The position numbers and the translations under genes were made by a program. Of a DNA stretch of 39,520 bases, positions 1 to 39,520 are shown one piece after another (the stretch's first letter is position 1; the number at the start of each line of letters is the position of its first letter). Under the pieces are notes generated by a model. That model saw only the letters and a list, made by a program, of their open reading frames with translations, had not been told where the DNA came from and did not search any database. The DNA is from a virus. The stretch lies in IMG/VR virus record IMGVR_UViG_3300044825_000819, positions 1-39,520 of that record; one strand, 5' to 3'.

Positions 1-63
1 GTCCGGCAACTGCGGTGCCTGCGGGGCCATGACGTTGCCGATAATGCTGGGGTCGATGGGCAT
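1..63 (-). CDS. 5' fragment of the ejection-protein gene seen whole at 38153-39337
   Basis: Read on the minus strand, the ATG at 63-61 begins MPIDPSIIGNVMAPQ and runs off the left edge. It is the start of the 394-residue gene at 38153-39337, present because the window ends overlap. A GGAG ribosome-binding site overlaps the TAG stop of the fragment's neighbour in the joined genome. It is not a second gene. Confidence 0.9.
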   Translation of the reverse strand, partial: MPIDPSIIGNVMAPQAPQLPD

Positions 64-246
64 CCGTTATCTCCTAGATGATCGGCATGTCGTAGCCAGC
101 AGGCGGCGCGGTGCCCAGGCCAGCCGACGCCGTAGGCGTAATGGCGCGCAGATAGTTGATGTACGGCTGCTGCGCCTGATAGCTCATGTACCCCTGCGCC
201 GCCTGACCGGCCAGATTGCCGATGTTGCCCATCGTGCCGGTGGCGA
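1..246. repeat. Left copy of 246-bp terminal direct repeat
   Basis: The same 246 bases recur at 39275-39520 with five substitutions, at positions 58, 92, 101, 110 and 119 of this copy. The simplest reading is a circular or circularly permuted genome whose assembled ends overlap, giving about 39,274 unique bases. This fits headful packaging of a P22-type phage. All five differences are synonymous third-position changes, so the two ends probably derive from closely related strains rather than sequencing error. Confidence 0.93.
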
Positions 247-859
247 TGTTGCCCTGCGTGACGGCGCGTTGGGCGTTGATATTGCCGAGCGCCTGCATGA
301 GGTTGGACGTCGAGGTGGCGGTGCTGCCGATGTTGGCGGCCTGACCGGACGCCGCCGCTTGACCAAGACCAATCTGGTACTCCAGCGGGTCCAGCTTCTC
401 GCGCCGCATCCGCTCGTTCTCCAGCATGTAACGGCTGAAAGCGTTCTGATACTCCTGGCTGGCCGTGTCCTGCCCAAACCGCGTGATGTCCTTCAGCGTC
501 TGGCCCGACGAAAGGATGCCGCGCGCCGCCGCCGACCGCTCCAGCGCCTTCAACCCTTCCGACATGCGGAACTGGTAGCCGGGGTCAGTCTTGAACTGCT
601 CCATGCCGAACGGCGTGTAGGACGGCGCGGCGGCAGTCGGATACTGCGCCAGCGCATTGACGCCGACCTGACGGAACGGTTCCTGTAGGCCGATCTGACG
701 TTCAAGCGCCCGTTCTTCCGCAGCGATAGCGGACTTGGTGGCCTTGGTTTGTTCCTCGGCGGCTTTGCTGGCGGACTTCGACGCCTGACGGCCGCCGATA
801 AGAGACGTAGCCCCGCCGATAACCGCGGAACCAACTATCGCGCTTACTGGGTCCGGCAT
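74..859 (-). CDS. Putative DNA-ejection / internal virion protein (P22 gp7-like position)
   Basis: 261 residues. The N-terminus is a small-residue, glycine-rich stretch (about residues 6-24: SAIVGSAVIGGATSLIGG) that could insert into a membrane. A Lys/Ala/Glu-rich coiled-coil segment follows to about residue 55, then an Ala/Gln/Gly/Ser-rich body. This composition is typical of podovirus proteins packaged in the head and ejected with the DNA. The ATG at 859 follows AAGGAG at good spacing. The 3' end lies next to the 394- and 639-residue genes across the genome join, so the three form a group in the place of P22 gp7/gp20/gp16. The assignment is by composition and position, not by a catalytic motif. 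Confidence 0.6.
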   Translation of the reverse strand: MPDPVSAIVGSAVIGGATSLIGGRQASKSASKAAEEQTKATKSAIAAEERALERQIGLQEPFRQVGVNALAQYPTAAAPSYTPFGMEQFKTDPGYQFRMSEGLKALERSAAARGILSSGQTLKDITRFGQDTASQEYQNAFSRYMLENERMRREKLDPLEYQIGLGQAAASGQAANIGSTATSTSNLMQALGNINAQRAVTQGNIATGTMGNIGNLAGQAAQGYMSYQAQQPYINYLRAITPTASAGLGTAPPAGYDMPII

Positions 860-1302
860 GGCGGAAACTCCTTCAGATATTCGTGCAACGTCTCACCATA
901 CAATTCCATGACCTTATCGGCAACCGTCATGGCAACCGAAGGTCCGTGCGCTGCGGCAACAGCCGCCAGCACCACGTCGTAATAGCCCGCTCGCCAAACG
1001 AAAGACCGGGCGTCTGCCCGGCCAGCCCGTTCTGCCGTGTCCGACGCTTTCCACTTCAAGACCATCAGCCCTAGCGCGGGCAGCAATGTGCCTGCATGAA
1101 CGGCGAAGAAACGGTTCGACGGCATCCCGACCAGAAGATCGTAGATGGCGCGGTCGAGTGCCCCGCGGTCAACGCTGTCGCCGTCCGCCACGTCGTCCAA
1201 CACCTGAATGGCGTTCCAAACGTCAAGCAGCCACCGCGCGGCGTCCGGCGGCAGTTGCAAATTGGCGAAATGGATCGCAAGGTGCTGTTCAGGATCAATC
1301 AT
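844..1302 (-). CDS. Conserved phage protein of unknown function (152 aa)
   Basis: A mostly helical 152-residue protein that I recognise only as a kind seen in environmental phages. It contains LDDVADGD at about residues 35-42, an acidic cluster superficially like a metal-binding DDxxD, and a hydrophobic middle (LLPALGLMVLKW). The ATG at 1302 overlaps the upstream TGA as ATGA and has no clear ribosome-binding site of its own, so it is probably translated by coupling. Its 3' end overlaps the next gene by 16 bases. Position between tail-fibre and ejection genes suggests a virion or assembly role, unproven. Confidence 0.6.
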   Translation of the reverse strand: MIDPEQHLAIHFANLQLPPDAARWLLDVWNAIQVLDDVADGDSVDRGALDRAIYDLLVGMPSNRFFAVHAGTLLPALGLMVLKWKASDTAERAGRADARSFVWRAGYYDVVLAAVAAAHGPSVAMTVADKVMELYGETLHEYLKEFPPCRTQ

Positions 1303-1718
1303 GCAAATACCGCAAACGATACTCTTGAACTGTCGTCAGCGGCGCTGCTGGCGGACCCAGCAGGCCATCCAACGGACACAAGCTGGATGCGGAAAGAACT
1401 GACTGTCGGCGCGGTTGTGCCGTCAACCATACAGATGAAACCTTCGCTGCCGGTCCCCCGCGCAGTTATGACCACTGCATAATTGGCGTTTGGCATCGGG
1501 GAAGAGAACGTAACGGTGTAGTCGCCCGTACCATTGCGGACAACCGACGCAACATTAGCTTGAGACAGAATTATTGGCGAAGACCCCGTGCCAACAAATA
1601 CCGCCCACGCACGCGCCGCATAATAGCGTGGATCGCCACCTGTATTGGTGACACCGTTGGTCTGCTGCACTCCGTCTGGAAACGTGACGCCCGCACCGCC
1701 GTCGATATTTACTGGCAT
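1299..1718 (-). CDS. Small tail-fibre / receptor-binding protein
   Basis: 139 residues. The N-terminus is INIDG/FPDGVQQ-like, as in fibre attachment segments. The body carries a pattern I recognise from phage fibre tips: RAWAVFVGTG, then NGTGDYTVTFSSPMPNANYA, then a beta-rich C-terminus. It probably forms a beta-structured tip domain on the tail and contacts the host surface. GGAG precedes the ATG at 1718. It follows the 198-residue fibre-type gene by three bases and overlaps the next gene by ATGA. Fibre assignment is by sequence pattern and neighbours. Confidence 0.65.
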   Translation of the reverse strand: MPVNIDGGAGVTFPDGVQQTNGVTNTGGDPRYYAARAWAVFVGTGSSPIILSQANVASVVRNGTGDYTVTFSSPMPNANYAVVITARGTGSEGFICMVDGTTAPTVSSFRIQLVSVGWPAGSASSAADDSSRVSFAVFA

Positions 1719-1721
1719 GTG

Positions 1722-2318
1722 TTAGCTCCAGTTCCCGCTGCTGGTGGCCGCCGCGCCGCCAAGCGCCCTGATCTTGAAGTAAGACCCGATACCGACCACC
1801 GCAGCGGCGCCGGTTCCAAGCGACACCTGTGGGATCAACGTACCGCCAACCGAGACAATCACAACGCCGCCGCACCGCGCGAACCCTGTAGTGGACGCGC
1901 TAGCCGTAGCAATCGCAGTATTGGCCGCAGTGTTGTAGGTCACTTGCGCTGCCACGGCCGTGGCCAGAGGATTTGCCTTGACTGCACTGCTCCACCAATA
2001 CTGTGTGATGGTGGCCGCGCCGCCGAATGCAAAGCCAAACGATCCTGACGCAGCCATGCTGGACAGCGAGAACACGCAATCAAACTCGTAAGTGCCAGGC
2101 ACCAGAGTTACGGCGCCGTTGGTCGTAACGCCGAACAGCTTCTGCGCCGAAGCCGTGTTGGTCAGAGTGTAGGTTGCCTGCTGAAGCAGGTACTGATCCG
2201 CCGGCACAACGCCGCGCTGTGACGCTGCGCCCGTCAAGTAGAAGGCGGGATTTTCAAACTCCAGCGTACCTGTCGTGGCGCTGCCGAGCGGATCGCTGGT
2301 AAGAGTAATCTGGGACAT
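1722..2318 (-). CDS. Tail appendage / fibre-tip protein
   Basis: 198 residues, beta-rich. GTLEFENPAFYLTGAASQRG, then VPADQYLLQQ, then a Ser/Ala/Thr-rich C-terminal half. This layout (an opening FE-x-P-AFY segment, a surface-exposed beta body) is common in fibre or adhesin proteins of environmental phages and prophages. GGAG lies upstream of the ATG at 2318. The gene sits between the long fibre gene and a smaller tip protein, so the three may build one appendage. No enzymatic motif is visible. Confidence 0.6.
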   Translation of the reverse strand: MSQITLTSDPLGSATTGTLEFENPAFYLTGAASQRGVVPADQYLLQQATYTLTNTASAQKLFGVTTNGAVTLVPGTYEFDCVFSLSSMAASGSFGFAFGGAATITQYWWSSAVKANPLATAVAAQVTYNTAANTAIATASASTTGFARCGGVVIVSVGGTLIPQVSLGTGAAAVVGIGSYFKIRALGGAAATSSGNWS

Positions 2319-2328
2319 GGTCGCTCCG

Positions 2329-3396
2329 TTACAGGACCACCCAGCGCGAGCCGGATGGAATGGTGATAGTGACGCCGCTGTTGATGGTCAGCGGGCCAGT
2401 GGAAGATGCGTTCTTGGTGGAAGGAATGCTGTAAGACGTGGTGATGGTCTTGCTGTTGAGGATGAACACCTCGTCGCCGCCAGCGCCCGTAGCACCGCCG
2501 CCGATACCGGACCAGCCAGACTGACCGTATCCTTCAAAGGCGTTGGTGCTGTTGTTGTAGCGGATCATGCCCACGACGGGCGCGTCAGCGATAGCCGTGC
2601 CCGCCGACACGGTCTGCGACACGCTGACCGTATACGTGCCAACGGCCCCGGACCCAGACAGGAAGTCAACAACGCGCGTACCGGCGGTAACGCCAGTTCC
2701 GGTGATCGTCGCTCCGATGTACAGCGAGCCGCTGGTGACGTTGGTGATTGTCAGTGTGGTGCCGCTGATCTGGCCCGTACCGCTGAACGCGCCCGCCCGC
2801 TGGGCGGTAGAGCCGACCGGCAGCTTGATCTGCCCGGTGCCGCCCATGTACAGGTACTGGTCAATCGTAACGGTCTGCGAGGCCGACAACAGCCGCCCGC
2901 TGATCGTTTTGGACCCCGTGATGTTCTCAGACGCCGTGATCGTTGCGAAAGCAGACGTGCCGGTAAAGGTCGGGTTGTCTGTCAGCGCGACTGTGCCCGT
3001 CTGCGCCGGGAATGTGACGGTGTTGGTGCCCGCAACGGCGGGGGCTACCAGGTCAATGTAGCCAGACGTCGAACCGTACAGCCGAACAAGATTGATGTTG
3101 ATGGGCGGGATACCGTCGATGTTGTCAAACGTACCGACCAGCGTATCGTTGCTGTCCTTGAGGATGAACTTGTACGCATCGCCGTAGTTCAACCAGACTT
3201 CAGACGGCGGGCGCCCAGCGGCGTCCAGAATGATAGGGTTGGCGTGTGCCGTACCGCCCGTATAGTCGGTATAGGTCGTTTTCGGCGTAGTCGTACCCGC
3301 CGCATAAGTGAATATCTTGCCGCCCGACAGCGGATCGCCGTTGTCGTCGAAGAATTGCGAGCCGGGACCGGCGAAGGGGGACAGGTTGACGGTCAT
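2329..3396 (-). CDS. Tail fibre protein with conserved N-terminal domain
   Basis: 355 residues. Residues 1-90 match a recognisable fibre/tailspike N-terminal domain: [52 protein letters not shown], then [16 protein letters not shown]. This domain usually anchors the fibre to the virion. The rest is Gly/Thr/Ser-rich beta repeat ending in [13 protein letters not shown]. Near residues 200-260 a [15 protein letters not shown] segment resembles beta-roll repeats. The ribosome-binding site before the ATG at 3396 is weak (CTAGGTT). Likely the main host-recognition fibre; the receptor cannot be predicted. Confidence 0.78.
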
Positions 3397-3423
3397 GGTG
3401 CGAACCTAGCGTAAAACGGGTTT

Positions 3424-3918
3424 CTAGACAATCTGATAGTTGACGTTGAAGACGTAGGTAGCAAGCCCGACCGTGACGGCGTTCAGGCGAAATTCAAGTT
3501 CGTTTCCAACGGAATAGACCGCGCCGACATCGCTGGCGCCAGCGGTCGTGATGATAAAAGTGCCCGCCGCCGTTGATAGGCTCAAGTCAGCCAGCACGGG
3601 CGGCGTCATGCGGAACACGCTGTTACCCGCGCCTGCGACCGTGAGATTGAACGCCCCGGTCAGCGACACAACGCTGCCCGATTGGTTGTAAAAGCACCCG
3701 CCGGGCACAACCGACGTAACATTGAAGACCGGCGTAAAAACTGGCGTGAACGTGGCGGGCGTTGGAATGTAGGTGTGGATGAGATCGAAGAACCGATACC
3801 ACTCCCGCGATACGTAGACCGGCACCGATGACGGGTTCTTTGCGTTGATAGGGCCTTGCGGCTCGTTGATGGCAACGCGCTGCGCCGGTATCTGCGTTGT
3901 GCTAGGCAGCAGTGCCAT
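3424..3918 (-). CDS. Virion-associated protein beside the neck genes
   Basis: 164 residues from the ATG at 3918. A TTG three bases earlier could also be used; both lie downstream of GGAG. The N-terminal third is Pro-rich with SREWYRFFDLIHTY, a motif I know from small structural proteins of podovirus-like phages that sit between neck and fibre genes. The C-terminal part is beta-rich. It occupies the place of the P22 tail needle gene but lacks the long helical heptad pattern of a needle. The reading frame begins inside the end of the gp10-like gene (17-base overlap). Confidence 0.6.
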   Translation of the reverse strand: MALLPSTTQIPAQRVAINEPQGPINAKNPSSVPVYVSREWYRFFDLIHTYIPTPATFTPVFTPVFNVTSVVPGGCFYNQSGSVVSLTGAFNLTVAGAGNSVFRMTPPVLADLSLSTAAGTFIITTAGASDVGAVYSVGNELEFRLNAVTVGLATYVFNVNYQIV

Positions 3919-5341
3919 CAAGGATCAACTCCGCTCCCATGATGGTGACCTTGACCGGGTCGGACCCTGATACCTCGTAGACACGATCACGCAGCTTCTG
4001 CGTCATGCCGAGCCGCCGCCAGAAAACGCGGCGCTGGTACTGGCCGATGGCGCCCAAAGACGACCAATGCTCGCGCGACCAGGTGTGTCCGCCGTCATCC
4101 GACCAGCGCAGCATGGCCTGCGGGTCGCTGCCCTGTCCGGCGTTGATGCCGACGCCGCTTTCGCAATCCAGTTGCAGCGTGTGGTGCGCCGTGCGGCGCA
4201 GCGTGTTGGTGCCTGTGGGTAACGCCCGCCACGACCGGAGCCATTTCTGCGGCGCGGTATCGTCGGCGTAGACATCGAGATCGAAGGCGTAGATGTTGCC
4301 GTTCTCATAATCGCCTACGATGATTTCACTGTTGAAATTCATCTGGCAATTGGAGCGATGGCGGCCGAACTGACCGTTGATGAGGCTGGCCCGCTCATGC
4401 CACGCGCCCGTGGACGTGTCGTAGACCCATGTGGCGCTGGCGGTCGGGAAAGTCAGAACGTAGAACTTGTGGCCTTCCTGCTGGTAGGAATAGGCCACGG
4501 CGTCTGAAATCACGCTGTAGTTCTGAATGGCGAACTCAACCGCATGGGTCGATATACGTTCGCCGCGGTAACCATTGGCGCGGTAGACCACGCCGTTGCC
4601 GCGCGCGTCAGCGCCCAGCCAGAACAGCGTGTTGTCCAGCTTGGCAACCGAATAGACAGCGGCGCAGCCCAATTCGTTGAACGCGCCCTGGATGCGCTGG
4701 AGGGGAAAGTCAGCCGTCCCGGCGTTGTACCAAACCTCAACGGTCCCGGTGCCAAACAGCCAAGCCTCGCGGTGGTCAATGTTTACCGACACAAGCTGGT
4801 CGGGCGCACCTTCGGCGCTGGCAAAGTCAAGCGGGTCAACGCTGGTGCCGTCCAACAGGCTCGTCACCCACACTTTCTGCGAGTTAGGCTCGTTAAAGAC
4901 GAAATAGCCGTCCAGATAACCTACTGTTGAAGCGCCAGGGAAGTCGGGGTCGCCAATCGGCGCAAACGCGCCCGTGGACATGTTGTAGATGTAGCCATTC
5001 GGATTGGCGGCGATGAAGATTTGCGTACCGTTGTCGGCAATCGACACCGGTCCAGTGCCGTCAATCGTGCCCAGAAACGTGGCGTTGTAGGCGGTGTCGA
5101 TCTTGTACAGCCCGTTGCCCGACACAACGTAGCCGTCAGAACCCGTAACCTGTGTAGCCCACAGCCCCCGAATTGGCCCGCTGCCGATGGTGGCCAGCCG
5201 CCGCAGCCCCGGCGCACGGTTAAGGAACGCCGCCTGCTTGCCGCCTTCCGGCACAACCTCGGGGTAGAGGTTAACACAACGGTTGTCCGCTGCGTTGACG
5301 CTGCGGGCAACATATGCACTACCCAAGATAGGCGACTGCAT
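3902..5341 (-). CDS. Packaged DNA stabilization protein, P22 gp10-like neck/tail accessory factor
   Basis: 479 residues, close to the P22 gp10 length of about 470. The N-terminus is diagnostic: GSAYVARSVNAADNRCVNLYPE, then a chain of beta-propeller-like strands (GLYKIDTAYNATFLG, YLDGYFVFNEPNSQKVWVT) and a C-terminal SDDGGHTWS segment. In P22, gp10 joins gp4 below the portal and closes the packaged head. The ATG at 5341 directly abuts the TAA of the gp4-like gene, the same order as in P22. The family call is strong; detailed contacts are inference. Confidence 0.87.
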   Translation of the reverse strand: MQSPILGSAYVARSVNAADNRCVNLYPEVVPEGGKQAAFLNRAPGLRRLATIGSGPIRGLWATQVTGSDGYVVSGNGLYKIDTAYNATFLGTIDGTGPVSIADNGTQIFIAANPNGYIYNMSTGAFAPIGDPDFPGASTVGYLDGYFVFNEPNSQKVWVTSLLDGTSVDPLDFASAEGAPDQLVSVNIDHREAWLFGTGTVEVWYNAGTADFPLQRIQGAFNELGCAAVYSVAKLDNTLFWLGADARGNGVVYRANGYRGERISTHAVEFAIQNYSVISDAVAYSYQQEGHKFYVLTFPTASATWVYDTSTGAWHERASLINGQFGRHRSNCQMNFNSEIIVGDYENGNIYAFDLDVYADDTAPQKWLRSWRALPTGTNTLRRTAHHTLQLDCESGVGINAGQGSDPQAMLRWSDDGGHTWSREHWSSLGAIGQYQRRVFWRRLGMTQKLRDRVYEVSGSDPVKVTIMGAELILDGTAA

Positions 5342-6052
5342 TTAGTAGTTCCCAGCGAAGATATTAAACCGCTGGCGGGTGCCGACAATGCTGTAAGGCA
5401 GCGCCATGATGTCATCCGGGTTGTTGACGCGCTTCAGATCGCGCTTCGATACCATGGCAATACGCTGCACCTGCCGCGAAGGCTCGACGCCAAACTCTGG
5501 CGCCAGTTCGCAAGCCAGATTGTAGCGGAAGCAGCGCAGATACCCCGGCGGGAAAGCCAGATCAGTCGCCAGATTGGCGGGTTGCGTCAGTTCCTCAACG
5601 GACACAATGTGGAACTCCAGCACCTTGGTCGGAACCGGGTACACATACATCTCAATGTCAGGGTAGGTCATGTTTACCCACATGACCTGCGGGTAGGTGC
5701 TGGTAACAGTCTTGACCGCGATGCCGTTGTACTGCTGCTGGTTGATTATCTTCAAACCGTAAGAGATACCAGTGGCGGGGTCGCGGAAATAGGTGCTGTC
5801 GTCAATCTGAATAGGACGGTTGGCGATGATGCTGCCAGTCGGGCCAAACGTCCGCGACTGCGCGTAAGCGGGCCAGGTTACGATCTGATCCTGCGTTGAA
5901 AACACCGTAAGCCGTTCAGTGTTCCACGACTGGATCATCTGGTTCATGGCAAACAGCGCGTCCTGCGCCGTTTCGGCGGACGGCGTTTCGCCTTCGGCCA
6001 AGACGCCGAGAAGCCTGAGAGAACCGTTGATCAGATCGCCCGCCGTTGTCAT
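5342..6052 (-). CDS. Tail accessory factor, P22 gp4-like
   Basis: 236 residues from MTTAGDLINGSLRLLGV. An upstream in-frame start at 6100 would add 16 residues and overlap the neighbour, while this ATG follows AAGGCGGGTGA and the neighbour's TGA. The pattern of ETAQDALFAMNQMIQSWN, then WP...GPTGSI...RP, then AFPPGYLRCFRYNLACELAPEFG is typical of gp4-type proteins, which bind the portal first and then receive gp10. It is longer than P22 gp4 (about 166 residues), as in many environmental relatives. Confidence 0.85.
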   Translation of the reverse strand: MTTAGDLINGSLRLLGVLAEGETPSAETAQDALFAMNQMIQSWNTERLTVFSTQDQIVTWPAYAQSRTFGPTGSIIANRPIQIDDSTYFRDPATGISYGLKIINQQQYNGIAVKTVTSTYPQVMWVNMTYPDIEMYVYPVPTKVLEFHIVSVEELTQPANLATDLAFPPGYLRCFRYNLACELAPEFGVEPSRQVQRIAMVSKRDLKRVNNPDDIMALPYSIVGTRQRFNIFAGNY

Positions 6053-6053
6053 G

Positions 6054-6242
6054 TCACCCGCCTTGCACCAAACGCGGCCGCCCGCGACGGCGCGGCTCAA
6101 CCATAACGTTTTCCATAGGCTCGTTCAACTCTTCATCCGGGTCAAAACGGACCCAGCCGTTCATCTCATCGTACTGCGCTTCCATCTCCATCGTAGCGAT
6201 TTTAACGCCGTGCTTAGGGTGGAACAGATAGATGGTGGCCAT
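6054..6242 (-). CDS. Small conserved phage protein with basic GRPR tail (62 aa)
   Basis: 62 residues: a compact N-terminal part (FHPKHGVKIATMEMEAQYDE), an acidic middle (DPDEELNEP) and a basic RRRGRPR tail resembling an AT-hook core. A strong ribosome-binding site, TGGAGG, precedes the ATG at 6242. I have seen similar small proteins next to coat genes in phages but know no function. The basic tail could touch DNA at the head-neck junction; that is speculation. One base separates its TGA from the next ATG. Confidence 0.65.
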   Translation of the reverse strand: MATIYLFHPKHGVKIATMEMEAQYDEMNGWVRFDPDEELNEPMENVMVEPRRRGRPRLVQGG

Positions 6243-6246
6243 GTAT

Positions 6247-6281
6247 CCTCCAGAAAGGAAGGGCGGCCAGTTGACCGCCCT
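6247..6281 (-). terminator. Possible intrinsic terminator or attenuator after the decoration gene
   Basis: On the minus strand, AGGGCGG / CCGCCCT form a 7-bp stem with an 8-base loop (6260-6281), followed by a pyrimidine-rich TTCCTTTC tract. It lies between the decoration gene and the 62-residue gene. It could reduce read-through after the highly expressed coat genes. The T-tract is interrupted, so it is a partial terminator at best. Confidence 0.45.
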
Positions 6282-6289
6282 CCGCTGTG

Positions 6290-6703
6290 TTACGTTACGC
6301 GGTACAGGGTCCAGGCACCAGCCGCCGACTTACGGGCGACCATCGTGGCGCCGGTCGTCACCGGGATCGTCATGGTGAGCGAACCCGAAACCGTCCAGCC
6401 CGTGCCCGCGGAGATGATGGCTGTGCCGGACGACGTGCCAAGATTGACAACGCGGAAGGTAAAGGACGTGCCCACCTTGTCCGAGTTGATCAGAACCGCC
6501 TCCAGATCGGCAACAGTCGGCAGAATGTAAGTCTGCGCCGCCGTAATACCGGAGTTGGCGAGGATCAGGCCGTTAAGAACCTGCGCCGGGGTCAGCGTTG
6601 TTCCCGCCGTGATGGACACGGGTTCAGGAAGAGCGTCAATGAGCGGATCGTTAAGATTGCCGTCACCGACCTGGTAGCCACCAGAACCATTTGCAATAGG
6701 CAT
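6290..6703 (-). CDS. Putative head decoration protein
   Basis: 137 residues. The pattern is GTTLTPAQVLNGLILAN, then TAAQTYILPTVADLEAVL, then GTSFTFRVVNLGTSSGTAI and a closing WTLYRV. This is a compact beta-rich fold that I associate with small capsid surface (decoration) proteins encoded beside coat genes. AGGAG precedes the ATG at 6703. It follows the coat gene by 24 bases, so both could be highly expressed from the same message. A role in capsid stability is family knowledge applied by position. Confidence 0.65.
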   Translation of the reverse strand: MPIANGSGGYQVGDGNLNDPLIDALPEPVSITAGTTLTPAQVLNGLILANSGITAAQTYILPTVADLEAVLINSDKVGTSFTFRVVNLGTSSGTAIISAGTGWTVSGSLTMTIPVTTGATMVARKSAAGAWTLYRVT

Positions 6704-6727
6704 GTGTGTTTCTCCTATCTTTACCTG

Positions 6728-7936
6728 TTAGCCCCAGAGACGCACGGCCATGGGCGCGCGGATCACGGAGTAGCCATAAAGCACGTCGATACGGCACGGC
6801 AGACGATCATTGTTGATGTCGTACTGACGCACGATACGCATCGAAATGCCGTTGTGAACCTGACGAGAAGCCATGTCCACACCCTGCGGCAGAAGAAGGT
6901 CCGCCGTGGCGAAGGAAATCGCGTCCTTGTGGTAGATCAGGTTCTGCGGGTACTGCGTCGAGGCCGCGCCGATGAAGGTGACGGCCTTGCCGGTGATGGT
7001 CAGCGTGCTGACCGTAGCAAGAGCGTTGTTCGGCGAGTACAGAGCCGGAGAGACGCTAAGGGTCACAGCGCCGCCAGCGGTCGAGGTAGCCGCAGCAGTC
7101 ACGACGAACTGCTGAAGTGCGCCCGTGCTCTCGCGGGTCTGCGGGTTGACCGAGAAGCAGTCAGCGATGGTGAACACGTCGCCCACCGCGAAGGTGAGGG
7201 TGTTACCGGCGCTGGCCAGCGTAATGGTCGAAGCGCCTTCCGAGGCGTTGCCGTTAACCGTGGCACCCGTAGCAGTGCGCGAACCAGTCGTGTGCTGCTT
7301 GATGGACTGCGACATGTTGATTTCCTCGTAGCCGAGGATACCCTCACCCATCATGCCGTTCTTGAACTGACGGGAGATGGTGTCAACCGGGTTGAAAAGA
7401 CCCTTCATACCTTCGACCAGCCCCGCGTTGGCGGCCGGGTTAACGGTCGCGTAGCGATTCGGCATCATGGCAGCGTACTCGTTCAGCTTCTGCTGGCCCT
7501 GAAGCAGGACAAGCGAAGTGGCCGGGGTCGTGCCGGGAGTGCCGACAGACGAGTAAATGCCCTTGTAAGCATTAGCCACGTCAGCGTCGATGGAGGACGC
7601 AAGCTGCGAAATACGCGGCTTGAGAACACGATCTGCGAAGTCATCCAACTGCATGGTGAGTTCGGCAGACGTGAAGTTGACGCCAATGTGCTTCTGGCTG
7701 GAGACGGTGAGCGTGGTGTACTGCTCGTTGTCGTCCTGCACCTGAAGGGCGGCGCCATCGGTCACCAGCGCACGGTCAGGCAGACGAATGCGGAGCGTGG
7801 AGCCGATCTTGGCCCCCTCGACCGCGAAGCTGTCGTCATACGCGCGGTTGACGTTGCGGGTGATCACCAGGTTGTTCTCGAGGATTTCGAGAGCCTTGCG
7901 GGTGATCATATCAATAGTAAGAAGGCTGTTGGCCAT
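6728..7936 (-). CDS. Major capsid (coat) protein, P22 gp5-like
   Basis: 402 residues (P22 gp5 about 430). The N-terminus has the P22-coat family pattern: MITRKALEILENNLVITRNV, DDSFAVEGAKIGSTLRIRLP, then QKHIGVNFTSAELTMQLDDF. The middle contains an insertion rich in Gly/Ala/Ser/Thr (about residues 225-300), in the place of the I-domain. The C-terminus ends YGYSVIRAPMAVRLWG, also typical. It builds the HK97-fold shell on the scaffold encoded just upstream. Antisense long frames here are composition shadows. Confidence 0.9.
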   Translation of the reverse strand: MANSLLTIDMITRKALEILENNLVITRNVNRAYDDSFAVEGAKIGSTLRIRLPDRALVTDGAALQVQDDNEQYTTLTVSSQKHIGVNFTSAELTMQLDDFADRVLKPRISQLASSIDADVANAYKGIYSSVGTPGTTPATSLVLLQGQQKLNEYAAMMPNRYATVNPAANAGLVEGMKGLFNPVDTISRQFKNGMMGEGILGYEEINMSQSIKQHTTGSRTATGATVNGNASEGASTITLASAGNTLTFAVGDVFTIADCFSVNPQTRESTGALQQFVVTAAATSTAGGAVTLSVSPALYSPNNALATVSTLTITGKAVTFIGAASTQYPQNLIYHKDAISFATADLLLPQGVDMASRQVHNGISMRIVRQYDINNDRLPCRIDVLYGYSVIRAPMAVRLWG

Positions 7937-7952
7937 CGTAAACTACCTGTCG

Positions 7953-8729
7953 TTATCGTTTGCGTTGCGCCTCGTACTTCTTGATCTGGCGTAGCCGTTC
8001 CGCCTCGATCCATTCCGACGTTGACATGGTCTTTACAGACCGCGGGTCGGTGGTGTCGTACGCGGGCGCGGAAGATGCGCGAGCCGTGACCGGAGCAATA
8101 GGTGCCGGGGCAGTTGAGGTCTTTTTGGCCGGAGGAGATGAAGCCAGTCTAGCTTCGATCTTTCCGATTTCCCGTGCCTGCAAGAGCGGGCTGAGACGCG
8201 CAATCCGTTCGGCTTCCTTCGGGTTCGACCCTAGGTGATAGATCACGTCGGGACCGATTTCGGACGCCTGAATGGTCTGCGCCATCGTTTCCGTGATCGG
8301 AAGTTTCGGATTGTAAGCGACCTGTTCAAAGTCGTCGTACTTGTTCCGCGCTTCTTCCTCACGGTCCTGATAGGCTTCGAGCGTTGCCAGACGTTCTGCT
8401 TCGGCTTCTCGCTGGGCCAGCAATTCAGCGGCTTTGCGTTCGGCCAGAGCATCGGCGTAGGCTTGCGCGTTGGTGAAATCATCAGGCTTCAGAGGTTCCG
8501 GCGGAGGTGCCGGTGGCTGGGCCTTCAACTTCTGCGCTTGCTCGCGCTCCCATTTCCGTTGTTCTCTTGCGAGACGTTTGCCGACGATGGCATCCAATTC
8601 TTCCTGTGTGAAAGTCTTGGGGGCTTCCGTAGGCGTCGGTTCCGGCGAAGAATTTTCAATTTCGGCAACAGGTTCCGCCGTGGGAGCCTGTTCCGGCGCG
8701 GTCGCAACCGCTAGTTCGTTCTCGGTCAT
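7953..8729 (-). CDS. Capsid scaffolding protein
   Basis: 258 residues, highly charged and helical. After a Pro/Glu/Ala-rich N-terminus comes FTQEELDAIVGKRLAREQRK, a signature of phage scaffolding proteins. Long Glu/Arg/Ala helices follow, and a basic C-terminus rich in Lys/Arg (LRQIKKYEAQRKR) that would bind coat protein, as the P22 gp8 C-terminus does. AAAGGT precedes the ATG at 8729. It lies immediately upstream of coat, in the expected order. No protease motif is seen, so it is probably released rather than cleaved. Confidence 0.85.
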   Translation of the reverse strand: MTENELAVATAPEQAPTAEPVAEIENSSPEPTPTEAPKTFTQEELDAIVGKRLAREQRKWEREQAQKLKAQPPAPPPEPLKPDDFTNAQAYADALAERKAAELLAQREAEAERLATLEAYQDREEEARNKYDDFEQVAYNPKLPITETMAQTIQASEIGPDVIYHLGSNPKEAERIARLSPLLQAREIGKIEARLASSPPAKKTSTAPAPIAPVTARASSAPAYDTTDPRSVKTMSTSEWIEAERLRQIKKYEAQRKR

Positions 8730-8772
8730 TCAAGTACCTTTCGGTGCCTGGCGTGCCCTGCCAGTAGGGTCG

Positions 8773-9282
8773 TCAAACGTCCAGCGAAGCTACCTTCGCC
8801 TGGAAAGCCTTGATGCGGGCGTCAAGCGCCGCCGTATCCGCCGCAAGCTGCGCGCGGCCATTAGCCAGCGCCGCTTCGCGCGCTGCAAGATCGCGCTCGC
8901 TGGCGACAATGACCGCCTCGCGGGCGGAAAAGTCCTTTTCAGTGGCCGCCACGCTTTTGGCAAACCGCTGCTCGTTGCTGGCAAGCGCCTTTTCGCGGGC
9001 GGCGACATCGGACGCCGCAGCATCAGCAGCGGTCAGTTTGGCGTGCGCTTCTTCCGACACCGCCTTGGCTTCAGCCTTTGCGCGGTCAAGCTCATCTTTG
9101 GCCTGCTGCTGAAGTGCAACAGCATCAGCCTTGATGCGCAGCGCGTCCTCGACGGCCGTCATGGCCCCCTGACGCCTTTCCAGTTCATCGCGCAGCGTAG
9201 CAAGCGCGGCTAGATCGCGCGGCAACTGCTTGGTAAAATACGCGAGGTAATCGACGGATTTGGTTTCGTTGGCAACGTCCAT
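8773..9282 (-). CDS. Coiled-coil protein of unknown function
   Basis: 169 residues, mostly one long Ala/Glu/Lys/Arg coiled coil (about residues 25-165, e.g. AKDELDRAKAEAKAVSEEAH). The N-terminus, DYLAYFTKQLPRDLAAL, looks like a short globular cap. It lies immediately upstream of scaffold. It could be a second scaffold component or an assembly spacer; no family is recognised. AAAGG precedes the ATG at 9282. Confidence 0.55.
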   Translation of the reverse strand: MDVANETKSVDYLAYFTKQLPRDLAALATLRDELERRQGAMTAVEDALRIKADAVALQQQAKDELDRAKAEAKAVSEEAHAKLTAADAAASDVAAREKALASNEQRFAKSVAATEKDFSAREAVIVASERDLAAREAALANGRAQLAADTAALDARIKAFQAKVASLDV

Positions 9283-9291
9283 GGCGAACCT

Positions 9292-9600
9292 TTACGCGTA
9301 GTAGCTGATGTTCAGAACCGCGCCAGCGGTCGTCTCAATGAACTTGATACGACGAAGATCGCCGTCGTACTGAAGCGTAACGCCTGCGCTTAGAGGCATA
9401 CCAACGGAAGACGTCGGGTCTGTACCATCATCGCGCCAGCGAACGTTTTGCGTTTCCGGCGTAATCAGCGCAATCGTCGGCTTGGCGTTCAGACCCGACA
9501 CAGGGTCAACGGTCGGAACCGTCAGCGCGGTAGCGGATGACAAGCTGCTGATGCGCTGGTATCCGAGGCACGACGTGATGGCTTTGAGATTGATAGCCAT
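9292..9600 (-). CDS. Small structural protein (102 aa)
   Basis: 102 residues, beta-rich: KPTIALITPETQNVRWRDDG, then TSSVGMPLSAGVTLQYDGD and a closing LNISYYA. The VRWRDDG and GMPL pattern recurs in small phage virion proteins of this type. Its ATG at 9600 overlaps the stop of the 43-residue gene as TAATG, with AGGAG inside that gene's end, so translation is coupled. Probably a head-surface or appendage component; unproven. Confidence 0.6.
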   Translation of the reverse strand: MAINLKAITSCLGYQRISSLSSATALTVPTVDPVSGLNAKPTIALITPETQNVRWRDDGTDPTSSVGMPLSAGVTLQYDGDLRRIKFIETTAGAVLNISYYA

Positions 9601-9731
9601 TAAAACATTCTCCTGCGTTGCGTAACCGACTGCGCAAACGTGCGGATTTCAACAAAAACCTGTTTCACGGCGGCAACCGCTTGGGTAAAAAAGTTGCCCC
9701 CGAAAAAGGCGCCGTTGAAAAACGAGTTCAT
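9600..9731 (-). CDS. 43-aa small protein
   Basis: The ATG at 9731 follows GAAGGAAG and the frame ends in TAA at 9602-9600, overlapping the next ATG. The peptide starts MNSFFNGAFFGGNFFTQAVA, continues with a helical middle, and ends basic (TQRRRMF). The Phe/Gly/Asn start resembles short tail-tip or linker peptides of phages. The ribosome-binding site, the TAATG junction and the fit between neighbours argue that it is a real gene. Function unknown. Confidence 0.6.
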   Translation of the reverse strand: MNSFFNGAFFGGNFFTQAVAAVKQVFVEIRTFAQSVTQRRRMF

Positions 9732-9766
9732 TTCGCTTCCTTCAACTTAACATCTATACTGGCTTA

Positions 9767-10735
9767 TCAGCCAATAATCAAGCCGTAGCCAGTCGTCCCG
9801 GCAGAGCCGCCAGCGGGGTCGCTTTCAAACGAGATGACCCATATCTCGCCGCGTCCGCCGTTACCGCCTGCAACTGTCGATCCTGTGCCGCTGTCGGACG
9901 TGCCGCCGCCACCGCCGCCCGCACCCGGAATGCCGCCGTTCCCGCCTGCGCCCGGATTGGATGCGTCTGCTGCACCACCACCACCGCCCGCGCCCGGCAT
10001 CATACCGAGAGCGTTTGCACCGTTTGCCCCCGCTGTTGTACCGCCTGCTACACCGCCAGCGCCACCCGCAAGATAGCGAGATATGCCGCCAGCGCCGCCT
10101 CCATAAAATACGCCGCCAAGACTTCGCGCCCCGCCGCCGCCACCGCCGGGAGCGCCGAATATTGCATTGCCGCCAGCAGGCGCAGTCGATGAGTTACTAT
10201 TGGACGCGCCGCCGCCGCCGCCGCCGCCTTGGGTTGATAAACTGGCCGCGCCGCCAGCCGCGCCGTTATTTGCCCCTGCGGCTCCTTGACCGCCGGAAAT
10301 ACCGTCACCACCGGCCCCACTCAGACCAGCGCCACCGCCACCGCCCGCGCTAGTAGTTGATACAGCAGAAGGCGTAAAGCCGCCGCCGCCGCCGTAAGCT
10401 GACAATGTTGTTGCGCCACTATTTATAGTAAACGTAGTCGTGCCGCCTGCGTTGCCTGCAACGGCAGCCGTGCTGGACCCTGTGCCGCCTGTAGCAACAG
10501 CATATGTCTCTGTACTACCTAACTGAGACGCAGCAAATGTGACGTCAATTACGCCACCACCACCGCCCGCCCCGCCGCCAAAACTTTGTGTGAGAGTAGC
10601 GCGAGGTACACCAGCCCCCCCGCCCCCGCCACCTCCGACCAGAACAAGCCGGATATATTGCGCCCAGCTTTCTTTGGTCCACGTACCGGAGCCGGAAGTA
10701 AACTTCTCAACTTTGACGTTGCTTGTGCTAGCCAT
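9767..10735 (-). CDS. Glycine-rich receptor-binding protein, copy B
   Basis: 322 residues. The N-terminus FTSGSGTWTKESWAQYIRLV leads into a body with many runs of four to eight glycines separated by short polar loops (residues about 35-300). This resembles the poly-glycine sandwich of T-even-type gp38 adhesins, whose loops contact host outer-membrane proteins. The N-terminal 35 residues match the next gene upstream (copy A), so the pair arose by duplication with loop divergence. GGAG lies eight bases from the ATG at 10735. Proline-rich frames on the other strand are shadows of the GGN codons. Confidence 0.72.
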   Translation of the reverse strand: MASTSNVKVEKFTSGSGTWTKESWAQYIRLVLVGGGGGGGAGVPRATLTQSFGGGAGGGGGVIDVTFAASQLGSTETYAVATGGTGSSTAAVAGNAGGTTTFTINSGATTLSAYGGGGGFTPSAVSTTSAGGGGGAGLSGAGGDGISGGQGAAGANNGAAGGAASLSTQGGGGGGGASNSNSSTAPAGGNAIFGAPGGGGGGARSLGGVFYGGGAGGISRYLAGGAGGVAGGTTAGANGANALGMMPGAGGGGGAADASNPGAGGNGGIPGAGGGGGGTSDSGTGSTVAGGNGGRGEIWVISFESDPAGGSAGTTGYGLIIG

Positions 10736-10736
10736 G

Positions 10737-11618
10737 TCAGTAGCTCCACACGATCACAACGCCGCCGCCGCCTGCGCCGCCAACGCCAGCCGTGCCGCCC
10801 GTTACAGTGGCCCCGCCGCCGCCGCCGCCGCCGCCGGGGAAACCGCCGCTGCCAGCATTCCCTGCGACCGTGTCATGGGCAGCGCCCCCCGCGCCGCCGC
10901 CGCCTGCGCTGCCTAAAAGGCCGTTCGACCCCGAAAACCCGTTAACAGTTCCGGTATTTGTGCCGGGGGGAACAACATCAAGAAATGACGCAAGTTGGCG
11001 ACTTCCTTGGCCCCCGTCACGATAAAGCGGTGCTGCGGTTTTGTTACCCCCGCCACCACCTCCACAGCCGCCTAAAGCAGCTTGACCCCCTGCTGTACCA
11101 GCAGAACCTGTAGTAGTGCTTGGGCCGCCGAGACCGCCATTTCCACGGTTTTGCGCGTTACCGGCGGTGATACCGCCGTTCGCCCCCGCCGATCCAGAAA
11201 CAGAAGCACCTTGCCCGCCAGAACCAGCCAATCCGGCAGCGCCGCCTCCACCAGCGTTGTTCGTGCCTCCAGCGCCGCCGCCGCCTCCAGCGTACCCATA
11301 GACAACAGCGGACAAAACATTGCCGCCAAACGACGACACCCCGCCCGTGGTGCCCTGCGCTCCCACCGCTCCTGCTGATCCTCCGACCCCCACGGCATAC
11401 GGTTCAGTGGAGCCTAGATCAGACGCAAGAAACCAAGTTTCATTAAGCGAAGCGCCGCCGCCGCCGCCGCCGCCCGAAATGCCAGTTGTGCTCGCGCCCG
11501 ATCCCCCACCCCCACCACCGCCGCCGCCGCCAATGCACACGACACGGATGAGCGTAGCCCAAGACGGTTTGGTCCAGTTTCCAGACCCGGAGGTGTAGAT
11601 GTCAACCTGTACGCTCAT
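10737..11618 (-). CDS. Glycine-rich receptor-binding protein, copy A
   Basis: 293 residues. The N-terminus YTSGSGNWTKPSWATLIRVV is nearly the same as in copy B, followed by a GGGGGGGGGG run and an array of poly-Gly strands with variable loops, ending GVVIVWSY. Likely an adhesin at a fibre tip. Its ATG overlaps the upstream stop as ATGA and follows GAAGAGG. Tandem paralogs like this can allow host-range switching by recombination between the glycine-coding tracts; that is inference. Confidence 0.72.
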   Translation of the reverse strand: MSVQVDIYTSGSGNWTKPSWATLIRVVCIGGGGGGGGGGSGASTTGISGGGGGGGASLNETWFLASDLGSTEPYAVGVGGSAGAVGAQGTTGGVSSFGGNVLSAVVYGYAGGGGGAGGTNNAGGGGAAGLAGSGGQGASVSGSAGANGGITAGNAQNRGNGGLGGPSTTTGSAGTAGGQAALGGCGGGGGGNKTAAPLYRDGGQGSRQLASFLDVVPPGTNTGTVNGFSGSNGLLGSAGGGGAGGAAHDTVAGNAGSGGFPGGGGGGGGATVTGGTAGVGGAGGGGVVIVWSY

Positions 11619-11920
11619 TCTGCGGGCACCTCTTCCGGCACAGGTGCGGGCGGTGGGGCGGGTGTCACCGCGCCAGTCGCAATATCCATCGTGTCACCAA
11701 TCCAGCAGCGGCTGGTCGGGCGAACCGTGAGGTAGGAAAACGGCCTGTCGCCAACGCGAATGTCAAGGTTGGCTGGCGGCGTTGGATCGGGCTGTTCAAA
11801 CGCGCAAGTGATGTACCGCCCGTAACCCGGCCAGTATTCCTGCGGGTACGGGTCGTCTACGAGGATCGCATTCAGAACAAGACCTGCGTTATCAAGAACT
11901 AAATATGTAAGCGCGCTCAT
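11615..11920 (-). CDS. Small protein of the receptor-binding cassette (101 aa)
   Basis: 101 residues. The N-terminus LTYLVLDNAGLVLNAILVDD and PYPQEYWPGYGRYI resemble short phage proteins found near fibre genes. The C-terminus is Pro/Ala-rich (PAPPPAPVPEE). It is coupled by ATGA to both neighbours. It might be a fibre-assembly helper or a small virion part; no family is firmly recognised. Confidence 0.55.
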   Translation of the reverse strand: MSALTYLVLDNAGLVLNAILVDDPYPQEYWPGYGRYITCAFEQPDPTPPANLDIRVGDRPFSYLTVRPTSRCWIGDTMDIATGAVTPAPPPAPVPEEVPAE

Positions 11921-12489
11921 GTCTTTGTAACCGTCAAGGTAAGAACAACGTTAGAAATGCCCGAAACACTATCAACATTGAAGTAGAGAATATCTCCGGC
12001 GCTGATGCTCGTTGTCCACCCTGTCAACGTGCTGTTCTGCGACTTGTTGGATGACGTTATTGTCGGTTTGGCCGACCCGCAGATGCTATCCGCAACAGTC
12101 GGTGGAAAGTTTGCGTAACTGTCTTTCCAAATGTCAATTACAATAGAACCAGTCGTGTTAGCCTGCATCGTCACGGCGGTGATCGTGGCGTTGAAAGGAA
12201 TGCTCAAACCGTTGCCAGCAACGCCGGTCGTAATGGTAGTTCCGCCGCCGTTGATTGTGTAACCAATAGCCGCTGTGGACGAACCGGCACCAGTTGCAGA
12301 CAGCACACCAGCGGAAAGCGAAAGCCCTGTGCCGACCGAAATCTCTTCTGTCGCGCCTGTGCCAGCGGTTGTACGCCCTAAAAGACGATTGGTTGCCTGT
12401 GTCAGCACATGCTCGGCGTTCCAGGCAGTCGCGCCGGTTGCGCTAAAACTGCCGTCCGCTGGCGTTGAGTGAGTAAGAGATACGGTCAT
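11917..12489 (-). CDS. Fibre-like appendage protein (190 aa)
   Basis: 190 residues. The N-terminus SLTHSTPADGS and WNAEHVLTQATNRLLGRTTA is a fibre segment pattern I recognise, followed by GTGLSLSAGVLSATG, common in fibre shafts. The C-terminal half is beta-rich with an INGGGTTITTG segment and closes VVLTLTVTKT. Likely the shaft or base to which the glycine-rich proteins attach. ATGA overlaps on both sides. Confidence 0.62.
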   Translation of the reverse strand: MTVSLTHSTPADGSFSATGATAWNAEHVLTQATNRLLGRTTAGTGATEEISVGTGLSLSAGVLSATGAGSSTAAIGYTINGGGTTITTGVAGNGLSIPFNATITAVTMQANTTGSIVIDIWKDSYANFPPTVADSICGSAKPTITSSNKSQNSTLTGWTTSISAGDILYFNVDSVSGISNVVLTLTVTKT

Positions 12490-12851
12490 GCCAAGAACTT
12501 CAGCTTGTAAATCGTGGTGTAGTAAAGACCCACAATCTCATCTATGACGTTCTGAAGCGGCGTGCAGTCCTTATCTACTACCTTATACCGAATGTTTTCA
12601 ATTTCTGTCGCCTGCCGCTCCAAAAATTCCAGCACATTGCTGGATTTGTCGGCCGACATGAGCGCCACCGGGCCGATCAGACCGTACTTGCCTTGGTACA
12701 TCTCGGCAAATTTGTCCGCCAAATCAATGATTTCATCGTAAAACCCGCCAAGTGCCTGATGTTTGGCGTAAGACCGCGTGTTAAGATGCGCCGAATGCGC
12801 AACATCCCGCGCCAGAAACAGCATACCTAGAAACTTGTCGCAGTTGCTCAT
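12486..12851 (-). CDS. Conserved phage protein resembling the DUF5856 group
   Basis: 121 residues, helical: GMLFLARDVAHSAHLNTRSY, then ALGGFYDEIIDLADKFAEMY and QGKYGLIGPV. The spacing of His, Glu and Asp (HSAHL, YDEIIDLAD) suggests a four-helix, ferritin-like bundle. I recall this pattern from a phage family called DUF5856, function unknown; the number is from memory. AAGGAG precedes the ATG at 12851. It sits directly after portal in the transcript. Confidence 0.6.
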   Translation of the reverse strand: MSNCDKFLGMLFLARDVAHSAHLNTRSYAKHQALGGFYDEIIDLADKFAEMYQGKYGLIGPVALMSADKSSNVLEFLERQATEIENIRYKVVDKDCTPLQNVIDEIVGLYYTTIYKLKFLA

Positions 12852-14998
12852 ACGGGCGCTCCTTCAATTGGGGCTTCGGGCGGCAGCGGCATCTCACGCG
12901 GCGCGGGCGCGGGCATCATCGGGCGGCCATTGGAAATGTCGCCCGTCTCGATTGCCGCGGCGATAGTGCCCATGACGATGTCCTGCACCTGATCGGGCGT
13001 CATGGCCATCTGCATGGCGCTGATGCGCTTGGTTTCGGCGTCGTACGCCTTGATCTTCAGTTCCTGCGCTTCCATTGAGTTCTGGATGTTTTCGACCATG
13101 CCCATCGTCTGGTTCAACTGTTGGGTCAACGCCTCGATCATCTGCTCGGCAGCCTGAAGCTCCGGCGGCTTGTCGTCTTCCGCCAGCACCTTCGGGTCGA
13201 TGATCTTCTTGAACCGTGCGGCCATCTCCTGCGCCCCTGGCCAGTCCATGTTCTTTATGAACAGGTCGCCCGCCACCTGCCACAACTGCGGGCTGGTCTG
13301 AAGGATGTTGGCCATGGCTTCAACCGCTTCCTGGCGCTTGGTCAGATAGCTCGGCCCGGTCGTGATGACGACGTCATAGGTGCCGACAGTTGGGTTGTAA
13401 ATCTTCTCGATGACGTTACCCGCCTGGTCGATGATGTTCTTGACGGGTTCCGGCTGCTGCGGGTTGATCTTCGCCATGCCGACTTCGCCATCGACGCCGA
13501 TGATCCGGGCGATGCGCTCGGTGTCGTAAATCTTGGGGATCAGGTCCACAAGCTGACGAGTAACATGACGGATGGCACGGCCAAGATTATCGACATAATG
13601 ATAGGTTCCCGTATCGCCTTCTTGCACGCGAGCCAGAATGGCCTTACCAGACCGCTCGTTGCCCTGCTGCCCAAGCGAAGCGTTGTACTGACCGGTGGTG
13701 GACTTGATGTCCTCCGCAGCACCCATCTTGGCTTGAATAAGGCCCGTCTGCGCCATTGGCGGCTGGGCACGCTGCGGGAGAGGCAGGACATTGCCAGCGC
13801 CGTCCGTCACGTCCGGGTTCACTTCAAGATACGGCCAATTGGTCGTATTGGCCGTCTTCCAGTTCATTTCATAGCCTTCAAACTGGCCACCGTAGCCAAT
13901 GAAGGGGGCTTTGGGCGCCAGCGCCAGCATTTCTGCTTCCTGGCTGGTCCAATAGTTGTACATGCGCTGCGCGTCCTTGGCGTTACGCACAAGGCCCGAC
14001 ACAAAAAGACGCCCGTCTACTTCGAACTCGTTGCCAACCACGCGGACAACAGGAATGTACTTGCCCGGCCACTCGCGCTCGTCCAGCACCTCGTAACCGT
14101 TGGTCTTCATCCACATGACCCGCTTGCGGTCAACCTGACGGGTGCGCAGCGGCTTGCCAAACATCGCCGCCAACTGCTTGTCCTGCGGCGTGTTGGCAAA
14201 CGCCGTGACGTTGCCGGGGTAAAGATGCAGCGTGGCCTTGCGGTGGTCGATGTAGAAGTATTCCGCAATGCGGATGGTGTTTTCGTTCAGCCACTGGCTC
14301 AAGGACTGATCGCCAATGCCGCGAGACATGATGGAACTGATTGGCTGCGCGTCAGGAAACGCGCGTTCGTAGTCCACCTTCAGCATGTCTTCCGTGATGA
14401 AGCACCACTGCGCGTCAGACCCGCACGGGTCTTGGATCGTCGGGTCCATGTAGACGCTGAAGGAGTTGCGCACACGGCCGATGCGCAAATCCTGATCGAA
14501 ACTGTCCTCGCGGGCGTATTCGGTCAGAATGCGAACGTAACCTTCGCCGTACGTGACCTGGTTATCGCACGCGGTGTCATAGGCCACGTCTGCGTCCGAC
14601 ATATATTCGATGTGACGGATGATGCCGTCGAAGACTTCCGCCACCTTGACATCGGCCTGATCGTCGGCCGGGATGACCTTGCCAGATGGACGGTTCTGCC
14701 GCTGCTGGTTGGTCACCTGTCGCACATGCTGCGGCAGCTTGTTGATGGTCAGACACGGGCGGGCGTTGATGGTCTGACCCTGCACCGATCCGCGAGTAGC
14801 CAGCACGTCGGCGGGCCACTGCCATTGATTGTCAGGCGAACCGGCCATAAACCGAAGATCGTCCAATTCGTCTTCACGGCTTTCACTGTAAGCGGACAGC
14901 GCCATCGTAAAGCGCGAACGCATGGTGGCGAGCAGGTCTTCCTGATCCTGCCCGCCGTTTGCAGCCCGTGCCGCCCCCTTGATGCCGTCGTCAGCCAT
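12848..14998 (-). CDS. Portal protein, P22 gp1-like
   Basis: 716 residues, very near the P22 portal (725). Family features: an early RFTMALSAYSESREDELDDL and RFMAGSPDNQWQWP, RPCLTINKLPQHVRQVTNQQ, then NQVTYGEGYVRILTEY and YMDPTIQDPCGSDAQWCFI. The C-terminal third is a long Gln/Glu/Met-rich helix (about residues 600-670), as in the portal barrel. It forms the dodecameric DNA channel and terminase dock. The ATG at 14998 overlaps the upstream TAA as TAATG. A 748-codon frame on the opposite strand is a composition shadow. Confidence 0.92.
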   Translation of the reverse strand: MADDGIKGAARAANGGQDQEDLLATMRSRFTMALSAYSESREDELDDLRFMAGSPDNQWQWPADVLATRGSVQGQTINARPCLTINKLPQHVRQVTNQQRQNRPSGKVIPADDQADVKVAEVFDGIIRHIEYMSDADVAYDTACDNQVTYGEGYVRILTEYAREDSFDQDLRIGRVRNSFSVYMDPTIQDPCGSDAQWCFITEDMLKVDYERAFPDAQPISSIMSRGIGDQSLSQWLNENTIRIAEYFYIDHRKATLHLYPGNVTAFANTPQDKQLAAMFGKPLRTRQVDRKRVMWMKTNGYEVLDEREWPGKYIPVVRVVGNEFEVDGRLFVSGLVRNAKDAQRMYNYWTSQEAEMLALAPKAPFIGYGGQFEGYEMNWKTANTTNWPYLEVNPDVTDGAGNVLPLPQRAQPPMAQTGLIQAKMGAAEDIKSTTGQYNASLGQQGNERSGKAILARVQEGDTGTYHYVDNLGRAIRHVTRQLVDLIPKIYDTERIARIIGVDGEVGMAKINPQQPEPVKNIIDQAGNVIEKIYNPTVGTYDVVITTGPSYLTKRQEAVEAMANILQTSPQLWQVAGDLFIKNMDWPGAQEMAARFKKIIDPKVLAEDDKPPELQAAEQMIEALTQQLNQTMGMVENIQNSMEAQELKIKAYDAETKRISAMQMAMTPDQVQDIVMGTIAAAIETGDISNGRPMMPAPAPREMPLPPEAPIEGAPV

Positions 14999-15732
14999 TA
15001 CTTCTTGCTACCTGTTCCGCGTCCAGAATTGCCCATGCCGCCGCGCGACGGGTCAGTAGCCCGACCGCCGCCAGACCGCATTCCACCGCCCATACCGCCG
15101 CCAGATCGCTGGCCACCTCCGCCAAACGACTTGGCAATACTCTGGCCAAGAGCTTTGGCGCTGCCAAAACCATACGAAACGTTCTTGCCGCCTGCCATGC
15201 GCGGTCCCGCTGCCTGGCGCTCCGCGACAATGCGTTGCGCGCGGGACTTGGATGTTTCTTTGGGGCTGACAGCCGTTTTGATCGGCGCGGTCTTCACAGG
15301 CGAAGTCTTCATGTCAACCGTCGTGCGGACAACAGAGGGCGCCCCCATAACATTGCCATACTGGTAGTTGCGCGTTGCCGTGGTGGCCTCGCGCGGCGTG
15401 CGAAGAGTATGGCTTTTAGATACGTCCCCGTAAGCCTGAATACCAAGGCCACCTGCTACAGACATTGATCGTCTGTTAGGGGTTACAGACGCCTCTCCGG
15501 TTGCAGGAGGCAATGGTTTTGCATTGAGCGAACGGTCTTTGCCTTGCGCGTAAGATTTCATACGAACAGTTGGCGCGTATTGTGGGTTATTAAGAACACT
15601 CATATTCTGCGGGGTTACAATATCCCGCGCAGGTTTTCCTCGTCCGGTTCGGTCGCCAGACAGCACATTGCTCCAGCGCGTTTTAGGGTTACCGCCAAAA
15701 GTGCCGATAAAACCGGAGCTTTTCTTTGCCAT
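14998..15732 (-). CDS. Basic, Gly/Ser/Arg-rich protein upstream of portal
   Basis: 244 residues, low complexity. The N-terminus MAKKSSGFIGTFGGNPKTRW is basic, the middle carries PVKTAPIKTAVSPKETSKSR, and the tail is a run of GGG/Arg/Ser repeats (about residues 205-244). No folded domain is evident. High positive charge suggests DNA binding or a packaged internal protein. It is the largest of a group of basic proteins between terminase and portal. Function unknown. Confidence 0.55.
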   Translation of the reverse strand: MAKKSSGFIGTFGGNPKTRWSNVLSGDRTGRGKPARDIVTPQNMSVLNNPQYAPTVRMKSYAQGKDRSLNAKPLPPATGEASVTPNRRSMSVAGGLGIQAYGDVSKSHTLRTPREATTATRNYQYGNVMGAPSVVRTTVDMKTSPVKTAPIKTAVSPKETSKSRAQRIVAERQAAGPRMAGGKNVSYGFGSAKALGQSIAKSFGGGGQRSGGGMGGGMRSGGGRATDPSRGGMGNSGRGTGSKK

Positions 15733-15733
15733 C

Positions 15734-15874
15734 TTACTTGCCTTTCTTGCCCTGCGCCTTGCGCTTGACGGAATACGCGATGGCCACGGGCTGCTTCTGG
15801 GGCTTGCCTGCCTTCATCTCGGCCTTGATGTTGGCTCGAAACGCGCCTTTGCTTGCGGATTTGACTAGCGGCAT
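15734..15874 (-). CDS. Small basic phage protein, DUF6496-like (46 aa)
   Basis: 46 residues: MPLVKSASKGAFRANIKAEM, then AGKPQKQPVAIAYSVKRKA and a Lys-rich end. This matches a short family that I recall as DUF6496, abundant in phages next to terminase and portal. The TAA is one base from the next ATG. Function unknown; the charge again suggests DNA or capsid-interior binding. Confidence 0.75.
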   Translation of the reverse strand: MPLVKSASKGAFRANIKAEMKAGKPQKQPVAIAYSVKRKAQGKKGK

Positions 15875-15878
15875 GGTG

Positions 15879-16088
15879 TTAGCCCTTTTTAGGTGTCTTG
15901 ACGCGCTTGAACCCCGGCAGTCCGCCGTAGCCGGACAACGACCGCTGGGCGGTTTTGGCTGACTTTTTGAAGGCTTCGGCTGTCGGAGCGCCTTTTGCGC
16001 CTACTTTACGCATCTTTTCGCCCGATCCGGCGGCAATGCGGGCGCGTTTGGCGTGGATGTTGGCGTAAAGTCCGGGTTTCTTGGCCAT
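15879..16088 (-). CDS. Small basic phage protein (69 aa)
   Basis: 69 residues: MAKKPGLYANIHAKRARIAA, GSGEKMRKVGAKGAPTAEAF, ending RVKTPKKG. I recognise the start as a common phage small protein of unknown function. GGAAG precedes the ATG at 16088. About one third of residues are Lys or Arg. It follows the DUF6321-like gene by one base. Confidence 0.72.
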   Translation of the reverse strand: MAKKPGLYANIHAKRARIAAGSGEKMRKVGAKGAPTAEAFKKSAKTAQRSLSGYGGLPGFKRVKTPKKG

Positions 16089-16089
16089 T

Positions 16090-16347
16090 TCAGCACTTCC
16101 ACCGTCGCATCGAGGCTTTTGCCCGCTCTGCGTTCTTTGACTTGGCTACGACGCCGCCCATTCTGGCGCAAAACGACGTTTTCCGGCCCTTGTCGGCCGC
16201 AGACTTGGGGTTAGGCGCGGGCGGCTTGAGGTTTGACCCCGTCGCCCGATTGTACTTGGCGCGGCCCTTGGCTGTTAGGCCCGCGCCCTTGCTTACGGGG
16301 AGCTTCTCCCCGCGGCCAACAGCCAGAGAGACGCCCTTTTTGGCCAT
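16090..16347 (-). CDS. Small basic Cys-containing phage protein, DUF6321-like
   Basis: 85 residues from the ATG at 16347; an upstream in-frame start would read through the neighbour's stop region, and TAACATG joins the two genes. Pattern: GAGLTAKGRAKYNRATGSNL, then a Pro/Lys linker, RKTSFCARMGGVVAKSKN, and closing ASMRRWKC. I recall this combination as DUF6321. Two Cys in a basic background could bind metal across subunits; that is speculation. Function unknown. Confidence 0.75.
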   Translation of the reverse strand: MAKKGVSLAVGRGEKLPVSKGAGLTAKGRAKYNRATGSNLKPPAPNPKSAADKGRKTSFCARMGGVVAKSKNAERAKASMRRWKC

Positions 16348-16348
16348 G

Positions 16349-16762
16349 TTACGTGCAGTGGATGATCGCAAAGTTCAGCACCACGGCTTCCGACAGGGAG
16401 CCAGCGGTGATGTTACGGACGACAATCGTGCAGGAACCAGCCGCGTGACCCGAAACCCAGCAGTTGTAGCTGTCCGTGGCCGCCGTGCCGCCCGCAACGT
16501 TAACGATCACCACGTCCTTGGCGCTGATAAGGCTGTTGTTCAGCGTGAACGCGACATTGGTCGTGGCGCCAAGAGCGGCGTTGTTCATCGTGATCTGGCC
16601 CGCGGACTTGTTCAGCGTGACGGCCGTGGACTTGCTGGTCGCCTGCGTGACCGTGCCCTGCGCGGCAGCGGTGTAGCCGAGTTCGCCAGCGGAGTACAGA
16701 AAATCGGCCCCAATAATGTCCTGATCTTCGTACGCCACGCCAATCGGTTTGGTATTGCTCAT
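16349..16762 (-). CDS. Putative virion decoration-like protein beside terminase
   Basis: 137 residues from MSNTKPIGVAYEDQDIIGAD. The ATG at 16762 follows AGGA; a longer frame from 16780 would overlap terminase. Beta-rich repeats follow: LGYTAAAQGTVTQATSKSTA, then LNKSAGQITMNNAAL and ITAGSLSEAVVLNFAI. This composition is typical of capsid-surface proteins in phages. It overlaps or nearly abuts the terminase stop (TGA/ATG region 16762-16767). A second decoration-like gene lies at 6290-6703, so the two may occupy different shell sites. Confidence 0.62.
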   Translation of the reverse strand: MSNTKPIGVAYEDQDIIGADFLYSAGELGYTAAAQGTVTQATSKSTAVTLNKSAGQITMNNAALGATTNVAFTLNNSLISAKDVVIVNVAGGTAATDSYNCWVSGHAAGSCTIVVRNITAGSLSEAVVLNFAIIHCT

Positions 16763-16764
16763 CG

Positions 16765-18291
16765 TTACGATCCTAACCAAGAGGTTGAAATGCTGGACTG
16801 ACCATATGCCTTACGCGGGGTATTGTCAACGCGAGCGGTTCTGGAGGCCACGGGGAACGCGAATGTAACGGCTATCGCGTCCGCGGCGTCGGGGCTTGCG
16901 AGCCCACGGGCTTTCATCTCTTTCTTGCCTTCCAGAAATATGGTGCCCTTGCTGTCCGGCTTCATCAGCGGCGAAATCAAGTCCGTCTTCAGCACCCGGT
17001 CGGGGGGTATGGACGCGGTTTTCAGCCATTCGCGCATGGCCCCCCACATTTCGGCCCGCTTGTTCCCGTACATGACCGGCTTGCTGCTCTTGGACCCAAA
17101 ATTGACCCCCTTGACTTTGTACCGCTGCTCCTTGAGCCGGTCGACGACACCCGCGCCCAGCCCGCCTTCGTCGATCACGACCAGCGTCGGGTTGTACTCT
17201 TCCATGGCCTCGATGACGCGGCCTACGACTTCCATGGTGTCGTCACCACGGTATCGCTTGATTGCCACGATGTCCCGGCCTTGCCGTACCGCGATAACTG
17301 TAGCGTCGGCGCCAAAGCGGGCCGGGTCCACGCCGAGGACAATCGGAGCCGAGGTGTCCTTATAGCGGGGTCGGCCCATGGCGTCGTCGACGAGATGGAT
17401 CGGGATGAACTGGTCATCTCCAGCCGAGGGAAACTCACCGTAGACCTCAACATGCGCCTGAACGCTGTCAGGCCCGTACTCCTGGATGATCTGCTCATAG
17501 ACTGCCTTGTCGGTTCCTTCGACCGTGCGGGCGTCAACGGTCTTGTTGCGCCAAAAGTCCCGCTTGGCGTTGAACGCCTCATAGAAATAGCCCGTGTTGC
17601 GGCGGGGGTTGGAGAACGCCATCCAGAAGCGGTTCGGCGTGTTCTCGGTGAAGAAGCCCGCCGCCACCTGCCAAATGGCGTCCGCGATACCGCTGGCCTC
17701 GTCAAACACCAGCAGCACGCCGTCGAAGTTGTGGACGCCGGCGTAGGCGTCCGGGTTCTCTTCCGACCACAGCCGTCCCTCAACGCCCCAGTAGCGCGTG
17801 CCCTTCTTGAGGTCGCGCTCAACCAGCTCGGCCAGCCATTTGGCGGGCATGACGCGGGTAGCCGACACCTCGAACCAGTGGCTGTTGAGACTGAGCGCCA
17901 GCCACTTGGTGATCTCGGCCCAGGTGATCGACCGGAGCTGCGTTTCGGAGTTGGCGGACACGATGGTGCTGGACCCGATGCGGGTGGTCAGCATCCAGAT
18001 GATCAGCCATGAAACAAGAGCCGACTTGCCGATGCCGCGGCCCGACGAGACGGCCATGCGAAACACGTCGTGGTCGATCTTGCCGCCGTTTGCCTTGATA
18101 TGGTCGGCCAGTTCGCGCAGCACCTCGCGCTGCCACTTGCGCGGCCCATGAAAATGCTCAAGAGGCGTGCCGGGCTGCCCCCACGGGAACAGGTACAGCA
18201 CAAACTTCAACGGGTCGTCCTTGAGCGATGGCGCCCACAAGGACGCCATCAGGGACTGCTCGTCTTCAGCGCGATAGATCGGGGTTTGCAT
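16765..18291 (-). CDS. terL: Terminase large subunit
   Basis: 508 residues from the ATG at 18291 (a TTG three bases earlier is the alternative). ATPase: Walker A SSGRGIGKS near residue 82 and Walker B VLLVFDEASG near 194. Nuclease: GVDPARFGAD near 320, VIDEGGLGAG near 380, and SPDAADAIAVTF near the C-terminus, giving the expected acidic metal ligands. It pumps and cuts DNA into the head with the small subunit, whose gene overlaps by 26 bases. Length and P22-type neighbours suggest headful cutting, consistent with the redundant window ends. Confidence 0.93.
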   Translation of the reverse strand: MQTPIYRAEDEQSLMASLWAPSLKDDPLKFVLYLFPWGQPGTPLEHFHGPRKWQREVLRELADHIKANGGKIDHDVFRMAVSSGRGIGKSALVSWLIIWMLTTRIGSSTIVSANSETQLRSITWAEITKWLALSLNSHWFEVSATRVMPAKWLAELVERDLKKGTRYWGVEGRLWSEENPDAYAGVHNFDGVLLVFDEASGIADAIWQVAAGFFTENTPNRFWMAFSNPRRNTGYFYEAFNAKRDFWRNKTVDARTVEGTDKAVYEQIIQEYGPDSVQAHVEVYGEFPSAGDDQFIPIHLVDDAMGRPRYKDTSAPIVLGVDPARFGADATVIAVRQGRDIVAIKRYRGDDTMEVVGRVIEAMEEYNPTLVVIDEGGLGAGVVDRLKEQRYKVKGVNFGSKSSKPVMYGNKRAEMWGAMREWLKTASIPPDRVLKTDLISPLMKPDSKGTIFLEGKKEMKARGLASPDAADAIAVTFAFPVASRTARVDNTPRKAYGQSSISTSWLGS

Positions 18292-18706
18292 CAAGCACCA
18301 TGTGTTCCGTTTCGACGGCGGTCAGGTCGATGACGCGGCGTTGCGCCTCCTCAAGCGCGGCGGTGATGCTGATCTTTTGCTCAATGCTGACCTCGACGGC
18401 CTGCTTCGCTACCCAACCATGAGCATACCGCAGCATCTCGGTCGCCGCCTTGCTGTCGCCTGCAGCCGCCGCGGTGTAGAGCGTGGTGGCCATCTCGCGC
18501 TCGCCGTCGGCGCGGCCCTTCTGCTCGGCGTACTCCGCAATGGGGTCGGCCTGGCAGAGGCGGCGGTACTCGGTCGGCGTCATGCCTGCCGCCAAGGCCA
18601 GGCTGTCGCCCTTGAGCCCCAGCTTGGCGGCGGCATAGATCGCCTCCAGACGCGCCTCTGTGGCGGTCAGCGGACGCGGATCGTATGGCAGGGAGTGGAA
18701 GGTCAC
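18266..18706 (-). CDS. terS: Terminase small subunit
   Basis: 146 residues. The start is GTG at 18706, overlapping the upstream TGA as GTGA and preceded by AAAGGCGG. A helix-turn-helix-like segment, LGLKGDSLALAAGMTPTEYR (about residues 29-48), is followed by a helical oligomerisation region (REMATTLYTAAAAGDSKAAT, MLRYAHGW) and a Glu-rich tail. This layout and the position before terL are typical. It would recognise the packaging site, which in P22 lies within this gene; no site could be identified here. Confidence 0.85.
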   Translation of the reverse strand: MTFHSLPYDPRPLTATEARLEAIYAAAKLGLKGDSLALAAGMTPTEYRRLCQADPIAEYAEQKGRADGEREMATTLYTAAAAGDSKAATEMLRYAHGWVAKQAVEVSIEQKISITAALEEAQRRVIDLTAVETEHMVLDANPDLSR

Positions 18707-18933
18707 CGACCGCCTTTGCCGACAGGGGCTTTCATCTTCCTGAGCCGAGCGACGCTGGCGTCGCTGCGAACGCTGCGCTTAGTGGCACGCATCTTGGCGT
18801 CGCCATCTTTTGGCGCGGCTTCGCGCATCATGTTTTTGGTGCGTGCGGTGAGCTGCGCCTTGGTCCGTCCGGGAAGTACCTTACCAGACCAAGTTTTTGC
18901 GTGGATAATGTTGGGCGGGGAACCTTTGGGCAC
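18703..18933 (-). CDS. Small basic protein, first gene of the late operon (76 aa)
   Basis: 76 residues from a GTG at 18933, seven bases after GGAG. A frame open to 19104 also exists, but its first 57 residues (Cys/Gly/Ala-rich) lack a ribosome-binding site, so I chose the GTG. Sequence: PKGSPPNIIHAKTWSGKVLP, then TKAQLTARTKNMMREAA and a Lys/Arg-rich end. Very basic and without a recognised family. It is coupled to terS by GTGA. Confidence 0.6.
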   Translation of the reverse strand: MPKGSPPNIIHAKTWSGKVLPGRTKAQLTARTKNMMREAAPKDGDAKMRATKRSVRSDASVARLRKMKAPVGKGGR

Positions 18934-19188
18934 GAGACGTCTCCGGTTGACTGCGCGAAATGTAACATGAGGTCGTCTTCTGGAAAATAAAAAATTTTGT
19001 TTGTGGCCCCTTGCCACAGCAACGGCAGCCGCGCTCGGCCCTGCCCCCCCTCCCTTTCCCGCACCGCAACAAAATGCTGCACTGCAAACTGAATGAACGT
19101 TCAATCAATGCTCGCGCTGATTGGCGGGCCAATCAATACGTCGTGCGGCAGCGGCCGGCGTGATGCCCGTGGCCATATGCTTGGGTGC

Positions 19189-19387
19189 TATGGGCAACGC
19201 TGCACCAGCACCAGCCCGAGCGCCTGCCCGAGCGCCTGCCCGAGCGCCTGCCCGAGCGCCTGCCCAGGTGCGGAAACGGACAGATTTCAACCTCTAGTTA
19301 TGGGCAATTTAGGGTAATCGAGAATTGCCCATACACCCTTAATGATTTCAACGACTTAACGCCCGTGATGGGCATTATGGGCAATTT
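19189..19387. repeat. Iteron-like TATGGGCAA repeats and an 11-bp inverted repeat
   Basis: TTATGGGCAATTT occurs at 19298-19310 and 19375-19387. TATGGGCAA also occurs at 19189-19197 and a variant, GATGGGCAT, at about 19368. An inverted copy AATTGCCCATA at 19323-19333 pairs with 19299-19309 across a 13-base loop. Further TTACCCATA motifs lie at about 19490-19507. Repeats of this kind mark binding sites of a regulator or replication initiator; which applies here is not known. Confidence 0.7.
19214..19265. repeat. 12-bp tandem repeat, four copies
   Basis: The unit GCCCGAGCGCCT occurs four times without change (19214-19261) and continues for four more bases. Read as protein it would give a four-residue repeat, but no gene with a ribosome-binding site contains it. 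The identical copies indicate recent slippage or selection for a repeated binding site. Confidence 0.9.
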
Positions 19388-19579
19388 GGGTAGTCGCCCT
19401 AAAATCGCTCCGGCTCCATATGTGGCAGGAATGTGGCAGCGCCATATCCTAACTGATATAACAGTTGTCTAAAAGGTTAGGGATTATCATTACCCATATT
19501 ACCCATAAGCCGATAAAATAAGGCTTTTAGCGCAACTCCCCATCGCCCCTGCAATCGCCCCGCCAATACCCAAAACCGC

Positions 19580-19611
19580 ACCCAAAACAAAAACACCGGG
19601 CTTTCGCCCGG
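19580..19611 (-). terminator. Intrinsic terminator of the single-gene unit 19658-20434
   Basis: On the minus strand, CCGGGC-GAAA-GCCCGG forms a 6-bp GC stem with a stable GAAA tetraloop (19596-19611), followed by TGTTTTTGTTTT. This is a classic Rho-independent terminator 47 bases after the stop codon. A second perfect inverted repeat, CTACGGCT-AC-AGCCGTAG, lies just before it at 19621-19638. It insulates the late region from this gene. Confidence 0.85.
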
Positions 19612-19657
19612 CGTTCTAAACTACGGCTACAGCCGTAGCACGTCCAGTTGCGCTATG

Positions 19658-20434
19658 TCAAGCCGCCGCTGCGAATCGCCTGGCCGTCGTGCCGTGCGCG
19701 ATAATCGTGATCGACGCGCGCGCTTTAGCCGACGTGCCACCACACGCACGGCAATCGGCGCACGTCGTGCGCCTGCCTGCCTCATCCGACGCCGGGCAGA
19801 TGACTTCCACGCCGGCCATCACGGGCGCCGACGCGGCGCGAACACGGAACGTGCGCCATCCTGCGGCGCGCGCCTCGAGGGCGTCAGCCTCACTGTCGGC
19901 CGACGCCATGCACAGGCTCGAGAAGGCCGGGAAATCGCGCCATTGATGAGTGTAACCGTTGCGGGCACGGACATGCTGAGTGGCATGCGACCAAACGCGG
20001 AACGGCGCCGCGGCTGGATCTCCATAGCTACCAAGGCGGAACACTGAACCGGCAAACAGCTCAGGCAGGAGAGCCACGTCATAATCGACGTGAGGCATGG
20101 CGTAACGGCCGCGCACATAGGCGCCGTAGACGCTTTCGACGCTGCGGCCGATGTTGACATAACAGGAACCGTCATTCGTCGGCCGGTGCGGGCAATGGCC
20201 ACAGATCGCGAAGTCATACCCGAGCCGCGCGGCATCCAGCGGCCGCATGTCCTGACGAATAATGAAAGTCTGTACCGTTGCGCCGGTTTTCGCATTGTCG
20301 CTGTCGGACACAATGCGATTTGCGATGACGACAATCGGCGCGCCGTCGATCATGCTCGGCCCCTGGTACAGGATGACGCCGCAAAAGGCGCCGCGCTTCA
20401 AGGCCTTGATCATGTCCTGCGTCGTGGTGATCAT
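19658..20434 (-). CDS. Cys-rich conserved phage protein, DUF7227-like
   Basis: 258 residues. Recognisable pattern: GVILYQGPSMIDGAPIVVIA, NAKTGATVQTFIIR, then ICGHCPHRP and SCYVN, FRLGSYGDPAAAPFRVWSHA, and near the C-terminus ICPASDEAG and CADCRACGGT. At least seven Cys in CxxC-type pairs suggest two metal sites. I recall this as a phage family named DUF7227, function unknown; the number is from memory. GAGG lies ten bases before the ATG. It is a one-gene unit with its own promoter and terminator, facing away from the early genes, as a regulator might be. Confidence 0.72.
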   Translation of the reverse strand: MITTTQDMIKALKRGAFCGVILYQGPSMIDGAPIVVIANRIVSDSDNAKTGATVQTFIIRQDMRPLDAARLGYDFAICGHCPHRPTNDGSCYVNIGRSVESVYGAYVRGRYAMPHVDYDVALLPELFAGSVFRLGSYGDPAAAPFRVWSHATQHVRARNGYTHQWRDFPAFSSLCMASADSEADALEARAAGWRTFRVRAASAPVMAGVEVICPASDEAGRRTTCADCRACGGTSAKARASITIIAHGTTARRFAAAA

Positions 20435-20461
20435 GAGATGTTTTCCTCTTTCGTGTTGTTA

Positions 20462-20470
20462 TGTGAATAA
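20462..20470 (-). promoter_or_regulatory. DnaA-box consensus match
   Basis: The minus strand reads TTATTCACA, an exact match to the DnaA box TTATNCACA. It touches the predicted -10 of the leftward promoter. A second, 8-of-9 match lies at 20539-20547. The phage encodes a DnaA domain IV protein at 22782-23168, so host DnaA or the phage protein could bind here. Confidence 0.6.
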
Positions 20471-20498
20471 CTATGCGCTAGGCCGCATCACCTGTCAA
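20470..20498 (-). promoter_or_regulatory. Leftward promoter for the 258-aa gene
   Basis: -35 TTGACA (20498-20493), a 17-base spacer, and -10 CATAGT (20475-20470), or ATAGTT one base further. The -35 is the left arm of the 25-bp palindrome at 20493-20517. Transcription would start about 30 bases before the gene's ATG at 20434. Confidence 0.65.
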
Positions 20499-20517
20499 CA
20501 AAAAATATTTGTTGACA
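20493..20517. promoter_or_regulatory. 25-bp palindromic operator containing both divergent -35 boxes
   Basis: TGTCAACAAA-AAATA-TTTGTTGACA: perfect 10-bp arms with a 5-base AT spacer. Each outer hexamer is the consensus -35 TTGACA of one divergent promoter. A dimeric protein bound here would shut both at once. Confidence 0.8.
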
Positions 20518-20541
20518 CGCACACAAGCACCGGACTATTGT
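20512..20541 (+). promoter_or_regulatory. Rightward early promoter
   Basis: -35 TTGACA (20512-20517), an 18-base spacer, and -10 TATTGT (20536-20541). It drives the plus-strand early block starting at 20573. The -10 overlaps TGTGAATAC (20539-20547), a one-mismatch DnaA box. Confidence 0.7.
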
Positions 20542-20572
20542 GAATACATCGACAAGAGGAAAGGCCACGACA

Positions 20573-20755
20573 ATGCAAAGCTACTACACCGGCGAGAGCT
20601 ACTGGTACAGCTACGGCTATAAGACCCGCGCCGCCGCGGAAATCGCCCTCGAGATTGCATACAATTCCGGCGACGTCATGCCTGGCGAACGCCCGCGCAT
20701 TGAGGCGTATCGCACCAACGACGGTGCGACGCGGTACGGCATAAAGCTCAACTAA
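20573..20755 (+). CDS. Small early protein (60 aa)
   Basis: 60 residues from the ATG at 20573, after AAGAGGAAAGG. A GTG at 20540 would lie in the promoter and is rejected. Tyr-rich start MQSYYTGESYWYSYGYKTRA, then AAEIALEIAYNSGD and a beta-like end (RIEAYRTNDGATRYGIKLN). First gene of the rightward early transcript. Such leading small genes in phages often alter host functions, but nothing here shows which. Confidence 0.65.
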   Translation: MQSYYTGESYWYSYGYKTRAAAEIALEIAYNSGDVMPGERPRIEAYRTNDGATRYGIKLN

Positions 20756-20791
20756 CAACCGTCTAACAACCGTCTAACAACCGTCTAACAA
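20752..20791. repeat. 11-bp tandem repeat, 3.6 copies
   Basis: CTAACAACCGT occurs three times exactly (20752-20784), then CTAACAA. The first copy contains the TAA stop of the 60-residue gene and the last runs into the ribosome-binding site of the next. The unit is one helical turn long, so bound proteins would line up on one DNA face. It could also tune the mRNA leader. Confidence 0.85.
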
Positions 20792-20804
20792 GAGGAAAAC
20801 GACA

Positions 20805-21056
20805 ATGGCCTATAACGGATGGACTAACCGCGAAACTTGGCTTGTGAACATATGGTTCGGCGATTGTTTCGACATGATGCAAGATGACGGCGTACAGATA
20901 ACAGCCGATTTCATACGCTTGGAAGTGGAAACTTACATCAAGGAAAACCTCGGGGCGCCGCGTCACGGGTTTATCATGGACATGATGGACCTGGGCGCAA
21001 TCAACTATGACGAACTCGCCCGCCACTATGCGCCGGAGACGGCCGATGCTGAATGA
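20805..21056 (+). CDS. Conserved small phage protein (83 aa)
   Basis: 83 residues: YNGWTNRETWLVNIWFGDCF, then ITADFIRLEVETYI and a Asp/Met-rich MDMMDLGAINYDELARHYAP. The opening NGWTNRETWLVNLW pattern is a well-known small phage protein (I recall the label DUF7249, unverified), of unknown function. AAGAGGAAAACGAC gives a strong ribosome-binding site. Confidence 0.75.
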   Translation: MAYNGWTNRETWLVNIWFGDCFDMMQDDGVQITADFIRLEVETYIKENLGAPRHGFIMDMMDLGAINYDELARHYAPETADAE

Positions 21057-21144
21057 TTTCGCTTTTCTCACGCTACAGCTTGCCCGCGTCGCCCTTGTCG
21101 CTAGCGCCATGTACGCTGGCACCTATGCCATCATGAGCCTCTAG
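21046..21144 (+). CDS. Tiny membrane protein (32 aa)
   Basis: The ATG at 21046 lies inside the end of the previous gene, seven bases after CGGAG. The 32 residues read MLNDFAFLTL, then QLARVALVASAMYAGTYAIM, then SL, which is one hydrophobic helix of about 20 residues. A competing ATG at 21053 gives a Ser/Pro-rich frame with no such logic. Membrane peptides of this size in early phage regions may affect the host envelope; no function is known. Confidence 0.5.
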   Translation: MLNDFAFLTLQLARVALVASAMYAGTYAIMSL

Positions 21145-21194
21145 ATAACAGCCGAAAGCCTATTCTCTAACATCAACCGAAAGGAAACAACACT

Positions 21195-21791
21195 ATGCTA
21201 ATCGCCATTGATCTGCTTAAGGCCGCCTTGTTCTGCGCGTCATCTGAGGAAACGCGCTACTATCTGCGCGGCGTCCATCTCAACACGTCGGGCCATATGG
21301 TCACGACGGACGGGCACCGCATGTTCGTTGCGCGCCTGAACGAACGGCCGTCGGCCGACGTCATCGTGCCTTATGCCGACGTTGTGGCCGCACTGAAGCT
21401 CGCCGGCGGCCGCGCCAAGGACATTGAAATCGACTTGGCGGCCAATCGTATCGGGCAGATCTCGTTCGCGCCGGTCGACGGCACGTTCCCCGATTGGCGC
21501 CGCGTCGTGCCGACCGGCCTGGAAACGCCAAGCGCGAAAGATCCCTCCGATAATGCCGCGCATGTCCATTTCGATCACCGCTATGTCGGCGACTTCGCCA
21601 AGATGGCGGCCATTCTGTGCGGCAAGGCCGTCACCACGACCAGCCAGTCCGTGCTGCACCCTGTCAGTGCAAGCCACCCTGCACTTGTGACGTTCGGCGA
21701 CCGCGCCGATTGTTTCGCAGTTCTCATGCCGGTGCGCCGCAAACGCGATGAAAGCGCCGTGCAAACGCGTAACATTGTGATGGCGGGCTAA
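21195..21791 (+). CDS. Half-length DNA polymerase sliding-clamp (DnaN-like) protein
   Basis: 198 residues. The start AIDLLKAALFCASSEETRYY and LRGVHLNTSGHMVTTDGHRM is the clamp fold (the ATDGHRL motif). A conserved FAPVDGTFPDWRRVVP follows near residue 90, and AVLMPVR near the end matches the clamp C-terminus (VMPMR). Cellular DnaN is about 366 residues with three domains; this one has room for about one and a half, so it would need to assemble as a larger ring or act differently. AAAGGAAAC precedes the ATG. It likely works with the phage family A polymerase. Confidence 0.78.
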   Translation: MLIAIDLLKAALFCASSEETRYYLRGVHLNTSGHMVTTDGHRMFVARLNERPSADVIVPYADVVAALKLAGGRAKDIEIDLAANRIGQISFAPVDGTFPDWRRVVPTGLETPSAKDPSDNAAHVHFDHRYVGDFAKMAAILCGKAVTTTSQSVLHPVSASHPALVTFGDRADCFAVLMPVRRKRDESAVQTRNIVMAG

Positions 21792-21801
21792 TACGCAACG
21801 C

Positions 21802-21831
21802 TTGACGGGCGGCCAATGCCGCCCGTACACT
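21802..21831 (+). promoter_or_regulatory. Possible internal promoter overlapped by a 9-bp hairpin
   Basis: TTGACG (21802-21807), an 18-base spacer and TACACT (21826-21831) resemble a weak promoter. The spacer is nearly all a perfect inverted repeat, ACGGGCGGC-CAAT-GCCGCCCGT (21805-21826). As RNA it would be a strong hairpin after the clamp gene, but no T-tract follows. It could be a promoter with an operator, or a transcript-end or pause element. Confidence 0.45.
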
Positions 21832-21865
21832 GTCCACCTTAACCAATAAACGAGGATAACATACC

Positions 21866-22177
21866 ATGATTTACGTGCCCTACACCGTACAGCCCCACAA
21901 GGACGGCGTGCTGTTATTCGAACGCGACGTCGAATTGCTGATCGAGTACTACTTGCCGGACGGCCCGCGTGGACTTGTCGATTGGGACGTTCTCGAATTT
22001 CATTTCGACAGCAAGGACGCGAGCGGAAAGACAATCTATACCAAAATCGGCCGTCATGAGCCGCTGTTTCACGTCATGTATAAAGACCTCGACCGCGAAT
22101 GGCTGGACGAGCGGGTCCGCGAATTGCTGGCGGATGACGGCGTCGTGGACCTGTACCCGACACTCGCCCATGTATAA
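21866..22177 (+). CDS. Small early protein (103 aa), unrecognised
   Basis: 103 residues: IYVPYTVQPHKDGVLLFERD, a helical middle, and an acidic C-terminus (DLDREWLDERVRELLADD). GAGGATAAC precedes the ATG. No family is recognised. Net negative charge and small size are typical of phage early genes; a DNA-mimic or inhibitor role is possible but nothing shows it. Confidence 0.6.
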   Translation: MIYVPYTVQPHKDGVLLFERDVELLIEYYLPDGPRGLVDWDVLEFHFDSKDASGKTIYTKIGRHEPLFHVMYKDLDREWLDERVRELLADDGVVDLYPTLAHV

Positions 22178-22343
22178 GACCCGTTATGACGCGCGCGGCA
22201 TGGTGCCGGATCCGCAGCGCCTTGCCGACGCGCACCATGTCAAACGCCACCCCGTAACAGATGAAATCTCATGGCCGCCGTCACGCATGGCGGCCATCTT
22301 GCGGGAATTGAAACTCATAGATGAAAAGGACTACGACACATGA
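22170..22343 (+). CDS. Small early protein (57 aa)
   Basis: The ATG at 22170 lies in the last codons of the previous gene (8-base overlap). 57 residues: MYKTRYDARGMVPDPQRLAD, HHVKRHPVTDEISWPP, then SRMAAILRELKLIDEKDYDT. Basic first half, helical second half. It ends with an ATGA overlap to the next gene. A longer frame in this phase from 21969 reads through the preceding gene and is rejected. Confidence 0.55.
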   Translation: MYKTRYDARGMVPDPQRLADAHHVKRHPVTDEISWPPSRMAAILRELKLIDEKDYDT

Positions 22344-22582
22344 CCGCCGATTACACCTATCTGAACCAGCTCACGATCGAAGATCTGCTCGACCGCGCGC
22401 GCCAGGTTGGGCCTGACAATCATCTTGTGCGCGCGCTTGCGGACCGGCTCGAGGAATACGCCGACGCCTATGATACCGTGAACACGCTTCAGGCCGAATT
22501 GGGCGACGCCGAACGCCGCGCCGAAGGTTGGCGCGATGAGGCGCAGGCCCTGCAGCGCCAGCTTGACATGGTGCGTGGATGA
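22340..22582 (+). CDS. Small coiled-coil protein (80 aa)
   Basis: 80 residues, helical and acidic: TIEDLLDRARQVGPDNHLVR, then ALADRLEEYADAYDTVNTLQ and a Glu/Arg/Gln coiled coil to the C-terminus. ATGA overlaps at both ends. No family is recognised. Confidence 0.6.
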   Translation: MTADYTYLNQLTIEDLLDRARQVGPDNHLVRALADRLEEYADAYDTVNTLQAELGDAERRAEGWRDEAQALQRQLDMVRG

Positions 22583-22794
22583 CGTCGGACCCGGTCTACT
22601 GGGCGGCCAATGTCGCACCGCTTGATGACGCAACGCTGTTGCGCTTCCTCGACGCTGTAGAGGCCCGCCGCGACAAGTACCAGGTGGCCTTGACGGCCGC
22701 CTTGAAGGAGGCGCAACGCCGCAATCTGATAGAAAAAGGCCCGACGTCGCCGCCGGGCCAGTCGATCGAAGGGAGGAAAACATGCGGACCATAG
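22579..22794 (+). CDS. Small helical protein (71 aa)
   Basis: 71 residues: DPVYWAANVAPLDDATLLRF, then DAVEARRDKYQVALTAALKE and a basic, Pro-containing tail. ATG overlaps the preceding TGA. Its 3' end overlaps the DnaA-like gene's start by 13 bases, and the latter's ribosome-binding site (GGGAGG) lies within it. Unknown function. Confidence 0.58.
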   Translation: MTSDPVYWAANVAPLDDATLLRFLDAVEARRDKYQVALTAALKEAQRRNLIEKGPTSPPGQSIEGRKTCGP

Positions 22795-23168
22795 TCCGAA
22801 ATAGCGGCGACGTAAAGTCCGCCGTCGAAAAGCTGTGGGAGGAACGCTCCGCCTTGGTAGCGGAAAACATCCGCCGGTATCCAACCATTGCTATACTTGG
22901 CGCAATCGCTGCCGCGCATCAAACGACAATTGAGGATTTACGCTCGCGCGAGCGCACCATGCCGCTCTGCATGGCCCGTCACCATGCCGTGTGGGAGATG
23001 AGGCGCCGCCGCATAGACTTAGGGTTTCAGCAAATTGCCGCGGAACTCGACCGTTCAGACCATGCGACGGCCATGCACTCCTGGAACGTATTCAAACGCA
23101 AGGTGCGTGAAGGCCAGTTCGTTCGAGAGCGGACCATAGTCGCCAAACTATTGGGCGACGATGTATGA
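22782..23168 (+). CDS. Stand-alone DnaA domain IV-like DNA-binding protein
   Basis: 128 residues. The region from about residue 43 to 105 aligns by eye with the DNA-binding domain IV of DnaA: IAAAHQTTIEDLRSRERT, then MARHHAVWEMRRRR, FQQIAAELDRSDHATAMHSW. DHATAMH corresponds to the DnaA signature DHTTVLH, with the first Thr replaced by Ala. No AAA+ ATPase domain is present. GGGAGG lies before the ATG. It may bind DnaA boxes such as those at 20462 and 20539, regulating early transcription or recruiting host replication; this is inference. Confidence 0.75.
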   Translation: MRTIVRNSGDVKSAVEKLWEERSALVAENIRRYPTIAILGAIAAAHQTTIEDLRSRERTMPLCMARHHAVWEMRRRRIDLGFQQIAAELDRSDHATAMHSWNVFKRKVREGQFVRERTIVAKLLGDDV

Positions 23169-23227
23169 TCTACATCGCCGCCCTGATCGCCGCCGCCCTT
23201 GTGGCGGCATGGCTGGACCTTGACTAG
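23165..23227 (+). CDS. 20-aa hydrophobic peptide at the end of the early block
   Basis: ATG at 23165 overlaps the DnaA-like stop as ATGA. The peptide is MIYIAALIAA then ALVAAWLDLD, a short hydrophobic helix with an acidic end. It stops one base before the convergent primase gene's stop. The ATGA junction supports translation, but at 20 residues chance cannot be excluded. Confidence 0.4.
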   Translation: MIYIAALIAAALVAAWLDLD

Positions 23228-23228
23228 C

Positions 23229-25538
23229 CTAGCCTTTTACCAGCTTTAGACCCGACTCCGGCGCCTGCTCAACCATGCGCCGGAGATCGCTTTTATTGTA
23301 GACCTTCAGGATGTCCGGCCGCGCCCAGATATTCTTTTTCGTCTGATATTCAGCCGATTTGACGGCGCCCAGGTCTTCCCAACCGGCTTCCTTTAGCGCG
23401 TGCAGGATCGCGGCAATCGGTATCTTGACGCCTCCAGGCGCACCCTGCTGCAACGTGTTGGCCAGCTTGTGCCACGGCCCGGCGACAAAGCCCGCGGCGA
23501 ACTCGCGTGACGGCGCCATGATCTGCTCCACAATGTAACTCTCAGCCATTGAACGGCCGTTCTCGATGAGGCGTGACCTGTAATCCGTCCAAGGCGGCAT
23601 AGCGGCAGGATTGAACGCCTCGACATCGCGCGCCTTGAGCCAACGTGCCACGGCCACCAAGCCGCCCTCTTTCTTGTACCAGCGCCACAGCGCCGCTGCG
23701 TCCGGCTTACTCATGCGCGGCGCATGGCTCCACAGACAGAACCAACGCCGGTCCTGTGTCGGCAACGTGATCGGAACGGGATCATTCGTGAACGCCAGCA
23801 CCATGAGGCGGTTGACCATATCGTAAGGGTGCATGCCCTTGCGCTCGATCGACAACGTGTCCGGCGGCGCGGCAATGATCGGCTTCAGATGATTGGCCAG
23901 CGCGCGGCGCTCGCCCGCGTCCGGCTCCTTTAGTTCGTTCAGGATAAGGATTTCGCTTTCCAGCGCGTAGCCCCACCGCGAATTGATACCTTTCGCGTCC
24001 ACCAGGCCACGGTTCTTCAAGTCCGGCCCGCACACGGACCAGATGAACGGAAACCATAACGTGTCTTTGCCGCAGCCTTCGTCGCCGCCATGCAGGATCG
24101 CATGGTTGATCTTAACGCGCGGGTTTTGCAGCTTGAAGGCCATGACGTCGAAGACGTGTTCGCGCTCGATTGGGTCCGGTATCAGCAACTCGGCATGGGC
24201 CAGCCACGGATCAATGCTGGCCGCCGCTGGCCCGCTCAGGTCCGGCCGCGCGTCTACCCAACGGTTTCCGAACACATGCCCGTCACGGGCCACAAGAACG
24301 CTGTCACCGGCCGCATAGGTGACGCCTGCCAAGAGGCGCCCGCCGCGGGACTGGCGGTTTTCATCAAACGCAACCGACGCCTCTATGCGGCGCCCGTTAT
24401 GGATCGACGTGCAGTTAATATGGCGAAACACTGCGTTGAATACGCTGCGCGCCATTTCGGACCTGTTTTGCAGGTCAAAGAACGTATCGTCCGACACGAC
24501 ATAGGCGAAACGCTCGTACCATTGCGCCTTCTCGACGCGCCCGGCTTCCTTACGCTCCACCTCGGCCACCACCTCGGCCGCCACGTCCGGGAACGTCTCG
24601 GTCGGCTTGATCGTATCGGCCACCATGGCCATGCGCTCGGCAATCAATTCCTCACGGAACCCCGGCGTAACCTTCGGCCCACCCTGCGCCGCCACCCACG
24701 ACAGAAACGAATTACTGTCCAAGTGCTGGCAGTGACCGTGATAGCAGCAAAACGCGCGATTGACCGGCGAATAGCGTCCCTCCGGGTTTCCGTCGGTATG
24801 CTCGGCGCTGTTAGGGCAGACGACGCCGCACCAGCCTTCCGCATTGACATGCGACAGCGCCAGACCTTGATCCGACAGCCAGCGCAGCACACTGTCTGAA
24901 CCCGTGTCCCTGATCTTGACCGATTGCAGCCCCCCGCCTTCGTCCTCACCTGGCGTCACGCCCAACGCGGCGCAGATGTCGGGGAGCGTATATTCACGAC
25001 CCGGATGAAACTCGACTAACCGCGCGGCGAAATTGTTGCGGCCCTTCTTGAGATTGATTGACCCGGGCAAACGGCAGTTGCGAACCGGATTTATCGCGCC
25101 GGGATCGGTATACCCGGCAGCAGCAATGGCCTTGATGGCGGATGAAAACGCGCCTTTGGTCGGCTGGTCCGAGAATGCATAGCCCCACTGGAAAGAGCCT
25201 TCCGACGTTTCCATGATCCACGTCGGCGGCAGCGGCGACATCTTCGATTTCGTGCCTACGTCGTCCAGCATCATGAACAAAACGTACTCGACGTTTTCAC
25301 GCTTGGCAGACACTTTGCCGTCGCTGAAACGGTCAATAATAAATGAGCCTGTGTTGACGTACCAAGCCTCGCCTTCGCGGCGGCGATGCGACGGCAAAAA
25401 CGCCGGAAACGTAGCCTTCGGCGCGCCGTCAGCGTGGTACTGAATTTCGCCGTTCACCATAACGGGCTTCTGGCGCACGATCAGCGCCGTTTCGCCCTCC
25501 GGGGCCAGACCTGTGAGGTATTCCAGAAAGTCTGTCAT
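23229..25538 (-). CDS. Primase-helicase (Zn-binding plus SF3-type helicase)
   Basis: 769 residues from the ATG at 25538, after AGAGGAAAACGAA; the frame is open to 25628 but overlaps the transglycosylase. N-terminal half: RepB/primase-like, with NTGSFIIDR, RNCRLPGSINLK and LVEFHPGREYTLPDI. Zn-type cluster at about 237-270 (CGVVCPNSAEH, CCYHGHC). C-terminal half: Walker A GGDEGCGKDT near 485, ILNELKEP (Walker B) and a later arginine-bearing TQDRRWFCLW. This is the DUF5906/VirE-type helicase layout. It should unwind and prime phage DNA for the polymerase of the same operon. Confidence 0.85.
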   Translation of the reverse strand: MTDFLEYLTGLAPEGETALIVRQKPVMVNGEIQYHADGAPKATFPAFLPSHRRREGEAWYVNTGSFIIDRFSDGKVSAKRENVEYVLFMMLDDVGTKSKMSPLPPTWIMETSEGSFQWGYAFSDQPTKGAFSSAIKAIAAAGYTDPGAINPVRNCRLPGSINLKKGRNNFAARLVEFHPGREYTLPDICAALGVTPGEDEGGGLQSVKIRDTGSDSVLRWLSDQGLALSHVNAEGWCGVVCPNSAEHTDGNPEGRYSPVNRAFCCYHGHCQHLDSNSFLSWVAAQGGPKVTPGFREELIAERMAMVADTIKPTETFPDVAAEVVAEVERKEAGRVEKAQWYERFAYVVSDDTFFDLQNRSEMARSVFNAVFRHINCTSIHNGRRIEASVAFDENRQSRGGRLLAGVTYAAGDSVLVARDGHVFGNRWVDARPDLSGPAAASIDPWLAHAELLIPDPIEREHVFDVMAFKLQNPRVKINHAILHGGDEGCGKDTLWFPFIWSVCGPDLKNRGLVDAKGINSRWGYALESEILILNELKEPDAGERRALANHLKPIIAAPPDTLSIERKGMHPYDMVNRLMVLAFTNDPVPITLPTQDRRWFCLWSHAPRMSKPDAAALWRWYKKEGGLVAVARWLKARDVEAFNPAAMPPWTDYRSRLIENGRSMAESYIVEQIMAPSREFAAGFVAGPWHKLANTLQQGAPGGVKIPIAAILHALKEAGWEDLGAVKSAEYQTKKNIWARPDILKVYNKSDLRRMVEQAPESGLKLVKG

Positions 25539-25981
25539 TTCGTTTTCCTCTTCTTGTAAATCGCACTGATACCGCGCTGGTGGCACTTCTTTGCGAGTGC
25601 CTGATTGCCCTTCGCGGCCCGATAACACATGGCAAGATGCTTCATGCCATAGTGGGTCTGTATCGCGCAGGATGCCTTGCGGATGTTGCCGCGGTAGCCC
25701 AGCGCCCGCGCGGAACCGCGCAGGATTTGCAGCGGCCCGCTCGCGGATGATCGTTTGTTATGGTTATGGCAACGCACGCCGCTCTCGATGCGCGCAATCC
25801 GTAGCGCGAACGACACAGGAACACCCTGCCGCAGCGCCTCGGCTCGTACCAGCGCCGTCGCATCTGCTGCGTAAGCACTGGCGGCCATGAGGGGGACGAC
25901 CGCCAGTGCCGGGAGTATGTGTCGTCTGAGTTGCCGCAGACCCGCTGCGGCGCCGGACACCAGCATCATGCCAGCATTCAT
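25535..25981 (-). CDS. Secreted lytic transglycosylase (SLT-type)
   Basis: 148 residues. The N-terminus has a signal or anchor: basic LRQLRRH, hydrophobic ILPALAVVPLMAAS, then AYAADA, a plausible cleavage site. The catalytic domain has RIARIESGVRC with the Glu of the SLT motif, then SSASGPLQILRGSARALGY. Four Cys may form disulfides in the periplasm. The product would cut peptidoglycan glycan strands. Its place inside the replication operon (ATGA overlap with the primase) rather than with the holin is unusual. Confidence 0.8.
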   Translation of the reverse strand: MNAGMMLVSGAAAGLRQLRRHILPALAVVPLMAASAYAADATALVRAEALRQGVPVSFALRIARIESGVRCHNHNKRSSASGPLQILRGSARALGYRGNIRKASCAIQTHYGMKHLAMCYRAAKGNQALAKKCHQRGISAIYKKRKTK

Positions 25982-25990
25982 GTGATCACC

Positions 25991-27961
25991 TCATGCTTTC
26001 CCATAACGTGCAAGCACTTTACCGCTGGCACCCAAGGGAAGCCCTCCGGCCCAGGCGGGAGGGGTGACCATAACAGCCCGCATACGAGCTGCCAATTCAT
26101 CAGATTTTTCTGTATCAACCTCGGCTACAATTTCATCGTGAACGTGCAGCACGACGTCGATGCCTTCGGCGTCAAGATTGCGCAACGCCTGGCGCAAGAT
26201 GTCATTCGCTGTTGCCTGCACGATGTTCTCGCAGGCCAGCCCGCGCCATAGCCTCGCGCGCGGCCACTCCTTCGCATCCGCTGCGGGCTTCCATGATGCC
26301 TTGGCATATGACACGCCGTCCTCCTCGATGCGAGCGTAAGGGTAACACAACACGCGGCCGGAAGGGAGAGCGTACCACAGATGCTCGCCTTGCATCATGT
26401 ATTGCACGCGGCCCGCTGTGAACACTTCGCCCGGTCGCCGGATCGCGCGGGTGTATGCCTGCTCCAGATCAGACCAGAACGGCACGGCCCACGGGTTTGC
26501 CTTGCGCCACAGATCGACCGTGCGCCGCGCCTCATGCTCCGGCATGTGGACGCCATAGACGCGGCCCATGGCGCTGAACGCACCAACGCCGCCGCCGAAC
26601 CCGCAGGCCAGCACGGCGACCTTGCCAAGCTGCCGCTGCTCATCCGTCACGGCCGTTTCCTCGACGTTGAACATGCGCGACGCCACAGCAACATAGATGT
26701 CGCGGCCTTCGCGGAACACGTCGAGCGTCTCCTCGCCGTTCATCGACAGCCATGGCGTGACGCGAGCCTCGATCTGCGCATAGTCGAACACAGCAAAGGA
26801 CTTGCCTTCCGCCGGGATCAGCGCCGGGCGCAACATCGACTTCAGCACGTCGGTGACGCGCTTGCCGAACTGCGGCACGATCTGGTGCCCGCGCACCAGC
26901 GCCTGCCGGGCTAGTTCAGGTTCCTTGGCGCACTTTCGGGGGAAGTTGTGGACCTGGAGGCCGTAGCTCGAAGCTCGTCCTGTAGCCGAACCGCCAGCGA
27001 ATACAAACGCACCCCGGACGCGACTGTCTTGATCATCGCCAAGCGCCGCGGCTCGCTCAAACTTCGCCACGGACGATGCCCAGAGATCGTCCGCGCACTG
27101 CACCACTTCCTGCACTTCCGGGGGGATTTCATCAGGGTTCTCCATGGCCAGAAGATTGGCGCGAACGCTTTTGTCGATGCTAACCTTTTGCTCGCCATCT
27201 TTCCAGACCATCATCAAGGCGCGGGCCTGCGGCCCGACACGGTCGTAAACCCACTCGCGCATCCGCGGCGAGCGCACGCTGGTAAGCCCCGTGATCTCGC
27301 GGAAGATCGTCTCGATCTCCTCCTGCTCGGCGGCGGCGTACTTGACGGCGGCTTGGGCCAGCGGGCGGTCGAGGCGCACGCCCCGGTCATTGATCCGCTC
27401 GTTGACGTGGTAGTCGAGCAGCTCCTCATCCGTCAGCCCGCGCATGGCCTTGGAGAAGGCCCGCATGGCCCGCACGTCCTGCTCGCAATATTCGATCATC
27501 TCGCGCATCAGCGCGGCGTCCTCGCGGAACGTGCCGTCGCCCTGAGGGATCGACAGTGCCCGCACCAGCGCCGCACCGCGGTGATCCTTGCGCATCCCGG
27601 CGCCAGCGAAGCGGCCGACGTCCTCGAGGCTGCCCGGCGCGCAGTTGGCGCGGGCCTGCGCCGCGGTGCAGTAGAACCGTTCCAGCGCAGGCTCCGGCGC
27701 GCCGAAATCCGGGCAGATGACATACCAGAAGATCAGCCGCTCGAAGGCGGCGTTATGGGCGCGGATCTGCACGCCAGAAAGAATTGCGGCCGAAACTTTC
27801 TGTGGAAAGGGCTGGTCCGGGGTCCAGGTGACAATGTCCTCATCGTCAAAGGCGTAGGACATGCACAGCACCTCCGTCGACGGGTCTTGCGCGTAGTTGT
27901 AGACGCCCCGGCGGGGCAGGTCGCAGCGGCTTCTTGTTTCGAAATCGCACCAAAGTGTCAT
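25991..27961 (-). CDS. DNA polymerase, family A, with 3'-5' exonuclease
   Basis: 656 residues from MTLWCDFETRS; ATG at 27961 overlaps the methyltransferase stop as ATGA, so the upstream in-frame start is rejected. Exonuclease: CDFETRS (Exo I) and RAHNAAFERLIF (Exo II). Polymerase: motif A VFDYAQIEARV near residue 390, motif B LGKVAVLACGFGGGVGAF near 450, motif C LHVHDEIVAEV near 609. It is shorter than E. coli Pol I since it lacks a 5' nuclease domain. It replicates the phage genome with the primase-helicase and possibly the clamp protein. Confidence 0.92.
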   Translation of the reverse strand: MTLWCDFETRSRCDLPRRGVYNYAQDPSTEVLCMSYAFDDEDIVTWTPDQPFPQKVSAAILSGVQIRAHNAAFERLIFWYVICPDFGAPEPALERFYCTAAQARANCAPGSLEDVGRFAGAGMRKDHRGAALVRALSIPQGDGTFREDAALMREMIEYCEQDVRAMRAFSKAMRGLTDEELLDYHVNERINDRGVRLDRPLAQAAVKYAAAEQEEIETIFREITGLTSVRSPRMREWVYDRVGPQARALMMVWKDGEQKVSIDKSVRANLLAMENPDEIPPEVQEVVQCADDLWASSVAKFERAAALGDDQDSRVRGAFVFAGGSATGRASSYGLQVHNFPRKCAKEPELARQALVRGHQIVPQFGKRVTDVLKSMLRPALIPAEGKSFAVFDYAQIEARVTPWLSMNGEETLDVFREGRDIYVAVASRMFNVEETAVTDEQRQLGKVAVLACGFGGGVGAFSAMGRVYGVHMPEHEARRTVDLWRKANPWAVPFWSDLEQAYTRAIRRPGEVFTAGRVQYMMQGEHLWYALPSGRVLCYPYARIEEDGVSYAKASWKPAADAKEWPRARLWRGLACENIVQATANDILRQALRNLDAEGIDVVLHVHDEIVAEVDTEKSDELAARMRAVMVTPPAWAGGLPLGASGKVLARYGKA

Positions 27962-28482
27962 GTCGGTAGCCGAAACAGCCCGCGCCACGTTTCCCATGCG
28001 CGCATAACAGCACCGGTGCCGGGAAACAGATCGTGCAGGTCATCTTCAGGCCGCGCACCTACAACCTCAAACAACCAGTGGCACACCTTTTCCGGCTTTG
28101 CGCCCGTTAACCCGCGTCGCATCGTGATGTTGCAGTCCATCCAATCGCGCATCACCAATCGCTTGCTGACAACGGGCTTTCGCGCCGGTTTAACGATTAC
28201 GGGCTCCCACGCATAGGCAACGGGAACGTTACGTTTGAACGCCGCGAACGGCTTAACCCACGCCATCCATCTTGCACCTGTACTAGCTACCAACGGCGCA
28301 AGCACGGCCATACTTGCAGGCGTCGCCGCCGCGTGAAGCACCCAGCCGTCAAATTCTGATTGCAAACGGTCTACTAGCGCGGCGTGGTCAACCTCGCCGC
28401 CATAATCGGGGTGGTCTTTGTAAAGATGAGCGCAGTTTATGTACGGCGGGTCTGCATACCCAATTTTGCGTGCGTCTGTCAT
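27958..28482 (-). CDS. Putative DNA N-methyltransferase (DPPY-type)
   Basis: 174 residues from MTDARKIGYADPPYINC. The catalytic YADPPY lies at residues 9-14 and the AdoMet-binding motif DLFPGTGAVMRAW near the C-terminus, the beta-class order. It would methylate adenine N6 or cytosine N4; no target domain is evident. The frame is open up to 28602 but overlaps the upstream gene. AAGGAG lies 49 bases upstream, separated by a hairpin (28495-28526). Likely protects phage DNA from host restriction, alongside the C5 methyltransferase at 30686. Confidence 0.72.
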   Translation of the reverse strand: MTDARKIGYADPPYINCAHLYKDHPDYGGEVDHAALVDRLQSEFDGWVLHAAATPASMAVLAPLVASTGARWMAWVKPFAAFKRNVPVAYAWEPVIVKPARKPVVSKRLVMRDWMDCNITMRRGLTGAKPEKVCHWLFEVVGARPEDDLHDLFPGTGAVMRAWETWRGLFRLPT

Positions 28483-28494
28483 CAGATAAACGCA

Positions 28495-28526
28495 GCGGGC
28501 GGCCGTGTGAGGCAACAGCCGCCCGC
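28495..28526 (-). promoter_or_regulatory. Hairpin between the ribosome-binding site and ATG of the methyltransferase
   Basis: GCGGGCGGC and GCCGCCCGC (9 bp) flank a 14-base loop, between AAGGAGAG (about 28529-28536) and the ATG at 28482. If folded, it would bring the two to about 16 bases apart. It could instead reduce expression or pause transcription. No T-tract follows. Confidence 0.45.
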
Positions 28527-28534
28527 CACTCTCC

Positions 28535-29182
28535 TTAGACCGCGCGGCGGCGACGAACCGGCGCGGCTTCGGCGGCCGGGGCGGCGTCAGCAGGAGGGAC
28601 ATCGTCCTGCTTGCCGTCCAGACCCATCCAGCCCACGATCTCGAACACGGGCGTGAAGATGCGCCCGTAGGACTTGTGGGTATAGTGGTCCTTCTTGAGC
28701 TTCACCACTGGCACCGGCTTCGACGGGTCGGTCTCCACCTGCGCCGCGATGTCGAGCGCCAGCTTCTGCACGGCACGCTTGCCGCCGACGCTGGTCACGC
28801 TGTAACGCACCTCAAGCCCCTCGTCCTCACCGGACATGCACTTGAGGCCCATGCCGACCTGCAACTCCCAACCACGTTCAGAACCTGCGGGTGGGGTGTC
28901 CAGTTCTGGCAGAGGTTCGTTAACTGGCACCATGTGTTCGCCCAACACCTCGCCGTTACCCCACGCAATGTAACCATGCACGAACGAGAAGGGATTGACG
29001 GCCCAGGTGCTGCCGTCTTCAACCTCGGTCTGGTCCCCACCAAACACCCAATGCCCGGTCTTGTCCATCTTGAGGATCGGCGTACCGGCAGAACCGCCAA
29101 CGCTCGCATCAAGCGAACGCAGCGCCTGCGACAGGTTCTGCACGGAGGGAAGGTTGGCCTTGGAAAAAGCAATCGCGTTCAT
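28535..29182 (-). CDS. Conserved phage protein, possible ssDNA-binding role
   Basis: 215 residues: WAVNPFSFVHGYIAWGNGEV, LGEHMVPVNEPLPEL, then GMGLKCMSGEDEGLEVRYSV and VPVVKLKKDHYTHKSYGRIF, with an acidic/Ala stretch and a terminal RRRRAV. A family pattern is familiar from phage replication modules, though its function is unknown. It occupies the place where other phages with DUF2800, Pol A and VRR-NUC genes encode an ssDNA-binding protein, so that role is a reasonable guess. A hexamer repeat lies just upstream of its ATG. Confidence 0.6.
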   Translation of the reverse strand: MNAIAFSKANLPSVQNLSQALRSLDASVGGSAGTPILKMDKTGHWVFGGDQTEVEDGSTWAVNPFSFVHGYIAWGNGEVLGEHMVPVNEPLPELDTPPAGSERGWELQVGMGLKCMSGEDEGLEVRYSVTSVGGKRAVQKLALDIAAQVETDPSKPVPVVKLKKDHYTHKSYGRIFTPVFEIVGWMGLDGKQDDVPPADAAPAAEAAPVRRRRAV

Positions 29183-29218
29183 TTTCTGTTCCTGTTTCTG
29201 TTTCTGTTTCGGTTTCTG
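29183..29218 (-). repeat. Hexanucleotide repeat in the translation-initiation region
   Basis: Six CAGAAA units in a row (four exact, two with one change: CCGAAA and CAGGAA) fill the gap between the nuclease stop and the ATG at 29182. The CAGGAA unit supplies the ribosome-binding site. Slippage could change the spacing and translation level of the downstream gene. Confidence 0.85.
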
Positions 29219-29221
29219 TTT

Positions 29222-30349
29222 TTAGACTAGCTTACCAAGGGCGGAAGCAAGATGCTTACCGACCTGCAACGACGCCGGGCGCGGATCATCCGCGGGTGCC
29301 AGCGTGTCACCCGATGAGACGGCGGTGATGAGCCCCTCCGGCATGGCGAGCTTGTGCTTCTTCAGCAGTTTCTCGACCTGCGCCGGGCTCTTCAACTCCG
29401 TCAATTCATGCAGCGCAAAAGCGCCAAGGTTCAATAATGCGCCTGTTGCGGCGTATTCGTCAACCCACTGGCGGGTGGCCCGCTTCGGCACCAGCTTCCA
29501 GCCCGGCACCTCGACGCCCGCGGCCAGCAGTTCCGCCGCCATGTCCTTGGCGTCCTTGATCCAACCCTCCAGCAACTCGATGCTCGCCAGCGCCTCGGTC
29601 AGCCGGTCCACGTTGACCGCCTTGATGTTCTCGCGCTTGGCGCGGGCCACCACGCCGTTGACCAGCGGGCAGATCGACTTGGCGGCGCACCAGCGGCAAT
29701 GGTCGCCGGCCGACAGAGGCGCGTCCGGCTGCTGCGCGGCGCGCACCGCGAGGATCAGTTCGGCCTCGAAGCGGCGCACCCGGTCGAGCGAGGTCACCCA
29801 ACGCTTCACCTGCGGCGGCTGGACGATGATGACCTCAATGCTCTCGACGCCTTCAAAGGCCCAGCGGGTGGCCGGGGTGCGAAGCGCGGCAGCGGTGTAG
29901 AAGAGTGCCTGCAGGTTCTCTTCCGCCTCGACCGCCACACCGTCACCAAACTTCCAATCCAGCAGAATGCCGCGATTGCCGATGCGGCCCACAAGATCGG
30001 CGGAACCAAAAACCCCAGGGAGAGCATCGCCAAAACCAACAACCTGCTCGACCGCATACTCCAGCTTTCCCTCGGGGTCGATTTCATCCAGCGCCGCCAG
30101 CGCGGGCAGCAGTTTGCGCTCCAGCCGATCCTCGGTCAACTCGACGCCATTGTAGAACGTGCCGAGAAAGTCTTCCGGCTTCTTGCCCGTCTCAAGGATG
30201 GCGGCGATGGTGTTGTGCAGCAGCGTGCCTTCGTCGGCGTAGCTGCTGGACGGCTTCGGCGGCACCTGCTGGACGAGCGCGACACTGCCGGGGCAGTTGA
30301 TGACGCGCTTCGCCGTCGAGCCGCCGACGATGTTAGAATGTTGAGCCAA
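29222..30349 (-). CDS. Cas4/RecB-like PD-(D/E)XK nuclease, DUF2800-like
   Basis: 375 residues from a TTG at 30349, seven bases after GGAG; no other in-frame start lies near. Motifs: SNIVGGSTAKRVINCPGSV at the start, FGSADLVG near residue 115, LLDWKFGDG near 130 (the D...DxK nuclease core), and HCRWCAAKSICP near 223. With the N-terminal Cys of NCPGS, four Cys can bind a 4Fe-4S cluster, as in Cas4 and AddB. It probably acts in recombination, end processing or host DNA degradation. First gene of the replication operon. Confidence 0.8.
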   Translation of the reverse strand: MAQHSNIVGGSTAKRVINCPGSVALVQQVPPKPSSSYADEGTLLHNTIAAILETGKKPEDFLGTFYNGVELTEDRLERKLLPALAALDEIDPEGKLEYAVEQVVGFGDALPGVFGSADLVGRIGNRGILLDWKFGDGVAVEAEENLQALFYTAAALRTPATRWAFEGVESIEVIIVQPPQVKRWVTSLDRVRRFEAELILAVRAAQQPDAPLSAGDHCRWCAAKSICPLVNGVVARAKRENIKAVNVDRLTEALASIELLEGWIKDAKDMAAELLAAGVEVPGWKLVPKRATRQWVDEYAATGALLNLGAFALHELTELKSPAQVEKLLKKHKLAMPEGLITAVSSGDTLAPADDPRPASLQVGKHLASALGKLV

Positions 30350-30374
30350 GTGAAGTCTCCGTTCGTGTTGCCTG

Positions 30375-30425
30375 CGGTTCTGTTACAAATTTCTTGTTGA
30401 CCTGTCAAGCGGTGTTTGTTAGGTG
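30375..30425. promoter_or_regulatory. Second divergent promoter region
   Basis: Rightward: TTGACC (30397-30402), 17-base spacer, weak -10 near 30420 (TAGGTG). Leftward: TTGACA (30408-30403), 17-base spacer, TAACAG near 30380. The two -35 boxes form TTGAC-CT-GTCAA, an inverted repeat. It separates the replication operon from the rightward methyltransferase/helicase block. The weak -10 boxes suggest an activator or an overestimate. Confidence 0.5.
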
Positions 30426-30431
30426 TTGGCC

Positions 30432-30710
30432 ATGCGCGAGAAAGAAATCGAGAAATACCTCTGCAAGACCGTCGAGCGGATCGGCGGCCAGGCGTTCAAG
30501 TTCACCTCGCCCATGAACCGCGGCGTGGCCGACCGGGTGGTGTGCCTGCCCGGCGGCACGGTGTGGTTCATCGAGGTGAAGGCGCCAGACGGGCGGCTGA
30601 CCGAGCTGCAGAAGCGGTTCGGCCAGCGCATGACGGAACTCAAACAGAACTATGCAGTGCTCTACACGAAGGAGGAAGTGGACGAATGGTTTCGTACTAT
30701 AATGAAATAG
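30432..30710 (+). CDS. VRR-NUC domain nuclease
   Basis: 92 residues from the ATG at 30432 (a GTG at 30423 is possible). VRR-NUC features: RGVADRVV with the metal-binding Asp, and WFIEVKAPDGRLTELQ with the E-x-K core followed by the conserved Q. Stand-alone phage VRR-NUC proteins of this size are structure-selective endonucleases, thought to assemble as dimers. Its end overlaps the methyltransferase start by 25 bases. Confidence 0.85.
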   Translation: MREKEIEKYLCKTVERIGGQAFKFTSPMNRGVADRVVCLPGGTVWFIEVKAPDGRLTELQKRFGQRMTELKQNYAVLYTKEEVDEWFRTIMK

Positions 30711-32203
30711 ACCCCTACGCCGCGCAATGGTTGCGCAACCTGATCGCCAATAAACTGATCGCTGATGGAGATGTCGATGAAAGATCAATTTGCGACGTGG
30801 CTGCTGCGGACCTCCACGGTTACACCCAGTGCCACTTCTTCGCAGGCATCGGCGTCTGGTCCTACGCCCTCCGTCTCGCCGGATGGCCCGACGATAGACC
30901 TGTCTGGACCGGCTCCTGCCCCTGCCAGCCGTTCAGTGCAGCCGGAAAGGGCAAGGGCTTCGACGACGACCGGCACCTCTGGCCTGAGTTCCACCGCCTC
31001 ATCAGCGAGTGCCGCCCTCCAGTCGTCTTTGGAGAACAAGTTGCAAGCAAGGACGGCCTCGGCTGGCTCGACACTGTACACGCTGACCTTCAAGCATCGG
31101 GTTACGCCTGCGGGGCTGTCGATTGGTGCGCTGCGGGCGTCGGCGCCCCGCACATCCGCCAGCGCCTCTGGTTTGTCGGAGAGCGGCTGGCAGACGCCCA
31201 AGGTCAGCGATACGGCCAGCGAGAAGTGGGAGACGAAGAAAGCCCGCAACGCGCGTCTGGTGGCGGCGGGAAAGACGAAAGGTTGTGGCAGCCCCGCCCT
31301 TCCGGCGCAAGCGGAGATGGCGGGCTGGCCGACACCGAACGCCGTGAATGGCGATCGGGCGGCCTACGCAGATTTCGACAAGTTGATGGCGCGGAAAGCG
31401 GCGGGGCGTCAGCAGAACTTGCAGGAAGTCGTGATGATGGCCGGTTGGCCGACGCCTCGCTCGACGGACGGCGACAAGGGGTCGAGGACGGCGGAAGGTT
31501 GCGAAGCGGAGATAGCGCGGAAGGGACGGCTGGACGATCTGCCATCAACAGCGACGTATCTGGCTGGCTGGCCGACGCCGACGAAGGGCAACGCGGACGG
31601 CTCGCAGATTGCGAAAGACGCCAGCGCAACGGGGCGCAGGCCGGATGGCAGCAAGGCGACGGTGAGCCTCAATCAGGTCAGTCAGATGGCGGGCTGGGTC
31701 ACCACCACCACCAGGGACTGGAAGGACAGCGGAGCGGACATCAGACCGAGGCCGGATGGCTCGGAGCGGTTCGACCAGTTGCCGAGGCAGGCGAACTTGG
31801 CGGGCTGGCCGACGCCGAAAGCGCGGGATCATCATACGGAAGGGCCGGGGCAATTCAGTCCGTCTCTGCCGTCAATAGCGGAACGGTTGGCGGGCTGGCC
31901 GACGACGACGACGACAGATGCGGCGCGCGGCAATGGGACGATCAGGCCACACGACACGGGCATACCCTTGCCACAGCGAGTGACGATGATCGACAGGGAC
32001 AAGCCCGCCCGACTAACGGCCACTGGGGAGCTGCTGACTGGCTTCACTGCCGGGATGGCCGCTGGCGGCCAGTTGAGCCCGGCACATTCCCGCTGGTTAA
32101 TGGGGCTCCCGCCCGAGTGGGACGCCTGCGCGCCTACGGCAACGCAATCGTCCCGCAAGTCGCGGCAGAAGTGATCGGAGCGTACCTTGATGCTCGCCCT
32201 TAG
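30686..32203 (+). CDS. C5-cytosine DNA methyltransferase with repeat-filled target region
   Basis: 505 residues. The ATG at 30686 follows AAGGAGG. Motif I FFAGIG near residue 52, motif [15 protein letters not shown] (catalytic Cys) near 82, VVFGEQV, motif [16 protein letters not shown] near 160. Then about 300 residues of GLAD-type repeats in a Gly/Asp/Arg-rich region where the target-recognition domain should be, and motifs [20 protein letters not shown] near 485. It likely modifies phage DNA against restriction. A second conserved-looking frame (30777-32174) lies wholly within it. Confidence 0.88.
30777..32174 (+). CDS. Overprinted GWPTP-repeat protein inside the methyltransferase gene
   Basis: 465 residues in another frame, start ATG at 30777, six bases after GGAG. 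N-terminal third: Ser/Thr/Ala/Pro-rich with [20 protein letters not shown]. Then seven repeats of the form AGWPTPxxxD, spaced 30-50 residues, and an end [18 protein letters not shown] know this GWPTP and [14 protein letters not shown] pattern from other phage and metagenome proteins, so the frame is conserved. The repeats are the same DNA as the GLAD repeats of the methyltransferase. Function unknown. The main alternative is that it only reflects methyltransferase constraints. Confidence 0.6.
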
Positions 32204-33524
32204 ACCGTACCAGACCCAGGCCGTAGACTTCATTTACGAGCGCGACCGCAGCATGGTGCTGGCCCCCGTGGGGGCTGGCAAGACGGCCATCACGCTGACC
32301 GCCATGCGCGAGTTCATGGTCAACGGCGTGGTCAAGCGGTGGCTGGTCGTCGCGCCTAAGCGCGTCTGCACCGACGTGTGGCCGGTCGAGGCCCCCAAGT
32401 GGGCGCCGGACCTGACCATCGCCGTGGCAGCAGGTGGGGCGGCCAAACGCCGTGCCGCCTTCGCGTCCGACGCCGCGGTGGTCGTGGTCAACTACGACGT
32501 TCTCGACGCCGTGGGTGATGACTTTGCAAAGTTCGACGGCATCGTGTTCGACGAGTTGACCCGGCTCAAGAACCCGTCCGGCAAGCGGTTCAAGGCGCTG
32601 CACAAGCACCTAGGCCGCTTCAACGTGCGGATCGGCCTCACCGGATCATTCACGTCGAACGGGCTGGAGGATGTGTTCGGGCAGTGCCTTGTGATCGACC
32701 CGTCGCTGCTGGGCCGCGCCAAGGGCGTGTTCATGCAGCAGTACTTCAACCTGATCAACCGCGAGTTCAACGATTGGGAGCCGCGGCCCAATGCGCTGGC
32801 GCATGTCATGCACCGCATCCGGCCCGCCACCTTCGTGCTGGAGCCGGGCGAGTACAAGGACAAGCTGCCGCCGTGCCATGTGGTCGAGACGCGCCGCGAC
32901 CTCGACGACCGCGCGCCCTACGAGACGATGAAGAAGGAGATGCTGGTCGAGCTGCAGGGCAAGGAGATCACCGCCGTCTCGGCGGCGGCGCTGACGAGCA
33001 AGCTGCAGCAGTTGGCGGGCGGCTGGGCCTACACGACGCTGCCATGGCCGGACGCCGACACACGGCCGCACAAGATTGCGGCGTGGTTCTCCTGGCACCG
33101 CTTCGAGGCGCTGGACGAGATCCTCGAGGGCAACCAGCAGGACAACACGATCATCGTCTACAACTTCATCGAGGAGCTGGCGCAGTTGAAGTCGCGCTAC
33201 CCGCACCTGTGGACGCTGAACGATGGCGCTGACGTGGTCGAACGCTGGAACCGGGGCGAGATACGGCTGCTGGCGGTTCACCCCAAGTCTGCCGGTCATG
33301 GCCTCAACCTTCAGCATGGCGGCAACAAGATGGTGTTCTTGTCGCTGCCGTGGTCGCTGGAACTGTACGAGCAGACCATTGGGCGCATCCACCGCAGCGG
33401 GCAGGCCAATGACGTGTGGGTCTATGTGCTGCTGACGAACGATACTATTGACGAACGCATCTGGGCGGCGCTGGCCGACAAGCGCCGCGTGTCCGACCTA
33501 GCCTTGGAGGAACTGAAAGCATGA
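32190..33524 (+). CDS. SNF2-family (SF2) helicase/ATPase
   Basis: 444 residues from the ATG at 32190; a TTG at 32187 is also possible after GGAG. Motifs: Q-like [12 protein letters not shown], Walker A APVGAGKT, VVVNYDVL, Walker B VFDELTRLKN (DELT in place of DEAH), LTGS (III), HPKSAGHGLNLQ (V), and QTIGRIHRSGQ (VI). Similar phage SNF2 proteins follow VRR-NUC genes and are thought to act in recombination or replication. Its start overlaps the methyltransferase end; its stop overlaps the next gene by ATGA. Confidence 0.88.
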   Translation: MLALRPYQTQAVDFIYERDRSMVLAPVGAGKTAITLTAMREFMVNGVVKRWLVVAPKRVCTDVWPVEAPKWAPDLTIAVAAGGAAKRRAAFASDAAVVVVNYDVLDAVGDDFAKFDGIVFDELTRLKNPSGKRFKALHKHLGRFNVRIGLTGSFTSNGLEDVFGQCLVIDPSLLGRAKGVFMQQYFNLINREFNDWEPRPNALAHVMHRIRPATFVLEPGEYKDKLPPCHVVETRRDLDDRAPYETMKKEMLVELQGKEITAVSAAALTSKLQQLAGGWAYTTLPWPDADTRPHKIAAWFSWHRFEALDEILEGNQQDNTIIVYNFIEELAQLKSRYPHLWTLNDGADVVERWNRGEIRLLAVHPKSAGHGLNLQHGGNKMVFLSLPWSLELYEQTIGRIHRSGQANDVWVYVLLTNDTIDERIWAALADKRRVSDLALEELKA

Positions 33525-33709
33525 TTACGAACTGGCACGATCTAAATGCCGTGCTGACCGTCGCGTCAGAAGACCGCGTAGGGCAGCTACTGAAGGAAGA
33601 GATGGAGCAGCACAAACGCGTCACGTACCTGGTGCGCCTGCACCAACGGTACACGATGCTGCGGGCGCAACGCGAACGGAGGGAGATGTTGGAGATGATA
33701 GAGAAATGA
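33521..33709 (+). CDS. Small conserved phage protein (62 aa)
   Basis: 62 residues: MITNWHDLNAVLTVASEDRV, GQLLKEEMEQHKRVTYLVRL, then HQRYTMLRAQRERREML. I recognise the NWHDL and ASED...HKRVT...LHQRY pattern in phage proteins encoded after SNF2 genes. Helical and basic at the end. Function unknown. ATGA overlaps on both sides. Confidence 0.72.
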   Translation: MITNWHDLNAVLTVASEDRVGQLLKEEMEQHKRVTYLVRLHQRYTMLRAQRERREMLEMIEK

Positions 33710-33978
33710 GCAACAACGACGAGATCACTCGCCTCCGCGCCGAGATTGAGGACTACAAAAGATGGGCGGCACAAGTCACCGTTGAGGCCAACGAAGAAGT
33801 ATCCCGCCTCCGCGCCGAGAACGAGCGGCTGCGGGCGGCGCTGCGGGAGGTGATGGATGACCTGACGCTGATAAGTAAGAACCACTGGCTTCCAGTGGGT
33901 TTGTTGGATGACGTTATCTACGTTAACGCCCGCGCCGCCCTCGCCGCCCAGCCCGCGCCGGGGAAGGAGGAAGCATGA
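33706..33978 (+). CDS. Small coiled-coil protein (90 aa)
   Basis: 90 residues with a heptad-type coiled coil (about residues 5-50; ITRLRAEIEDYKRWA, EVSRLRAENERLRAALREVM), then a short globular part and an Ala/Pro tail. Such Leu/Arg/Glu zipper proteins are frequent small genes in these phages. ATGA overlaps at both ends. No function is known. Confidence 0.62.
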   Translation: MSNNDEITRLRAEIEDYKRWAAQVTVEANEEVSRLRAENERLRAALREVMDDLTLISKNHWLPVGLLDDVIYVNARAALAAQPAPGKEEA

Positions 33979-34160
33979 GAAACAAATACTCTGGCTGCTG
34001 TATCCATTGCAGTGCGAAGGTTGGCGTTGGCGAAGGCTATTTTGAGCGGCGTGCTGGCCGCTTTGTCGTGCGCTGCATCAAGTGTGTGGCGTGGGGCAAG
34101 GCCGTAAAGGGCAAACCGCTATCTGACGCTCAGAAAGAAGCATTGGAGAACCGCACATGA
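33975..34160 (+). CDS. Small zinc-ribbon protein (61 aa)
   Basis: 61 residues. CCIHC near residue 8 and CIKC near 34 form two CxxC knuckles, as in a zinc ribbon, separated by GVGEGYFERRAGRFVVR. The tail is basic. It may bind DNA, RNA or protein. ATGA overlaps on both sides. Confidence 0.68.
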   Translation: MRNKYSGCCIHCSAKVGVGEGYFERRAGRFVVRCIKCVAWGKAVKGKPLSDAQKEALENRT

Positions 34161-34438
34161 CTGACATCACAGAAGCGAAGCGTATCGCGTTAGCGACCAT
34201 CCCGCCCGAGGCGGTGGAGGCGGCTGCTGCCGAGATATTTAAAGTTCGGTTGGCGGAACGCCCGTACCCTCACAGCCCGCGCTTGATCGAATGGCTCATC
34301 GACGTTTCACGCGAAGAAGCCACCGCCGCCCTCCGCGCAGGGATCGCCGCGTGGCCGGGGATGTTTTATCACCCGGCGCGTCCTGATGAAGAGGCGTGCG
34401 TCTTCCTTCCCCTGCCGCAGGAGGCCCGCGATGAGTGA
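34157..34438 (+). CDS. Small protein (93 aa), unrecognised
   Basis: 93 residues: ITEAKRIALATIPPEAVEAA, AAEIFKVRLAERPYPHSP, then EEATAALRAGIAAWPGMFYH. Helical first half, Pro-rich end. Coupled by ATGA to the zinc-ribbon gene. Its last 8 bases overlap the next start. No family is recognised. Confidence 0.58.
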   Translation: MTDITEAKRIALATIPPEAVEAAAAEIFKVRLAERPYPHSPRLIEWLIDVSREEATAALRAGIAAWPGMFYHPARPDEEACVFLPLPQEARDE

Positions 34439-34670
34439 CAGGAGCAAAGCGGATCGCGCAAGCAACGATCTGATGGAGCGCGTGGCGCTGCGCGACAAAG
34501 CGGTGCTGCGCTACCAATTGAACAAGCACGCCTACCGTGATGTGGTGGCCGCCGCCATCACCTTGGCGCTGGAGGAGGCGGCTGATGCGGTTGGTGCGAT
34601 TGGTGATCACGCTGACGCGGGGGCATATATCAACGCCATCCGCGCACTGATCCCGCAGGAGGACAAGTGA
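34431..34670 (+). CDS. Small helical protein (79 aa)
   Basis: 79 residues from MSDRSKADRASNDLMERVAL; the ATG at 34431 follows AGGAGG, so I prefer it to an upstream in-frame ATG at 34386. Helical Ala/Asp/Arg-rich body with TLALEEAADAVGAIGDHADA. Unknown function. Its stop overlaps the next gene's GTG as GTGA. Confidence 0.58.
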   Translation: MSDRSKADRASNDLMERVALRDKAVLRYQLNKHAYRDVVAAAITLALEEAADAVGAIGDHADAGAYINAIRALIPQEDK

Positions 34671-34912
34671 GACATTTCCACCCGTTGAAAGTGCCGGTCA
34701 ACGTGCATCCGCTGGTGCGCCGGCTGTTTGAAGAAATGAACCGTGAGCAGATCGGCATACTCGACATGGCGAAACGGTCAGGCGTCAGCCCGAACACGCT
34801 CAATGATTGGAAGCGGCGCAGCAACCCGCAGATCCAGAACCTCGACGCCTGCTATGCCGTGCTGAAGATGGAACTGTCCTTGAAAGCGAAGCGCGATGAC
34901 AAGCATTATTGA
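34667..34912 (+). CDS. HTH (Cro/XRE-like) DNA-binding protein
   Basis: 81 residues from a GTG at 34667, after AGGAGG. Helix-turn-helix at about residues 28-52: QIGILDMAKRSGVSPNTLND, followed by WKRRSNPQIQNLDACYAVL, the usual layout of small Cro-type proteins. A candidate transcription regulator of the phage, possibly acting at the palindromes at 20493 or 30397; the target is inference. Confidence 0.75.
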   Translation: MRHFHPLKVPVNVHPLVRRLFEEMNREQIGILDMAKRSGVSPNTLNDWKRRSNPQIQNLDACYAVLKMELSLKAKRDDKHY

Positions 34913-35291
34913 CGAACGCGAGAAGACACACGGTCCATTTCTAGTGGTCGCCGGGAAAGCCCAACAGATCAAGGATGCCCTGCGCGGCGGCGTCAACTGG
35001 GACATGATGGATGATATTCAGCGCGAGGCGCTGGAGATGATCGCCAGCAAGATCGGCCGCATCCTGGCGGGCAACCATGATGAGATTGATCACTGGCGGG
35101 ACATCGCGGGCTACGCTGAACTGGCGGTGCGCGAACTGGACCGGCTCAACGCTTACATCTCCGGTGGGCGTGATCCCACTCCCCGCCCCGGCGCATGCAA
35201 TCCCGAAACGCCTGCTCCTGCTCCGGCGGCATCCGTTTGGCCAATGACGCCAGAAGAAGAGGAACAAGCGGCCGCACGGCGGCGCGAATGA
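34896..35291 (+). CDS. Conserved phage protein, DUF6378-like
   Basis: 131 residues. The pattern EREKTHGPFLVVAGKAQQIK, DIQREALEMIASKIGRILAG and DEIDHWRDIAGYAELAV is a well-known phage family (I recall DUF6378). The helical bundle with E...HW.D.AGYA may resemble a MazG-like nucleotide pyrophosphohydrolase, but this is not established. The last 45 residues are Pro/Ala/Glu-rich and overlap the opposite-strand lysis gene by 146 bases. Confidence 0.75.
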   Translation: MTSIIDEREKTHGPFLVVAGKAQQIKDALRGGVNWDMMDDIQREALEMIASKIGRILAGNHDEIDHWRDIAGYAELAVRELDRLNAYISGGRDPTPRPGACNPETPAPAPAASVWPMTPEEEEQAAARRRE

Positions 35292-35388
35292 GGCCCAGCC
35301 AGAACGTGGGCCGTTGAGCCACAAGAAAGCCGCCAGCGCCGATGCCGATCAGCAGCACGGCGATGGCGGCGATTTCCAGCCAGTTCAC
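35146..35388 (-). CDS. Small membrane protein at the end of the lysis cluster
   Basis: 80 residues from a GTG at 35388, overlapping the holin's stop as GTGA. One hydrophobic segment, LEIAAIAVLLIGIGAGGFLV (about residues 4-23), a second, weaker one (VRPLVPLLLASLA), and a charged Cys-containing tail (AFRDCMRRGGEWDHAHRRCK). Could be an antiholin or spanin-like partner. The ribosome-binding site is weak, so coupling is likely. Confidence 0.55.
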   Translation of the reverse strand: MNWLEIAAIAVLLIGIGAGGFLVAQRPTFWLGLIRAAVRPLVPLLLASLAKRMPPEQEQAFRDCMRRGGEWDHAHRRCKR

Positions 35389-35561
35389 GCCTTGGGCCTG
35401 TTCGGGACCACATAGGTCACGACAGCGGTCAGCACCGCACCCAGCACCACCGAGACGCTCTCGATGACGGTGGGGCTGGCCCATTCGGTCGAGACGCCGA
35501 ACATGGCGACGAGCGCCAGCAGCGAGGTGAGGAAGGCAGCGATGGCTTTGTGCGCGGTCAT
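35385..35561 (-). CDS. Putative holin
   Basis: 58 residues: MTAHKAIAAFLTSLLALVAM, FGVSTEWASPTVIESVSVV, then LGAVLTAVVTYVVPNRPKA. Two hydrophobic helices (about 6-22 and 33-52) joined by a polar turn, a short basic C-terminus and position ten bases after the endopeptidase gene fit a class II holin. It would form inner-membrane holes to release or activate the endolysin. Confidence 0.72.
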   Translation of the reverse strand: MTAHKAIAAFLTSLLALVAMFGVSTEWASPTVIESVSVVLGAVLTAVVTYVVPNRPKA

Positions 35562-35570
35562 GTCAGTCTC

Positions 35571-35963
35571 CTATTTCGCCGGGTACTTGCTGACCGGCAG
35601 TTGGTAGTGCGGTCCGTCCTTGAACGACGTCCAGTCGCCGCCCCACTCCAGCGGAACTTTTTCTTTCTTCGCGGCTTCTTTCATCGCCTTGGCGAGTTTG
35701 ATATAAAGACTCCAGTCCCACCGAATTTGACCGCGCACCGACACCGCTAGGTCGACGGCGTGCCCGGTCAGGTGGCGTGAGCGCAGCGTGCGCGAGGCGC
35801 CCTTGGCCTTGAGCAGCTTCTGCTCCTCCAGCGTGCGCAGCCCCTGGGTGACGATGAAGCCCGTCTCCGGGTCGGCCCAGTCGGCAGCACAGCGCCGCAC
35901 GACGCGCACCAGATCGGGGTGGACCCCACGCAGACGTTGGTGCGAGGTTGTGTTCAAGATCAT
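35571..35963 (-). CDS. Endolysin, M15-family peptidase (L-Ala-D-Glu endopeptidase type)
   Basis: 130 residues. Zinc-binding and catalytic motifs of the peptidase M15_4 / VanY family: SRHLTGHAVDLAV (SxHxxGxAxD) near residues 62-74 and KDGPHYQL near 115. No signal peptide, so it needs the holin to reach the peptidoglycan. Length fits single-domain phage endolysins. ATGA overlap with the membrane-protein gene; the holin follows by ten bases. Confidence 0.87.
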   Translation of the reverse strand: MILNTTSHQRLRGVHPDLVRVVRRCAADWADPETGFIVTQGLRTLEEQKLLKAKGASRTLRSRHLTGHAVDLAVSVRGQIRWDWSLYIKLAKAMKEAAKKEKVPLEWGGDWTSFKDGPHYQLPVSKYPAK

Positions 35964-36217
35964 GGGCGCGTCGTCAGGTGATTGAGGCGGTCGAAGATGC
36001 TGCTCAAGGTCCGCTCGACCTGAGAGAATCCGTCGCGAATGTCCGTCTTCACTTCGCGCATGGCGATGTTGAAGTCGTCCTTCTGGACGTAGTTCTTCGG
36101 GATGTTCCGCACGTCATCATCCAGCTTGTCGATAGCACTATAGATGCGCGTCAAGACCCACCCTCCCAATACGCCAATCGCACCGATGGCGATGTTGAAC
36201 AAAAGCTGGTAATCCAC
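35960..36217 (-). CDS. Small membrane-anchored protein of the lysis cluster (85 aa)
   Basis: 85 residues. The N-terminus, YQLLFNIAIGAIGVLGGWVL, is a single transmembrane helix, followed by a helical, charged region (AIDKLDDDVRNIPKNY; VKTDIRDGFSQVERTLSSIF) facing one side. This resembles hemolysin XhlA or phage 'i-spanin/holin accessory' proteins. It lies just before the endopeptidase. A holin regulator or second holin component is likely. Confidence 0.62.
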   Translation of the reverse strand: MDYQLLFNIAIGAIGVLGGWVLTRIYSAIDKLDDDVRNIPKNYVQKDDFNIAMREVKTDIRDGFSQVERTLSSIFDRLNHLTTRP

Positions 36218-36223
36218 GGCACG

Positions 36224-38143
36224 TCACCTCGACATCCTATTGCGGTTCTCTTCCGTCATGGTATTCGGCGACGTCGTGACCGGCGCGCGTTTCACCATAC
36301 TGCTGATTGGGCCGGACGGCCGACGAGCAGGCGCTGCTGCTCCTCGGCCACCAGACCGGCGCATCGCCGTTTCTAGTGCGTCAGCAGCCTTGCGGGCGTC
36401 CAAGAACTCCAAGGCAATGTCCATTGCCATTTTTTCGTTGATCTTGCCCTCTAGCCGTTCAAAGATAAGATTAGCGATCGTCCAAACACGGTTTATAAGG
36501 TTAGGCCGGTCGATCTTTCCCAGCGGCTTTGCCAGTTCGGGCGCCGCTTCGCGGCCCATCTGCACCAATTCCTTGACCCGCGCGTCGCGGGACAGGTCCA
36601 TCATCACACGGTCCACACGCGCCATCTGCGGTGGCGACAGCACTTCGGTCAGCTTTTCGTAGCGCGGCGCTCCATCCAGCGCCTGCTTGAGCGTCCGCGG
36701 CGCTTCGCGCACTGCGTTGGCGAACACCGTCGCGCGCTGCGTACCTTCCTGCACGGGCGCCTCCAGCTTCTCACGCAGATACGTGCCAACGTCCATCTGG
36801 TTGATCGGCTTCGACCCCTTGCGAAACGCCTCTTGGGCTTCCTTCATCGACGGGATGGCCTCAACAAGGTCATCCTTGATGTTGGTCAGTTCCTTTTTGA
36901 TAAAGCGGTTGTCTTCCTTGGCCAGCGCCGACTTGATGCCGTCCAGCGTTGAGGCGATTTCCTTGGCGTCTGTACGAGGAACCAAAACCGGGTCGCCGTT
37001 TTCGTCCAGTTCGCGCTTCACCAGCCCCTTGCGAATGCGCCGCAATTCAGCCAGCAATGCGGGGTTACCTGGGTTGGTTTTGACAAGCCCGTCGATGTAA
37101 TCCAGCGTCGGCTGCACGTCTACGACATCGCCAGCCGTTTCTGCTTCGCGGTACAACGGTTCTGAGCGGCGCTCCCGCGCCTTTTCAGCTTTAGCGCGGA
37201 CTTCTGGCGTCTGCTCAATCTTGCGCAACTCGGAAACACGTCCGGCTTCCTGTATGTCTTTGACGCGCAAGGCTTCGGTCGGCTGGAGCTTGGCGGCCTG
37301 CTCGCCCACAGCGGCCACACGCGGCAGGCCAACATCAGCGGTCGCCTGCGCAAACGTCGGGCGCACGCCGGGGATGACCTCGGCTTCCGGCGCCCGCGCA
37401 GCGCGGATCAGTTCGGCCCCTCGGCCCTCGGCAACGTCCATATAGAACTTGGTCTTGGGGTCGATCACATCCCGCATCTTGTTGATAGTAGCTGTCGTAA
37501 CCTTCTTGGGGGTTTCAGCAACCTTTTTTGCCCCGCGAACGACAGCAGCCCCACCAGGAACTTCTTTTGCTACCGCGCCCGTTACCTTGAAAGGCCCAGC
37601 CGTCAGCGCGACCTGCATCATGTTGGCCACGTCCGACTTGGGCAAACCAGTGACCTCGGACAAATAGTCAGCGCCTTTGTCGAGGTTTTCTGCGACGAAC
37701 GTCACCGCCTGCCGCAACGCGTTTTCCTGATACCCCGGCGTCTCGGCAACACCGGTCGCACGACCAACCGGCTGTGCAACAGCGCCAAGAACGCGCTCCT
37801 GACTGGCAGCAATGTCTTCCGCCGTCTCGCCCGTGACGATACCTGCCGCTCGCCGGAACGGGTATGCAATCATCGCCGCCGTGCCGGGAATGGCCTCGGC
37901 TAGAATGTCGGCCGTAGACGCCGCCCCGCGCAGCACCTGCTGGCCAAAACTGGCTTCGGGTTCAGCAGCAGCAGCAGGCGCCGCTGCCCCACCGCGACGC
38001 CCGCCATCCACATTGACAATCTTTTTGCCGCTAAACTCTTTCGATGCACGGTCGTAAACAGATTTTGGCGTTACGTCGTCGGGCGCGTTTTTGTAGACGT
38101 GCGTTGTACCGTCTTCAAAAGTTATGGTGATGTCACGCGGCAT
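36224..38143 (-). CDS. Large DNA-ejection / internal virion protein
   Basis: 639 residues. The N-terminus has a domain seen in such proteins (ITITFEDGTTHVYKNAPDDV, SVYDRASKEFSGKKI), then an Ala/Pro linker, a hydrophobic stretch (GTAAMIAYPFRRAAGIVTG) that may insert into a membrane, and long helical Glu/Lys/Arg-rich regions to the C-terminus. Probably ejected into the host envelope to form the DNA channel, like P22 gp16. No lytic motif seen. It follows the 394-residue gene by nine bases. Confidence 0.68.
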   Translation of the reverse strand: MPRDITITFEDGTTHVYKNAPDDVTPKSVYDRASKEFSGKKIVNVDGGRRGGAAAPAAAAEPEASFGQQVLRGAASTADILAEAIPGTAAMIAYPFRRAAGIVTGETAEDIAASQERVLGAVAQPVGRATGVAETPGYQENALRQAVTFVAENLDKGADYLSEVTGLPKSDVANMMQVALTAGPFKVTGAVAKEVPGGAAVVRGAKKVAETPKKVTTATINKMRDVIDPKTKFYMDVAEGRGAELIRAARAPEAEVIPGVRPTFAQATADVGLPRVAAVGEQAAKLQPTEALRVKDIQEAGRVSELRKIEQTPEVRAKAEKARERRSEPLYREAETAGDVVDVQPTLDYIDGLVKTNPGNPALLAELRRIRKGLVKRELDENGDPVLVPRTDAKEIASTLDGIKSALAKEDNRFIKKELTNIKDDLVEAIPSMKEAQEAFRKGSKPINQMDVGTYLREKLEAPVQEGTQRATVFANAVREAPRTLKQALDGAPRYEKLTEVLSPPQMARVDRVMMDLSRDARVKELVQMGREAAPELAKPLGKIDRPNLINRVWTIANLIFERLEGKINEKMAMDIALEFLDARKAADALETAMRRSGGRGAAAPARRPSGPISSMVKRAPVTTSPNTMTEENRNRMSR

Positions 38144-38152
38144 GGGCGCCCC

Positions 38153-39337
38153 TTACCAATTTGACGATGTTGTGCCTTCAGGCAACTCTTCTTCGCTGTC
38201 GCCGGTTTCGACGGGCAGCGCTTCAGATGGCTCGTAGAATTGCGTGTCGCCCCACTGCTGGTCATACGCTTGCGTCGCGCGCGCTTGAATGTTTCTTAAC
38301 CGCTGCGCAACGTTTTGCAACAGTTCGCGCGCGCGTTTTTCACCTACGTAAGGCGTAACAGCGGCGATCTGTTTTTCAAGCAGCGGCCATTCGCGTTCCG
38401 TAATCGCGCCAATAGAACCGCCCGACCGCATCAACTCTAAACCGGCCTGCGTTATATCAGCTTTGAGGCTTTCAATTGTATTCTTAACATCTTGCGCCTG
38501 TTCAACAGGCATATACTGCCCCGCATACGCAGCGTAATATCCGCCAAAATTGTACTCAAACCCATCCTTGTTTTCATCCGCCAAAACGTAGTCAATTTTT
38601 GCAAGGCTTTCTGCCACGCGATCTTGAACGGCCGTTTTAGCTTTATAGTCTTCGGTGTGTTTAGCTGCGCTTTCCCGGTACAATTTTGTGCCAGGAACAA
38701 CATCGTAGCGCTGTTTTTCTGGGTTCCAAACCTCACCTTTTTGCGCTTCAGTAGGCCCAATTTCGCCGCGGGCTTTTGCTTCTTTTTCGGCTTGTTCGGC
38801 GGCAAATTTTTCGCGGTCAAGCGTAATCTGCGCTTCCTGATACGGCGTCATCGCCGGCGGTTTACCTGCCTGCTCGGTATCAAACGCAAGACGCCCACGC
38901 GATACGTCAAGCTGGCCCAACTGAATTTGCGCAGTCTGCGCCCGCTGAATAGCGCCAAGCGCCTCTTGGCCCATGGGGCTAGACGACAACGAACCGATCA
39001 GCGCCGCCTGAACTTCCTGCGGTGACTTTCCAGCCAAAGCATCCACATACGGGCGCAGGCTCTCCTGCATTTCCGGCGGGACAAGATCAAGCGCACCGGC
39101 AATATCGCCGGTCTGAATGCCATAGGTGTAAGCCGGAAGCAGCGCCTTGAGCGTCGCGGCCTCCTGTGCTTGCGCCGCCTCCTGCTGCGCCAGCTTGGCT
39201 TCCTGCTGCCGCGCGGTTTCGATCTTAAAGATGTTCTCCGCCCCCCGCGTCTGCGTCTCAAGCATAGCGTTGACGTCCGGCAACTGCGGTGCCTGCGGGG
39301 CCATGACGTTGCCGATAATGCTGGGGTCGATAGGCAT
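38153..39337 (-). CDS. DNA-ejection / internal virion protein (394 aa)
   Basis: 394 residues. Starts MPIDPSIIGNVMAPQAPQLP, then a Gln/Ala/Glu coiled coil (about residues 35-65; ETARQQEAKLAQQEAAQAQ), a helical middle (MQESLRPYVDALAGKSPQEV), and a Glu-rich tail. The composition and place (between a 261- and a 639-residue companion) fit a P22 gp20-like ejection protein. A GGAG ribosome-binding site overlaps the TAG stop of the 261-residue gene. Its first 63 bases repeat at the left window edge. Confidence 0.66.
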   Translation of the reverse strand: MPIDPSIIGNVMAPQAPQLPDVNAMLETQTRGAENIFKIETARQQEAKLAQQEAAQAQEAATLKALLPAYTYGIQTGDIAGALDLVPPEMQESLRPYVDALAGKSPQEVQAALIGSLSSSPMGQEALGAIQRAQTAQIQLGQLDVSRGRLAFDTEQAGKPPAMTPYQEAQITLDREKFAAEQAEKEAKARGEIGPTEAQKGEVWNPEKQRYDVVPGTKLYRESAAKHTEDYKAKTAVQDRVAESLAKIDYVLADENKDGFEYNFGGYYAAYAGQYMPVEQAQDVKNTIESLKADITQAGLELMRSGGSIGAITEREWPLLEKQIAAVTPYVGEKRARELLQNVAQRLRNIQARATQAYDQQWGDTQFYEPSEALPVETGDSEEELPEGTTSSNW

Positions 39338-39520
39338 CCGTTATCTCCTAGATGATCGGCATGTCATAGCCAGCCGGCGGCGCAGTGCCCAGCCCAGCCG
39401 ACGCCGTAGGCGTAATGGCGCGCAGATAGTTGATGTACGGCTGCTGCGCCTGATAGCTCATGTACCCCTGCGCCGCCTGACCGGCCAGATTGCCGATGTT
39501 GCCCATCGTGCCGGTGGCGA
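39275..39520. repeat. Right copy of the 246-bp terminal direct repeat
   Basis: Equivalent to positions 1-246 (offset 39274), with five synonymous differences at 39332, 39366, 39375, 39384 and 39393. Together the copies show circular or terminally redundant ends. Confidence 0.93.
39348..39520 (-). CDS. 3' fragment of the ejection gene seen whole at 74-859
   Basis: The last 57 codons, including the stop at 39350-39348, of the 261-residue protein, running off the right edge. The protein sequence is identical to the left copy. It is present only because the window ends overlap. Confidence 0.9.
   Translation of the reverse strand, partial: ATGTMGNIGNLAGQAAQGYMSYQAQQPYINYLRAITPTASAGLGTAPPAGYDMPII

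Follow-up and report, generated by a model that had tools for sequence, protein, structure and literature searches.

DnaA-like domains control gene transfer agent promoters (PMC9638019; PMC11150451), the dnaA gene is repressed by its own product via boxes in the promoter (PMC8203912), and in lambda, DnaA boxes have been described downstream of a promoter (PMC3985674). In the open-licence literature, no report was found of DnaA boxes in phage early promoters that are read by a phage DnaA domain. For the phages considered here, a conserved divergent promoter layout, an enrichment of DnaA-type boxes at early promoters and the co-occurrence of these boxes with a DnaA domain IV protein encoded by the phages themselves were observed.

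The window and its phage family

The window, i.e., the whole stretch of DNA that was analysed, is IMG/VR virus record IMGVR_UViG_3300044825_000819 with a length of 39,520 nt (39.5 kb). It belongs to a family of uncharacterised podovirus-like phages that is almost exclusively known from metagenomes. Relatives were gathered with three protein queries (Cys-rich, DnaA_C and clamp-like) and with the pattern TGTCAAC-N11-GTTGACA alone, and all four led to the same phage family. In all family relatives found, the divergent promoter is placed between the leftward terminase genes and the rightward early block.

Judged by the terminase, the nearest named phages are ctNMl277 (MW202483, 79% identity) and DSL-LC05 (OR003940, 68% identity). 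The DNA likeness of the locus to named phages consists of patches in two records, and no DnaA_C relative was detected in named phages by tblastn. Similar to the window, ctNMl277 also encodes a DnaA helix-turn-helix protein; the window palindrome is absent from the corresponding junction of ctNMl277 and DSL-LC05, as far as the stretch read is concerned. The two ends of the window (1-246 and 39275-39520) repeat each other over 246 bases with 98.0% identity, as would be seen in a genome that is circular or terminally redundant and whose assembly combined slightly differing strains.

The divergent promoter and its palindrome

At the late/early boundary, two outward-facing sigma70-type promoters adjoin each other with their -35 boxes:

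20493..20517, no strand: 25-bp dyad TGTCAACAAA-AAATA-TTTGTTGACA, formed by two back-to-back -35 boxes with hexamers 13 bp apart and a common AT-rich core
20512..20541, + strand: rightward early promoter, TTGACA (20512-20517), 18 bp, TATTGT (20536-20541), kept in relatives
20470..20498, - strand: leftward promoter, TTGACA (20498-20493), 17 bp, CATAGT (20475-20470), kept in relatives

Both promoters score 10/12 for their -35/-10 pairs, and both TTGACA boxes are perfect and lie inside the palindrome. An earlier note, made from the sequence of the window, had described such a divergent promoter with both TTGACA boxes in one palindrome. Its coordinates for the palindrome and for two DnaA box sites were all exact on recheck, and the arrangement was confirmed and found to be conserved across the family: the 13-bp spacing between the hexamers and the 25-bp length of the dyad are shared by all 16 distinct family members compared (16/16). 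L165/L168 deviate from this spacing with 10 bp, and the dyad has been lost, with retention of the promoters, from L004, L007, and the L146-L172 group. Thus, the divergent promoter layout is kept at this boundary while the genes on either side change.

The palindrome is the sole perfect one in the window with arms of at least 10 and a loop of at most 10 bases. Since approximately 0.8 palindromes of such size are expected per window (first-order Markov simulation) and 6 out of 10 arm positions are the two -35 hexamers themselves, the palindrome alone argues only weakly for an operator, and its interpretation as a genome-wide surprise was rejected on account of the expected number. Perfect 10-bp arms occur in this window alone, with 7-9 bp in the relatives.

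DnaA-type boxes at the start sites

Two DnaA-like sites flank the palindrome:

20462..20470, - strand: left DnaA-type box, outward TTATTCACA (plus-strand letters TGTGAATAA), straight after the leftward -10
20539..20547, - strand: right DnaA-like match GTATTCACA (plus-strand TGTGAATAC), one mismatch, inward, overlapping the rightward -10

The left box is the sole exact match to TTATNCACA in the 39.5 kb (minus strand), and its equivalent reads TTGTTCACA in L002, L003, L170 (=L005), and L007. A single exact box anywhere in the window is unsurprising; the surprising part is its position at the start site and the recurrence there in relatives. The right site is identical in the close relatives L002, L003, and L005, and is probably not a family element. 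Both sites are direct repeats, with the left one facing outward and the right one inward, and the idea that the right box mirrors the left one was rejected on the basis of this orientation. The rightward promoter of the window is devoid of an outward-facing box.

For a broader view, promoters with sigma70 criteria, a ribosome-binding site and an ORF were collected, of which the divergent and second early promoters were kept. This set was reduced to 32 promoters below 80% identity, the members of which are still related after clustering. On the outward strand, just after the -10, 5 out of 32 family early promoters carry an exact TTATNCACA and 13 out of 32 a match with at most one mismatch, compared to means of 0.13 and 1.6 and maxima of 2 and 7, respectively, in 2000 dinucleotide shuffles. 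The inward strand of the same 32 promoters is at chance level, with no exact box and one match with at most one mismatch, which is the right site of the window. In a control set of 52 promoter sides, taken from unrelated divergent promoters of higher AT content, no exact box and one match with at most one mismatch were found. The comparison of family and unrelated promoters yields Fisher p values of 0.0065 (exact) and 5.8e-6 (at most one mismatch), which are weakened by a manual choice of the promoters that was made once the pattern was known; the control with unrelated promoters and the inward-strand count do not depend on this choice in the same way.

The family element that follows the -10 reads (N)T(A/G)TNCACA, with CACA beginning 1-4 nt past the -10, varying among members. 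Exact boxes occur at an offset from the -10 of 1 in L163, of 3 in L004 and L167, and of 4 in the window, L138, and L156, and hence the tail of the -10 alone does not account for the match. All but one of the exact boxes in the family records searched are located at an early promoter, and exact TTATCCACA is present in L156 and L167/G019. Poor boxes were observed in L143, L145, L150, and at the right promoter of L026. Early promoters of this family carry an outward DnaA-type box directly downstream of the -10. Swapping the downstream halves between promoters did not separate the hypotheses discussed below, since most of the box falls downstream of the -10. Of the two DnaA boxes proposed in the earlier note, the left one holds, being exact and of a type enriched on the outward strand in the family; the right one is not supported, given its wrong orientation and an occurrence at chance level (1/32).

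The phage DnaA domain IV protein

A candidate reader of the boxes is encoded in the window itself:

22782..23168, + strand: 128-aa DnaA domain IV-like protein (Pfam PF08299), whose gene closes the rightward early block

According to its sequence and predicted fold, this protein is a DnaA DNA-binding domain. It matches Bac_DnaA_C (PF08299) with an E value of 1.1e-8 and 35.4 bits (cut-off 31.5), and a profile of its relatives retrieved only DnaA structures from the PDB. The AlphaFold2 model (pLDDT 91.6) consists of one long N-terminal helix followed by domain IV. Foldseek aligned it to the DNA-binding domains of M. tuberculosis and E. coli DnaA, with target-normalised TM scores of 0.83 (3pvp) and 0.79 (1j1v). 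The residues corresponding to the base-contacting R399, D433, H434, T435, and T436 of E. coli DnaA were compared: all relatives retain the equivalents of H434 and T436, the position of D433 is occupied by D or N, and that of T435 by A, S, T or V.

Of the 20 family records searched, 18 encode a DnaA domain IV protein; the remaining two are short fragments (4.5 and 10 kb). In three more distant relatives that lack the DnaA_C protein, no outward box with at most one mismatch was found at any promoter. In the branch comprising L146, L147, L149, L151, L154, L158, L164, and L172, the box of the rightward promoter reads TTATCCCCA and the recognition helix of the DnaA_C protein reads DHTTAHH; this co-variation of box and recognition helix is no more than a hint, as it stems from a single clade.

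The AAA+ ATPase domain III is absent from the 128-aa protein, which for this reason cannot itself sense ATP/ADP or report the replication state. The earlier note had proposed that host DnaA or the phage DnaA-domain protein ties transcription to the replication state. Between these readers, the phage protein stands as the best candidate; the coupling to replication falls away for this protein and could come from host DnaA only.

Cargo slots and further elements

The genes and elements around the promoter are as follows:

19590..19617, - strand: terminator-like site downstream of the left cargo gene
19658..20434, - strand: 258-aa Cys-containing protein (phrog_2554), left cargo gene; other genes occupy this slot in other relatives
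20454..20459, - strand: leader element ACAACA (TCAACA in the family), located ahead of the ribosome-binding site
20549..20554, + strand: leader element TCGACA (family TCAACA) of the rightward transcript
20573..20755, + strand: 60-aa gene (WYSYGY family) that opens the rightward block, left-side in L002/L137
21195..21791, + strand: 198-aa sliding-clamp-like protein, DNA_pol3_beta_2 (Pfam E 6e-9)
21802..21831, + strand: second early promoter TTGACG-18-TACACT, with a perfect inverted repeat as spacer; GTCCACC follows the promoter

The short flanking genes differ between members and swap sides, as seen in the window, L002, L047, L056, L145, L160, and L162. For instance, L145 and L162 carry the 'DNPYLWSSDAWLA' gene to the left of the promoter, and L004 carries it to the right. 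A constant divergent promoter thus serves two cargo slots of early genes of unassigned function, which are exchanged between relatives.

TCAACA next to both start sites was considered as an additional operator half-site and rejected, because it also occurs in promoterless leaders, e.g., in front of the clamp gene. The second early promoter precedes a 103-aa gene, and its GC-rich repeat GGGCGGC-CAAT-GCCGCCC fills the whole spacer and is preserved in L138, L056, L160, L163, L004, and others. As this repeat lacks a T run, it is not an ordinary terminator. In a Caulobacter gene transfer agent promoter, an inverted repeat at the same place binds GafZ (PMC11150451).

Between the 60-aa and 83-aa genes (20755-20805), tandem 15-base repeats of the CCGTCTAACAA type are present in 3-4 copies and terminate in a ribosome-binding leader. 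The other divergent gap (30349-30423) separates a leftward nuclease-like gene from a rightward VRR-NUC gene; it contains interleaved boxes TTGTTGACCTGTCAAG, by which two TTGAC motifs come to face each other, with no clear -10s. In the distant relative L015, direct repeats of TTGAC(A/G) cluster at approximately 3950-4060, together with a TGTCAACA...TTGACA pair.

Interpretation

We presume, with a probability of roughly one half and on the basis of sequence, that this locus is a divergent early promoter with a DnaA-type box at the start site that is repressed by the DnaA domain IV protein of the phage. The box, with a consensus near NT(A/G)TNCACA, would be bound by the protein encoded at 22782-23168, which would be made last from the rightward early operon. 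At the start site, the bound protein may block promoter melting or escape, and the early promoters would be shut down as the protein accumulates. Due to the terminal position of its gene in the rightward early block, repression of the early promoters would represent a simple negative feedback. A box across the start site fits repression better than activation; GafA and GafY activate from other positions. The 128-aa domain could also be an activator like GafA and GafY, or the box could reflect a discriminator or a preference in the initial transcript with no regulator involved. More tentatively, and somewhat short of even odds, it is tempting to speculate that these phages have detached the DnaA DNA-binding domain as a repressor of early genes, with boxes at the start sites of the divergent pair and the second early promoter, and that one interchangeable divergent promoter serves two freely swapped cargo slots.

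The alternative that survives best, albeit unlikely, is a pair of ordinary strong back-to-back sigma70 promoters devoid of a dedicated regulator, in which the palindrome is made up of the -35 boxes and a shared UP element, and CACAT and TCAACA are start-site and leader sequences preferred by the family. It accounts for the identity of 6/10 arm positions with the -35 hexamers, for the shorter perfect arms of 7-9 bp in relatives and for the occurrence of TCAAC in promoterless leaders. A variable-gap scan of viruses returned the 11-base gap (N11) in 3 out of 117 hits, i.e., with no enrichment, and the assumption that the palindrome spacing is generally favoured in viruses was rejected on this ground. 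Among unrelated exact hits of TGTCAAC-N11-GTTGACA, 15 out of 90 are flanked by a -10 on both sides, compared to 0.5% at random positions. Back-to-back promoters of the same geometry therefore arise repeatedly, and the palindrome is explained by promoter function. Its main role presumably lies in providing two -35 elements and a shared UP-like AT core. What regulator-free promoters leave unexplained is the strand-specific match to the box, which holds T at positions 2 and 4 across several -10 offsets and was reached as exact TTATCCACA or TTATNCACA in separate lineages, but is absent at unrelated promoters.

The main alternative reader of the boxes is host DnaA, which would couple early phage transcription to the replication cycle of the host, as near ori-lambda. 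The exact TTATCCACA boxes of L156 and L167/G019 are consistent with this; in most members, however, the boxes are weakened (TTGTTCACA, TTATCCCCA), and these phages possess a DnaA domain of their own. We regard a host reader as improbable.

Slightly more improbable still is a dimeric phage repressor with the palindrome as its operator, which would cover the two -35 boxes and switch the two transcripts jointly. Besides the fixed length of 25 bp, a symmetric conservation past the hexamers would speak for it: palindrome pair 7/19 is complementary in 15 out of 16 members, with one compensatory change in L142 (TGTCAAT...ATTGACA), and pairs 8/18 and 9/17 are complementary in 12/16 and 13/16, respectively. 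On the other hand, the non-palindromic inner arm drifts freely, the promoters persist in L004, L007, and the L146-L172 group after loss of the dyad, and there is no consistent partner. The 81-aa HTH protein, considered as a dimer on the palindrome, is missing from G010 and G015, which bear the palindrome, and occurs in G004, which has lost it; it was rejected as a partner by this distribution. By the same distribution, no cognate phage repressor tracks the palindrome as would be expected of a dyad operator of the lambdoid type. The palindrome had also been taken as a sign of dimer binding in general, which does not follow, as back-to-back TTGACA boxes create it, in unrelated phages as well. 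A dimeric regulator on the palindrome may exist but is not needed, and a dyad operator would come in addition to the promoter function.

A phage replication origin at 20.5 kb, to which the AT-rich sequence, the palindrome, the DnaA boxes, a local GC content down to 36% in a genome of 61% GC and the replication genes nearby would point, is very improbable and was rejected, as the minimum of the cumulative GC skew lies near 30 kb and single outward boxes over separate promoters are found instead of an origin-type cluster.

Significance and comparison with known systems

If repression by the phage DnaA domain IV protein holds true, a stand-alone DnaA DNA-binding domain would act as a regulator in phages, and its target sequence could be predicted. 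GafA and GafY would thereby be linked to phages with a defined regulon, in which the DNA specificity of such domains is testable, and DnaA boxes in phage genomes may report readers encoded by the phage rather than replication control by the host. Moreover, the slot defined by the conserved promoter, with exchangeable cargo to its left and right, is a place where the uncharacterised early genes of the family can be collected.

Bidirectional or back-to-back promoters of bacteria (PMC12825309, PMC10268837) resemble the locus in that symmetric promoter elements give rise to divergent transcription; they consist of pseudo-symmetrical sequences from which one polymerase proceeds in either direction, whereas the window contains two complete promoters that abut at their -35 sides. 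Within its replication control region (pO/ori-lambda), phage lambda also has DnaA boxes downstream of a promoter (PMC3985674, PMC8203912), with the difference that lambda uses host DnaA, while the family of the window has its own DnaA-type domain and the box at several early promoters. Autoregulation of dnaA likewise involves TTATCCACA-type boxes in the promoter region (PMC8203912), but the phage protein comprises the DNA-binding domain only, with no ATPase, and its putative targets are phage early promoters.

The GafA/GafY system shares with the phage family a DNA-binding domain similar to DnaA domain IV that acts as a transcription regulator in a phage-derived element (PMC9638019, PMC11150451), and in Hyphomicrobiales a separate small DnaA-like protein is present. 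Among the small early genes of the window, no sigma-like partner was found by Pfam and PHROGs. GafA and GafY, which have sigma-like partner domains, are activators that bind either around the -35 or at a large distance upstream, whereas in the phage family the putative site is located at the start site.

Follow-up and report, generated by a model that had tools for sequence, protein, structure and literature searches.

A selected reading frame within a phage C5 cytosine methyltransferase gene probably supplies the recognition part missing from the main enzyme

An ORF for a C5 cytosine methyltransferase (MTase) in the IMG/VR virus record IMGVR_UViG_3300044825_000819 wholly contains a second ORF in the +1 frame, which raises the question of whether one piece of DNA encodes two selected proteins here and what the second of them might do. 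The whole stretch of DNA analysed, 39,520 nucleotides, is called the window below.

The two overlapping reading frames

The 465-codon ORF that the first-pass annotation reported inside the MTase gene was confirmed at 30777-32174, as was the GGAG six bases before its ATG. The repeats claimed for this frame were present as seven GW-x-T-[PT] modules, along with a 17-residue sequence that had also been noted. The same annotation ascribed motifs I, IV, VIII and IX-X to the MTase; we found I, IV, VI (as EQV), VIII and X in frame 0, whereas motif IX sits in the nested frame. Two further ATGs in frame with the nested ORF occur at 30765 and 30771. The features of the locus are as follows.

30686..32203, + strand: frame-0 C5-MTase ORF, 505 aa (ATG at 30686, stop at 32203), with core motifs I-VIII, a predicted disordered GLAD-rich linker and motif X
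30767..30770, + strand: GGAG, Shine-Dalgarno-like (SD), 6 nt 5' of ATG 30777
30777..32174, + strand: nested +1-frame ORF, 465 aa, basic; proposed beta (recognition/motif IX) subunit
30833..30853, + strand: MTase motif I (HFFAGIG), frame 0
30920..30937, + strand: MTase motif IV (PCQPFS, with the catalytic Cys), frame 0; constraint on the nested frame starts about here
31008..31154, + strand: conserved nested helix and beta-hairpin segment, over MTase motifs VI-VIII; pLDDT about 78-88, the best part of the nested model
31034..31042, + strand: MTase motif VI variant (EQV, not ENV), frame 0
31148..31177, + strand: MTase motif VIII, frame 0
31185..32003, + strand: nested array of seven GW-x-T-[PT] modules at the MTase TRD position, where frame 0 encodes the GLAD linker
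32070..32123, + strand: nested C5-MTase motif IX, from hhalign
32123..32164, + strand: MTase motif X, frame 0, overlapping the end of the nested ORF

The GC content at the locus was about 63%. The MTase is flanked by a weak VRR-NUC match on its upstream side and an SNF2-type helicase on its downstream side, and the same viral record encodes a family A DNA polymerase, a P22-like portal and a terminase-like protein.

Selection on the nested frame and its spread

We collected relatives with three separate queries: the nested protein, the MTase N-domain on its own, and the nested C-terminus on its own, the last against GTDB genomes. The N-domain set, which was not conditioned on the nested frame, comprised 74 distinct loci with an intact MTase. 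Within-gene synonymous shuffles predicted 224 stops in the +1 frame of these relatives and 17 were observed; the frame was stop-free in 69 of the 74 loci (4 expected from the shuffles). The +2 frame, by comparison, held 840 stops versus 778 expected. In the GTDB set, the overlapping frame encoded the MTase C-terminus in all 80 loci, and the N-domain was in the matching frame in 76. Both frames were kept in approximately 191 of the 202 distinct loci classified, with some 'broken' calls stemming from match boundaries.

We then aligned the DNA regardless of frame and measured mismatch at each MTase codon position over 94 independent pairs, using each locus once. Values are given for positions 1/2/3.

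Upstream of the nested start:.09/.06/.30
Motifs IV-VIII:.12/.08/.19
Linker:.22/.12/.10
End of the nested ORF:.11/.06/.15
After the nested stop:.11/.08/.25

Within the repeat region, the third MTase codon position was the most conserved (sign test 55:4, p=2e-12, the same 94 pairs), and the same codon-position pattern was observed in 5021 pairs. Because MTase position 1 corresponds to nested position 3, the linker mismatches are the signature of a coding +1 frame. Fourfold-degenerate MTase sites followed the same boundaries, varying freely to residue ~80, frozen where the nested ORF is constrained and variable once more past its stop, while the first 45 nested residues were weakly constrained. 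Many of these sites were invariant across about 150 loci, and the frozen ones included V119 (GTT in 147/150), A150 (GCG in 140/140), G151 (GGC in 136/137), V463 (GTT in 146/146), P465 (CCC in 140/140) and P469 (CCG in 152/152); this set was chosen for an open nested frame, but such a choice alone does not freeze particular bases. Those frozen over the nested helix and hairpin were V119, L128, A150 and G151.

The nested protein is thus clearly under protein-level selection, and dual coding of the locus is near certain. Stop counts, codon positions and fourfold sites all uphold the earlier impression that both frames look coding. The accompanying idea of a repeat array serving two proteins held in that the nested frame is constrained within the linker, but equal service did not, as the GLADA frame appears to be a disordered passenger linker. 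A search of relatives for loss of the nested frame or its start, proposed as a check at the same time, found both kept across several phyla.

The start codon is conserved, and an SD is often present. Nested ORFs began at MTase nt 91, 109 or 121, with nt 91 (30777 in the window) the commonest (101/196 loci), although this clustering is partly built in because starts were picked with a preference for these three positions, where ATGs do exist. An SD of at least 4 nt preceded the nested start in 82 of 153 loci, compared to 14% at control positions. At starts of the nt 109 class the SD overlies the MTase D-E-R-S motif, and the Arg codon is the rare AGG in 35 of 52 loci versus 139 of 1687 across the N domain. 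An early stop interrupts the nested frame in N15 and L117, where starts further on leave the constrained part intact.

The arrangement is unusually widespread. It was found in Pseudomonadota, Actinomycetota, Cyanobacteriota, Bacteroidota and Spirochaetota, and following up weak hits showed this layout in phages of Mycobacterium, Microbacterium, Acinetobacter and Stenotrophomonas, in cyanobacterial and gut phages, in alphaproteobacterial-type loci and on plasmids of Bacteroides, Leptospira and Nostoc. Among PHROG families, 1008, 31772 and 26627 were matched by the nested protein and its relatives, with E-values for the window protein of 4e-42 (PHROG 31772) and 2e-33 (PHROG 1008). Matches of other +1 products to PHROG 1008 included those from mycobacteriophage (4e-54), cyanophage (4e-23), the Baddon type (8e-28), Bacteroides (3e-9) and Leptospira (4e-18). 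Every +1 protein tested matched this family, so we treat them as a single family.

Database records describe these loci unevenly. PHROG 1008 and 31772 are labelled 'DNA methyltransferase' yet match the +1 product and not the catalytic chain, which will mislead annotation pipelines. Both ORFs are annotated in GenBank GU196281 (phage K1ind3), the nested one as 'Mte8-like', a label that we traced to the K1 phage annotation alone and that carried no functional information there. In mycobacteriophage XFactor the nested ORF appears as gp67, a hypothetical protein. The record for Komagataeibacter phage phiKX1 (L082, LC644975) shows a gene over part of the nested ORF and leaves the MTase frame unannotated, and Salmonella phage SAP012 (L247, NC_053008) has both frames intact at 2014-2809 with neither annotated. 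An algal-virus-named record, Dunaliella viridis virus SI2 (HQ332136), holds a typical bacteriophage version of the locus at 31056-31316.

Some loci departed from the common layout. L018 (2919-3872) showed a split MTase N-domain match (residues 1-126, then 97-175 about 360 nt on), as if from an insertion in the core, with both frames open. The nested frame was open to 728 nt upstream of the MTase start in L063, L071 and L075, a possible fusion or continuity with the upstream gene, and for ~640 nt beyond the MTase stop, to the locus end, in L070, a possible fusion with the downstream gene. The motif X region occurred twice in frame 0 of L250 (LADGLPAGMAGLRAGDD... then LLAHGVPARAGKLRALGNAIVPQ) and L082.

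Distribution of methyltransferase parts between the frames

The frame-0 product carries motifs I, IV, VI and VIII in an MTase fold, the catalytic features of PF00145. It matched PF00145 with an E-value of 5e-14 over residues 74-167 only, PHROG 363 with 5e-83 and HhaI with 1e-17 over the core, and foldseek returned HaeIII and HhaI, mainly across the core. We looked in this product for an in-frame TRD and motif IX, and both were absent: the PF00145 match ends at residue 167 and the linker is disordered in the model. The frame-0 model of a relative (L127) had a core with pLDDT mostly 85-97, residues 187-235 below 50 and, C-terminal to the linker, a low-confidence stretch followed by a confident motif X helix. 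Frame 0 is therefore predicted to be without a folded TRD.

The W-x-T-P modules of the nested proteins are variable and rearranged, numbering 1-8 per locus in our sample by automatic count. A role in reading DNA is putative, suggested by these two properties together with the basic nature of the protein. No Pfam or NCBIfam family was found for the nested protein; among the 74 relatives there were scattered single weak Pfam hits only, and its profile had no match to PDB sequences or Pfam. The nested product modelled alone gave a pTM of 0.29 and was poor except for the helix and hairpin (three rows from annotated records were left out of the AlphaFold input alignment), and foldseek with this model returned nothing at E <1.

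Motif IX of the nested protein was compared with that of the Baddon-type (actinophage-type) branch, which has motif IX in frame 0 in 68 of 80 loci and in the +1 frame in none. The two aligned by hhalign with an E-value of 1.7e-12 and a probability of 97.7 (reversed control 0.2), and the Baddon-type branch in turn aligned with ordinary Dcm over motifs IX-X (E 5e-4). Compared directly with ordinary Dcm, the nested motif IX scored 15.0 versus at most 7.9 in 30 permuted controls, with a probability of 2.5%. As the direct match is weak, the assignment of motif IX in the nested protein depends mainly on the Baddon-type bridge. Its location in frame 0 in one branch and in the +1 frame in the type found in the window means that motif IX has switched frame between branches. 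The Baddon-type +1 ORF, which has LPTP modules, ends ahead of the frame-0 motif IX, at a median distance of 4 codons, and a nested ORF that is without motif IX means that delivery of this motif cannot be the sole role of the nested chain.

A proposed two-chain enzyme, its precedents and its alternatives

The +1 protein probably contributes a DNA-recognition part and motif IX, both of which the main enzyme lacks. We consider it reasonably likely that one dual-coded gene yields a two-polypeptide C5-MTase working like M.EcoHK31I. Frame 0 would give a catalytic chain with motifs I-VIII, a flexible linker in the usual place of the TRD, and motif X. An internal +1 start would give a basic chain with the helix-hairpin, the variable GW-x-T-P array at the TRD position, and motif IX. 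Association of the two chains is most likely, with the +1 chain contacting DNA or choosing the target and contributing motif IX in trans. We infer the translation of both frames, as we do their association and recognition by the modules.

Parts of this arrangement have precedents. Multispecific C5-MTases of Bacillus phages carry TRD arrays, with variable modules of ~40 aa between motifs VIII and IX; their modules lie in the MTase frame, in contrast to the +1 frame here. The small chain of M.EcoHK31I is encoded within the large-chain gene, in a different frame. In this enzyme the large chain carries motifs I-VIII and X, the small one carries motif IX, and both are required (Lee, Kam and Shaw 1995; PMC3404938); the TRD is predicted in the large chain (PMC3404938). 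Compared by description, the distribution of motifs is alike, a large chain with I-VIII and X but not IX and a second chain with IX. The two differ in that no folded TRD is predicted in frame 0 here and a variable module array lies in the +1 frame, so a recognition role of the modules lies outside that precedent; the present family also occurs in phages and prophages of several phyla. M.AquI is similar in having the catalytic core on one chain and part of the recognition region with motif IX on another (PMC3404938), but its motif X is also on the small chain, whereas here frame 0 retains motif X and the overlap of the genes is almost complete. A second coding frame hidden inside a phage methylase gene is also known from ShiLan, as an out-of-frame HNH endonuclease (PMC11855218). 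That case is an inserted homing endonuclease of scattered distribution, unlike the apparently ancient partner spanning catalytic motifs described here, and we rejected a homing endonuclease of this type since Pfam showed neither an HNH nor any other endonuclease domain in the nested protein or the 74 relatives, apart from the scattered single weak hits. We found no published account of the MTase/+1 overlap in the literature searched, which consisted largely of papers open without subscription.

A nested protein that is real and selected might instead have a job separate from methylation (e.g. anti-restriction or regulation), the overlap being old overprinting and the likeness to motif IX a relic. 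Joint function does not follow from selection and an own start alone, and the basic protein with its small independent helix-hairpin is in keeping with such a job. We regard it as rather unlikely, given where the nested ORF occurs. The two frames almost always occur together, and the nested ORF was confined to C5-MTases that have no in-frame TRD. Thirty-two C5-MTases with full-length PF00145 matches, and so their own TRD, had 452 stops in the +1 frame versus 447 expected, and the nested motifs were absent. Among those with partial PF00145 matches, a core-only group that was small in our sample, the nested motif IX was in the +1 frame in three of four and absent in L411, still a clear contrast with the full-length set. 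Free-standing nested genes were sought and none were found, the GTDB genomes sampled by the nested C-terminus always encoding the MTase C-terminus in the overlapping frame. One weak nested match without an MTase (L304) was to a TPR-like protein and looks spurious. A separate job also leaves the nested protein holding the very motif that frame 0 is missing.

Programmed frameshifting, in which a +1 shift after motif VIII would add the modules and motif IX to make a hybrid enzyme, appears very unlikely. The stop of the Baddon-type +1 ORF so close before the frame-0 motif IX is consistent with it. However, the nested frame is open and constrained over motifs IV-VIII, a part that such a shift would not use, its start codon is conserved and often has an SD, and motif X stays in frame 0, so that a complete hybrid would need a second shift. 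Passive conservation of the second frame, also raised in the first-pass annotation, could draw on the GC content and the weakly constrained first 45 nested residues for a +1 frame held open through the MTase or base composition, but it is refuted as the main cause by the synonymous shuffles, the codon-position rates, the frozen fourfold sites and the ordinary C5-MTases that have no such +1 frame.

Returning to the two-chain enzyme, a broader history is possible, and we put it forward tentatively: the recognition half of C5-MTases in several phyla may have moved to the +1 frame of the catalytic half, giving swappable TRD modules while the core stays undisturbed, with the two halves having overprinted each other, as the frame change of motif IX hints. 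Few same-strand overlaps of more than 1.3 kb with selection on both frames have been documented in DNA phages, and the present one recurs in several bacterial phyla. If the +1 protein supplies the recognition part and motif IX, as is probable, such seemingly single genes are probably two-part enzymes. Many phage 'DNA cytosine methyltransferase' single-gene annotations would then describe half an enzyme, codon-optimised cloning of the annotated ORF would erase the other half, and predictions of target specificity would draw on the wrong frame. The locus also offers a natural system for the co-evolution of two overlapping proteins while one of them shuffles its modules.
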